64,000 nt of DNA, taken from NCBI GenBank assembly GCA_963922205.1, contig CAWUHX010000045.1, forward strand, positions 372,001 through 436,000. Direction: 5' to 3'. The position numbers were made by a program, and so were the translations under genes. The notes under the pieces are model-generated. The model saw only the letters and a program-made list of their open reading frames with translations. It ran no database searches and had not been told where the DNA came from. Below, piece after piece: positions 1 to 64,000 of the stretch (the first letter of the stretch is position 1; each line of letters opens with the position of its first letter). Source of the DNA: Romanomermis culicivorax. Taxonomy: Eukaryota > Nematoda > Enoplea > Mermithida > Mermithidae.

Positions 1-457
1 ATTTTTCAAGTAAAATTCTAGAAATTACGACTTTTGAACACAAAATTCAAATCTAATTCTTGAAATAAACGTTCGTAAAATTGATTTTCCAGCGTCGCAG
101 AATATCAATAACCCAAAAAATTTTTCCGGCGCTTAGCGCTGGAAAGATTAACATCCCTTTTGGGTTCTCACTTGTCATCATAGAGGACTTGACCATCGAT
201 TTCTCATGTAATTCAAAGTCATTATGCTTTTGGATTGTTTGCTTGAAAGTTTGTTCCAATGCTTGTAGATTAAACTTTGAACTCGAAAATTTCAATTTTT
301 TCCTCAATTTTAATGAATTAACGGGTCTGAAAACACCAGAAGGCTTGAAAAAGCTCAAAAACACGAGCATTTTTAAGCGACTTCGGGAAAATGGGGAAAG
401 AAATTTCGATCCCTTTCCTCATTTGGGGAAAAGGCCCGGGGGAAAAAAAACAGTGAT
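1..457. repeat. Interspersed repeat R1, copy 1
   Basis: This stretch is almost the same as 31875-32348: the same order of motifs (TTCTAGAAATTACGAC, the GGCGC hairpin at 126-142, TGGGTTCTCACTTGTCATCA, GGCCCGGGGGAAAA) in the same orientation. Copy 2 has a small insertion near 32236-32255. Copy 1 probably begins before the window. Open frames in it are shared by both copies, have no recognisable domain and are treated as non-coding. Confidence 0.8.
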
Positions 458-874
458 CACAACATGAACAACGCGCACGGGATCCTGGTGGATACCGTAC
501 AGTCACGACTTTCAGCATAGTAAACTGCATGAAGCTAAACCTGCGCACATTGTGTCAGAATGCCACACTAAGTAGCTTATCCATGTCAGTCAAATACGCC
601 TCAGCAACGCAAGAGAATGTTGGTGCTTATCTTTTCTCGTACAACCCTACTGTAGAGATGTTCGAAAAAGTCCCTATTTGTTTTTACTGTGCCGAGCAGT
701 GGTTTTTTCATATCTACAAAAGCCACTTGAGTAATGATACGCAATAGCCTCAGTTTTAGGGAACTTTAGGATGATTTACGCTATTTGCTAATTGTAGAGG
801 AATTATTTGGCGAGGTCGCCTCGACACGTCACGAATGATTTTGATTCTATAGCTTCGGAAAACACATACATAAG
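458..874. other. Intergenic, nothing recognised
   Basis: This lies between repeat R1 and the 3' end of the minus-strand helical-protein gene. Only one short open frame (529-747) occurs, with no recognisable domain. Confidence 0.5.
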
Positions 875-880
875 TTTATT
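875..880 (-). terminator. Poly(A) signal AATAAA for the helical-protein gene
   Basis: A canonical AATAAA on the minus strand lies about 24 nt beyond the TGA stop at 904-906. It fits as the cleavage and polyadenylation signal of this gene. Confidence 0.55.
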
Positions 881-903
881 GGTATCAATTTAGTGTGTGA
901 AGA

Positions 904-6808
<5,905 letters not shown>

Positions 6809-9800
6809 CTGGAAAGAACGACATATAGAGTTTCAAATAACGCAGCATCACAAGAGATCAGGAAATCAATTTGGATAATCTTGAAATGATTGAAGAGAGT
6901 AATCATAAAGGACCCTGTATCACGAAGTAAAAATTTTATTGATTAGAGTCAACGAGCCTTCCATAATTTCGAATAAATGTTTAGGTGCGATATCGATGCA
7001 TCGTATAGCCAAAAACAAATTTAGTTAGTCACCATCGCAACAGGTCTCTGACATGTTATGTCAGAGATTTGTTGCTCTGATATGATATGTTAATCAGTCT
7101 CTAATATGTTATTGGGGTTCTAAAAATTTTCTTTGTGGATAAGATTTACATTTTCAAAAGAAAAATCAGACTTCTAAAATACATTTTGGAACCCTGTGCA
7201 ACTAAAGCTTTTCTCTTACAGCCGTTTTTCATCTACTCTATTATTGACACGTGGAATCGTCACAGTAGTTCCGTTTAGCAGTGCAGGAGTCAAAATACAA
7301 ACCAAACTGAATTTAAACGTCACTAGCTTGGTAGATCTTCGTGAAGTGTGAGCAATTCAACTAAATAAATATTACAATTTTTAACCGAAAATTACCAACT
7401 AAAAATAAGAGGAATTGCTTACAGAGTTCACAGAATATGTGAAACACTTGTAAATTAAGTTACAGACATTTAACTTTCAGCGGAGCATGCGCACGTCATC
7501 AGGTTCACGAGAAACCAATTTGATAAGTAATTCTACCTATTTGACCACTTGAGGATCACATTGGTATAAAACCACCTGGAACTGTTGGAAAATCTAAAAA
7601 AGCGGATTTTTGAATTATTTCAGAAGTTTGTGTTTAGAATCCAAATTTTGAAAATTTTACGGTGCATTCGATATTCCAGAGCAAGCTGAGTATGTTACAC
7701 TATTCGTTCATCCCGTTGGCCCCCATTGCACCAAAACTGCATAAAATTTTTCAATCATAGTGATTTCCCTTGAATAAATACCGGAACCCTTCCCGCATGG
7801 TTTTTTTACTCGATTAGGATTCAACTTGACGCATTCTGACTACAGCAACCAAAATCTGCCGACTTCCTGAATTTTTGGGAGATGGGGCCGTACTTAATCC
7901 GTACAATTGCAAGCCATGATTATGCAGAACTATATGCAACAGGAGTCACTCGTTTTCCATGTAGATGTAGATGGGTTTGTTGGTGGGATCCCAACACCCT
8001 ATTTAAATATAGCGTATAGTCAACGAGTTCCTGATCAATATTTGAAAGTTCCACACGGATACTGCATGAAGCCATCCAACAGGCAGTCTGCATGGGGTCG
8101 AGCTCTCAACTCACAGGAACGTGTATGAGTCTTAAGCAAAAATACTCTCAATGTCTGTAACAAATTGGTGGAAAAAATATCCGATGTGCATTGTGCGGAC
8201 CAGAGCACATAGCCAGTGAACTTTTCCGCGTATAGGAATAGTTTTTATTATCTTTTGTTCTTTTTCTAACTTTTCTATTTTTTTACGTTCTACCTTTCAA
8301 AGTAATCTCAATCTTCGTTTATTTAGTTTTTCAATGTCAATCTTTTGTGGTCAGAAAATGTTGATGTTTGACTATTCCAGTATACACAAGTTGGTTCGTC
8401 GGTCCAGAGTTTTTTCGTGCATTTTTCATTTCAGAGACAAAGTGAGCTCAAAACCGTCGGCGATTCCAATTGCGCTTTTACGTCTATGGATCTACGATCC
8501 ATTTATTCGATATTAGTATAGGCTGGTGTCGCTTCCGAATGGACCTAGTGCTTCGTAGCCCCACCAGCCAACAACAGATGCCTTTATCCCCGAACATAGA
8601 ACTGCATTTTCAGTGAGCTCCGACTCCTGCCATATCTTTCCTATGTACACTCAATGAAATGCAGCCGGTTCTTGTTAAAGAAGGACCTTTGGAAGGACCT
8701 TTGAGGGCAGGATAGACTTCAGGGTAAAATAACCAGTATGAATATTTAAAAACTGGTTGATCTATCGTTTTCATACCTCATTATTCTTTGCACAGAATCC
8801 CAAAGACCATGGAACTGAGGAGTAATAATCTTTCGCGGCCATTTTCCGTCTTACTTTAACGGTCCATCTTACTCTGGTATTTCAGCACTCATTCTAATCA
8901 TTTAATTAAGACACGATTTCTGAGAGATTCGACCTTCCCAATGAACAGAATCATGTCAAAATAAGATATTTTGGGTAGTTTCGTGCGCTAAGTTTCGTTC
9001 TATCCTTAGTTTTGCTTTAAAATAAAAATTACAATAGACCAAAGTTGGAAAATTGATGTCTTTTGGCGTTTTTCAGTGGTCTTGCTAGCCAAGCGATATT
9101 TAAGGATTGGAGTGATTTTAGGATATTTTTAGGAATATTTATTTTACACAGGAATGTATAGGCTATCTTTTGATGTAACATTTACAGCAAATTATCGCAT
9201 ATTACATTTTTTTGAGAATTTAAAGTGTCGAAAATGAGCCGTTAAAATTAGAAAAATTTTGTTCATCAGCACTCCCAAACGCTTTCCGATCGGATGCTGC
9301 AGAATTTTATTTTTTTATTTTATTGCTCGTGCATTCTTACTGGATTTGAAATTTTCATCATAAGATTTTTGTACCGTTTGGGGAGAAAAGTAGGAATCGC
9401 TCAGAAGTCACCGTATTTTCCAGGCGGCCCTTTGTCTACCCTTTGCGATGCATTCATTATCAGTGCTATGGAAGTATCAAATAACTAACAGGCTATAGTT
9501 TGATGTACTAATTATTTCATTTATAATCCTTACAATCTGCAAGAAGGTTTAAACTGAAAAGAGCAAAAACACAAAAAAGAAAAAACATAAAACACAAAAA
9601 AGGAAAAAGAAAAGTCCTTTTAAGGATCACTCTCCAGGACCTTCACTTACGTCTTTTTCTTCTTGAGTTCACACATACATCATCATCATCATCGTGCACC
9701 GTTTTGGGAACTGTGGAGATTTGCACATACTGCACCATCATTCAGATCTCTTCTCGAGTATGGATAAATGCCCAACCAATAATGTTCTGTGGATACAAGA

Positions 9801-10077
9801 TGTGCCTTTGCCTAATACATAGGAAAAAAATGTGGCTCGAATTCCCGATAAATTTTTATTGATCTATGGGTTTGATTGTTGCAGAACGAAGCGCTTCAAA
9901 TGAAAAATCGAAAATTTCGAAAATTTTCATTAAATTTCAGAAATCGAGCGATTGCTTTAAAATAATTTGCAGGTAAACGACAAGAGTAGAGTACTTCAGA
10001 CGCCCTTTGCTACATTGAAAAAGCGCTTCAGTGTACTGTTGATCCATTTTAGTCTGGCTAACAACACGTGGTGTGAA
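6809..10077. other. Intergenic; missing 5' exon of the helical gene may lie here
   Basis: No protein-coding exon is recognised. Short frames have no domain. A perfect hairpin TCTCTGACAT-GTT-ATGTCAGAGA is at 7045-7067, a CAT microsatellite near 9678-9690 and an A-rich low-complexity run at 9555-9615. The initiating exon of the minus-strand gene ending at 6808 should lie upstream in this span or beyond. Confidence 0.4.
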
Positions 10078-10206
10078 ACAGGGTGTCTCAAACTGTAGAG
10101 CCCTTTCCCACAACTATAACATAGGCTGCGGCCAGACAGTCGACATTTGTCTTGTAACATTAGACTCGCAGCGAGTTTTTGTTGCATCTCCTTTGAGACA
10201 CCCTGT
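10078..10206. mobile_element. Short MITE with ACAGGGTGTCTCAAA termini
   Basis: The 129-bp segment begins ACAGGGTGTCTCAAA and ends with its exact inverse TTTGAGACACCCTGT. The interior carries no coding signal. Perfect 15-bp terminal inverted repeats on a 129-bp unit are the hallmark of a miniature inverted-repeat element. No target duplication longer than about 2 bp was evident, so the superfamily is not assigned. Confidence 0.7.
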
Positions 10207-11045
10207 TGCATAGCCACTCTAAACAGATCGATGAAATATTACCAGTCATTCGACTTACATCTTCTCTTTTCATTCTTTTAATCTGAACGTTCTCAATGTT
10301 TCCTGCGCACCCCTACTAATATATTTAGTGGCATTAAACAACATTTTTGTATCAATTTTCAGAACGTACAGGCACTACAGCACCCAAATGAGTACACACA
10401 TATGATTGAAATTTAAATACAATTTGTTGGACATTTGCTACATATGTTAGACATTAGCTACTGACATGATGACAAAAATTCTGCAGCATATGGGAAGGTG
10501 CCCAAAAAAGGCTTCAACAATATTTTCGATTTATTTTGACTTCCTTTTTCACACCACAAAATAGCATACAAAGTGTAAACTGAGGGATTGGAGTTTTTTT
10601 CTTCATATCTCAATATAGAGCATAGTCGTCTACATATAATGAACAATTGGCTAGAGAAAGTCGTCTTTCCTGAGCTGTGATATTCTGAAACATGAATACG
10701 AACTAAAAAATGTTTAAAAAACGTAAAAATTTCAAACTTTCTGGCACTTTGGAGGCGATTACCACCACATTATTTTATTGCTTTCATAGTCAATTCTGTT
10801 CAACTTTATGACTAGTACTTATGTTAGTACTTAACATACCGTAAGTAAGGCTCAATTTAAAGCAAAATAACAGCGAAATACTTTGCATTTTCTAAACCAG
10901 CACGAAGTTGAACAAAATCATATCTGGCACGAAAAATGTTGACTTAGGCTTAGACTAAAGCTTAGGCGTAGGTTATTCAGGTTAGCATGAGCTATTTATA
11001 GCCATTATGGTAGTGTACTGAGCGTAAAATTTGCGTAGAAAAATC
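10207..11045. other. Intergenic, nothing recognised
   Basis: No exon or known repeat was identified, apart from a degenerate CTTAGGCTTAGACTAAAG run near 10946-10970, which contains TTAGGC-like units. Confidence 0.4.
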
Positions 11046-11150
11046 GCCGAAGTAAGACGTGTGCCAAGGTAAGATGGTGCCAAAGCAAGACACAACTTGG
11101 GCGCCAAAAACAGGCACCAAACTTAGACAGGTGCCAAAATGGGACGGGCA
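11046..11150. repeat. Degenerate GTGCCAAA short tandem repeat
   Basis: About six imperfect units of 15-16 bp, of the form GGTGCCAAANNRRGAC, follow each other (for example GGTGCCAAAGCAAGAC and AGGTGCCAAAATGGGAC). It looks like an old minisatellite. It is distinct from the GTGCCAATTGGCAC repeat at 16.6-20.8 kb. Confidence 0.6.
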
Positions 11151-12139
11151 ACAAGTTGTGATACAATCGGATTATTGCTGACATCAGAAACTGGACATCC
11201 ATGTTAGAAGCTGTCTGGACACGCCGTTTTCGGAGCGACGCTGTGTAGTTCAGAGTAAGGAGAGTGGACCTCGAACATTAAAATTATGGTTCTGCTCAAA
11301 GTGATAAAGTGAATTTTTCCTCGAAAGGCTCTTAGAGCCAAGAAGTGTTTCAAGATCCAGACACGTTCATGGCCGTAGAAAGGATTCTACACGATGAAGA
11401 ATGTTGACTTATCGTAATTGAACGTGGCAAGCCCATGTTTCTTCAAAAAGATGTTTCAGAAAAAAACTAAAATATACGACAAATTTCGTCTAAAACACGA
11501 AATGTCAACAATCACTGTTTTCTTAATTTCTTGCTCCCTCTGAACTAGATCTCATAAACCATTTTTACTTTGCCGTCCACTTTCATCATACATTTTGTCC
11601 TTCTCCTGGCATCAACTACAGTGAAATTTTTCTATATGAAATTTATATGCACATGACTTCAAATGTAAAAAAATGGTAAACCAATAGCATTCTAACTCCC
11701 GACCGATTCAAAACTTCTGCCTCTCACACTAGCTAAAAAATGGTGAGGGAGACATAGTAATAATCTCGACATTAAGCTCGTTATAGTCCTGATGACATTC
11801 AAATCATACCGAACTTTAGATCAAACCGAGTCGTATTTTTGTTCGAGACTATCAAGAGCTCGAGCTTAGACCCTTTTAGTGCAACTGGGCCTTGGTTACT
11901 TATGGAGTGAATTCCATAGGATATGTTATATAAAATGAGTGAATTAAACATATCTTACACAATCGATTTAGTTCTAAGAAGACTTTGCGCTGTAGCCTTT
12001 TCTAAAAAAATTGAGTGGGATTTCATGTTTCGATAAAAGTAAAAGTCTCACTTTCGATAAAAGTAAAAGATGTGTAAACTGCATAGAACTTAACACATTG
12101 TAAACATAGTGTAAAGTGAACATTTCTTTTGATTTCCCC
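11151..12139. other. Intergenic, nothing recognised
   Basis: This is AT-rich sequence before the minisatellite. No exon, RNA gene or repeat could be supported. Confidence 0.35.
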
Positions 12140-12955
12140 ATGATTAGGAATCCGTCAACCCAAAAACCGCAGAAATACCTTTGTTCACACAGAAGAATTT
12201 TTTGTGTGAACTGACTGCGTCCATTGAATTCCCCATGGGCAGAAACCTCTTCCTCCAAAAATTGGAGGTATATTTTTGTATACACTCAATATAATTTTGT
12301 GTGTAAATTGATCGCATTCATTAAATTACCGTGGTCGAAAACCCCTTCCACAAAAAATCAAGAAAATGCGCTTGTTTACTGACGGGATAATTTTTTCGTG
12401 TAAAGTGACCGCATTCATTGAATTGCTCGTGGTTCGAAACTCCTTGCCCTAAATTATCACGAAAATATGCTTGTTTACATTCGAGATAATTTTTCGTGTA
12501 GAACGACCGCGTTCATCGAATTCCCAATGGTCAAAAACCCCTTTCTCCAATAACTCAGGGGAGTACCTTCATTTACATTAATGATGATTTTTTGTGTAAA
12601 GTGACTGCATCCATTGAAGTAGTTTCGGTCGAAAAGCCTTTCCACAAAATTATCACGAAAATACGCTTGTTTACACCCTAGATAATTTTTTGTGTAAAGT
12701 GACCGCGTCCATCGAATTCCAATGGTCGAAAACCCCTTCCTCCAAAAATTCACGGAAATACGCTTCTTTGCACCCGGGATAATTTTTTTGTGTAAAGTGA
12801 TTGCATTCGTTAAATCCCACGTGGTCGAAACCTCCTTCCACAAAAAAATCACGAAAATACGCTGGTTTACACCCGGAATAATTTTTCGTGTAAAGTGACT
12901 GGGTCCATCGAATTCGCTTCGGTCGAAAACCCTTACACTAAAAATCACAATAACT
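12140..12955. repeat. Minisatellite, about 8 copies of a ~98-bp unit
   Basis: The anchor TTTTTxGTGTAAAGTGACCGC recurs near 12206, 12297, 12394, 12493, 12590, 12688, 12786 and 12885, a spacing of 91-99 bp. Each unit also carries TCCATyGAATTCC, GGTCGAAAACCCCTTCC and TCACGAAAATACGCTTGTTTACA in the same order. Units differ by point changes and small indels. Open frames across the array are by-products of the repeat. Confidence 0.9.
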
Positions 12956-13494
12956 CTATTGGTTCAATTGAAAGGGCACCGTAGTGCATAATTCTGCAAA
13001 AATTATTTTTTTTGAAGCCGTAAGTTTAAATAACAAAATTGTCAAATTTCGCGTTTTCCGGGACTTTGGACCACCATATAATTGAATTGGAGCCATATTT
13101 ACAAAAAATAAAAAATCGCATTTGAGATTGCGCCCCCAAGATGCTTAGGCCCAAGTATGAAACTGGTGGGGCCTTAAAAAGTGCGTTTTTCGCATGATTT
13201 TTGGGGCCCCACCGAGCACCACTTACAGATAGAGACGAAATGACGAAAGCCCCCCCCCCATAGTTTGCCCCTATGCCCGAAATTATGAAAAAAACCCGAA
13301 GTTCTAGCTCTTACCGTTTTGACGCTAGGGTGGATGGATATGAAATTTGGGGGCCAAGTATGTTATAGGTTGGCGCTAACGCGCCACCTATGATACATAT
13401 CATCGTTTTCAGCCGTGTCTGGCGAATAGACAAATATCCTAGATATCACAAATAAAGTATACCGATAGTAAATTCATGAGATAAATCACACTTC
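12956..13494. other. Intergenic, nothing recognised
   Basis: No gene was seen. A run of nine or more C occurs near 13250-13259. The stretch ends at the MITE at 13495. Confidence 0.35.
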
Positions 13495-13743
13495 TATAGT
13501 CTGTTTTTCTTGAAATGCTTCTAAATAATACGAGTGGAAAGCAAGTAGTATTTCACATTTTCGTGATTTGCTGACGAACAATATATCATATAGGTCCGGA
13601 AATTTCTGAGCATACTGAGCTCACCTTTAACTATTTTTCGAGTGAAAAATTTTACGGTAAAAGCTCTATGTAAACGATTTTGGCTACAGTACTGATTTGT
13701 GTCACTTTTCTATTTGGAAGCATTTTATAAAAAACAGACTATA
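13495..13743. mobile_element. Full-length TATAGTCTG MITE (249 bp)
   Basis: It starts TATAGTCTGTTTTTCTTGAA and ends with the near inverse TTATAAAAAACAGACTATA; the inverted repeats continue inward as ATGCTTCTAAAT and ATTTGGAAGCAT. TA at both ends fits a TA target duplication, as in Tc1/mariner-type elements. There is no coding capacity. A second full copy lies in opposite orientation at 50317-50566. Confidence 0.85.
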
Positions 13744-15068
13744 GATTCAGTACGAACTGATATTCGTCATTGTTTGTGTAAATGCTAGTCGTCCTGATCC
13801 CATATTTTTTCTCTCATTTAAAGTTTGCCTTATCAACGTAGCAAGATGGCATGATCTTTGACTGATGTTGTACCATATCCATTTCAAATGCCCTTACCAT
13901 TTCGAGACTGTCTTTTGGTTCGATAATTCGGAATGGCATCGTCGAGTACTAAATCGAAAATAGAATTTTCAATCGAAATTTGGTACAAACACGAAAATAA
14001 CAGAAACTTGATCATGCGCGGCATTGCGAGCTGAAAAAATTTAAAAGCAAACTAAGCTATTCCATAGTCTAACGTTGATGCATACTAGCAGATAAAATTT
14101 CCGTTATGACGCTGCAGGTCTGGTTAGATTTTTCGCCATTATGGTCACACGAACCAGATTCCTTCAAAATAAATGAAAACAATGAGCAACAAAGTAAACA
14201 TAAAATAAAAAATTAGCAGAATTAATCTGACAAACAAAATTTTAAATAGATGAAACTGTACAATTTCTCATAACACCAACGCATCAAATTTGAAAGTTTT
14301 GCCGTTTTGAAAACATAATCATTTTCGCAACGATAAGGAATGATTCAATGGATAGTTTTTGCGATAGGGATAACGTTGTGAATGTTCCATGAAATAATAT
14401 GGAATGAATCATATCAAATGAAAAACTAAATGTAAGGTTGGAAACAAGAAGTACAAGTGTACTTCACAACAAAAAATTGTTGATTTTGATTACTCCTACT
14501 GCAAGTTTCTTTCATAGCAGAATTAATACGAAACCCTTGACTTAGACCAGTCTTTGATGTTAAATTTGGAGCGAAATCAAAGATCAATGTCTCGGATAAT
14601 CCGATTTTGCAATTTCGGTCAAAGTATTGTTTGCTAAAAAATTTTTAACTTATTGTTCGTGCTGCTATTTCAAATGGACGTAATTTCAACCTGTTCTGGT
14701 GTAAAGAAGTATCATGATGGTGGCGTGAAAAATTAATTCAAAATTAACATGATGGTTGACAAGATCATGCAAAAAACACGGACATAAAAAGAGTACTTCT
14801 GTGAATGAGCAATGGTCATGGCCTACTATGTAATTTCAGCTCATGAGTTGATAGGCTTGCGGAATGAATGCTCCCGATATGGCTTCGAACTATTGAACAA
14901 TCCACGAAATATTGGGAGATTAACTTCGTGGATGGTTATCCGAAAAAAGAGGAGAAAAAGCGAGTTCTGATGATGCCGATCAGTGATGATTAATCTTTCT
15001 TGATGTGCCCATACTGTACTAAGTATTCTTGCGTTTCTGGGAAGTGATATTATTTCTTCGATGGCCAC
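13744..15068. other. Intergenic, nothing recognised
   Basis: AT-rich sequence with only short domain-free frames. No RNA gene or repeat was identified. Confidence 0.35.
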
Positions 15069-15371
15069 CATACATGCACAGAATTGAAATTCGAATAGGG
15101 GTTCAGCCTAGACAGGGGGCGGCATAAAAATTTTTTCTTGATAGGAAAAAAATGATCTTCTAACATCTGAGCAGCATATTCCTCCATCTATATTAGTCAA
15201 ATATGTGAAACTATTCGCTTGGTCAGCACTTTTTAAAGTTTTAAGGTTACTTTTTTAGAATTTAGTATAGTATATCCTCCTGATTAATGCCGGTGGTTGA
15301 ATCTGCTGGGGATCAGTCCAAATCTGCTGAGGTTCACAGCCCCAAATCTGTGGTCCGGACCCGCATGTATG
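15069..15371. mobile_element. CATACATGCAC-ended element, left copy
   Basis: The segment begins CATACATGCACAG and ends GCATGTATG. Its outer part (15069-15265) is an inverted match to the outer part of the right copy (about 15825-16044), including ACAGGGGG, TCTAACATCTGAG and CTTTTTAAAGTTTT. No convincing target duplication was found (flanks ATGGCCAC and ATGAACAC agree at 6 of 8 positions). Confidence 0.6.
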
Positions 15372-15620
15372 ATGAACACTCCATCAAACAAAATTGATGA
15401 GAGGTAAGGCTATAGTTCATTAATTTTGGAATGAGACCCAAAACATAACAGTGAAATGCGTTTGCAAACGAAAAAAGCCGAAACTTAAGCTGAACATGTG
15501 CATGTACATGTACCAAAAAACTTGCTATCTTTTTCTCTAAAGTTGCAGGTCTATCTGTTGCAGTCAATCTGCGGAAAAGTTGTCCGCGATTGCAAATTGT
15601 TTTACTCTACGTCTTAACAT

Positions 15621-16044
15621 CATACATGCACCTGGGGGGAGGGGTTGGGGGTTTGACCACCAGCAGACTTTGATTGACCCCCAGCAGATTATGGCTGACC
15701 GCCAGCAGATTTGACTACCCCAGCAATGATCGCGGAGATAACGAAGGAAAATGAGTAAGAGAGAAGAGAAAGTCGTCGTATAAATGGAAATGATGCTTTA
15801 GTTAAACAATATTTTTAAGCAAAGCATACTTGATTCTAAAAAAGTAACATAGAAACTTTAAAAAGTGTTGTCAAAGCAAATAATTTCACATATCTGACTA
15901 ATATATAGGTCGACGAATATGTTGCTTGGATGTTAGAAGACCTTTCTAAGACCTTTCTTTTCGTTATCAAGAACGAAAAAAAATTCTATTCCCACCCCCT
16001 GTCCTGACTGACCACCAGCCGAATTTCTATGCTGTGCATGTATG
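15621..16044. mobile_element. CATACATGCAC-ended element, right copy (inverted)
   Basis: It begins CATACATGCACCTGGGGGG and ends GCTGTGCATGTATG, so it has the same termini as 15069-15371 in opposite overall orientation. Inside, CCAGCAGATT/CAGCAGACTT recurs three times (15660-15712); the left copy has the inverse AATCTGCTGG. The two copies face each other across a 249-bp spacer. Confidence 0.6.
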
Positions 16045-18026
16045 ACTATGACGCGACATTTTTAAGGTGAATCGCAAAAATTTCAAGGTGCATCACAACA
16101 AACACGGGGTCATGTCGACGGAGATTAAAATTTTTTGAACGAATCGGAATGGATTTCTGAAGTCAGGATTTACTGGAGGAGGACGCCCTTATTTTGACGT
16201 GGTTTGTCGAAACGGGAGTCATCTTTTCCGATAGACATGTTTGTATAAGTTAAAAGAAATGTTTGTCAAGATGTTTCTCTAGAAAAATTAAAAATGCTTG
16301 TTTATGCATAAAAAATGCAGAAATTAATTTTTGTCGCTTTTCCAGCCGAAGAAATCAAAAATTTGAAGTCGTATTCCGGCCGAATCCCACTCAGATTTCT
16401 CCAGGCATTCAAAATCTATTATTTTAAGAAAGTAATTAATAATTAGAAATTGTCTAAAATATTTAGAATGTGAAGCTGATTTCGGCAAATTTTTCCCCTT
16501 GTGCATACATCGCAGCAATGGCTTTTAATTGTTTTTGAAGAGCAGTATAAGCTAGTTATTTAAAACTTTAATCGAAAAATTGGAAAACTGTACTCTCGAC
16601 GACGTGCCCCTGGAGCACAAAACAGTCCTTTTCAGTGTTTTTTTTGTGCCAAAACATGGTTTCTGGCACAAAAAAATTTGGAATGGCACAAAAAATTTTA
16701 AGCGTTTGTACCAATTGGCACATATTTTTTGGCAGGTCAAACATTAAATTTCCTTGATTTTTTGACGTTTTAGGGGCTGAAAACGCAAAAAATTTTCGGC
16801 GCTCTGCGCCGAATCAATGAATATAATATTTCCTACTCGTATATTTGACCCGAACGCGAACTATTTCTCTTTGAACAGTGTATTAGTATCGTTGCAGCAA
16901 ACTTTACAGGCTGTCAAGACTGATGAGTGAAAAGAAATTCTGAATATTCTCTCTTCATTCAGTCAGATTCGGATTTAAAACTGAAATTGTTACTTTTTGT
17001 GTTTGATTGATTCAAATAGAAAAATCGATAATCGTTCATAATGGCACAATGTTTCGATCGAAAATTAAGACGATTTTCGAATTTTTTTTCTCTAGTCTTT
17101 ACATGGTTGTTGAATACACATAACATAGATATTCGTTCGTAGTCGAAAATTGAATCAATTTGAACTTCCTGAACAATTCTAGAGCTATATGTAAATTGTC
17201 TCAGCATTTCATTTCTTTTTGGGATTTCGTGAACCATTTTGTTGCACAGTTTTTTCTCTTCTCACTGACATGGTTAGCTGAGCTGAGAAATAGGTCGGGC
17301 ACAATTTTTAGAAAAAATTAATGCGTTAAACAATAACTTTTTATCAAACTTTTGGCCTAAAACTTTTCCGCAGTTTTCAGTATGTCTCTAGTAAAAAAAA
17401 TTTTTTGTGCCATTGGCTAGGGATGGGCCGGGTATCCGGATCCGGATCCCGATCCGCGGATATCCGCCTAAATTTTAGGATCCGATCCGGATCCACTAAA
17501 CCAGCTTTTTTTGGATCCGGATCCGATCCGGATCCGCCGAACCAAATTTTTTAAGATCCGGATCCGCTGTTGTCAATGATTAAGATCCGGTCATAATCGG
17601 AACTTTATTCATTATTATTCTCATAAAATTTTGCAGTATTAGAAAACACCAGAAATTTTCCGGCGCTTCGCGCCGGATTAAATAATTCTTTGCAATACTA
17701 TTTTTCAACAAATAGTGCTTCCTGGAGAAAAAATTTCCAGTAAAGGAAAAAATTTTAGCGGTCCTCCTGTAGGGAAAAGGCGAATTTTGGTCCATTTCAG
17801 AACGTCAAAATCTACTCCAACTTTTTTGCAACTTAAATTTTAAACATGAAGCCGAGTTTGAATTGAGAAGCATCATGGAACTAATTTTCAGAAATTTCAG
17901 GTTTAAAGTGAAGTTTTTCAGATTTATGAAAGTTGTGAGTATATTTTCTTAATTTCTAAGATGATTATGAAGGACGGGAACTCGAGTGCTATTAGGAAGA
18001 AACTATGTGCGAAAATACATAAAAGA

Positions 18027-18287
18027 TCATGGTTTTTTCAGTGTACAACAAAAAATTTCTTCGTACAAAGACTTTTTGGCCAATCGTTTTACAGGTACAA
18101 AGAGGCTTGTACACAAAATCACTGCAATGGTAGCAAAATTATACTTGAGAAACAGTAATTTTTCAACAGTACCACTCTTCAAACGATTTTTGGTAGGATC
18201 ATAAATTTGACCAGCACCACTAAATAGCTGTTCATAGGGGACACTTTTCGCTGGTGCTAATTTAAGTTTACTTTCTGCATGAAGCAA
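18027..18287 (-). pseudogene. hAT transposase C-terminal (dimerisation) fragment
   Basis: The first half of this frame has the hAT dimerisation signature: PAKSVPYEQLFSGAG, then DPTKNRLKSGTVEKLLFLKYN, matching the family pattern P-xx-S-xx-E-R-x-FS-xx-G followed by NRL..xxVE.L.FLK. The second half is unrelated tail sequence. It lies downstream of the BED finger on the same strand, inside the hAT element. Confidence 0.8.
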
Positions 18288-19060
18288 TTGTCCAAAGACG
18301 TTTGAGATTTAAGTTCATGCTATAATTTGGTTTTTGAGTAGCTAGGTTCATTTTTTGGCTATCTCTAAAGAAAACACAAAAATTAATTCTTTAACATGTC
18401 AGGGATGGACATAGTCTATCTCAAAGTTGTGAAGAAATAGCCGAAGTCGACGCGTTTTGCGTCGACGCCGATTTGCATAGACACCGTGCATAAATATGCT
18501 GGTCGTCTATGTTTTTGGTCATTCAGTGATTATTGTTTTTGTTTTTATTGAAAGAAGAAAATCGGCGGCCCGATTGGGCATTAATTTATATTATTTTGTT
18601 ATATTATTGTGGTGGAGCATTTCCGCCTGGAATACAACGACCCTCGGCCGATCGCCTGTGGATTACTCGCAGCGGAGGGAACGCAGGTTAGACCCCGGAT
18701 CTCTGGAGAGCCACCCAGCGTGCAAGTCTACATTTACAACTCAGTTCTCGGCCTGACTTCTGATTTTGCCCCTGGTTTGAAGTTACTTGAGCTCAGGGTG
18801 TTATCATTTCTTCTGCAGTTCTTCGGGACGAAAGCAGGAGATCTTTGTTGATTTAGAGACTGACCGAACTGTTGCAATCTGATTCTACCTAAGGTTTCGG
18901 CCTGATTAGGTGAATTAGCTAGTAACTGATTAGGTCTATTTTTGGTATCAAATCCTTTCTTTATATTTCTCAATCTATCCCAAGTCTCATTTCAACACAT
19001 AACTTTACTTTACTAGTAGCAATTTGTTCCACAATTACTTCTATTTTCATTATCTTCTTT

Positions 19061-19249
19061 TTATTTAGCCGCAAACTGCTTATATATTGCCATATGTTTC
19101 CTCTCCAAATGTTTTCTCTGACATCCAGTAGCACAACCTTTTCTGGATAACTGGATTCTGCATTTATTGCACTTTGCCTTTTCTTCATCATCTGGGGACA
19201 CTGTGAAGTAGTCCCACACTCTGCTAGTGAAGGAAAAACTTAAATCCAT
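19061..19249 (-). pseudogene. BED zinc-finger fragment of a hAT transposase
   Basis: The frame shows a BED finger: an aromatic start (RVWDYFTVS), the CxxC pair (AKCNKCRIQLSRKG) and the HxxxxH pair (KHLERKHMA). This DNA-binding domain sits at the N-terminus of many hAT transposases. No intact ORF joins it to the dimerisation fragment at 18027-18287. Confidence 0.8.
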
Positions 19250-20140
19250 AATTTCTGAAAAAAGTTTCCATTTCTATTTATTTCTTTTCTGATGAAACCA
19301 ATATTAATCTAAACATGAATACAATTTAATGAATGAAAATTATCAATTAGTACATGTGAACTATTTCAATAAACGAACACCTCAATCATCTATTAATCTA
19401 TTGACACCAATGAATACAAATTCATTTAACTCAATTTTAGACAAATTAGACATAGTACATATACTTATTGAAAGATCCGGATCAGATCCGCGCGGATCTG
19501 TTTCTCAAGATCCGGATCCGCTGAACCAAATTTTCCAAGATCCGGATCCGGATCCGCTGTCACCAAAAAAGTCGATCCGGCCCATCCCTACCATTGGCAC
19601 AAATTTTTTTGGCCCCTTGTGCCAATTGGCACAAATGTCCGTGCACAAAAAAAACGTTGGTCCTTTTTATTGTGCCAAAACATGTTTTTTGGCTCACAAA
19701 AAAATTTGGAATGGCACAAAAAATTTCGAGCGTTTGTGCCAATTGGCACAAAATTTTTAGCTGATCAAACATTAAATTTCCTTGATTTTCAGACTTTTAA
19801 GGACTGAAAATGCAAAATTTTTTCGGCGCGGAGCGCCGAATCAATGAATATAATAATATTTCCTACTCGTAATATTTGACTCGAACGCGAACGATTTCTC
19901 CTCGAACAGTGTATCAGTAGTATTGTTGCAGCAAATTTCATACGCTGTCAATGACTGATTAATGAAAAGAAATTCTGAATATATTCTCTGTTCATTCAGT
20001 CAGATAAAACTGAAATTCTTACTTTCTGTGTTTGATTAAGTCAAACAGAAAAATCGATATCTTTGGTGCAATGTTTGGGCCGAAAATTCACAAATTTTCC
20101 ACGTTATTTCCTCTAGTCTTTACATTGTTGTTAAATATTA

Positions 20141-20252
20141 AGGTAAAGTGGGGTGACTTTGATCAGGGGCAACTTTGATCAGAGTATGGTTATAGTTATT
20201 GAATGCCATACTCTGATCAATGTCACCCCTGATCAATGTTGCCCCACTTTAC
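20141..20252. mobile_element. Foldback MITE with TTTGATCAGGGG motifs
   Basis: Two 47-bp arms (20143-20189 and 20206-20252) are near-perfect inverse complements around a 16-bp spacer. Mismatches are mainly TGAC against TTGC. Each arm has GTAAAGTGGGG at its outer end and two TTTGATCA/TGATCAA boxes. Comparison with the other tandem-repeat unit shows that this block is an insertion; ATTA on both sides (20137-20140, 20253-20256) is the likely target duplication. Confidence 0.85.
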
Positions 20253-21122
20253 ATTATATAGAATATTTGTAGTCGAAAATTGAATCAATTTGATCATCAA
20301 TGCTAGAGCCTTAATTTTCTCGGCATTTCATTTCTTTTTGAGTCGCTGCGAACTATTTTCTTGCACAGTTTTTTCTTATCTCACTGACATGATTAACTGA
20401 AAAATAGGTTAGGCTGGGGACCATTTTGCAAAAAATTAATGCGGTTAAACTTGGCATCAATTTATAGTTTTATTAAACTTTTGGCCTAAAATCTTTCCAC
20501 AGTTTTCAGTATATGTTTCTTGTAGAAAAATTTTTTTTGTGCCATTGGCACAAATTTTTTTGGCCTCTCGTGTCAATTGGCACAAATGTCCGTGCACAAA
20601 AAAAACGCTGGCTCAAAGCATTGCGGACCAGTGTTTTTTTTGTGCCAAAACATGGTTTTTGGCACAAAAAATTTTGAGCGTTTGTGCCAATTGGCACAAA
20701 ATTTTCGGTTGTTCAACATTGAATTCCACTGATTTTTAGACCATTTAGGGGTCGAAAATGCAAAAAATTTCTGGCGCTTCGTGCCGAGTCAATGATGATT
20801 ATATATATATATATATTTTTTGGAAAACAATTTATCATGATACGAGAAAACATCAATAAACAATATAATATCCACGAGATTATAGGCGAGAAAAAATTTT
20901 TTTTCCATAAATTTTACATATATCATATAACAACGAAACTTTTGAGGTTGGATATTCATCAAATTTGTTCCCGAGGCGTCTTTAAAACAGAAACATACGA
21001 TTCTGAATACAAATTTGAATTATACATTGAACTCGTTTGAAAAAAAACATAACTTTAAATGGACGAAATAAACTTACTAAAAGATGCATAAAAGAAAACA
21101 CTAAAAAACGATTTGCTAGGAA

Positions 21123-22591
21123 CAGGGTTCCTGCGCGTCCTTGAAATCCTTGAATTGTCCTTATTGTTGAAAGCCGTCCTTGAAATCCTGGAATTGTCCT
21201 TGAATTCTGGAAAAAAAGAGAAATGCCCTTGAATTTTCTCTAAGTTCATGGCGTGAAATTAATTTTGAGGAAAAAACGTCAAAAATTTCCGGCGCTCCGC
21301 GCCAAAAAACGTTGTTCTCTTTTCAATTCTTAGTTGTGACTTTTCTGCTTTGTTTTTATTTTTTTTATTTATATACCAACTGCCCAGAATTCTGCTGACA
21401 AATGGTTTTTTTCCTTCGCTGGTGTGCCCTCATCCTTTTTCTGCATTGCATGGATTAAGCCTCTATCTCAGGATTGTATTAGTGTAATGTTTTCTCACCA
21501 ACAGTAATCAGGCACCTATAAAAATTATCGTGATCAGTGCACCACTTTCAGTACTGTTTAACCTGTGAAAGCTAAAATCTAGGTACCAAAACTTTATTTT
21601 TATAGTCTTACAGCTGGGCATATGGATAATTCTTGTGAAACTCTCAGGCCTTGTTTAAAAGTCACTGTATAACGAAACTAGAAATTATACACGTCCAATA
21701 GATAAGTGAAAATTCAGACAAAACCTGCATCAACTGCTGAAAGTATAGTGATGTTGCTGCAGATAATAGAAAAGACATCAGCTATGAGCCAGCAAGTGGA
21801 ATACGACAACCTTCAAGGTATTATCACGATGAGCACTTTGTCTGCATATAACGTTTCCTTGATGTTAGCAAAAGTTAAGGTAACCAAATTGAATGAGGAT
21901 TCCCATTTTGTTAGTGCGTAATGTATTTTTCAACCCAGGAAGTCAGAAAAATCTATTTCCAATGCACTCTGAGCAAAATTATGGGATTGAATTATGTGGA
22001 ATTAATCAATTAATTAATGTGAATTGTGTGAAATTATGTGTAATAAGCAAACAAATTTTGTAATTATAGTTTCTAGTTGGTCGAAAGGTTGCGAGTTGAT
22101 GGATCACAATCTGCATTGTATTCAAGATGTCAGTAATTGAGCAAACTTAATTGCATCTGAGCGAGTTGCAGTTGAGTGGTTTGGAATAGCTTATCATGTT
22201 TTTCGTGTTGGATAGAATCTGTGATGCAAATCCTGATAAGCTGTGTAAACATAAGGTCGTTGTCCTGGTCAATGAATTGCAATAATACATGGAGAGTGAA
22301 TATATTTTCAGGATTTGGAATTGCTCTAGATTTCGATGATGATTTAATGTAAAGGTATGTGTCTGGTATGTGTGGTATGTCTTCCAAGTTGAACACTGGT
22401 TTGTCTTTGTGGTTGATTATGTCTAGGGCTGATATGGGATTGATTTTTCTGAGGATGCTTGCTATTTCCTTTTGCCATTCTGGAGTATCACTATTTTTTG
22501 ATGAAAATAGTCCTTGAAGAATGAAAAAATTTTTCCTTAAAATCCTTGAATTGTCCTTGAATTTCATTTTCAAAAGGGCGCATGAACCCTG
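21123..22591. mobile_element. CAGGGTTC-terminus DNA element (1.47 kb)
   Basis: The left end reads CAGGGTTCCTGCGCGTCCTT and the right end, inverted, CAGGGTTCATGCGCCCTTTT. Both subterminal parts repeat TCCTTGAATTGTCCTTGAA. TAGGAA flanks both sides (21117-21122, 22592-22597), a possible 6-bp target duplication. A GGCGC hairpin lies at 21289-21303. Inside is a minus-strand frame (22130-22690, partly outside) with no recognised domain. The superfamily is uncertain; hAT-like is my best guess. Confidence 0.65.
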
Positions 22592-22709
22592 TAGGAAATT
22601 GACGAAAAAGTTTATCCTGAAAGTATTAAAAGGATGTTCATAACCGATTAAATAATGAGAAAAAAGAGAAAAATTATTACAAACACACACAATATTTGGA
22701 GTAGGTGGC

Positions 22710-25259
22710 CTACATAATTAGTGTTATCTTATACCTGCTTTTCTTACAAATTTTATTCTTCAGAAAAAACGATTCAAAAGTTTTGTTTTCTAAAATTTCA
22801 GATTGCCTCATAATCAATACTTGAAAATTTTTCCTAAAAATTTCCCATGGATCTTCCAATTCATTTTTCTTTTCGTAAAACATTCTTGACTGCCAAATAC
22901 TTTTTTGAGAAGTACAAATGATCAGATTTAACACCACAATTTTCTCACGACTTGCATACCTAAGCTTCACACCAAAAATGAAATTTTCAATATTCATATT
23001 TAAATCCTTGTCTATGCCCTTCAAGGCTATAGCAATTTTGATCCAAAAATCTGTTATTCTAGGACAGAGGGCAAAAACATGATAAACATCTTCTCTTTCA
23101 GATCTGCCTTCATGTAAACAAAACTTACAACTTGCATCGAAGTTTGGATCCATGTGATTTATTTTTGATCTGGTCAACAGAAACCTGTGAATAATTGAAA
23201 ATCTAATGTTTCTCCCATATCCATCTAAAAATTTAACTGGACTACAAGTTAATAACTCAAGAATAGTTTTCCTAGGTAATCCAATTTTATGTTCCCAATA
23301 TTCAGTGATTTTTGGTTGGCACTTTTTTACAATTTTGTCTAGGATTATGAGATAAAACACTTTTGTAGAAACATGATCCAAATGAAGAGATCTCCCTCCT
23401 ACTTCAACTACATTATTATTTAGAAACTGGAACTTAGTATCTATTTCTGCAGTTCTGATCCTCTTATATAACTCAGGGACATGCATTCTTGCCAGCTGTC
23501 TTTTTGACTTATTTTTTACTTTATCTAGAAAGAAAAAACTAATATCAGGATTCCTTTTTTCCATCTTTATCAGAAGCATCAAATTCATTGCTTCAATTTT
23601 TGCAATGACATCGACCATACCTATACCTCCTGCATTCCGGGGTAATTTTAGCTTCTCAGTTGCTACCAGATTCCTATTAGATCTATTTGACCAAATAAAC
23701 TTTATAGCAAATTTTTCAATGTATTTAACAAAATCCGGCTCTATATCACAAAACAAGGCTGAATACCATAGTTTAGACAAAAAATATGTATCAATAATTT
23801 TAGCTCTGGCATAATATGAAATTTTACTTGATGCTAGGTTTCCTCTAAATTTACTGATTTCTTCTTTCAATGCTTTAACATTTTCATCTTGTTCAGCTCC
23901 CTGCTTATTGAAGTAGATTCCATAGATTCTCATCTTTTCAACAAGGAAGTCTTTATATTCATGTGGAATATTTTCTTTCATGTCACCAATGCAAAGAATT
24001 TTAGTCTTTTCTTTTTTCCAAGTAGCCCCAGAGGCTTTTCTGTACATTTCATACACATCAAAAATTTTCCTGACTGATTCATAATCTTTCAAGAAAAAAT
24101 TTGTATCATCAGCATAACAATTTATCTTGAATTCTTTCCCTAGAACTTGTAATCCTCTTATTAGACTATTTTTCCTGATGTGATTGCATACTGTCTCTGA
24201 TACAAGCACATAAATCAAAGGTGATAATGGACAGCCTTGTCTTATTCCTCTGCTTACATTCAATGGAAAAGTTTCATAGCCATTCACCAATAATGATGAT
24301 TGCAATTGCCCTAAATTATAAATTATTTTATAAAATTGTATGAATCTTGGATCAAAGTTGAAAAAAACTAAAGTATCAAAGATATAGTCCCATTCAACAA
24401 TGTCAAAAGCTGACATGTGATCTACCGATAAAATTAAAGCTTTTTCTTCTGTTTCCTTTTGATAATGAATCATATTATAGATGGACAACAATCCATCTCT
24501 GATATCTCTTCCTTTCACTGCACATGTCTGGTTTTCATGTACAATGTCAGGCATGATACTTTTCATTCTATTAACCAAGATTTTTGCCAAAATTTTATAA
24601 TCAACATTTAACATTGTTATTGGTCGCCAACTACTTCTTTCAGACATATCATGTTCTCCTTTATATATCTGAGATATAATACCATGATACATTGTATTAG
24701 TCATTTTACCTGAATCGTATATAATAGAGAATAATGTCTTCAATATAGGTACCAAAGAATCAATAAACTTTTGATAATACTCAATAGGAATTCCATCACT
24801 TCCAGGTGATTTTCCTTTCTTGAATGAGAAAATTGCCTTTCTAATTTCTTCTTCTGAAAATTCTTCTCTGAGTAACTTGTTTTGATCATCAGAAACCATT
24901 TTAGTAGATTTTTCTTCCAAGAAAATTTGTTTGTGTTCTCTACTTGTGCCAACTGTTTTGAAAAGCTTCTCATATTGTCTTCTATACTCTTCCAAAACTT
25001 CTAATTGATCCTCTAATATATTACCACATTCTGTCTTGACTGAAGTTATTGTTCTATTCTCAGCAGGCCTTTTTTGCAAAACTTTTGCAGTTGCAAGTGA
25101 ACATCTATCAGCAAGAATGTCTTGATAATGTGTTTTACTCAGCTTTTCATTAATTAGACCCTTAATCACTGTTTTATACTCATTCTTAACTTTTCTATAT
25201 TCTTTTCTTAATCCCAGATCCTGATTATTACATTTCAATTTTTCTCTTATCTCATTCAT
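22710..25259 (-). CDS. LINE ORF2 reverse transcriptase (open, 849 codons)
   Basis: RNA-templated DNA synthesis for the LINE. The frame has the RT landmarks in order: KGKSPGSDGIPIEYY (about residues 148-162), SVDHMSAFD (catalytic D280), RGIRQGCPLSPLIY (337-350) and CYADDTNFFL (catalytic YADD 382-385). A C-terminal Cys/His motif, CKFCLHEG..VYHVFALCP, is typical of L1/Tx1-type ORF2. The frame is open upstream of this ATG to a TAA at 25398-25400, where it should join the endonuclease. The intact RT beside a broken endonuclease suggests fairly recent loss of activity. Charged lysine/glutamate-rich linkers flank the RT. Confidence 0.9.
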   Translation of the reverse strand: MNEIREKLKCNNQDLGLRKEYRKVKNEYKTVIKGLINEKLSKTHYQDILADRCSLATAKVLQKRPAENRTITSVKTECGNILEDQLEVLEEYRRQYEKLFKTVGTSREHKQIFLEEKSTKMVSDDQNKLLREEFSEEEIRKAIFSFKKGKSPGSDGIPIEYYQKFIDSLVPILKTLFSIIYDSGKMTNTMYHGIISQIYKGEHDMSERSSWRPITMLNVDYKILAKILVNRMKSIMPDIVHENQTCAVKGRDIRDGLLSIYNMIHYQKETEEKALILSVDHMSAFDIVEWDYIFDTLVFFNFDPRFIQFYKIIYNLGQLQSSLLVNGYETFPLNVSRGIRQGCPLSPLIYVLVSETVCNHIRKNSLIRGLQVLGKEFKINCYADDTNFFLKDYESVRKIFDVYEMYRKASGATWKKEKTKILCIGDMKENIPHEYKDFLVEKMRIYGIYFNKQGAEQDENVKALKEEISKFRGNLASSKISYYARAKIIDTYFLSKLWYSALFCDIEPDFVKYIEKFAIKFIWSNRSNRNLVATEKLKLPRNAGGIGMVDVIAKIEAMNLMLLIKMEKRNPDISFFFLDKVKNKSKRQLARMHVPELYKRIRTAEIDTKFQFLNNNVVEVGGRSLHLDHVSTKVFYLIILDKIVKKCQPKITEYWEHKIGLPRKTILELLTCSPVKFLDGYGRNIRFSIIHRFLLTRSKINHMDPNFDASCKFCLHEGRSEREDVYHVFALCPRITDFWIKIAIALKGIDKDLNMNIENFIFGVKLRYASREKIVVLNLIICTSQKSIWQSRMFYEKKNELEDPWEIFRKNFQVLIMRQSEILENKTFESFFLKNKICKKSRYKITLIM

Positions 25260-25397
25260 TTTGTTTTCACAATTCTTCCTTATTCTAAAATTCTTCTTAT
25301 CAATTTTCTTTTTGAGATATATAAAATCCTGCTTTATGTTTACTTTGAAATTTTCCCATTTATTAATTAAGGATTTGCCTGAAGTGTCCGTAAGATC

Positions 25398-26212
25398 TTA
25401 AAAATTTTTCTCAAAAGAATTTCTAACTTCTTTTATGATCTCATTTTCTTTTGTACTAAGATAACTACTATTCATTTTCCAAAAAGAAGGCCCAAATGTG
25501 ACTAGCAAAAAATTTAATTTGATAGTTACCATAAAGAGCTTGTGATCTTATTCCTAAATCAAGTACTTTGTAGCTCTTGAAAGAGTCAGACAAAAATCTT
25601 GTTGTGTAAATTCTATCAATTCTTGAAGCAGATTTATGAGCATTGGAAATATGTGTAAAAATTTTCAGCTTTGGATGGTTTAGTCGAAAAATATCATACA
25701 ATCCCAGCTTACTTTTCACAGCCTCGAACTCTTCTTTTCCTTTTCTTCTTCTTTGAATCTGAATGAATCTCTGTCAAGAAGACCACACTCTGTAAAATTG
25801 AAGTCACCTAGGATGATTGCTTCATTGTGATGCCTGAAGGAATCATTGATTTTTTTGTATCAGCTTCTTTCGCAGGAGCATATATTACCATAATATAAAA
25901 CTTTTTCTTTTCCAGTTCTGCAAGATATGCTAGTACCCTGCCTTTCATTTCAAAAACTTTTCTCTTCAATTTTAGTCTACAAGTATGGTTAACTAACAAA
26001 GCTATACCAGTACAGTTTGTGTCAGCAGAAGAAAGTTTATAAGCAAAATATTTCTCAAAAGTACACTTAAAAAGGAATGAATCTTTTTTAGTTTTAAAAT
26101 GTGTTTCCTGTAGAGCTAGAATATCTATACCTTTTGTTTGCTCATAAATTTTGCTCAGTTTCAAATCATTCCTCAATAACCCTGCACAGTTCAGAGTTGC
26201 TACTCTGAGCAT
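25398..26212 (-). pseudogene. LINE ORF2 endonuclease domain, frameshifted
   Basis: An exonuclease-endonuclease-phosphatase domain that would nick target DNA. The first part (26212-25808) has the start LRVATLNCAGL, the catalytic LQETH and the IYAPA strand. The GDFN motif and the SRIDRIY motif follow in other frames (about 25790 and 25600). The three pieces lie in three different frames, so at least two frameshifts have occurred, and an in-frame TAA separates the domain from the RT. The last SDH motif is degenerate (GNYQIKF). It belongs to the same ORF2 as 22710-25259. Confidence 0.85.
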
Positions 26213-26304
26213 ATTCCCTTGCCTAGCAGTTGTTGGAAAAAAATAAAAAAGCTAAGTCAAAGAGTTTAAATCAATGCAGGGTTAGAAAATTCTGACCAGA
26301 ATGC

Positions 26305-27295
26305 TTAGATTGTAGGCCGCTTACTATCATTTACATCAGGTGATAAAACTTCTGGGCCCCTTTTAACTTGCCCATTCAAAAAACGAGTTGACAGCTCTGC
26401 TTCTTTTTGAAAATCAACGTTTGATCGCATTTCGTCCCGTAACTTCATCAAAATTTTGCCGAAATTGTTTGCTCCCCAATTACTGCGGTTGTCAATACGC
26501 GGATCCTCCATTCGTATACCGATACCCCAATACGGATCAAACGGGTTTGTTTTGACTAATTTGTAATCAAGCATATTAAATAAGGCACGACGTAAATGCT
26601 TCCACTGGGAATATTTATATCAATTTGCCTCGTATAATGTCCTAGAAGCAAATTCGGCCCAAGGTGTTGTCAGGTTGCTCCAATCATATTGTTCGCCAAG
26701 TCGCTTCGCTATGGCTGCATTATCACAATTTATAATTTGATTTTCTTTCTCTGGAAGATTCATTGTGCTGGCCTTTTGAGCAAATAAATAATGTTAGGTA
26801 CTCTTATAAGTTTGACCATGGACAGTAAATTTACACAGGAAATGGTTCGACAAAATACATTTGTAGGTATAAAATGGTATATAGTCCTATTTTTTCGACA
26901 TTAATGTGAAATTAAATAGATCTGGGTAATTATTCATCGACGTGTTTTGTTTTTCCACAACATTGATTTTCAAAATTGATAAATCTGAGTTTACACTTGC
27001 TACTGATGAACTTTCTGAAGGTGTTGGATTACCTACTTGTGTTGTCGCAGTAACAGATGCATAGGATTTGATGTTTTTCGGTGGTTTAGGAAGGTTTTCA
27101 TAAGTAACGCTGCAATCTTTCCGCATGTGGGCCGGCTGCATACATTTTCAGCAATAAGTCTCCATGCCATAAAACCAGAGTTGTAATTTAATAGGTTTAA
27201 TCATAGGTTGAATGTGGAGCCAAACAACACCAGGGATTTTAATTTCTAGTGTAATCTCAATTTTAATAGCTCAAATTTTTTAGGGTTTGACCTTC
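26305..27295 (-). pseudogene. LINE ORF1, zinc knuckle plus NADAR-like domain, with in-frame stops
   Basis: A single frame (all pieces in register) can be followed through the segment. The N-terminal part reads like a gag-type ORF1 (WLHIQPMIKPIKLQLWFYG) leading to a CCHC zinc knuckle (pattern C-x2-C-x4-H-x4-C around 27120-27155) whose second residue is a TGA stop. A low-complexity linker (PPKNIKSYASV) follows, then a NADAR-like domain (26853-26405) and a short tail ending PTI. Stops of all three kinds interrupt it near 27150, 26884, 26790 and 26610, so ORF1 is dead in this copy. ORF1 proteins normally bind LINE RNA; a NADAR fusion is unusual. Confidence 0.75.
26405..26853 (-). other. NADAR (YbiA/DUF1768-like) domain within LINE ORF1
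   Basis: Four family landmarks occur in order: LSNHFLCKFTVHGQTYKS and HYLFAQKA (family: FSNFYPCPF..G..Y.S.EHY..AQKA), AIAKRLGE, a WAEFASRTLYEAN segment, and NPFDPYWGIGIRMEDPR with NWGANNFGKILMKLRDEMR (family: ..P.D.FWG.G..G.N.LGK.LM..R). NADAR proteins act on ADP-ribose or riboflavin-pathway metabolites, in some cases as N-glycosidases. Two stops fall inside, one replacing the usually conserved Glu before HY. The identification is by motif memory only. Confidence 0.72.
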
Positions 27296-27709
27296 TGAAG
27301 TTCACCAAAATGCATCATTTCGGTTTTGAAGTGAAAAAAAGTTTTCCATCAGTGAGAACCATGCCCAAAATTTTGTCTTGTAACGAATGGAAAAAGAGAT
27401 GAGGTAATTCAGTTGATTGAAACTGTTGAAGTTTAATTAGTAGGTCGAAGTAGATATGTTAATGGACGTGTCTGATAGAAAACAATGACTGTTACACTCA
27501 TTGACCGATGTGAAGCGCCGGAAAATTTTGAGATTTTTCTCAGTGATAGACACAAAATCGACATATAACAAAGTCCCAAGGGGGTGACGGCCACCACCCC
27601 GCCCCCTAAATACGGCCTTGATTCATATGACATTATATTCATATGACTAATTTTGCATTTCTGTTTTTTATTTTGTTTTGTGTAACAACGGCAATAAATA
27701 TTTTTCATT
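27296..27709. repeat. GGCGC-hairpin family copy and flanks
   Basis: This contains the family context (GAAGCGCCGGAAAATTTTGAG at 27512-27532, AATTAGTAGGTCGAAGTAGATATG) matching 28655-28775. A GC-rich stretch at 27562-27615 looks like one terminus of a hAT-like element, but no partner end was found. An ATTTC/ATTTCATT run lies at 27690-27720. No gene. Confidence 0.5.
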
Positions 27710-28020
27710 TCATTTCATTTCAAGCACAAAAAGTAAGAATTTGAGTTATAAATCCGAATGTGACTGAATGAACATAGAATATTCAGAATTTATTTTCATT
27801 CATCATTCATTGGCAGCCTATAAACTTTTGTGCAACGATGCTGATATGTTCATTGACTCGGCGCGAAGCGCCGAAAATTTTTTGCATTTTCGGCCCCTAA
27901 ATCGTCTGAAAATCAGGGAAATTTAATGTTTGAACAGCCAAAAATTTTGTGCCAATTGGCACAAACGCTCAAATTTTTTTGTGCCAAACACCATGTATTG
28001 GCACAAAAAAACACTGATAC
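27710..28020. repeat. Inverted partial copy of the GTGCCAATTGGCAC repeat
   Basis: Read in reverse complement this matches the tandem unit at 16640-16990: the GTGCCAATTGGCAC palindrome (27949-27963), the hairpin TCGGCGC-GAA-GCGCCGA (27858-27874) and the CATTCAGTCA..GAATATTC motifs in order. It shows that the unit is also dispersed and not only tandem. Confidence 0.8.
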
Positions 28021-28879
28021 TCGAGCATTTTGTTGTATTTGGAGTCAGAAACCTGCAAAAATGAGGAAAAAATTGAGAAAATTGTGGTTATGTTAGTCAA
28101 AATGAGCTCATGAAGAATATTCTGGTAGTCTACAGAAGCGGGTAAAGCATGTTAACGATAGAGTTCGCAGGAATTTATCCGCTATTAACATTTCTGGGGT
28201 TCTGATCCGATTACATTCATCTAATTTGATTTAGTTCTTGGTCCGGCGCTGAGCGCCGGAAAAGTTTTTGGATTTTCACCTTCTAAAACGCTGGAAAATG
28301 AACCTCCACAACGTTGAGAAATAAATTAAAATCAAACTGATGACGTGTAATTTGTTTCAAATTCCGGTACGGAGCACCGGAAAAGTTTTCGGGTTTTTAT
28401 ATTCTAAAACGCTGGAAAATAAATCTGCCCAACAGATATATTCATGAACAGAAGTTCTAAAATCGCAGTCTAGAATGATGTCTTCAATTTCCATCTTCAA
28501 TGAACGCAAAAGTTCAGGTTGCAAACGTTAAAAAAATTCCGAGCATCGAGAGGAAAAATTGAGAGAATTGATGAAAAATCCCTATTTTGGGCGGCATAAT
28601 TGACTGTTAACGATTAGAAAATAAAACGGGCTAATTTGATTAATAGAAACTGTTGAGAATTAATTAGTAAGTCGAAGTAGATATGCTAACGGTCGCGCCT
28701 GATGGAAAAAAGTTAAGATCATACCCATGACCGGCGCGAAGCGCCGGAAAAATTTGAGATTTTGACCCTTTCAAGTCCACCAAAACGCATCTTTTCGGTT
28801 TTCAATTCCCCAAAATTTTTTCCACAATGAGAACTGTACCCAAAATTTTTTTCCTTGTTCCAAAATTTGGCTAAATTTT
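28021..28879. repeat. Cluster of three GGCGC-hairpin repeats
   Basis: Three hairpins, at 28242-28260 (TCCGGCGC-TGA-GCGCCGGA), 28362-28382 (weaker, CCGGTAC-GGA-GCACCGG) and 28731-28747 (CCGGCGC-GAA-GCGCCGG), each precede an AAAAGTTTT/AAAATTTGAG tract and a TTCTAAAACGCTGGAAAAT or related motif. Together they look like independent copies of one short interspersed family. No gene. Confidence 0.7.
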
Positions 28880-29335
28880 ATAAGTGGGTTCCCGGCCTTC
28901 AGCCCAATTACTGTATATGAGTTGTTTGTTAATTTTGAGCATGGATTTCTGTGACTAGTGAGTAGACATTTAATTTTCCTTTAAAATTTTCCTTAGGCTT
29001 AGCAGCTGCGCCCTTCGGGCTCTTCCAAATGAAGTTGTCGGTTAAAATAGTATCAAGGGTCTTAAAGGAATATAGTGTTTATACTTTCTGGTGGAATTGT
29101 GTAGTGGTAAACGCATTGAGTCCATAGGCCGGTGGACCAGATCCGATTCTTGAAGTAGGTAGGATTTTTCTGTAGTGACAAGGTTTTATGCAAATGAGTT
29201 CCTGAATGTCATGAGCCCCTAGATTTTCGAACTGATCTGGATAGCTGGCATCCTAAGGAGTCCGAAAATGCCAGTTCGGACCATAATTGAAAAGGGAACT
29301 GACTTGTAAAAAAATTCCAAAAATTTTTTCCCTCA
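28880..29335 (+). mobile_element. tRNA-like SINE-type repeat, copy 1
   Basis: This is closely similar to 30625-31115 along its whole length. It contains a pol III promoter-like pair: TGTGTAGTGGTAAACGC (A box-like, 29098-29115) and GATCCGATTC (B box-like, 29139-29148, two changes from GGTTCGATTC), spaced as in tRNA genes. It does not fold as an intact tRNA. A CTGCGCCCTTCGGGC hairpin lies upstream at about 29006. Confidence 0.6.
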
Positions 29336-29422
29336 AAAGACCCCATTTGAGGGGAAAAAACGGTGAACGAGATCTGTCATCAATTTGATTGGTCGAAAAA
29401 TTGTAGTCTACTCCTTCCTAAC

Positions 29423-29497
29423 CGTCAGTTCAAGCCTAAGCCTAAACCCAAGCCTGCCTTAGCGTAAACCTAAGCCTGAGCCTAAGCCTAAGCTAGA
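29423..29497. repeat. Interstitial telomere-like GCCTAA array
   Basis: About ten imperfect GCCTAA units (AAGCCTAAGCCTAAACCC, AAACCTAAGCCTGAGCC, TAAGCCTAAGC) lie in a row. TTAGGC is the usual nematode telomere unit. The array is degenerate and flanked by ordinary repeats, so it is interstitial, not a chromosome end. Confidence 0.65.
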
Positions 29498-30624
29498 AAA
29501 TTTGCCAGGCACCAATTTGAGGAAATTTTTTTTATGGTTTCCTAATCGGAGGTGCATTTTACGCATTATAAAATTGAAAATTGTTGAAATTATCCGGCAC
29601 TTCGCGCCTTTTAATTAACAAGATATTATGCAGAAATGTTAGATTCTGTGTCGTTTTTTTTAAGAATTTGACGGAAAGCAAGATTTTTCTCGGTTATTTT
29701 CCCAAAGCCTTTTTGAGGTCTTTAAAAAGATTTTGACATTTGTGTAATTAAAACATTTTGAGTCCAAGTGAGAATTTCGCTGATTGAAGAATCAAAATTC
29801 TTGGTTGCTTTCCTAGTTTTTGAATTGTAGGCTGCCCGACTGAAAATTCATTGAATTCACTGAAAAATTAAACCTACTGTGTTTTCAATACAAGTTGAAA
29901 AGGTTTATTTTCCAGCGTTCTAGAACATCAAAATCCCAGAAAAATTTTAGGCGCCAGACGCCGAACACGTCACTCATACCAATCTTTTCATTTTCTCTTC
30001 AAAACTCCGAAAATTTTATTTTAAAAGCCTAAAACCGACGCGAATCGAATGAACTAAAAGAAAACTAGCTTTTGGTGGTTTTTCCGATAAAATTAAGCTA
30101 ATTTATTGATTTTAGAGTGTACAACCAAAAATTTATCTATGCAACCAAAATTTTTCCTCAAGTTCCTTTGCAGAAAAAAGCCCTCGGGTCATGTTCATAT
30201 TATCTTTATGTCAGATTGTCAGCTGTTCAGAATCAGTTTTAAAATTTTATTTTTCATTGTTATTTTTTTATTAACGTTTACTGTTTGATTAACTTGTATG
30301 TAAAGATTAGGTTGTTTTATGTCGCCAAAGAAATATAAGAAATAAAGGTCATGCCGTTGAATTAATCTCATGCTTGGCGCATTTAAACTCTCTTAAATAT
30401 ATTTATTAATAAGCATGTCCATAGCTCGAAACTTTTTGCGAAAAAATGTCGGTCTTTTGTTGAAATAAGATGAAAGTCAATTACAAACGGTCAAAAAACA
30501 CATCAGAAGTGATTTTGAGCGATTTTTAAGCAAGGAAACTAAAAAAAATTGGTTTTTGAGGTTTTTCCTCAAATGAGGCAAAAAGTTTTCAGCAAAAAAA
30601 ACATTGATCATATACACTGTTTTT
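29498..30624. repeat. Repeat-derived spacer with two hairpin copies
   Basis: Degenerate hairpins are at 29593-29609 and 29949-29965. The block 29797-29975 is a direct match to 34300-34470 (TTGGTTGCTTTCCTAGTTT, GCCCGACTGAAAATTCATT, CCAGCGTTCTAGAA), which defines a longer consensus for the hairpin family. From 30000 to 30600 I see nothing distinct. Confidence 0.55.
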
Positions 30625-31115
30625 GGCTAAATTTTATAAGTGGGTTCCCGGCCTTCAACCCAATTACTGTATATGAGTTGTTTGTTAATTTTGAACATGG
30701 ATTTCTGTGACGAGTGAGTAGACATTTATTTTTCCTTTAAAATTTTCCTTAGGCTTAGGCTTAGGGTACAGCGGCTGCGCCCGGCTGTTGAAACTCTTCC
30801 AAATGAAGTTGTTAGTTAAAATAGTATCAAGGGTCCTAAAGGAATATAGCGTTTATGCTTTCTGGTGGAATTGTGTAGTGGTAAACGCATTAAGTCCATG
30901 GGCAGGTCGACCAGGTTCAATTCTTGAAGTAGGTAAGATTTTTCTGTAGTGACAAGGCCTATGTGATATGTGTGCACATTTTATGCAAATGACTTCCTGA
31001 ATGCCATGAGCGCCTGGATTTTCGAACTGATCTGGATAGCTGGCATCTTGAGGATCCCGAAAATGCCAGTTTGGACCATAATTGGGTGAGGGAACCGACT
31101 TGTAAAAAAATTCCC
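30625..31115 (+). mobile_element. tRNA-like SINE-type repeat, copy 2
   Basis: Same repeat as 28880-29335. Its A box-like TGTGTAGTGGTAAACGC is at 30872-30888 and its B box GGTTCAATTC at 30914-30923, closer to consensus than in copy 1. Three TTAGGC-type units (CTTAGGCTTAGGCTTAGGG) lie inside at 30748-30767 where copy 1 has one, so the telomere-like run has expanded or shrunk between copies. Confidence 0.62.
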
Positions 31116-31361
31116 TGTTTTATCCTCAGATCCTGCTTTTTCGGGAAATATATTCGGAAAAGGGAAATAATTTTTGGCTTTTTCCCCATTTGGGGAAGAA
31201 AAATTTTGGGATCGGATACAGAAAAGATGCATTTTGGTGCATTTTAGAAGGTCATAATCTCAAAATTTTCCGGCGCTTGCGCTGGCTATAACTTTAATAA
31301 TCATTATTATGCATTACTTAGCTCAGGCGCGGCTTTTAGCATTTCTACCTTCATTTATCAC
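31116..31361. repeat. Hairpin-family copy (reverse orientation)
   Basis: GATGCATTTTGGTGCATTTT, AGAAGGTCATAATCTC and AAAATTTTCCGGCGC (31218-31284) are the reverse complement of the context at 32770-32840. The hairpin's right arm is degenerate (GCGCTGG). No gene. Confidence 0.55.
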
Positions 31362-31582
31362 CATACCTGTAATTGGGGGCGGGTTGGGGGGGACCCCCAA
31401 ACTTGGCCAACCATATACCCAACCCCTCCCCAATCTCCCCCCCCCCAGTTTGGAAAAAATAAAAAAATTTGCAAGTGTATGTTTTTCGGCCTTTTTTGGG
31501 AAAAATTTCGACTTTTTTCGACCCCCTCCCCCCAAATTTTGGATTTACCCCCCTCCAACTGCTCGGACCTCTTACAGGTATG
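31362..31582. mobile_element. hAT-type MITE with 8-bp target duplication TTTATCAC
   Basis: The 221-bp element begins CATACCTGTAA and ends with the exact inverse TTACAGGTATG. TTTATCAC occurs directly before (31354-31361) and after (31583-31590). Subterminal C- and G-runs frame an AT-rich core. The proline-rich frame across it is not a gene. Perfect 8-bp duplication and CA..TG ends indicate mobilisation by a hAT transposase. Confidence 0.92.
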
Positions 31583-31590
31583 TTTATCAC

Positions 31591-31874
31591 TTAATTTACA
31601 ATAGTTTTCATCATCTTAAACGTATTATCTCATGTTTTCATTGGTAATCTTCAATATTTTATCATGATATTTAATGAAGATTCACGTTTTTTCCTTTTGA
31701 GAAGGATCAATACGTCAAGTCAGTCTCTAAGCTTTTTGATGCGATTATTTCTTTTTTAACGTAAAATCAATTCAAAAGCTTCATGAAAATATCTTTCGGA
31801 AATTTATACTCTCCTTACTCATATATTTTCGATCAAGTTAATGAGAGTTTACAAATAAATTATACTGGTTTTAA
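31591..31874. other. Spacer, nothing recognised
   Basis: AT-rich sequence between the hAT MITE and repeat R1 copy 2. No gene or repeat was identified. Confidence 0.35.
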
Positions 31875-32348
31875 AATTTTCCATGTAAAATTCTAGAAAT
31901 TACGACTTTCGAACAAAAAATTCAAATCTATTTTTTGAAACAAATGTTCGGAAAATTGATTTTCCAGCGTCGCAGAATGTCAATACCCAAAAAATTTTTC
32001 CGGCGCTTGGCGCCGGAAAGGTTAACGTCCCTTTTGGGTTCTCACTTGTCATCATAGAGGACTTAACCATCGATTTCTCATGTAATTCAAAGTCATGCTT
32101 TTGGATAGTTTGCTTGAAAGTTTGTTCCAATGCTTGTAGATTAAACTTTGAACTCGAAAATTTCAATTTTTTCCTCAATTTTAATGAATTAACGGGTCTG
32201 AAAATACCAGAAGGCTTGAAAAAGCTCAAAAACACGTAAATAAAGCGTCTGTGAACATTTTTAAGCGAAAAAACGACTTCGGGAAAATGGGGAAAAAATT
32301 TTTGATCCCTTTCCCCATTTGGGGAAAAGGCCCGGGGGAAAAAACAGT
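31875..32348. repeat. Interspersed repeat R1, copy 2
   Basis: Second copy of the repeat at 1-457, in the same orientation. It contains the intact hairpin CCGGCGC-TTG-GCGCCGG (32000-32016); copy 1 has CCGGCGC-TTA-GCGCTGG. About 20 bp (TAAATAAAGCGTCTGTGAAC) near 32236 is absent from copy 1. Confidence 0.85.
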
Positions 32349-32506
32349 GGCTTGTGATGATGCACAGCATACCTGTTGAAATGTTGAGAAAGATGACGTG
32401 TTGATCTTTCTCAAAAAATCTATGAAGGAAAAAATGCAGATCTTCATTAAATATAAAGATATAATATGCAAGATTGCCCATTAAACATGAAATAATATGT
32501 TTAAGA

Positions 32507-32667
32507 CAGGGCCGTGCACAAGGGGGGTTGGGGAGGGGCGGCCGCCCCCCCCCCCACCCATTGAGGCAGCATGCAAACAATGTATCACGTAAAATCAACA
32601 TTTTCTGGAGTTATTCAGTAAAAAAATGTAGTCTGCCCGCCATGAAAAAATCCTGCGCACTGCCCTG
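32507..32667. mobile_element. hAT-type MITE with 8-bp target duplication GTTTAAGA
   Basis: The 161-bp element begins CAGGGCCGTGCACAAGG and ends (inverted) CAGGGCAGTGCGCAGGA. GTTTAAGA flanks it at 32499-32506 and 32668-32675. A G-run/C-run palindrome (GGGGCGGCCGCCCC) lies near the left end. Ends of the form CAGGGC and an exact 8-bp duplication fit hAT. Confidence 0.92.
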
Positions 32668-32699
32668 GTTTAAGATGATGAAAACTAAGATTAAATGGT

Positions 32700-32904
32700 A
32701 AGTGATGGTAGACATGCAAAAAGTCGCGCCTGAGCTTGATAATGAATAATAATGATTATCAAAGTGATAACCGGTGTGAAGTGCCCGAAAATTTTGAGAT
32801 TTTGACCTCCTAAAATGCACCAAAATGCATCTTTTCAATATGAAAACCGAAAATTTTTCTTCCACGTTTGTGAAAAGACCTCAAATTTTTTCCACGTTCC
32901 AGAC
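32700..32904. repeat. Hairpin-family copy
   Basis: A degenerate hairpin at 32771-32787 is followed by GAAAATTTTGAGATTTTGACC, TCCTAAAATGCACC and AAAATGCATCTTTTC, the downstream half of the family consensus. No gene. Confidence 0.6.
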
Positions 32905-33060
32905 AAATAATTCGATCAAATCAAATCAAATAATTTTATTTTCACTGGCAAAATAGGTAGTAAGAACAAAACGCAATACAAACAAGAATTAATTGTGAAC
33001 ATAAATAAGAGTATAAAGGCGGGTGAACAAAAGGGTGCATGAGTCACTAGGTGACATCAT

Positions 33061-33456
33061 TTAACGGGCACCCCCTAAATACTTATCAAAATTCATTTTC
33101 GCGATTTTGGATTGAATGGTGTGCAAATTAAATGACAATACTAAGTCTTGGGGCAAACTATTCCATAATTTGATATAGCGATTTGAGAAGTCAAACTTGG
33201 TAACGTTTAATGTTGATGGGTTTGAAATTAATTTATATTCATTGATTTTCCGAGTATTGTTTTTATTCAGTGTGAAAAAGTTAGCTAGGTTTAGACTAGA
33301 GGTCCCTTTAATTATCTGGAACATCATTAAATAGAGAAAAATGTAGGCGGCGTAATTCGAGACACTGAAGATTAAGTTGAGAGAGATGCTGGTCATAAGA
33401 GGAGCCACTATTGAAACCAAAAATTTTACGGGTAAATCTTCTTTGAACATTTTCAA
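33061..33456 (-). pseudogene. CR1/Jockey-like LINE ORF2 C-terminal tail
   Basis: The frame ends with the tail common to this LINE group: FDFSNRYIKLWNSLPQDLV followed by an L..I.SKI..FDK segment. It lies downstream of the RT fragment at 33654-34148 in the same direction, with the joining region frameshifted. Confidence 0.75.
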
Positions 33457-33653
33457 GGGTATCTATATCACATGCATAAAATGAATTCCAGACTGTAGAA
33501 CAGTATTCAAGAATTGGTCGAATGTAGCTCTTAAATGCTCGAGAAAGGTAGATTTATCCCTAGAGAAAAAAGATTTGAGGATTAGATTAGCTCTAGAGTG
33601 TGCTTTTCTAGATATATCATTATAGTGATCTTTGAACTATAAATTTTTAGAAA

Positions 33654-34148
33654 TTAACACTCCAAGAACTCTAACATTACATTGACAGGTAAGTTTTGGT
33701 CTAGTAAAATACAATTATTATCAGGATTATGATTTCCCAAATACAAGACACAACATTTTTCTGCTGAGATCCCCAGCTGCCAGGATTGAGGCCAAGCTGA
33801 AATTTTGTCTAAGTCTTCTTGTAAACTTTTAGAATTTGAAGAAAGATTGAAGAGTTTTACGCCATCAGCAAAAAGATAGATGAAATTTTCAATACGATCG
33901 CATAGATCGTTTATAAAAACTAGGAATAAGGTTCGTCCAAGAACACTACCTTGTGGAACTCTACTAGTAACGGGCATCAAGATGGAGAGTGTGTTATTAA
34001 TTCGTACTTGTTGCTTTCTGTTCGAAAGAAACGCAAATATCCATCTATGAACTGAACGATTAATTCCATATTTCCTAAGTTTATGCATTAATTTAGCGTG
34101 GGAGATAGTATCAAAGGTTTTGCTAAAGTCAATTATATACAACATCAA
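33654..34148 (-). pseudogene. CR1/Jockey-like reverse transcriptase fragment, catalytic motif damaged
   Basis: RT landmarks in order: IIDFSKTFDTISHAKLMHKL (catalytic Asp motif A), SRVPQGSVLGRTLFLVFIND (motif B), and LFADGVKLF where the family has the catalytic FADD, so the second Asp is Gly. Sequence upstream of the start shown is missing. Inactive by motif and by truncation. Confidence 0.88.
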
Positions 34149-34299
34149 TAGATTGTCCCTTATCTAGTTACCTAGACCAAATATTTTTTCACTGAAGTGG
34201 CTGAGTTTCACAAGATTTAAACTTCATAAAACCAAATTGTTTATCAGATAAAAGTTTGTTGTGGTTTAAATAAAGCAAAAGTTTATCATTTCTAAATCT

Positions 34300-34475
34300 A
34301 AATTTTTGGTTGCTTTCCTAGTTTCTGAATTGTAGTTTGCCCGACTGAAAATTCATTGAATTTACTGAAAAATTAAACCTAGGAAATAAAAGTTGAAAAG
34401 AATTGATCTTCAAGCGTTCTAGAATATCAAAATCCAAAAAAAATTTTCGGCGCCAGGCACCGAAATCTTTATACT
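34300..34475. repeat. Hairpin-family copy (long form)
   Basis: Direct match to 29797-29975, ending at a degenerate hairpin TCGGCGCCAGGCACCGA (34446-34462). Confidence 0.65.
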
Positions 34476-35207
34476 TCTTGGACAAATTTGCTGGAGATTA
34501 AAATTTTCAGAAAATTTCAAATATCTCGGAATGTAAAAGCGTGGAAGTTTTCCGGGCGTTGTACGTCGAAACGATTAATCTGTAGTAGTGTGTGACTGTG
34601 TTTTTGAACGCAGGAACTTTAATGACAGGGTTAAGCTTCTGCCATTCTTTACAGCCTAAGTCTGCTGTGGTTCTTCCACAGATGGAAAAAATTTGGTGCC
34701 TATTCATATACATGCAAGACCTCGGGTCGATTGGACAGTGAGAAACCCGAAATTCGAGGGGTGCGGCTATACCCAACTTTTCCGAAGTACTGAGGAGGGG
34801 TCAAAAATGACCCTAAAAATTCGAAAAAAACTGAAGATTTAATTTTCCAAAAAGACCAAAAATCGATATTTTTACCCAATTTTTGGAATTGGGGGGGGGG
34901 GTGGCGTGGGACTTACCGGAAGTTGGAGATTCCCATCCAACCCATACGCAATTACAAGTATGCTATCCTTAAAATACGTATAAGTGTGATTAAGGTTTAA
35001 AAAATAAGTGTGTGCTGTGCGCTGAAACGGAAGTTGAAATTTTTATTTTATAGTTATATCTCACGTCGTTTCTGTTTATAGTCATGTCAAATTGTGGTCA
35101 TTTAATTTCACGGACGTTACAATTCTGCCTTCATTATATTGCACCGACCATTAACTTAAATAGTGATATAGCATCCGTTGACGCTTAATGACTTTTTCTG
35201 ATCGATA
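34476..35207. other. Upstream region of the Met-like receptor gene
   Basis: No gene was recognised. A G-run (34888-34900) lies in it. The promoter of the receptor kinase should be here, but no TATA box or initiator could be singled out. Confidence 0.35.
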
Positions 35208-38200
35208 ATGATGAAAAGTTATTTCTACCCAATTAAATTTTTATTGGTGGTTGTTTGCTGTCCGAACGCCGATTTACGTTCACCGATTCTTCTCATAGCG
35301 CCTGTTCTACAGGTCGGATTATCTGGCCCGTGCCTTGTTTTCAACGATACAAATATTGACTTGATCGAATGTTTCGACTCAAGGACAATTTATGATAGAA
35401 TTTTATTGAATTCGAGGAAAAATATCATTCATCATGGTTTGAATCCGTTGAATGATCATATTTCATTATCGATAACTTGCTTCAATGGAAGTGAAAAGGT
35501 AAATTAGTGAAATTATTTGTTTCTATATTCTTGATATTCAGAGTTTATTAAATAAATGAAAGTGGCACATTTGTGCATATTTTTATTTCATAAAATCAGG
35601 CAGGAGACACATTTTGCATTAACTTTCCAGCCAACTCCAACAGTGTCATTGGTTCGCGATTTTCATTCAATCAATTTAAAAACACGTCGTTTTTCTTTTC
35701 CATTTTATTCTCTAAGATTTGACTCGATAAACGTGAAAATGACAGTAGTTTAGGTACGTATACCGTTCGTGGTGTTTTTTCTCTTTAAGTGCCTTCTGTT
35801 ATTCATCGATAATTATACGAAAAAATTTCGAAATTCAGTCAACATTACTCTCATGCCGATCAATGTCGATTCAGTATCGATTATTTCGACTCGATCGATA
35901 ATTTTTGACGATCGTACTTTCGCTATTGATCTTATTTACGTATATTCTTTCATAACTGACGATCGAAAAAATCAAAGTCAATTCTTGCGCAATCGATTAT
36001 TGATAGGTGAACATTTTGATGTCAAAAACTCTACAATTTTATCCAGGGTAGAAGACTTGAGTTCAAATCTTCCAACGAATGTTTTTTCATTCATCTACGC
36101 CGATTACGCCTACTTTTTGCGCGTGAAAAACGGAAAATTGCGATACGAAAATAAACGCTCAATATTCTTGGAAAGGATTTGCTTGAACGATGTCAAAAAT
36201 AGCGAATTCAGATCATTCATTTCATCTTTTTTATTTGAAACGAGGAATTGCAGCGATAAAAGCATCATCGCTAATTATGACTATCAGACGAAAACATTGC
36301 AAATCTTTTTCAACGGTGGTAAAGAATTTCATTATTCGCTGATAGAGTACACATTGGCAAACGTACACGCGCGAATTAACGACATGTTTTACGATTGTTA
36401 TAACAGTTCAAACGCTTTTGATATTGCAATTTTGACTCCTTCCCCAAAGATGTGTCGCATTTATAGAATGGTAAGCTGTCAAATAGAAGAATGCAAAAGT
36501 ACTGACGACGACATGACATGACTATTTTGATTATAGTTAAAAATTTATATTTTGAATTCTATCACATCACGGATTTTTTCGTCGGATAAAAATTCATTTT
36601 AATTTCCGTGCCCAACAAAAATTCACTTTCTTGTCATAATTTAACTTTGAAAATTTTCGTGCAATGATTTTCTGTGAGATTTATGATGATATCGTAAAGC
36701 TCGAAATTTCTTTTCAGTATGAAGATAGATATAAACCTTGCGGAGTTGACCTATGTTCGCCAACAAGCTGCGCATTGACCGGACGATTTCACATCGAATC
36801 GTATAGAAAAATATCATTCGATAGGAGGTTTTCACTGATCAGTTCGACACCTATCAACCGCCAAACATCTTGCGACGAGGTTGAAAAAATTTTCAATGTT
36901 GGAGAAGACATATTGTTATTTAAGAGAAGAAATATGTACAAATCATATCTCACTGCGGTAAAGTTTGCATAAGATGAGCTCATGCATGATTTGAAATTTT
37001 TTGACAAATTTGTGTTTTATTTTAGGTGCTGCTCTCCGTGAACCCTCCAAGAATTTTCCATAGTTCCGTAATTAACGCAGACGTTGACGATTCTGCAATA
37101 AGTTTTATCAATGATACCTTAATCGTCGGCAGTAAAAATAAGGTAAAAGTTCGACCGTGATTTTAGAAATCTCCAAAAATCGTGCGCAATACTAATCGTA
37201 GAAATCATACAAAATCGAAATCCTATCACTCGAAATATCTATCTTTATCAAAACCTGATTACGCTAGATCGAGCAGAAGTTTTCATTTTGTGAAATTAAT
37301 TATTTGAGTATTAGAATTAACTGAACAATCACATTTTTAATCGTTACAGTTCGTATCGTCTCATCCGAGTATTATTAGACAGTTTAGTTCCCCACATTAC
37401 ATATACGTTGAACAATATTACATATGCTTTTATACTCGTGTATCTAGCTCCGTCAAACCTAAATAAGAAATGGATTCACATTATATTCTAATCTCTTATT
37501 TTATCCACAGATAGAGTACATCGCGCTGAATTGCTCTTTTATTGACTCATGCCCGGATTCTATGTCGCTGAGAAATTTGTCACTATTCGCGAATTGTGGA
37601 TGGTGCTACAATTCCTTTGGAAAATCTTTCAGTTCTTCCAGGGAGCAATGTTTGCTCGACGACAAAAATGTATTTCTAAATGACGTTTGTCCGCCGGAAA
37701 CTGATTGTGTAAGTTGAATATTCAAATCATTCCTAAATTAATAAAAAAATCGTGCGAAACATAAAGTTTCAGTTTAGGATTCGTTCATCAAATGATCTGT
37801 ATTTACACTTGCTCATTTGTGCTCTTATTTTAGTTTGAAAACGATTATATCAATGTCAATAGTTCTACGGAAATTCACTTTCGAGGATTTTTTCCTAATG
37901 TTATTAGCATGAACGCTACTGTATGTGGAATACCGTGTCAATTAATCTCGTCGAACGAATCCAGGTTTGTAAAGCTTATTTGTATGGTTAACGAATTCCA
38001 TATCAAGTTTTTTGCTTTTTCTAGGCTTTCTTGCCACATTGAATCACACAACCCTAATGAAATTAATCCCGCAAATCTGCATTGTTCGATAGAATTAGAA
38101 GTCATGTTTCGCAATAAAATTTTTAAAGCCAATCCGAAATGCTCTAAGAAATTACTCGTGCAAAGACTGCCGATTATTGAGCAAGTTATGCAAAATGACG

Positions 38201-41200
38201 AAATTTTGCGCAAAAAAAACAATAATCTCGTAGTTTTCCTCACAATTTCGACCTTACTTCTCATTTTTGCGTTCGCTTGCATCGCTTATCGCCGAATCTC
38301 CATCAGGAAGAAAGCCAACGATTCCAATTCTCATTGGTATAATACGCTGCCACTGAGACCTTTCGAATTTATTTCTCACAGAAGTAAATTTTGTGAATTT
38401 TATTGTTCAAAAGTTCTGCATCATTATTGCCGATGTGATAATCTGTCGAATATGTATTTTGTACGGGACAAAAAAGTAAAAACTTCAGCGTGCCCTATTT
38501 TTATGATTGATTTTGGCATCAAAATATCGTTTCCAGTGCTCCGAAAATTTTAATGGTATTCTTCTCGTTTTAGTGAATAGTTACGTTGCAGAACCCGGCG
38601 CGGATACTTATTGTTCCATCGAAAGATCAGAGGGCATTTACGACGATCTCTCGTACTTGGTACCTGATAATGTTCGAATTCCGTGGAATTCGATCACTAA
38701 AGAAGAAATGATAGGCATGGGTTAGTTTTTTAGTGCTTGGCATCTTTCAAGGCTTTAAAACCATTGTTCTGTTACGGTATTATTAGTTCAGTAGTAAGCA
38801 CTTCGTTAAAATTTCATTCCGTTTGTTTAGGTCACTTTGGCGAAGTTTACAGAGGAATATATACGAAGCCCAATGGACGCGTCTTTACTGTGGCAATCAA
38901 AACTTTACGAAGTATGAAATCAGACTATATGTTTTACAGTGGCGTTAAAATCTACGTGATAAAAATAATTTAGCACAGTTCGATACGATTCTGTTGTAAA
39001 TTGTCGCTATTTACCTAAAATTGCTGAAATTACAAGGTGTAAAAAATCTTTCGTAACAAATATCTATTGTGCGATTTTTTTGAATCTTAACGGAAAATTA
39101 TAGTTTGAATCACTTTTCCTGTTCCTTTTTATTTTCTTGATTTTTTTATCATCATGCCGAAGTGTAGCAAATTTGAGCAACGGAGTTTTAAAAACTTTTA
39201 TCGAAGAAAATTACCTGCTTATTTTTAGTTGGTGCGAGGAACGTTAAACAATTCGTCGATGAAGGGATCAGGATGGAACTTTTTGACCACAAAAACGTCC
39301 TATCTTTAGTCGGTATAACTTTCAACGAATCGAATTATCCGCTGATCGTTACACCTTTCATGGCTCACGGTGACTTACTTTCTTACTTAAGAAACCCGAA
39401 TAATGTGAGATTTCGAACGTTTTTACGTTTTTGTTTTTTGGAAAGTTCCCTGAATTTTAGAGTCCTACTGTTCGCAATTTATTAGAATTTGGTATCGACA
39501 TTATTGAAGGATTGAAATATTTGCATCAAATGCGATATGTTCATAGAGACTTGGCGGCCAGAAACTGCATGTAAGTTTTTGGACTGAAATTGGTCGCAGA
39601 AATTTTCACGCTTCTGATCGAAACACATTGTTCCGCTATGAAATTCTGATTCATTGAAGTGCAAAATTCCGGTCAATGCGGGTTTTTTTTTGGTTTTTTT
39701 CTCGACAGGCCATTTGGCTCCTAGGGTTAAAATTTTGCAGGCCAATAGGAATTTCAACAAGCCAAAACTAAAAAGTTTGTAAATAAATTTTGTAGTGAAA
39801 AAACTTTTTTTTAAACAAATTTAGTCAAAAACACTCTTCAAAATCACAGTAGAAGCAAGCATAACAGATAAATCATTAGGAATACATTCATAATCACACA
39901 CAGAATAATAAGGCTCACAAATGACCAGTCATTATTCAAATACATTATCAGGCTTTTTTCGCACAAGCCACGTTCATCTGCAACTTGTGGAAAAATTTGG
40001 TTGCACAGATTATAATTTTTAGTTGCTCGCTATAAAATTGATAAGTTCGCTTAATTTTATCAGGAAAATGATTAAAAGTTACTTCCCTTGTATTTCATTC
40101 ACTTCGCGTCAGTTCCTGACTTTTAAAATTGAATTTCTTGAGTTTTTATTGAGAAATCAAACGTCTGGCTAAAGTAACTTGTTTGGTTCCTGACGCCGAA
40201 AAATTTTGATTTCGAGGCCTCTAAAATATCGGATAATTCATTTTTCATCACATTCTGCTGCAACTGCTGATGATCGATCTTTCCACCATTTGATTGGCGG
40301 AAGAGGTCAAAGATTTTACCTTCTTTTTAGATCTTATATATCTGAAGCCAGTAATTTACCAGTCACAATTATTTATCAAAAGCGATTGTTTTCACATGAT
40401 CTATAACATAAAAAAGCGCGATAAGTATTTTACTTCGGACTTGAATATTTCCGGCGCTTAACACTGAAAGAAAATTTTAGATTATGATTTGGAAATATTT
40501 TTCCTGCATGAAGGGTCTATTTTTTCAGTGAATTCAATGAGTTTTCTGTGGGGCAAACTAGAATTCAAAAATTAGGCACAATGAATCTGAATGGCTTCTT
40601 CAGATAGCAAGAACATCTGCCATTTTCCCATGCGCATGTTTTAATCATTTTCCAAATGCAAAAAGTTATGTTCACCATAAGCCAAAAATTCTAAAGCGCA
40701 GAAAACCAATTTTGTAAAAATAATCTAGAAAAATCTTGATTTTTGTCAAATACGTGGAAAAAACAATACAAGGTCAAACATTCATCCATAACATGCTGGT
40801 TTCTGAAAGCTATAAGCATAAGCTAGGATGACATTTTCTAACCGCACAACAGAAATGATACCAAGATTCATAAATGATTTAAAATCCAAGCGAAGCGCCG
40901 GAAAGTTTTCTGTATTTTTCGTTTTAGAATGCATAATAATGCATCTCCGCACAGGAAGCCCTATAGCCTAATCAAAAAGGATGGTTAGGCTCTCATTTTT
41001 ACAAGCCAATTTGGCTTGTGCCCCTACATTTTTAGGAGCCATGGCTCCTAATTGGCTTAAAAAATCCCTGGGTCAATGCAATTAAACTGCTTTACGTGTT
41101 TGCAAATTCATGTAATATCTTAAGCTACAAAATTAAAGTACGAAAATGAGTTTTCATTTACAAAAATCGACAGTAATTTTGATTTTCAATCTTTTTTTAT

Positions 41201-42599
41201 CTCTGATTATACGAATTCGACATATTTCTAAAGGTTGGACGAAAATTTATGCGTCAAAGTCGCCGACTTCGGTCTTTCTAGGGACGTTTACGAAAGCGAA
41301 TTTTATTTAAGCGTTAATATTAACGCAGATATACCGATTAGATGGCTTCCCCCTGAAAGCATAGAGCGTCAAGAATATTCAGCGAAAAGTGACGTGGTAG
41401 GCTGAAATTTCGGAAAGCTGACTTTTATTTTTTGTTGTAATTTAATTTTTTGCATTCTCTATTACCCTTATCTTTTTCTGCATTTCTACCTAAAAAGACG
41501 TAGAAATAGAACGAATTGTAAATTTTTCAGTTTTCAAAAACATTCTTCGACATAATTAAAAAGTACATTTGTTTATAAGTTTCGCTTATCAATCAGATTT
41601 TCAAAAGCTGGATAGTTTCTCGCTGAATAAAATTGCTAGAAAGTACCCTGGAGAAAATAAATTTTATTGTTCTCTTTAAACTGATTCATTTTAGTGGTCG
41701 TATGGCGTAACGTTGTGGGAATTGATGACACGAGGCCTTACACCCTACTCTCACCTTACGGGTTATCGTTTATTGGATTATGTCAAATCTGGTCAGAGGT
41801 TACCATTACCCAAAATGTGCCCTGTTGAAATGTAAGATATTTTCTGTCGTCGATTTTGTGATAACTTCGATTCAACTTGATGAAAAAACAACATTGAATT
41901 GGACACTTGAGAAACTTTTGATTTTCGACAGCCCGGAGTGCGCTTCTCTAAAAACTCAAAGGACGAATAAAAGCTGAAGTTGACAAAAGATAAAGAATTC
42001 ATAAAAACTTTTTCTTGTTGGTACAATGATTAATCAGATAGAGGAAATTACTTGTGTCAAGTACAGTTTGATAAAAAAGCGAAATTTTTCGAAAATTCCA
42101 CCTTTGAGAAACAACATTTGTTTTTCCGATCCTTCAATCGCTTATGATTAAAGTAAAGTGAAGATCATAATTGGAAACATGCCACATTCATTTATGCGAA
42201 GCCGTAAATTTTTGATGCTGTTCTTGTCGCTTCGTCCTGAACACACAACACTGAATTTTAGAAAATTAAAAAATGTGAAATTACTTGTAATTTGTTTTTC
42301 AGTAAACTGATTTTCAAGTCTGGAGGATGATCTACGAAAAAATTTTCTGTGTGTGTGTGTGTGTAAAATGCTTCCATTTCTCCTCGTTTTTCTTTAGCTT
42401 CGAACTTATGAAAATGTGTTGGTACCCGAGACCGAACGATCGACCGGATAGCGGAGAAGTCTTAGTTCGTCTGAAGGTAATCATTAAAATGTTGGAGTCG
42501 GACGCCCCGAGCTATTACAATATGCAAACTTGTTTGGAATCGATGTCCCAATACGAGGTTCCTTGTTCACTTAACGACGCTGGCCGTCAAGAACAGTGA
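35208..42599 (+). CDS. Met-like receptor tyrosine kinase (SEMA-PSI-IPT-TM-kinase), 15 exons
   Basis: Proposed exons: 35208-35498, about 35604-35732, 35790-36470, 36718-36957, 37026-37142, 37511-37708, 37834-37964, 38025-38383, 38574-38720, 38831-38911, 39229-39404, 39461-39570, 41234-41396, 41695-41831 and 42398-42599. Phases agree throughout, giving about 1,053 residues. Order: hydrophobic signal peptide (FLLVVVCC), SEMA propeller (exons 1-5), PSI module (CGWC), one IPT-like repeat (GIPCQL..LSCHIES), a TM helix (VVFLTISTLLLIFAFACIAY), juxtamembrane YDDLSYLV, then kinase: GMGHFGEVYRG, VAIK, HRDLAARN, DFG, RDVYESEFYLS and IRWLPPES. All catalytic residues are present. The tail after the kinase is short and lacks Met's paired docking tyrosines. 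Exon 2 limits are the least certain (donor 35732 or 35744). Nematode SVH-2 has this architecture. Confidence 0.9.
39679..41070. mobile_element. hAT-like insertion in the receptor-kinase intron (8-bp duplication GGTCAATG)
   Basis: GGTCAATG occurs at 39671-39678 and 41071-41078, directly flanking a 1,392-bp block. The block's ends are weakly inverted (CGGGTTTTTTTTT at left; inverse of right end CAGGGATTTTTT), and both sides carry GGAGCC/GGCTCC and AAGCC/GGCTT motifs. It contains two degenerate GGCGC hairpins (40451-40467, 40889-40901) and no recognisable protein. It fills most of the 1.66-kb intron between the HRDLAARN exon and the DFG exon. Confidence 0.75.
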
Positions 42600-43559
42600 T
42601 GTATGTTTCCTTCAAAATATAAGTTTTTATATCCTTTTCGAGATTATTTTTTTATTCGACATTTATACCGTTTCCGCAATTTTGTGAGCAGTCAATTTGA
42701 ATGTTAAATTATTTGTTTTATTTTTGTCTTCCGAAAAAGTATGATTTCGAATATCATACCGAGATTGTGAATTCTGAAAACGTTTTCGAACAAACATCGC
42801 GACATTTATGCCATACAGGTATGAGTTTTGTCATGCCGATCATTTCTTATTTTGCAGTAAAATATCTGCAGAGCTATGTAGGACATGCTTTTATTGGATT
42901 CACAGGATCACTAGAAATGCTGGAAATTCACTCCAGGTATCACTAAACAAATATTGACTGTCATAGTTTTTTCTAAAATGCTTCCTAATTTTAATAGCGG
43001 AATAAACCACGTGTAACTAAATACTTGTGACGGCACAAAGCGTAACCGTTACTAATCTTTCGAGGAAAAATTTCAATGGTAAATCCGTTGCTTTTAATTT
43101 CGACGGTGGTACATTTTCACCATTTTTTCACTTGCACAGAGAAAATCTTTTCGGTCTTATCTCTGCATTTGAGTAACGGGATGACGACTACCTCTGGCTG
43201 TTCAAAATGAAGTATAGAATGATGCCGCATTTCGAATTCTCAGCAATTATTTACCAAAGAGGTCACATTCTGAAATCTGATTTACTACATAGAACATCTT
43301 TGAATAATCAATTTTAAAGATTGTATATGATTCCGCATGTGTTATAGCGATTCTAATGAAATTTCAGTTGAACAAAAATATTATGACTGACATGAATTTA
43401 AGTCAAAAGTCAAGAAAGGGTTCTAAGACTCATTCAGATTAGCGTAAAGATTTTTTACCCAAAATTTGTGTGCCCATAGATAAACATAATGGATGCCTAT
43501 ACCCCAATTTTTATCTTTCACGTCTAAATTCTAGTTTAACTTTAAGGAAAATGAAATCG
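42600..43559. other. Downstream of the receptor gene, nothing coding
   Basis: No exon is recognised. A short TATAGTCTG-MITE fragment (CATAGTTTTTTCTAAAATGCTTCC) lies at 42964-42987. No clear poly(A) signal was found close to the stop at 42597-42599. Confidence 0.4.
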
Positions 43560-44520
43560 ACGAAAAATGAATTTAGAAAAATTTGAATTTCGCTCAATCA
43601 TCAAATTCCTCACAGAGAAGGGCATCAAAACGAAATGGCCTCAGTATTCACGGATGGCAAAGCAACAATCTGCCTATGGACTGCAGAATTTCATCATGGT
43701 AGGGGGTCAAATTGATGATGATGATGATTCTCCGGTCCACCAATTGCAGCCACTGATGAGCAAAATTGCGAAGCAGTCCAACATCATCGAACTGGGGTTG
43801 GTTAAATTGTCGAATAAATAAGCCTTCCACTGGCAGTATTTTAAAAAAATTTTAAACAAAAAATCGCACCTTTCGAAAAAGTATCAACTCAATTAGTGCC
43901 TAGAATGCTCTCGACGTTGAATAGGGACGATCGGGTCATGTTCAGCAGATTGAATTGTGACCAAATTAGAAAAGACTGAAAATTTGCATTTCCGTCTTCC
44001 TACTATATGTGATGAGACGTGGCTTCGTTGTTGTGATCCAGAAAACAAGTATGAATCCATGTAAAGCTCAAAAAAGTTCCAAGTCCAATCATCCACTGGA
44101 AGATTATGGCCTCAATTGATTGGAATCCAAGGGTATTCGACACATGATTACCTTCCACAGTAGAACAATTTTTGGCCAATACTATGCTGACATAATTGTG
44201 CGAGTCCATGAATCAGTCAAACAAGAAAATCTTGATTGCAAGAAATGCGCCAACTCGTCGATGCCAAGCTACTAACTTTATCGAACTTCCGTACCCACCT
44301 TGCTTGCCAGATTATCAACCTGTGATTTATTCCCGTTTGGATAAAACCTGCGTGGAAAAAAAATTTCGAATGATAATGAATAGAAAACTGCAGCCATTTT
44401 TTGAATGTCCAAACTACAGATTTAATTTAAAATTGCTCTAGAAATGTTACACGTCGTTGGGAAAAGTGCTTGGAACGTTTGGTTAACTATGTTGAAAAAT
44501 CATAATAAAAGTGAAGCTAT
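43560..44520 (+). pseudogene. Decayed mariner transposase
   Basis: The first frame begins with a mariner-type N-terminus (EKFEFRSIIKFLTEKGIKTK) and then diverges. Further on, in shifting frames, come the catalytic DETWL..CDPENKYES segment (about 44016-44060), KIMASIDWN, LPYPPCLPDY (about 44285-44320; family PPYSPDLAPSDY) and a C-terminal CYTSLGKVLG. Several stops and frameshifts separate them. The order and strand are right for one ancient copy. Confidence 0.8.
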
Positions 44521-45367
44521 GGTTGACTCTTAGTGACTCGCAGAACTTTTTGAACTCCCGTCGTCGTACATGTTCCGTTGAGTCGCGAGTTTATTTTCAT
44601 ACGTTTGCGTTATCATCGACTTGAATTAGTCATCCTGCCACCAGAAAATTACGCTTACATAGTAAAAAAGTCCTTTATCTTCTGATTATTTTAACATGTA
44701 TAGTTTGCCTTATTGGCTTTTCTTAATGTTTCGCATAGTGCCCGCACAGTACTGATGTATTTTTTTGGATTATGAAGGTGAAAAGCATACTATTGTCCGG
44801 ATGTAGACGGAAGTTTAATGTTGAAAAAACCACACAATTGCTTTAAAAATTTTTTGATTCGTCGAACTCTTCACTTTTATGAACTTGAATTATTTCCATT
44901 ATAAAAACTTACTATGGTTGGGAAAGTTGATGTTCACACAGTTCACTTTGATGAGGTATTCCAGTTGGCTCATTTCAAATTAATTAGTCTGCCATAAAGC
45001 ATTTGCGGCCAATTCTGCATCCTTACGCTTTAGTGATAATGATGGATCAAAATAGTAATCACTGTATTGAAATACTTGATCCGGAGTTAATGGGTATTCG
45101 CTTAACTACGAGAATCTTATTTTGTAAGATCTTTGCAATAAGCCGCAATTACTTCCCGAACTGCAGACGATCTTGATAACCATATTAGAAATTCTGCTAT
45201 CTCCCTACTGCATTGTTCGGTGATTCTAGATCAACACAATCTCAAACTTACGGGTTTCTGAAAAAGCTCACAATTCTTCGTTGGAATCGCAACATTTCCC
45301 TTTTGATATTTTCGGATTGTACGTATTATCAATAATGTATTTATAATCACTTTTCAGATATACTCTC
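44521..45367. other. Intergenic, nothing recognised
   Basis: Spacer between the mariner remnant and the second SEMA locus. No exon or repeat was identified. Confidence 0.35.
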
Positions 45368-48300
45368 ATGAGATATATGATACACTGCATTGGATTGTTG
45401 TTCGGCCAGTGTTTATCATTGGCCATTCCGCATGAGCCATATCGAAATCTGCCAGTGAAGCCACGTAGTAATGATTACTTTTCGAATATTTCGATAATAA
45501 AACTGAGGAAGATACAAGATTCTTGCTTCATTTTGAATAATACCAATATTTTTATATCGAAATGTCTCGAATTATCGACAATTTACGATCGCATCGAAAT
45601 AAATTCGTTGAATTCAAGTAGGAAAATCGTATACTCTTCTGAAATCACGTGGAACGATAATACAACGCTGCTCATCATATGTTTTGAGCCGCCTGCAAAG
45701 GTGAGGTCAAGATCTACATTAATTCTACGGTTCATTTTTTGTTGAAGACAAAGAGTAACAATCAAAAATCTAGAGCAATCCTTCACTGTAGAATTATTGG
45801 TGTCAAAGTCTCCAAATGATGGAATAATATTCTACTTAATTAATATATGATCGATGTAGCGATCCCAGGAGAGTAAGTTCAACACGGAAAAACTAACAAT
45901 GCTTGTAACTGTATCGAATTAAAAAATTTATCGTCCATGAGCGATAGATACAACAGCATAAAATTTCTTCCAATAAAATTTTTCGATTAACACTCAAGAG
46001 TCAAACATAGTTTCTTCCAAATCAAAAGTAAATACGCATCGTGGTCTTTCTATGATTTTGGTCTTCAGATTGTCATGGAGAGATTAAGGATTTTTCTGAT
46101 GCCCTTTGTCAATCAAACGGTTTTCGTGCTTAAACCATTGAGAGTCAAAAATACACATTGTTGTATTGCCTTGTATTTCTGTAATAATAAGTCCCTATTG
46201 GAATGTTATGAACATCGATTGGCCGAAGAAACGTTATAGTGCGATCTTAGCCCGAGTTTTCTATGGTTTATCTTGAAAGCAGCATGAGAATTGAACTCAC
46301 AATAGCCATGATTTATCGAAAGGGATCACTATTTGAAGTTCCTGAATGTTGCACTGAATATATTTGTAAAAAATGACGTTGATCAACACCAGGTCTTACA
46401 GACTGTGAATTGCAAAACTTATCGTCCATACCCAATACCTTTCTTACTGTAATGTGATGGAACTGAAAGTGAAACAAATGCAATCATGAAATTATCTGAT
46501 TCTGATTACCATGCTATATAATCTGATACCAAAAATTTTGCACAAAACATCGACTGATCGAAAAAGCCATGTCGATCATTTACTACCAATTCAAATGTTT
46601 GTCACTCTTGCCGCCGCTTCAGTGGAGTATGTATTCTGCGATAAGGACAGGCGGCATTGCATTTTTAATAAGCTTAGGAAAGTCACCAATTTAATGACGG
46701 TTGAAAACGTAAGAATTGACATTCATACGTGATCAACCTTGGGTGAAGTCTCTAAAACCAAAAATAGAGTCCTTAATTGATCCTTAAGCTGAAAACGTCG
46801 AAAAAATTTTTCTGTCTTATTACAAAACAACCCTTATGATCGATTTGCCAAATGATACGCGGGGCACAAAACCATGTTCACGCAAATTGACAACTGCTCG
46901 CACGACAGCTCTTTCCTCTAGTTAACTGAGGTAGTTGGGAGAACAGCTTGACAAAAAACGATGCTGGTTCATTAACAGCTTGAGTATTTCTACGAATTAT
47001 CTTTTGTTCCGAAGTTAACGGACTACAATATATTTTATCAATCATCACAGTAACATTTATGCAGCAACCTTCAACAGCCAGACCCTCAAACACCCTGTTA
47101 AGCTTCGTCTATACGCCGAGTGGAGTTTAGGAATCCTTAGCGGCAAGTCGATTCCCGAGTATATCAGCAGAGTACATACACATTACTTTCATGGCACTAT
47201 GTTATACTGATGACCTTCTACATGAATGTGCAGAATAAAAAAATCGGAACACTTATCCTGTACGAAAACCGCTAATCATACAGAAGAAAGATTATTTCTT
47301 GCGTACTTCTTAGGATTTATCCTATCCACGTACCCCTTCCCCTACCCTATGTATGACTGTTAAAATTGACTAAAACGAATAAAAACGAAAAATGACTAAA
47401 AACGACATTCAATTGATTTTGAATTTTTTTCGGCGTTTTATCCCAAGATGAATTTTTCTGGAATATATTCCGAAAAATGGTTGGAAAATGTGTGTTTTCT
47501 CATCGATCTAACTAATTCTGGACGATGAATTTTGACGCGGCTAAAAGCTCTGATACATTTTACGTAAAGGATAGTTCGATTCCTTTTCAATTACAGTAGG
47601 ATAAATGAGTTCCACCGTTTCGGCATCATCACTTTTTCTAGTGCCAATTTGTGTTCATCGATTATAAACAAAAACGATTCCGTAAAAGAGCCGAGGTGCC
47701 CCTGTTCGAACACCCGATCGATACAGTGGCCTTGATTTCCACTGATCTACTCACTTTGGAAAACTCTTCCGGAGTTTTTGCGCTGGATCTGATCTACTTC
47801 TATACGTCTAAAGAAGAAAAAATCTCCCAAACGAGATTCCGTCGAATACGAACATTTTTTGATGAAAATTTGAACTTTTTGAAATCAGACCTAATATCCC
47901 AAAGGGACGAATTCACGAATCATCGAGTGGAAAATGTGCTAGCCTTCCATTTCGGCGGTTTCGCCTACTTCCTGCGCGTGGTAGCCCATCGGGAGACGAG
48001 CTCGTGGCTCCTGGCCGTTGCTCTAGAGCGGCTATGCCTGCATTATCGAGCGACGTGGAACGAATCGTTCGCCGGCATTCACTCGCCATTGCTGCTTCTG
48101 AAGCCAGAAATGAACGAGTTTGGACCCAAGTAAGAAGTTTGGATCTGCCGAACGACAAATAGCATACGATATCATTCTCGACTAAATTAGAGTTACTATA
48201 TCTCATGATGGAAGTTCCGCATATTCCTGATCATCAACTGATACAGATGGATAAGAAACGCTCTTATGAGGTTTGATAAGTTCCTAGTTTGTTTTTATAT

Positions 48301-49842
48301 AATGCGTCTAAGCTATAAAATAACAAAACTTATGTACTGTAGTCAAAATTGTTTTTCATCAGGTTTTTCGTTGCAAAAATTGTTAAGGTTAGTTGAGGGT
48401 GATCACAAACCTGCAGCACTATATGCATCACGATTCAACACCAAATCATATTTTTAGAAATAGTACTGGCCTTCTACTTCCATAATTTAGAAGCATTTCA
48501 AGAATAACAGACTGTAATTTCCATTTTTTCAGGCTTCAAAAAATGACCAATCAAGCCAAAACATAAAAAATATTTTGCACAGCAAGCGCTACTTATAAGG
48601 ACCGAATTACAGTGTATGGAATAAACTGCAACGGTGACTGTATAATAAACGGAGTTGAGCTACACTCTAAGCTTCAGCTCAGCTGGAGCAAAATCTGTCT
48701 AATTTAACCAGTCCCAAATTATTTGAGAAAATTTTCAGTCGGTCTGTTCGTCATTGATGGACGAGAAAATTGTTATCTATGATTGCGGTAATAAGCCTAT
48801 TATTTTTCCGGATTCAAATTACTTTCAACGTGTCGATATTTCAAAATAAACAGATCATAAGCATTAGCAGATATGACAGACCAATAAGACTCAGACGAAG
48901 CTATCTCATCAAATGCCTTGTAACCACAACCAATATTCCGAAAACCTGTATGGTACAACCATTCATAAAACTCATTATAAAAAATTGTCCTCACTCCCAT
49001 ACAATTGGCGCCATTTCTGTTACTATTCTTATGAAAACAGCTCTTCTCAATGTAGAAAATTTTGTGGAATGGAGAAAAGTGTGTGAATAAGTTCATCGGT
49101 TTCTTATTTTCAGACTACTGACCAGCAAGAGTCCAGTTGCAGCAAACTTCGATCCCGAAACCAACATTTTGCAAGTCTTCGTCGGTGAATACGACGATAG
49201 AAAATTGGTTTATTCGATGCACGTGTATGACATGCAGAACGTCTATAGAGAAATAAATCAACATAGAATATCGGTCTCGTCAACAAAATTTCAGGTAGTG
49301 ATTTCAAGCTAAAAAAATTTCTTCCACGGTGCAGAATATTGCAGATCATCCCACTTCGATGAGTTTTACCTGCGACTAGAGGGATCTTCTAGTGTAGAAC
49401 CCAATTCAGTATTCTCAATGTAAGATGACGGATCCGAAAAAGAATAATTGCTTTTCATTGAATTGAGGAAGATCAAATACCACGAGTCTGATTGACCGAC
49501 TCTACAGATCGTGACTCAAGAATACTTTAGCATCTAGCGTTATGAAACCGGTAAAGGAGTAAATTTTAATTTCAACTTGTTAGCTGGAGATTTCAGTAAG
49601 TGTCCCTTCTTTACATAAGTAAGATTCTTCACTATAATTGACATGTCCGAATATCTGATTTTACTATTGATGATACAGATTCCGACACTGACTCGCGAAC
49701 AACGAGGTTTCTTGTTAATCTGTTGCATTTCTGCTGAATTTTTAGATGCGCTTGTAAACTGACAAAACGTGTGTTTCAGTATTTCGTCAATTGCTATGAC
49801 AACGCGAGTAATACCTCCAACGATTTACCGTTGCCAAATCAG
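45368..49842 (+). CDS. Second SEMA-domain locus, tandem paralogue of the Met-like receptor, 3' part not visible
   Basis: Four exons are well supported: 45368-45700 (signal peptide IHCIGLLFGQCLSLAI, then LSTIYDRIEINS matching STIYDRILLNS of the first gene), 47642-48129, 49114-49294 and 49780-49842, with agreeing phases (0, 2, 0, 0) and GT-AG junctions. They parallel exons 1 and 3 of the receptor (GVFALDLIYFY with FAIDLIYVY; FAYFLRV with YAYFLRV; YFVNCYDNASN with MFYDCYNSSN). A candidate second exon ends at the GTAAGA donor near 46710, but no matching acceptor was found. This copy has introns where the first gene's exon 3 is continuous. No PSI, TM or kinase exon follows before the transposon-rich 50-64 kb region, so it may be truncated, secreted, or continue beyond the window. 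Confidence 0.7.
48470..48530. mobile_element. Terminal fragment of the TATAGTCTG MITE
   Basis: ATTTAGAAGCATTTCAAGAATAACAGACTGTA matches the end of full copies such as 50317-50566. It lies in an intron of the second SEMA locus. Confidence 0.6.
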
Positions 49843-49966
49843 GTGAGAGATTTTTTTTTGTAGAACTCATCAGAGGGGGATGTCGTGTTGATACTCTAGC
49901 AGTATTCTATGAGAATACTTTTTCACGTCGATCAAAAATATTTCATTGATCAAAATCACGACGATT

Positions 49967-50211
49967 CACAATCTGTTTTCATTAAAATGCTTGTAAATGT
50001 CCAAAATGGAGAGCAATTACTATTTCATTATTTTACATTTTTCTGCTAAACCATATGTCGCATGGGACTTGAAATTTGTGAGCCTACTCATTAAACCCAT
50101 ACCTTTTTGTGAGTAAAAAATTCTACAGTAAGCTTTGTGTAACTACCTTAAATGATGGTACTTACTTTTTGTCACTTTGAATTTGGAAGAATTTCAAAAA
50201 AACGGATTATA
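49967..50211. mobile_element. TATAGTCTG MITE, subfamily with CTGCTAAACCATATGTC
   Basis: Starts CACAATCTGTTTTCATTAAA and ends TTTCAAAAAAACGGATTATA. It shares the internal motif CTGCTAAACCATATGTCGCA with the copy at 2391-2573, which sets this pair apart from the 13495 type. Confidence 0.7.
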
Positions 50212-50316
50212 GTATATGGATCCTTTTTCTCGACAGTGCCCAGGAATGCCAAATTCACTAATGTTTATTTTTACTGTCTTTGCCAAGAGAAAAAGTCTAA
50301 GTACAGCCCATGACTC

Positions 50317-50566
50317 TATAGTCTGTTTTTTATAAAATGCTTCCAAATAGAAAAGTGACACAAATCAGTACTGTCGTCAAAATCGTTTACATAAAGTTCT
50401 TACCGTAAAATTTTCAACTCGAAAAATTGGTAAAGGTTAGGTTAGTATGCTCACAAATTTCCAGTCCATTATGATATATTGTTTATCAGAAAATTGCAAA
50501 AATCTGAAATACTACTTGCTTTCCACTTTCATTATTTGGAAGCATTTCAAGAAAAACAGACTGTAG
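50317..50566. mobile_element. Full-length TATAGTCTG MITE (250 bp), reverse orientation
   Basis: Starts TATAGTCTGTTTTTTATAAA and ends AAGAAAAACAGACTGTA. The interior is the reverse complement of 13495-13743 (GACACAAATCAGTACTG, TTACCGTAAAATTTT, TACTACTTGCTTTCCACTT) with scattered changes. Confidence 0.85.
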
Positions 50567-51429
50567 TTTGGTAATTTAGTCTGACAAGATTGCATTCCTA
50601 TATTATAGACATGTGCTCGAAATCTGGCGAGGGGAAGTTTATGAGTGTAAATTCTGAAATTGCACACGTTGTAGTGCTTTCGATAGCCCACGGTAAATAG
50701 AATAATGTTACACCTCTTTAACAGAAATTTGCATAAATGTGCAAAAAAGCACAGTTATGGCCTGCACATAGTCTAAGGAACGGCAACAGATATAAACTTG
50801 TACCTATACTCCATTCATTTTCAATTGAGCCTTTGAATCAAAAAATAAAAACAAATCGATGGGTTATGTAATGACCATGCATTGAGAGACAAAATTGTAT
50901 TACTTTCAGGTTGTAGCCCGTCTGCTACAGTCGATCGGATAAAAAAGCGGCATTTACGCATGTCGTTTATGATTCACATGAACATTTTTCCTTCACGTGG
51001 CTGATTAGGGATAATGAGTTATATTCATATTAGACCGAAACAGCTAATATCAAAAGGTACCTCATGATATGAAACTCTGACTTTACACTGCTATGGAATT
51101 ATAACATTACAGACTTAATCGAAATTTAGGATTGCATATTGCAGAAAACTGTTAGATGATTATAGCCCATTCAATTTAAAATAATGGACATAGCGAGAGC
51201 CAAAAAATAGGTTCAATTTAATATGCACATTCCACTTAGTGGAATACCTTATACTGTAGAAAAACTTGATAGTCTGTTTTTTTAAATGCTTGTACCCGAA
51301 AAACGATGAGATAAAGTATACATTGTTTGTTCAGTTACCGCAGGTGCGTACACTATACTGTATTACGGGACAAACGCGGCAATTGAAGTTTGACGGAATT
51401 AAGACACGATTTCTGATAGGATTAAGCTT
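50567..51429. other. Spacer, nothing coding
   Basis: One MITE terminus occurs at 51269-51293 (GATAGTCTGTTTTTTTAAATG). No exon continuing the second SEMA locus could be found here. Confidence 0.4.
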
Positions 51430-53891
51430 TGTTGCGATAAGTAAAAAATTAACCCTACCTGAAAATCCCATATTTGGTGTAACTTGATGCTCTAGGGACG
51501 AAAATGATATTCATTTCGTCTGAAAATCAAAACTCGCATAGCTATAGTAAGACGAAAGTTGAAAGTTTTCGATTTTTTCAATCTTTGACATACACTTCTT
51601 TAAACTTTTGCAAGTTTAGGTACTTCAGACATCGTGTTCTGAAAATTTACCCAATATTAGGCCAATAGATGGGCCCCAAATTACTGTAGAATTCATTAGT
51701 GTAAAGTGCTTATTAGGAATACAGCTGTGCTTGAAACATTAAATTTTGGGAGCAAAAATTGTCATTTTTTCACAAAAACCACCATATATACTGCTTGAGC
51801 TCAGAAGGACCAAAAAATTCGTTATACAATAGATAGCTTACGATGTCTCCTACCTGATGACAAAAAATTACAGAAATTCATGTACTGCTAGAGGGTCGCA
51901 CAACCTGAAGTTTGAACACTATCCTATAATTGTATTTTCTGGAAGTTCCGACCTCTACTGTGAAACGACTAGAGCTTGATAAATTTTAAAAATGAGACAC
52001 TAATACAAGTTTCGTATGATGAATATTAATATAATTCCCAAAATCATTAAAAAATAAAATTCGCCGGGCTACAGTATCCCAAAGTTTGGAATTTTCACAA
52101 TTTTTAGCATTTTTCTGTCTATTTTCGTGACTTGAGATGTATCGGCCTAGGCATGAAATAACTTTGTTATTGACCGTGTATTTCATACAGGATACAATGC
52201 TCTATAGTGTGGTATGAAAATGTTTTTTGAATTTTGCATTTTACACTTTTGCGAAGTTTTAAAGTGTCAAAAGTGAGACCATAAAAACGATGAAACAGCA
52301 GGTTTCTTTCTACAAAAATGACTATGTCTACTGCTAAAGCCAAAAGCACCCTAAATTTATCTATACGGTGGATATATTACGATGTCTGCCAGTTGCATGC
52401 AAAAAATTCCTCTGTACAGTGCACCAAGGTATGGTACGGCCTGATTTGACTACTAGAATAGGGGATGATGAAACATTCATGCAGCTAGACTGGGCCATGA
52501 AAATTCTACTAATCAGTGGCCGTGAAGATCAATCAAACTGGTATGGCAAGAGAGAGAGATACCTTGGCATATTTCATACATCCTCGCTAATATCAGCGGT
52601 TAGTTACACTCGAGGACTTACCTACATGTATTTGATCCACTATCACAAGATCATTGCAATCATCAGCGCAGTCATTGCAACCATCGGCGATACGATACTG
52701 TGATACAATACTGCGAGTCAAACAAGAACTTCCAAATATAGGTCTGGCTTATAACCCCTCAGACAATGCTGGTTGCTATCATGGATCCAACACTTCAGGC
52801 TCCATGCATGTTGTCTCCAACAAAATGGGCTTGGCAGTTAGACGATGGGATTTTTCTGAAACTCAGTTTGGCAAAGGACCCTGTGCAGCACTGGTGAAGC
52901 GGCAAGTTCGCTTGTTCCTAAGCCAAAATAATAAATGCACCATTCGTGAAATATCCACTACATAGAGAAATTTTGGGTGCTTTTGGCTTTAGCAGTACAT
53001 ATAGTCATTTTTGTAGAGAGAAACCTGCTTTTTCATGATTTTTACAGCCGCATTTTTGACATTTTAAAACTTTGTAAAAAGTGTAAAGTGCGAAATTCAA
53101 AAAACACTTTCATATCACACTATAGAGTATTGTATCCTGTATCAAATACACGGTCAATAACAAAGTTATTTCATGCCTAGGCCGATACATCTCAAGTCAC
53201 GAAAATAGAGAGAAAAATGCTAAAAAATGCGAAAATTCCAAACTTTGGGATACTGTAGCCTGGTGAATTTTATTTTTTAATAAGTTTGGGAATTATATTT
53301 ATATTCACCATACGAAACTTGTATTACTGTCTCATTTTTTAAATTTATCAAGCTCTATTAGTTTCACAGTGGAGATCAGGACTTCCAGAAAATACGCTTA
53401 TAAGACAGTGTTCAAACTTCGGGTTGTGCGACCCTCTAGCAGTACATGAATTTCCGTAATTTTTTGTCAGCAGGTAGAATACATCGTAAGCTATCTATTG
53501 TATAATGAATTTTTTGGTCCTTCCAGCAGTATATATGGTGGTTTTTGTGAAAAAAATGACAAATTTTGCTCTCAAAATTTGATGTTTCATGGACCAGTGT
53601 ATTCCTAATAAGCACTTTACACTAATGAATCCTACAGTAAATTGTAGCCCATCTATTGGCCTAATATTGGATAAGTTTTCAGAACACGATGTCTGACATA
53701 CGTAAAGTTGCAAAAGTTGAAAGAAGTGTATGTCAAAAATCGAAAAAATCGAAAATTTTCATTTTTTGTCTTACTGTAGCTATGCGAATTTTAATTTTCA
53801 GACGAAATGAATGTCATTTTCGTTCCTAGCGCATCAAGGTACAACAAATGTGTGATTTTCTGGTAGGGTTAATTTTTTACTTATCACAACT
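51430..53891. mobile_element. Large foldback element with ~0.93-kb inverted arms
   Basis: The left arm (about 51430-52364) and right arm (about 52960-53891) are inverse complements along their whole length, with scattered substitutions and small indels. Outer ends: GTTGCGATAAGTAAAAAATT and the inverse of AATTTTTTACTTATCACAAC; inner ends: GCCAAAAGCACCC and GGGTGCTTTTGGC. Both arms contain the same short frame (MLLALAVxIVIFVERNLLFH), read outward from the centre. The spacer of about 600 bp holds coding remnants. No target duplication was resolved. Confidence 0.9.
52400..52965 (+). pseudogene. Fragment of a TE-associated protein in the foldback spacer
   Basis: Two frames carry, in order, LDWAMKILLI, NWYGKRE, ELPNIGLAY, PSDNAGCYHG, VRRWDFSETQFGKGPC and ALVKRQVRLFL. 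From memory this order (D-N-A-G-C-Y-H, then D-F-S-E/D-P-Q-x-G-K-G-P-C-D) recurs in an abundant, poorly characterised protein of marine invertebrate genomes that looks transposase-like. Here it is frameshifted and the usual CDR/K after GKGPC is missing, so it is inactive. Confidence 0.55.
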
Positions 53892-54723
53892 CTCTGTATA
53901 AGAAGCTGAATTCTCTCAGACATTGTCTCTTAAAGGCTATTTGTTAGGAAAAAAGTTGGAAATGAGACAAAAATTTATGCACATGGTTCACATTTAATGA
54001 AAAAAAATTCGGGAATTAAGTTCATGATACAATTGGTGTGCTTTGGAAAGTTGAAATTTCAAAATCTGGCGCATCGCGCCGTAGCGCTGGTCATTTGTTT
54101 AGCTTCCTCTGCGCAGAGCGAATATTTTTTTAGCCTTCCGAGATTTTTTTTGGACATTTCTCGCATCGGACGGAAAGTATTTTTAACAGAGTTATTGAGT
54201 TGAGAATTTAGTCATAGTTTACTGCCGCCGGTTAATCGATTCCTAACATACAGTTAACAACGATATTATGTCGGGACGAAATTCTGCATACGTACTTACT
54301 TCCGGCATTTTTGCGTTACAAGCATTTGAAAAAACAGAAAAACTTTGAAAACTTGAAAGGCCGAATTCGTTGAAAAAATTTCATATTCATTTATTGTCAA
54401 TTTGGACAGAAATGTGTCGATATCTGGTTTATACTCGAGAAATTTTGACCACTAACCAGATTATTTATTGAAGGAAATTTTCAGCTGTTCTGTTTAACGC
54501 TCATTCACCAAAAAATTTTTTCATTGATGACAGTAATAAGCTTTCTAGTTTTTCTCAGTATTGAACTTACTTCCATGGGATTGCTGCATCGATCACTTCA
54601 AAATTAATAGAGTATACTCATGTATGAATATTATTGCAGTTTTAAAAATGTGTACCGAATGCATGTCTTGCAATGGAATATGATTTAATGACTGTTGAGA
54701 TAGGGCATAGGCAAATTTTCCAT
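53892..54723. other. Spacer between foldback element and LTR
   Basis: Contains one GGCGC-type hairpin (GGCGCATCGCGCC, 54068-54080). No gene was recognised. Confidence 0.4.
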
Positions 54724-55516
54724 TGTTTTGTCGTATTACGTGCTCGTATGCCCTCGGCTACCTAGCTGCGGTTCTCGGGAGATCCAATCTAGTTCAGCCC
54801 CTGACGCTAACCCGGTGTTGGATACTGTCCTACTGCAGGTCTCAGAGCCGTAAGAAACAAAGATATTTATTTTGGGGAACTGACAAAAGTGCAAATACAA
54901 CTGTGAGCAAATGGTGAACACAAATACAAAATGCCAAAGTATGAATACGAATACTGAACACCTCCCTAAGTCGCTGACCCTTCTTAAGTCCCTGTACGCA
55001 GAGTCCCAGGGACCTTCGGGTATCTTAATCCACGACCTAAGCTGAAGGCCTAAGAGAATGATCAGTCTACCTTTTGAACTAACACTCACTCTTCTCCTCA
55101 ACAAAGTTTGAACGTCGAAAGTCCTCTCAGGTCGCGGGAGTTTCTCCAGACGAGTCCGCGACGCGAAGTCGAAAATACACAACAATACGAGCAATAAAAG
55201 GCGTCCGCTATCCTTCCACAGTCGCCACAAGTCTTCTTCGAAGACGCAAAGGAAAACGCGACCGGTTCACAATAAGACGATTTATAATAATAATGAAACA
55301 AAACCGCCACGCGTCTAACATCAACTTTGCAGATGCATGCAAAACATTCACGTCACCATTTATGTATTTTTTGAGCCAAAAATGTATATGACACAAACCG
55401 TTTTACTGGTTTGTTTGCCCAAGAATAAATGAAACCACTTTAACAACAAAGGAGCTTTGGAGAATAAAAGTGAGGTAGTTAGAGGACCAAAGGTCAGAGG
55501 AATTGACCCTCTGACA
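54724..55516 (-). repeat. Probable 3' LTR of the Gypsy element
   Basis: On the minus strand, TGTCAGAGGG starts directly after a polypurine tract, and ACA at 54726-54724 is the best matching end, giving about 793 bp. Inside are a TATAAA-like box (about 55271-55276) and an AATAAA-like signal (about 54866-54872) in the right order for U3 and R. The start contains the small palindrome GTCAGAGG..CCTCTGAC. The 5' LTR lies outside the window, so the exact end cannot be confirmed. Confidence 0.6.
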
Positions 55517-55528
55517 TCCCTCCCCCCC
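55517..55528 (-). promoter_or_regulatory. Polypurine tract for plus-strand DNA priming
   Basis: The minus strand reads GGGGGGGAGGGA directly before TGTCAG. An uninterrupted purine run abutting a TG terminus is the standard priming site upstream of a 3' LTR. Confidence 0.75.
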
Positions 55529-56705
55529 AAAGGCAAGACTTTTCCCGCCAGCGAAGGGAAAAGTCAGGAGGTCCCCCAAGGGCCCCAGACCCTCGACGCC
55601 GACGACCGACGCCTCCAATTGTTCCAAAAAAGACGACGCTACGCGCCGTTGACGCAATTTGTATACAATAAAAAATAAAATGTACATTTCGAACGGTATC
55701 GTTCCACCATGGGGCCAATGGCGCCGGGTGCTACCCCCGACGCTAAAAAAGTTTTCAAATACGAATGCCCCGTGGGCCGGTTGTCCCCGAATAAAACAAA
55801 GAATAAAATGTTCGAACGAATAGCGTTCGCGACGCTCGGGCCGAATTTGATCAAATAAAAAATAAAATCGTATGACCGGCGGCGACCCCCGCGGTGCCCG
55901 GGTTAAGTTGTGGGCAGCTCCCCACTGCCGTCGATGTGTATTTTATCGGCGGCTCCTCCTTCATCGATTTTGGCGTTCGTCTCCGTCCTCTCCGGAGGGG
56001 GGGTGTTGACGGTGGAGAGCCCGCAAGACTTTCTCGATTTCCGCCGCCGTTGTTCCTCTGGCCCCTTGGCCGGACACTGGCCCCCCCAACGCCTTTGGTA
56101 TTATCTGCCCCCAGGGAGAAAGGATGCCCAAAAAACCAAATCCTCTGGCCCTTTGGCTGTCTAGATTTTGAATCAAAAATGTTTATGGTATTTGTTGTTA
56201 AAGTGATTTTGCCTTATTGAAGGGTAAACTTAAACCAGTAACACGGTTTGTGCCATAAAAAAAAAAAAAGAATTTGAATTGAAAATATGTTTTGGAAAAA
56301 AGGTAAAGAGAAATGTGGAAAATGGTCACGCGAAAGCTGCCTACACACTGCACGATGCTAGTTGGCAACTGCATTGGAAGGAAAAAAAGAAAGGCCAAAA
56401 TTTACGCCAATACAAGATTTGGATTATCGTTTACAAGTTCACCGAAAAATGAGGTACAAAATGTGCTTGTGCAGGTTCAAATAAAATAAAACACAGACGA
56501 AGAGAAAGAATAAACGGAACAAACTGAGATTAGTACAAAGGCAATTTTAAGGCAATTTTAAAGAGGCACAACCGGTTTCTGATTTTGTAATAATAACGCT
56601 CGGAAAAAAGATAAGTAACCTAAGGAATACCCGAAAAAGTTACAACTTGAAAGAATTACGCTTATATTGACCTCACAAAGAGCGGGGTCATTATTAACAA
56701 TTAAT
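55529..56705 (-). other. GC-rich 3' untranslated region of the Gypsy element
   Basis: Between the third ORF and the polypurine tract lies GC-rich DNA, in contrast to its surroundings. The motif AATAAA(AA)TAAAAT or AGAATAAAATG recurs at about 55669, 55799 and 55854, each followed by a GC-rich, CGAACG-type or GGCGGCG segment. Several overlapping short frames exist in different registers; none shows a domain. Confidence 0.5.
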
Positions 56706-59700
56706 TTACTTCTGTCGATGACCGCTGTGGTCCCGCCCCGGCTGACCAATACCTTGATCCCTCTTCAGCGGCGATATATATTCGGGGTTTCCTATCGGCG
56801 GTGGTCCTTGCGGCACTTGCATTCCCGTCGACGTACCCGGAATTTCCATCCTTTCTTCGCCTTGCACGTTGCGTATCGGCGGAATTACTGACGGCGGCGG
56901 CATTTGTATTCCGGGCGGGACCAAGAACTGGTGATAATATTGTTGTTGTCCCGGCTGGAATTGTAAAACCGGGAATTGCGAAACTTGAAATTGCTGCGGC
57001 GGAGGTATCATTGTATTGGGCAATAGTTGACCTGAAAAGAGAGGGCGAGTCATACAGTCAACTCGTACCATAGGTAATCCCGGATAATTCGGCGGCATAT
57101 ATGGCAATTGTTGTTGCTGCGCCATCATCATTGCATTAGGGTCGGCCATTGACACTCCCTGTTGACTCGCTTCGTTGGCCCTAGGCCTATCCAGTGAAGC
57201 CGTCCAACTGGAATAGGACACGTCCAATCGATCATCATGCTGGTAATATCCGGGTGTTCTTTTTCGGCTTCGCGATTTTCGATTCTCCTTTCTCTCCTCC
57301 ATTTCTCTTCTTTCTTTCTCTTTTCGCTCGAATCTCTCCTCGTATTCCTCAATTTCCTTACGCCAGCTTTCCTCCTCATTCTCTCTCCGTCTTTTTTCTC
57401 TTGACATCGACTTTTCATGCCGGTCCCGATGCCGACTTTCATATCTCCTTTTTCGTTCTTTTTCTGGCGTAACCGATTTTTCTTTTTTCTGTTTATCATC
57501 GTCTTTTCTCGTCCAATGTCTGGATACCTTACCTGCCGCAGGCCTGCTGTAGGGGTGCTTGACTCGGTATCCAATTTTCTTTTTCAACTTTTTCTCGAGT
57601 TCCAGTAGATCGCGAGCTTTCTTTCTATCAATAATTTCCCAAAAGCGTATCCGCGGATCCGTATTATCGATTTCTTTCTTCCAAACTTGAATGTTCGTAT
57701 AATTTGGTTCCGGATCTTTTTTATCCTGAAGTACGGCTTTCGCAATTGTATACGCTAACCCTGATGCCTTGGATTGGCAAGAGGCGTATAGCGTATGAAA
57801 ATTACTAGCAGGTCCTTCTTGCCCCGCATTAAACTCGCGGCGCAGTTTCATGGCGACGTAAGCATGAGCCTGGTAATGGAAACCAGCGAAATTCTGCGGA
57901 ATCCTGCCTAACCGCGACAGTTTCATAAATAGGCAGGCGCAAGCCCACACTGCGGCCTCATAGGCTTTCTCCGGAGCCCGAGTTGTGGCCCATTCTGCCA
58001 ATTGCCTCTCGAATATATTCCACAATTTTTCTGGTAAATTGGCCTGCAATACGTGAAATTGCAGCTCATAATAGCATATAGTTTCGATTTCTACTCCCGC
58101 TTCGTCGTAAATACGATTTATCAGATCCGTGGTCATAAGAGCCACTTCTTCATCCAAAGCAGGATTCATATGTGCGAGATACTTCTGAATGCACGGATTC
58201 GACAACGACACTCTGCCATATTGAAAATCGACGACGTACTTTCCTTCTTTCAAAGCTTTCTTCAAAAGCTGCCCACGCTTCCCGAGGCCTCTTCGATACT
58301 TGATTCTGTCATTCGGGTTTCCAGGCGGTTGATGAAATTTCCCGCTCTTCACTTGGTCCAATTCGGCTTTGTTTTCTTCTTTCGATATTCGATTTTCCTT
58401 TTCTTGCCTTTTATTATGCATTACTCTCGCAAACTTTGCAGGATTAGTTATGTTTTCTACACTCTGCCCACCAGCTTTGGCATAAACCGGCGGTGCGGGC
58501 AGAACGTTAGTTTCGGGAGATTCATCCTCACTTCCTATTTCAGAAACGACTTCCACATACGGCTCCTCGCTTGTCTCTTCTTCTTCGGCGTTGATAGTTT
58601 CCAGTTGTTTCGCCAGCTCGATCGCGGCCTTCCCATACTTCTCTTTCTCTAACGTTTCTATTTTTTCTCGCATTTCTTTTATCTGCTCTGTCAATCTTTC
58701 CACATCAGGTTGTGTCTCGCGTTCGGGTTCAACTATTTCCATCAATTTTTCTTCTCCCCCGACATTTTTGTTTTCTTCAATGGGCGCGTTGGCCGTGGGG
58801 GAATCCGCGATAATTACTTCCACGGGCTTTTCTTGGTCCATTTCGACACCTGAAACATTCAAATTATCGTTTTTAGAGGGTACGTTTTCTGTCTGCTCCT
58901 TCGAAGTTCCTTCTATAGGACCCTGGCTAGCCGGGACCACAACTTCTACTTGGGGAAACAGATCCCAATCGTCCCACTTGGTTACTGACTTAAAAGTTGC
59001 AGAAGTGCTCGGGACCCATAGGTCCTTAGCCTCGAATATGGACGCGGAAACATTCCAATAAATGAGATTTTTGCTCGCCGCGTGAATATGCAAAAAATGA
59101 AACACGTTATAAAAGTTATGGTTCAAAAAATAAATAGAGTTATCGCGTAAATCCGTTTCTATTTCTTCCTCTGGTTCTTTCAGGGACCGCGGTATCCATT
59201 TTATAGGTAGGACACAGAAAGTATTTTGGACCGACTTCTGCGTGCGTACCTTCGGATACCGTTCCATCATTTGTTCTGCCTGATCGGTCATTTTGTTATT
59301 TAGAAGGTCTTGGCCCATCCATTTCATAAATTCGATCCGCTCTTGCTCGTTTCTCCAAACAGTAGACCACATACCCGAAGTAAATCCAGGGACCCAAGAT
59401 CTCCATTCTTGCGCCGAGTGAGGCCACAAGAAATAGATAATAGGATTTATATTCTTCTCGTACAATTCTTTGACCACGGGAACGATTGATCGATTGATCT
59501 TTTTTTGGTAGTAGTCCTTGAGCGACGATACCTGTTCTTGCAATTTATTCGTAAAATGGATCACTTTATTGGGCCACCTTCCTTGTTTCATTTCCATTTC
59601 TCGTGGCTCTATTGGACGTCCGAACTGTCGCGCCGCTATTATATCTTCTAGGTCCCAATCGTTGGTTGGCGTTACTATCGATTCTTCAGTATCTTTTCTT

Positions 59701-60767
59701 TTTCGTGATGCTTTCACTCTTCTTTCTATCCACGGGTACCAACCACGAGGTACCGGTTGCGGATCTTTTTCGCTATTCGAGAAATGTGGAGGGCAATAGA
59801 AATTTCCCGCCGTTTGGTCTTCCGAAAATTTATAAGTTGATATGGCTTCCCCGCGCATCATAAAGTACAACGCATTGATATTGCCAGTCATTTCTTCCAC
59901 CCCATATGCGCCTTTCCACTGCGGGTCCGTATATTTGTCTTCAAACGTATCTCGAAACCTTCGGGCTAAATCGGATACCAATTCTGGCTCCATCGTATCG
60001 TGAGGATATAGTCTGAAGCAATTTTGCACATCACTAGCGAACCCGTGTCGTAACAGTGCCAAAAAACATAGAAGAGACCCGCGCGCGTCGAGCGTCGCGT
60101 ATCGTAAAACTTCTATGTTTAGTTTGTCCGCTTCCATTAGCTGCCGAAATTCTAAAGAGCTCAATTGGCCCCACGAAATCTTAAAAGCGTCGGCCCACAA
60201 AAACAGAAGTTCCGTCATAAAAGCCTTCAAGTTCAGGGCTTCCGGGCTAATTCCTACCATTCTAGTCTTCGCTTTATCTTTCATTTCGGCTAAGACGATT
60301 TCTAGATCGTAAACGCAACACGACAAGATGTAGTCAATATTGTCACGCCTTTTCCGGGCTAATTCCTTTTCTTGATCTAGATATCCGAACCTAGTCAAGA
60401 CTAACGTAATATCTTCTCGGATATGAAAACCGACGATGATGTTTTCTTCGCGGAAAATTGTATTGTACACCTTGTGGAAATGTTCCCTGTCCCAAAACTT
60501 TAGATCTATTATAAAGTTTTTTCCACACATGGTCGAAATTGTTAAGAGCCGTAAGGCGTCGCTGGGTCTCGAACCCGCCGTTTTGGGTTTCCTCCCACTT
60601 TCAGTATCTAGCGCGATGAGTACTCGTCCTCTAAATTTTGACTGATTTATCGCCTTGATAAACGCTTTTATGTTCTCGGGCGCAAGAAATAATGGTTCCT
60701 CGATGGCCGCATGAGGCACACCGAACAACGACGAAAAATAATTAAAGATATCTGTTGAGCGTACCAT
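56706..60767 (-). CDS. Gypsy-associated ORF3 with N-terminal DEDDy 3'-5' exonuclease domain (1,353 aa)
   Basis: This is a long open frame on the same strand as pol and downstream of it. Residues about 48-235 form a DEDDy exonuclease: ALDTES (D54, E56), GFHIRED (D119) and LRYATLDA (Y223, D227), all catalytic residues present, so 3'-end trimming of RNA or single-stranded DNA is plausible. The middle (about 300-830) has no recognised domain and includes an acidic stretch and a coiled-coil (EQIKEMREKIETLEKEK). A helical, cysteine-containing region follows (about 840-1060). Next comes a highly basic Arg/Lys/Glu-rich segment (about 1090-1170), likely nucleic-acid binding, and a Pro/Gln/Met-rich tail. 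No signal peptide or TM helix was seen, so it is not an envelope. DEDDy ORF3s are reported for bdelloid rotifer LTR elements; this one is far longer than a bare exonuclease. Confidence 0.85.
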   Translation of the reverse strand: MVRSTDIFNYFSSLFGVPHAAIEEPLFLAPENIKAFIKAINQSKFRGRVLIALDTESGRKPKTAGSRPSDALRLLTISTMCGKNFIIDLKFWDREHFHKVYNTIFREENIIVGFHIREDITLVLTRFGYLDQEKELARKRRDNIDYILSCCVYDLEIVLAEMKDKAKTRMVGISPEALNLKAFMTELLFLWADAFKISWGQLSSLEFRQLMEADKLNIEVLRYATLDARGSLLCFLALLRHGFASDVQNCFRLYPHDTMEPELVSDLARRFRDTFEDKYTDPQWKGAYGVEEMTGNINALYFMMRGEAISTYKFSEDQTAGNFYCPPHFSNSEKDPQPVPRGWYPWIERRVKASRKRKDTEESIVTPTNDWDLEDIIAARQFGRPIEPREMEMKQGRWPNKVIHFTNKLQEQVSSLKDYYQKKINRSIVPVVKELYEKNINPIIYFLWPHSAQEWRSWVPGFTSGMWSTVWRNEQERIEFMKWMGQDLLNNKMTDQAEQMMERYPKVRTQKSVQNTFCVLPIKWIPRSLKEPEEEIETDLRDNSIYFLNHNFYNVFHFLHIHAASKNLIYWNVSASIFEAKDLWVPSTSATFKSVTKWDDWDLFPQVEVVVPASQGPIEGTSKEQTENVPSKNDNLNVSGVEMDQEKPVEVIIADSPTANAPIEENKNVGGEEKLMEIVEPERETQPDVERLTEQIKEMREKIETLEKEKYGKAAIELAKQLETINAEEEETSEEPYVEVVSEIGSEDESPETNVLPAPPVYAKAGGQSVENITNPAKFARVMHNKRQEKENRISKEENKAELDQVKSGKFHQPPGNPNDRIKYRRGLGKRGQLLKKALKEGKYVVDFQYGRVSLSNPCIQKYLAHMNPALDEEVALMTTDLINRIYDEAGVEIETICYYELQFHVLQANLPEKLWNIFERQLAEWATTRAPEKAYEAAVWACACLFMKLSRLGRIPQNFAGFHYQAHAYVAMKLRREFNAGQEGPASNFHTLYASCQSKASGLAYTIAKAVLQDKKDPEPNYTNIQVWKKEIDNTDPRIRFWEIIDRKKARDLLELEKKLKKKIGYRVKHPYSRPAAGKVSRHWTRKDDDKQKKEKSVTPEKERKRRYESRHRDRHEKSMSREKRRRENEEESWRKEIEEYEERFERKEKERREMEERKENRKSRSRKRTPGYYQHDDRLDVSYSSWTASLDRPRANEASQQGVSMADPNAMMMAQQQQLPYMPPNYPGLPMVRVDCMTRPLFSGQLLPNTMIPPPQQFQVSQFPVLQFQPGQQQYYHQFLVPPGIQMPPPSVIPPIRNVQGEERMEIPGTSTGMQVPQGPPPIGNPEYISPLKRDQGIGQPGRDHSGHRQK

Positions 60768-61480
60768 TCTCCGAACATTGTAATCTTAAAATTTTCATAC
60801 AATTTTTTAACTACAATTTTTGTGATAATTTCGAAACAAAACGACTCAAATGCACAAGAATAAATTTGGACATAGGTGAGTTGATCAGTCTCTCAAATAC
60901 CCAAAATCCTCAGCATATAAATTGCCGCGCGGTCAATTTAGAGTCTTATTCCGAATAAAAAATTTCTACCACATATTTTAACCTTTTCACACTTACTACT
61001 AAGTCGGAAATTTGTATTATCTTGGCGATCTTGCGATTCCCCGAAACTACTGTCTACTTCGACGAAACTGGACGTGGCCATATCGCGTTCGAATTTGAAC
61101 TTCAAAAATCCTCCAGTCGACGATAATAATGAATATTATAATATTTTGCAAATGAAATCTAAAAAGTAGCTCCATAACAGCTTCGATTTTATGGGATCTA
61201 TAACTCGGGAAGGGTTTTTTCGGGACTTATAAACATTTTCATTTCTTCACACCGAGCGCGTGAAAAAATATAATTTTTGCCCATTAAAATAAATTTTTGG
61301 CGTCGTAATTTTTTACAAGTGCCTAAAACTGCCATAAAATTGCCAAAAATAAGTTAGAACGATAAAAATTCAAAGGGAAAAACGAGGAGAAATGGGGAAA
61401 ATTATGATACACAGAAGATTAAAAAGGGACACATAAAATAAAATTTGAACACAACGCGCAAATAAAACGATAAAAATGAA
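60768..61480 (-). other. Spacer between pol and ORF3
   Basis: About 710 bp of AT-rich, stop-dense sequence on both strands. A splice acceptor or internal promoter for ORF3 might lie here, but none could be pinned down. Confidence 0.45.
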
Positions 61481-64000
61481 TTATGAACTACAGTAAAAAT
61501 CAGGTATCCGCGTAATAAAAGGCATTACGCGATTTACGGAGACTATTTGTACACGCGAATCTGGTTTCCCAGCGCGGCGTATTTTTATAACATTTTTATC
61601 TAAATTTTGTGTTTCAATTACTTCGTAGGGGCCGTCATTTGTAGTGTCGGCCTTTCCTTTGATAATTCCCTTTTGATAGAGGACAAGTTCACCCGTTTGG
61701 AAGGTTTTCTCGCGAGCCTTCTTATCATACTGTAATTTTCTTTCGGCCGCCGATTTTTTATGGTTTTCATTTATAGTTTTATACGTGTTAAGGAGATGCT
61801 CCGTTAACATGTATCTATAGGTGTCGTAATTATTCTGAATAATTACGGGCCTCGCTATTTCGTTGTCTATCTGGAACCTTGCCTCGTGCCCGTATAATAG
61901 GCTATGGGGGGAATTTTTTGTAGTTTTGTGAGGCGTAATCCGATACGCAAATAAAATCTGTTCCAAATAATGGGGCCAATCGTCGGGGTCGGTAATTGCC
62001 ACTCTTCTAATCTGCTCAATTAGCATTCTATTAAATCTTTCCACCATACCATTACATTGTGGGTGGTATGGTGTCGTATTTATTTTTTTGATTTTGAGAA
62101 GGTCGCATACGTTGCGCATTAATTCGGACATGTATGCTGAACCTTGGTCGCTCAGCAAGTGTTTTGGCGCCCCGTGAGTATAAATTACTTTCTCCATGAA
62201 GGCCTTTACTATAGTATCGGCCTTTTGATCGGGAATACACTTGGCCTCCACCCATTTCGTAAAATAATCCATGAATACAATAACATATGGCCTTTTTTCT
62301 CGTAAAGGCGAAATACTAACCACATCGGTGGCTACTATTTCCCAAGGATATGAAACGGGTATAGGGTTGAGTGGTTGAATTGGGTTCGCTATTGGGCGGC
62401 ATAATTGGCATACGACACAGGATTTTATCCACTTAATGATGTCGTCTTCCATATTTGACCACCAAAATTTATTCCCAATTGCGGCAATGATTCTATCTAT
62501 CCCTTGATGTCCCATCAAGGTATCGCGGTGGTACTGGTGTAGGACAAGATACCTAAGCTTGGTAGGAATTACTAATTGATTTCTTCCGTGGATACTTTCC
62601 CGATACAATACTTCGTTTTCCAAGTGAAAACTATTGAAGTATTTTTTTGAGCTGTTTTCACCAATATTCCGAAAAATTTCCACCAACTTTGGGTCTAATC
62701 GCTGTTGTTTCTTGATCAGTTCCAGAGAGAATAAATCAGACTCCTTTTTTACTTCCTCTGGCGTTTGGTCTATTTCTTGTTGAGTTGGTGGTGGGGGATC
62801 AATAAATACTTCTTGTGTCTCTGGTTCAAGCATCTGTCTTGTCATAGCTCTTGTTACCGCCATACATTCGGGTTCCGTATCCACTTTTTTGTCCTCGATT
62901 TTCTCGTTGCCTTCTGGTTTCTTGTTTCGGACCTTTTCTATTTCCTCTGATCTTGATAAAAAGTCTGCAAAGGCGTTCTCGCGTCCGGCTACATATTCAA
63001 ATGTGTAGTTGAACTGTCCAATATATATAGCCCATTTCAATAATCTTTGATTTTGTTGTTTCTCTGCGGAGAGCCAGGTAAGTGGTTTATGATCTGTTCT
63101 AATTGTGACCCTAAACCCCATAACATAATGTCGATACTGTTTGAATCCATAGACTACGGCTAAGCACTCTCTTTCTGTTGTCGAGTACCTTGTTTCGGCA
63201 TCGTTTAGGACTCTGCTCGAATATGCTATCGTCCAGCGATCGTTTTCCGTTTCCTGATATAGAATCGCGCCTATTGCTGTCCCTGATGCATCGGTTTGAA
63301 TTACGAACTTCGCCGATCCATGGAATACTGGGTACCGCAGGAATGGTGCCGTCATTAGGGCATCTTTTACCCCTCTAAACGCCGTTAATTGCTCTTCCGA
63401 AAGTTCAAACTTCTCTTTTCTATTCTTTTTTACAAGGGCTTTAAATAACGGCTGAGCGATAAAGGCTAAGTTATGTATAAATCGTTTGGACCATTGCACT
63501 AATCCCAAAAATTTTTGCAGCTGCTTGATCGACTTGGGTACTTCAAAGTTTTTTACCGCTTCTATCTTCTGGGGGTCAACTGACATTCCATTTTTGTCCA
63601 ATATGTGGCCTAAAAATTTTACACTGGCCGGCATAAAGGAGCATTTGTCAGGTTTCAATGTAAGGTTTGCGTTTGTCAAACATCGAAAAATGGTCTCTAT
63701 ATTTTGTAAATGCTCCTCGACTGTTTTTGAAAAGATTATCACGTCGTCAATATATACTAAACATATTTTCCACACATATGGATAAAGAATTCGCTCCATG
63801 AGACGCAGAAATTCTGCGGGGGCATTTTTTAAACCGAACGGCATCACCTTGAACTGGAACAGGCCGTCTTGACATATGAATGCTGTTTTTTCTTTCGATT
63901 CTGAGTGCATGGGTACCTGCCAATATCCGGACTTTAGATCCAAGGTCGAAAAATAGCGCGCACCTCCTAACGCATCTAAATAATCGTCGATTCGTGGTAT
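61481..64000 (-). CDS. Ty3/Gypsy pol: reverse transcriptase, RNase H, integrase (5' end beyond window)
   Basis: The frame is open from the window edge (64000) to the stop at 61481; an ATG is not required near 63943 because RIDDYLDALGGARYFSTLDL continues upstream in frame. RT: STLDLKSGYWQVP, MPFGLKNAPA and VYIDDVI (catalytic YIDD). RNase H: QTDASGTAIG, TERECLAVVYG and RTDHKPLTWL with the expected D-E-D. Integrase: an HHCC finger (HQYH..GHQG..CVVCQLC), then a DDE core with ATDVVSI, LSDQGSAYMS and GMVERFNRML. The C-terminal part ends after a basic segment (LVLYQKGIIKG) with no chromodomain seen. Protease and Gag should lie beyond 64000. All catalytic residues are intact, so this copy may be young. 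Confidence 0.97.
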   Translation of the reverse strand: MPRIDDYLDALGGARYFSTLDLKSGYWQVPMHSESKEKTAFICQDGLFQFKVMPFGLKNAPAEFLRLMERILYPYVWKICLVYIDDVIIFSKTVEEHLQNIETIFRCLTNANLTLKPDKCSFMPASVKFLGHILDKNGMSVDPQKIEAVKNFEVPKSIKQLQKFLGLVQWSKRFIHNLAFIAQPLFKALVKKNRKEKFELSEEQLTAFRGVKDALMTAPFLRYPVFHGSAKFVIQTDASGTAIGAILYQETENDRWTIAYSSRVLNDAETRYSTTERECLAVVYGFKQYRHYVMGFRVTIRTDHKPLTWLSAEKQQNQRLLKWAIYIGQFNYTFEYVAGRENAFADFLSRSEEIEKVRNKKPEGNEKIEDKKVDTEPECMAVTRAMTRQMLEPETQEVFIDPPPPTQQEIDQTPEEVKKESDLFSLELIKKQQRLDPKLVEIFRNIGENSSKKYFNSFHLENEVLYRESIHGRNQLVIPTKLRYLVLHQYHRDTLMGHQGIDRIIAAIGNKFWWSNMEDDIIKWIKSCVVCQLCRPIANPIQPLNPIPVSYPWEIVATDVVSISPLREKRPYVIVFMDYFTKWVEAKCIPDQKADTIVKAFMEKVIYTHGAPKHLLSDQGSAYMSELMRNVCDLLKIKKINTTPYHPQCNGMVERFNRMLIEQIRRVAITDPDDWPHYLEQILFAYRITPHKTTKNSPHSLLYGHEARFQIDNEIARPVIIQNNYDTYRYMLTEHLLNTYKTINENHKKSAAERKLQYDKKAREKTFQTGELVLYQKGIIKGKADTTNDGPYEVIETQNLDKNVIKIRRAGKPDSRVQIVSVNRVMPFITRIPDFYCSS

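Follow-up and report, generated by a model that had tools for sequence, protein, structure and literature searches.

What does a nematode LTR retrotransposon encode at the position where retrovirus-like elements carry env? The question is raised by a 1,353-codon open reading frame on the minus strand (56706–60767) of a 64,000-nucleotide stretch of genomic DNA, hereafter the window, from Romanomermis culicivorax, a roundworm that parasitizes mosquitoes. The original prediction placed this frame (ORF3) between pol and the 3′ LTR of a gypsy element, where it was indeed found, and read it as a DEDDy-type exonuclease standing in for an envelope. No earlier report for R. culicivorax or its element was found among the matches listed in the open-access literature.

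The element and its genomic copies

The window sequence and Pfam matches delineate a minus-strand Ty3/gypsy LTR retrotransposon with the order pol, ORF3, polypurine tract and 3′ LTR, which outside ORF3 comprises the following features:

54725..54728, minus strand: target-site duplication AAAC, 4 bp; a matching AAAC precedes the 5′ LTR at G000:C45:440330-440333
54729..55516, minus strand: 3′ LTR, 788 bp, TGTCAG...ACGACA; 2/788 mismatches against the 5′ LTR at G000:C45:439542-440329
55517..55528, minus strand: polypurine tract GGGGGGGAGGGA, adjoining the 3′ LTR (sequence)
56191..56257, minus strand: inverted copy (~80%) of a 64-nt stretch internal to the LTR (55387-55450) (sequence)
61481..64000, minus strand: pol part of the gag-pro-pol ORF (RT, RNase H, integrase; Pfam), running past the window edge

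The pol domains follow the Pfam order RVT_1, RT_RNaseH, H2C2 and rve, and a protease was found by Pfam in the gag-pro part of locus L113; gag, for which the gag-pro part gave no Pfam match, was placed by position and sequence alone. The window copy has a single open gag-pro-pol frame, paired LTRs with TG...CA ends and a target-site duplication, and the order gag (by position and sequence), protease, RT, RNase H and integrase fits Ty3/gypsy. It is a recent insertion. The inverted copy of the LTR stretch recurs in 20/20 loci compared.

We examined 34 full-length copies in the same assembly, namely the best-scoring ones with the window copy included, and all 34 have pol directly upstream, a first exon (exon 1), the ORF3 frame with its five catalytic-type residues and an LTR downstream. 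Four diverged loci (L148–L151) all keep pol, exon 1 and ORF3 in order, which brings the loci with both pol and ORF3 to 38 of the 38 examined and bears out the proposed co-occurrence of the two genes. The 3′ LTR was scored only in the 34 loci whose downstream side was retrieved (present in 34/34), and of 20 further copies 18 have a full 5′ LTR at the distance expected, as does the window copy; together these linkages establish that a large ORF3 occupies the env position of a gypsy element.

That ORF3 might instead be a host gene caught beside or within an element has nothing in its favor beyond the absence of family matches, and we give it virtually no credence, as it is refuted by linkage and copy number. 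The single-copy host gene that had been named as the refutation of the original prediction is not what the genome holds: the exonuclease region occurs at at least 146 distinct places among the 150 matches listed, at least 49 of which have frames no shorter than 1,355 codons, and all 21 UniRef relatives of ORF3, from the one length range searched, belong to R. culicivorax. Because ORF3 lies between pol and an LTR in 34/34 copies and the pol-ORF3 order is kept in 4/4 diverged loci, ORF3 is a gene of the element. Among 18 LTR pairs (a set without L104 and L109), 10 are identical over ~310 nt, with 19 differences in 5,626 nt in total; one copy comparison leaves out L093 and L104, and one of its sets also L124–L127. 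These values point to recent activity of the element, which has many young copies in the genome.

Predicted exon structure of ORF3

Comparison of the copies points to a gene that extends upstream of the long open frame:

56706..60784, minus strand: ORF3 exon 2, the 1,353-codon ORF plus 17 nt upstream, stop codon at 56706-56708 (open frame, copy comparison)
60785..60996, minus strand: intron GTAAGT...TTTAAG, 212 nt (conserved ends)
60997..61081, minus strand: ORF3 exon 1, 85 nt, likely true start codon at 61081 (MATSSFVEVDSSFGESQDRQDNTNFRLS) (conservation)
61158..61160, minus strand: likely splice acceptor TTTTTAG/ATTTC, upstream of exon 1 (copy comparison)

The intron measures 211–222 nt among the 34 copies and retains both ends in every one of them, and the diverged loci L148–L151 preserve the GTAAGT donor and an AAG acceptor. 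Exon 1 was found in 34/34 copies and 4/4 diverged loci, while the acceptor upstream of it is identical in 32/34 copies, differs by one base in the other two and has a similar counterpart in L148–L151. The open frame thus stood as originally described, but the ATG at 60767 is unlikely to be its start: this exon 1/intron/exon 2 layout is conserved and 6 of 38 loci (L124, L125, L148–L151) lack a Met at that position, so that the start codon likely lies upstream, in the separate first exon. With exon 1 included, the predicted ORF3 protein has 1,387 aa.

A predicted exonuclease domain within a multi-region protein

Five regions were distinguished along the 1,353-aa ORF:

60033..60650, minus strand: predicted DEDDy 3′-5′ exonuclease domain, residues 40-245 (five catalytic-type residues, RNase D profile comparison)
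59088..60032, minus strand: conserved middle region, residues 246-560, no Pfam match at cut-off (dN/dS 0.074)
57543..58427, minus strand: conserved region predicted to be all-helical, residues 781-1075 (dN/dS 0.077; low-confidence model, pLDDT 41)
57198..57542, minus strand: highly charged Lys/Arg/Glu region with RS-like stretches, residues 1076-1190 (composition; dN/dS 0.061)
56709..57197, minus strand: Pro/Gln-rich tail, residues 1191-1353 (composition; dN/dS 0.119)

The five residues listed originally (D54, E56, D119, Y223 and D227, i.e., Asp-x-Glu, Asp and Tyr-x3-Asp in order) were confirmed in the window protein, and the same pentad is intact in 34/34 genomic copies. It is also kept in three diverged loci of ~90% identity, whereas in a fourth, decayed locus D227 is changed, and some UniRef relatives of ORF3 have lost one catalytic-type residue. 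Across all six frames of the window, a loose DEDDy-like pattern, composed after the ORF3 sequence had been seen, has a single match, in ORF3, and it was reached in 1 of 10,000 shuffles of the ORF3 protein. All five residues align with the RNase D profile in a global alignment. The local match spans the first two motifs only, column shuffles reaching its real score in 0/200 and 1/300 cases, and hhalign to RNase D gave a modest match (P 0.011 and 0.0051). Two of the 21 UniRef relatives carry the name 3′-5′ exonuclease domain protein. From the motif and this modest profile match, ORF3 is predicted to contain a DEDDy 3′-5′ exonuclease, in fold as well as in catalysis.

Could the motif be fortuitous, and ORF3 an unrelated structural or envelope-like protein? 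Pfam gave no match at cut-off for ORF3, including none to PF01612 for the window protein; PF01612 matches one of 20 alignment members below its cut-off, and unrelated families match alignment members equally well or better (WipA_Phos 0.013, Regnase_1_C 0.014). A search of PDB sequences returned no match to ORF3, and the AlphaFold model of the exonuclease domain is poor (pLDDT 53), its fold matches being unrelated proteins. Against these points stand the rarity of the pattern among shuffles, albeit for a pattern written after the fact, the alignment of the residues with RNase D and their retention in the three diverged loci. As for an envelope, ORF3 holds no hydrophobic membrane-spanning segment of the kind looked for in env (highest 19-residue hydropathy mean 1.29), and for this reason it is predicted to be without envelope function. 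On balance, we regard a chance motif as improbable. The coiled-coil-like and charged RS-like regions lead us to predict dimerization and a nuclear location for the protein.

Purifying selection on ORF3

An estimate of dN/dS, proposed as a check together with the original prediction, came to 0.09 for ORF3 (0.090 over 33 copies, the window copy, which is 2 codons shorter, being left out of the codon counts), with every region between 0.06 and 0.16; the exonuclease region (residues 1-245) gave 0.073, the integrase end of pol 0.060 and exon 1 alone, with its 28 codons, 0.55. Third codon positions are the most variable in all six regions. Shared changes in two-state codons, counted for single base changes and with stop codons skipped, number 47 nonsynonymous versus 267 synonymous, where 2.5–3.5 to 1 would be expected under neutrality. 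Between subfamilies (three comparisons), exonuclease dN is 0.062 and dS is saturated (>2). Variation in the intron (0.020), spacer (0.028) and 3′ region (0.041) is lower than at synonymous sites (0.167), so that dS may be an imperfect measure of neutral change, and the intron value lies only a little above the dN of ORF3 (0.015). Purifying selection acts on all regions of ORF3.

Comparison with known systems

As the original prediction noted, exonuclease ORF3s have been reported for bdelloid LTR and Penelope-like elements (PMC5408684, PMC6431247). The bdelloid rotifer LTR retrotransposons Juno and Vesta carry a DEDDy ORF3 (Rodriguez et al. 2017, PMC5408684) and resemble the R. culicivorax element as retrovirus-like LTR elements with young insertions in which a separate DEDDy-type ORF downstream of pol replaces env. 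The R. culicivorax element differs in its nematode host, its predicted 1,387-aa protein with further conserved regions, its upstream exon and intron, and its residues (DEDD versus DEED in Juno/Vesta). Juno and Vesta also carry a dUTPase between protease and RT (PMC5408684), whereas in the R. culicivorax element the 1,178-aa gag-pro part, which runs to the RT start, gave no Pfam match to a dUTPase at E<=1. No rotifer protein is among the 21 UniRef relatives from the one length range searched. While the R. culicivorax ORF3 is under purifying selection, the bdelloid ORF3 types sequenced in the earlier study, which were env-like and GDSL and not DEDDy, showed mostly neutral variation (PMC5408684).

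Terminons and Athena Penelope-like elements likewise are retroelements bearing a DEDDy exonuclease, but they are not LTR elements and are rotifer telomeric, multi-ORF and up to 40 kb long (PMC6431247, PMC5408684). According to PMC6338049, LTR transposons are well known to carry a DnaQ-like exonuclease as an accessory domain. Among cellular proteins, RNase D, MUT-7 and EXD1 have the five catalytic-type residues and their order in common with ORF3 (the profile comparison covers RNase D alone), but similarity is low, Pfam gives no match and the extra regions of ORF3 are without known relatives.

A parallel within nematodes is Cer1 of Caenorhabditis elegans, also a gypsy element with a gag-pol without intervening stop and a gene at the env position, CERV, that is not an envelope (PMC10309623). 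CERV is made from a spliced message, whereas for ORF3 splice sites are seen at the DNA level; compared by description, CERV has 517 aa, exons in common with gag, and G and M domains, unlike ORF3 (PMC10309623).

Possible roles of ORF3

The exonuclease ORF3s of retroelements known previously are those of bdelloid rotifers, for which no clear sign of selective upkeep had been seen. The R. culicivorax protein is near constant, both among dozens of copies and from one diverged subfamily to another, and ORF3 therefore likely does something that the element needs. This function likely consists in handling the element's RNA in the nucleus or protecting it. Splicing of the transcript would start from the 5′ leader; full-length, unspliced RNA could then serve as genome and gag-pol message and spliced RNA would yield the ORF3 protein, which may trim or remove RNA 3′ ends in the nucleus. 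Its preferred role would be to shield element RNA from host small-RNA silencing and to regulate unspliced RNA, as in Cer1 CERV. Taken jointly, a spliced-message exonuclease acting on nuclear RNA with both roles is the best explanation, and we give it about an even chance.

Two alternative roles are each rather unlikely. The exonuclease might serve replication, trimming or editing the tRNA primer, strong-stop or other 3′ ends during reverse transcription, which would accord with the activity of DEDD exonucleases on ssDNA and structured RNA (PMC5408684), the company of pol in 38/38 loci and the conserved catalytic-type residues. However, ORF3 is separate from gag-pol with splice sites that suggest its own message and so would not have to be packaged, and the bulk of the protein is non-catalytic, yet under similar constraint. 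ORF3 might otherwise be mainly a nuclear regulator and exporter of unspliced genomic RNA, its exonuclease fold binding RNA with catalysis secondary: the spliced env-position protein of Cer1 is nuclear and required for genomic RNA export (PMC10309623), the R. culicivorax element too has a single gag-pol frame and retained splice sites, and ORF3 has coiled-coil-like and charged regions. CERV, however, has 517 aa and no exonuclease reported in PMC10309623, where the word does not occur, and RNA binding alone need not demand five catalytic-type residues kept in 34/34 copies.

Returning to the combined reading, we regard its sharpest form as rather unlikely: the element, in a nematode without piRNAs, would encode a suppressor of silencing, namely a large nuclear DEDDy exonuclease, made from a spliced message, which would destroy host transposon-directed small RNAs from their 3′ ends and spare the element's unspliced RNA. 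According to PMC4323106, clade I nematodes are without PIWI, Dicer-type small RNAs with RdRP target transposons in the clade I nematode Trichinella, where, rather than in R. culicivorax, the pathway was demonstrated, and no 5′-triphosphate small RNAs were seen in R. culicivorax. With PIWI absent from the clade of the host, and Dicer/RdRP small RNAs directed against transposons in the members studied, an anti-silencing role is directly testable. ORF3 and Cer1 CERV together suggest that gypsy elements of nematodes can devote the env position to proteins that handle RNA.

Architecture of the element and linkage of ORF3 to pol

The 1,353-codon frame that the original prediction placed between pol and the 3′ LTR of a Ty3/gypsy element is present in the window, and the element that carries it is complete (C45:426729-440329 of the same assembly, 13,601 bp).

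56706-60767, minus strand: ORF3, open frame of 1,353 aa (open-frame translation)
61481, minus strand: end of pol, upstream of ORF3 (Pfam)

The pol domains recognized by Pfam follow the order reverse transcriptase, RNase H, integrase zinc-binding, and integrase core. On the 3′ side of ORF3, 1.2 kb precede a polypurine tract and then the LTR; the second LTR, whose 788 bp differ from the 3′ LTR at 2 positions, lies in the adjoining DNA outside the window (L113), and AAAC occurs at both outer flanks of the pair. Gag, pro, and pol form one open frame, with 1,178 aa in L113 and 839 aa of pol in the window; Pfam detected an aspartyl protease and no dUTPase in the 1,178-aa part. Positions 55387-55450 (LTR) and 56191-56257 (upstream of the LTR) form an inverted repeat, kept in all 20 loci compared, that could fold in RNA.

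The assembly (359,112,060 bases, 595 contigs) was searched for ORF3 copies, and the best 34 of 6,719 first-look candidates, including the window copy, were scored at full length; they thus represent the best copies (93–100% identity) and not the whole set. Pol and ORF3, whose co-occurrence the original prediction proposed to check, were found together in all 34, with pol immediately upstream in the same orientation, exon 1 (see below) present, and an LTR downstream. One of them, L104 (G000:C528), is an internal-deletion derivative in which an LTR abuts the truncated pol end and ORF3 is intact. Of 20 further copies, 18 have a full 5′ LTR as far upstream as expected; the other two are L104 and a copy with a 39-nt remnant. 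Two copies on G000:C209 (L103 and L106) lie about 12.8 kb from each other and share their orientation; a polypurine-tract end precedes the 5′ LTR of the second copy, which suggests a tandem pair with one common LTR.

A second search with a diverged relative (P0021) as query, in which 146 of 380 candidates were scored, gave 293 matches; the 150 listed occupy 146 distinct places by our own count, and 49 of these 150 have frames of at least 1,355 codons. Four loci (L148-L151), picked from this list for their divergence, were compared from pol through ORF3, and in each of them pol is followed by exon 1 and then ORF3; the association is therefore likely older than these subfamilies. Three show about 90% identity in ORF3 and 95–96% in pol, and the fourth is an old copy (62% and 74%) with stops and a changed D227. 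The UniRef gene model P0019 fuses gag of the element family (72% identity) to a piece of ORF3 (82%), and all 21 UniRef relatives found with ORF3 residues 1-260 come from Romanomermis culicivorax.

The LTR pairs of 18 best-scoring copies, 10 of which are identical across about 310 nt, differ at 19 positions in 5,626 nt when pooled, and the family has recently been active.

A predicted exonuclease encoded by a probably spliced gene

Moderate evidence points to a DEDDy exonuclease in the N-terminal region of ORF3. The five catalytic-type residues (D54, E56, D119, Y223, and D227) are present as originally predicted, intact in 34/34 best copies, and their order and spacing fit the DEDDy type; a DEDDy-like pattern, composed after the sequence was seen, arose in 1 of 10,000 protein shuffles. 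Local alignment with a profile built from 15 RNase D-type sequences placed D54/E56 and D119 on RNase D's own, and global alignment with the RNase D profile matched all five. The local score exceeded 200/200 column shuffles with one profile and 299/300 with another, and among 13 single-sequence windows along ORF3, those starting at 1 and 40 scored 27.0 and 24.5 (the rest 10.0–15.5). ORF3 had no family match in Pfam and no sequence match in PDB, the single PF01612 match, in a relative, was below cut-off with unrelated families scoring as well, and structure prediction of the exonuclease region gained no support for the fold.

Although the frame is real, its proposed ATG start at 60767 is doubtful. 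The start methionine is absent in 6 of 38 loci, and at least 8 of the 21 UniRef relatives have, near their start, the peptide encoded by 61081-60997, which is followed by a 212-nt GT...AG intron and exon 2 from 60784. The intron ends (GTAAGT and TTTAAG) are kept in 34/34 copies, TTTTTAG|ATTTC precedes exon 1 in 32/34 (one-base variants in two), and L148-L151 have the same splice sites or close variants. From DNA and gene models, the gene is thus likely spliced, with a product of about 1,387 aa.

Selection and the low variation of non-coding parts

The dN/dS of ORF3, an estimate proposed with the original prediction, was 0.090 (dN 0.0150, dS 0.1668; mean pairwise values over 33 copies of equal length). 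By region it was 0.073 in the exonuclease, 0.074 in the middle, 0.162 in the linker, 0.077 in the helical, 0.061 in the charged region, and 0.119 in the tail, with 0.060 for the integrase end of pol and 0.55 for exon 1, the latter on 28 codons. No stop occurs in 22 of the 33 copies. Two-state codon changes were 85 nonsynonymous vs 151 synonymous when confined to one copy and 47 vs 267 when common to several, against a neutral expectation of 2.5–3.5 to 1. Between subfamilies, dN was 0.062 with dS >2 for the exonuclease (three comparisons) and 0.024–0.028 with dS 0.74–0.99 for the integrase. In each of the six ORF3 regions, variation peaks at the third codon position.

A puzzle is the low variation of the non-coding parts (28 copies: intron 0.018, spacer 0.019, LTR 0.042 vs 0.089 at four-fold sites), which speaks against a simple reading. 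Among copies, the four-fold sites of ORF3 (56706-60784) are two to five times as variable as LTR, spacer, and intron, and those of pol about two to four times; the gap persists outside contexts prone to CpG decay (third position 0.0755 vs 0.0192). The cause is either constraint on the non-coding parts or a fast rate of synonymous change, and the codon-phase pattern nonetheless shows that the protein is constrained.

Possible function of the ORF3 protein

An envelope function is unlikely since no hydrophobic segment was found in the ORF3 protein. Besides the predicted exonuclease, it includes a linker that on visual inspection resembles a coiled coil, a helical region, a charged region with RS-like character, and a tail rich in Pro and Gln. 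According to PMC10309623, the env-position CERV of Cer1 in C. elegans is made from a spliced message and acts in the nucleus, where unspliced genomic RNA needs it for export. PIWI is absent in Clade I nematodes, and Trichinella makes anti-transposon small RNAs by Dicer with RdRP, in a survey that included R. culicivorax (PMC4323106). On these grounds we favour a nuclear RNA exonuclease that would promote or protect element RNA, or, in the boldest form, would suppress host small-RNA silencing; every step after the sequence is one we infer.

Among the matches listed in searches of one open-access library, no earlier report of this element was seen. The precedent cited in the original prediction is borne out by PMC5408684, where LTR elements with DEDDy ORF3s are already known; novelty is thus confined to the nematode host, the large multi-region protein, the upstream exon and intron, and the purifying selection on all parts.

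Other features of the window

22710-25397 and 25808-26251, minus strand: long reverse transcriptase ORF (RVT_1, Pfam)
33654-34163, minus strand: second reverse transcriptase fragment (RVT_1, Pfam)
39192-39485, plus strand: protein kinase exon (PK_Tyr_Ser-Thr, Pfam)
51431-52382 and 52944-53890: foldback-like element with inverted arms near 1 kb (85–92% complementary) and a 0.56-kb centre

The long reverse transcriptase ORF appears to be of the non-LTR type; the stretch upstream of it resembles an endonuclease by eye and had no Pfam match. The kinase exon possibly belongs to a host receptor kinase gene at about 35-43 kb.
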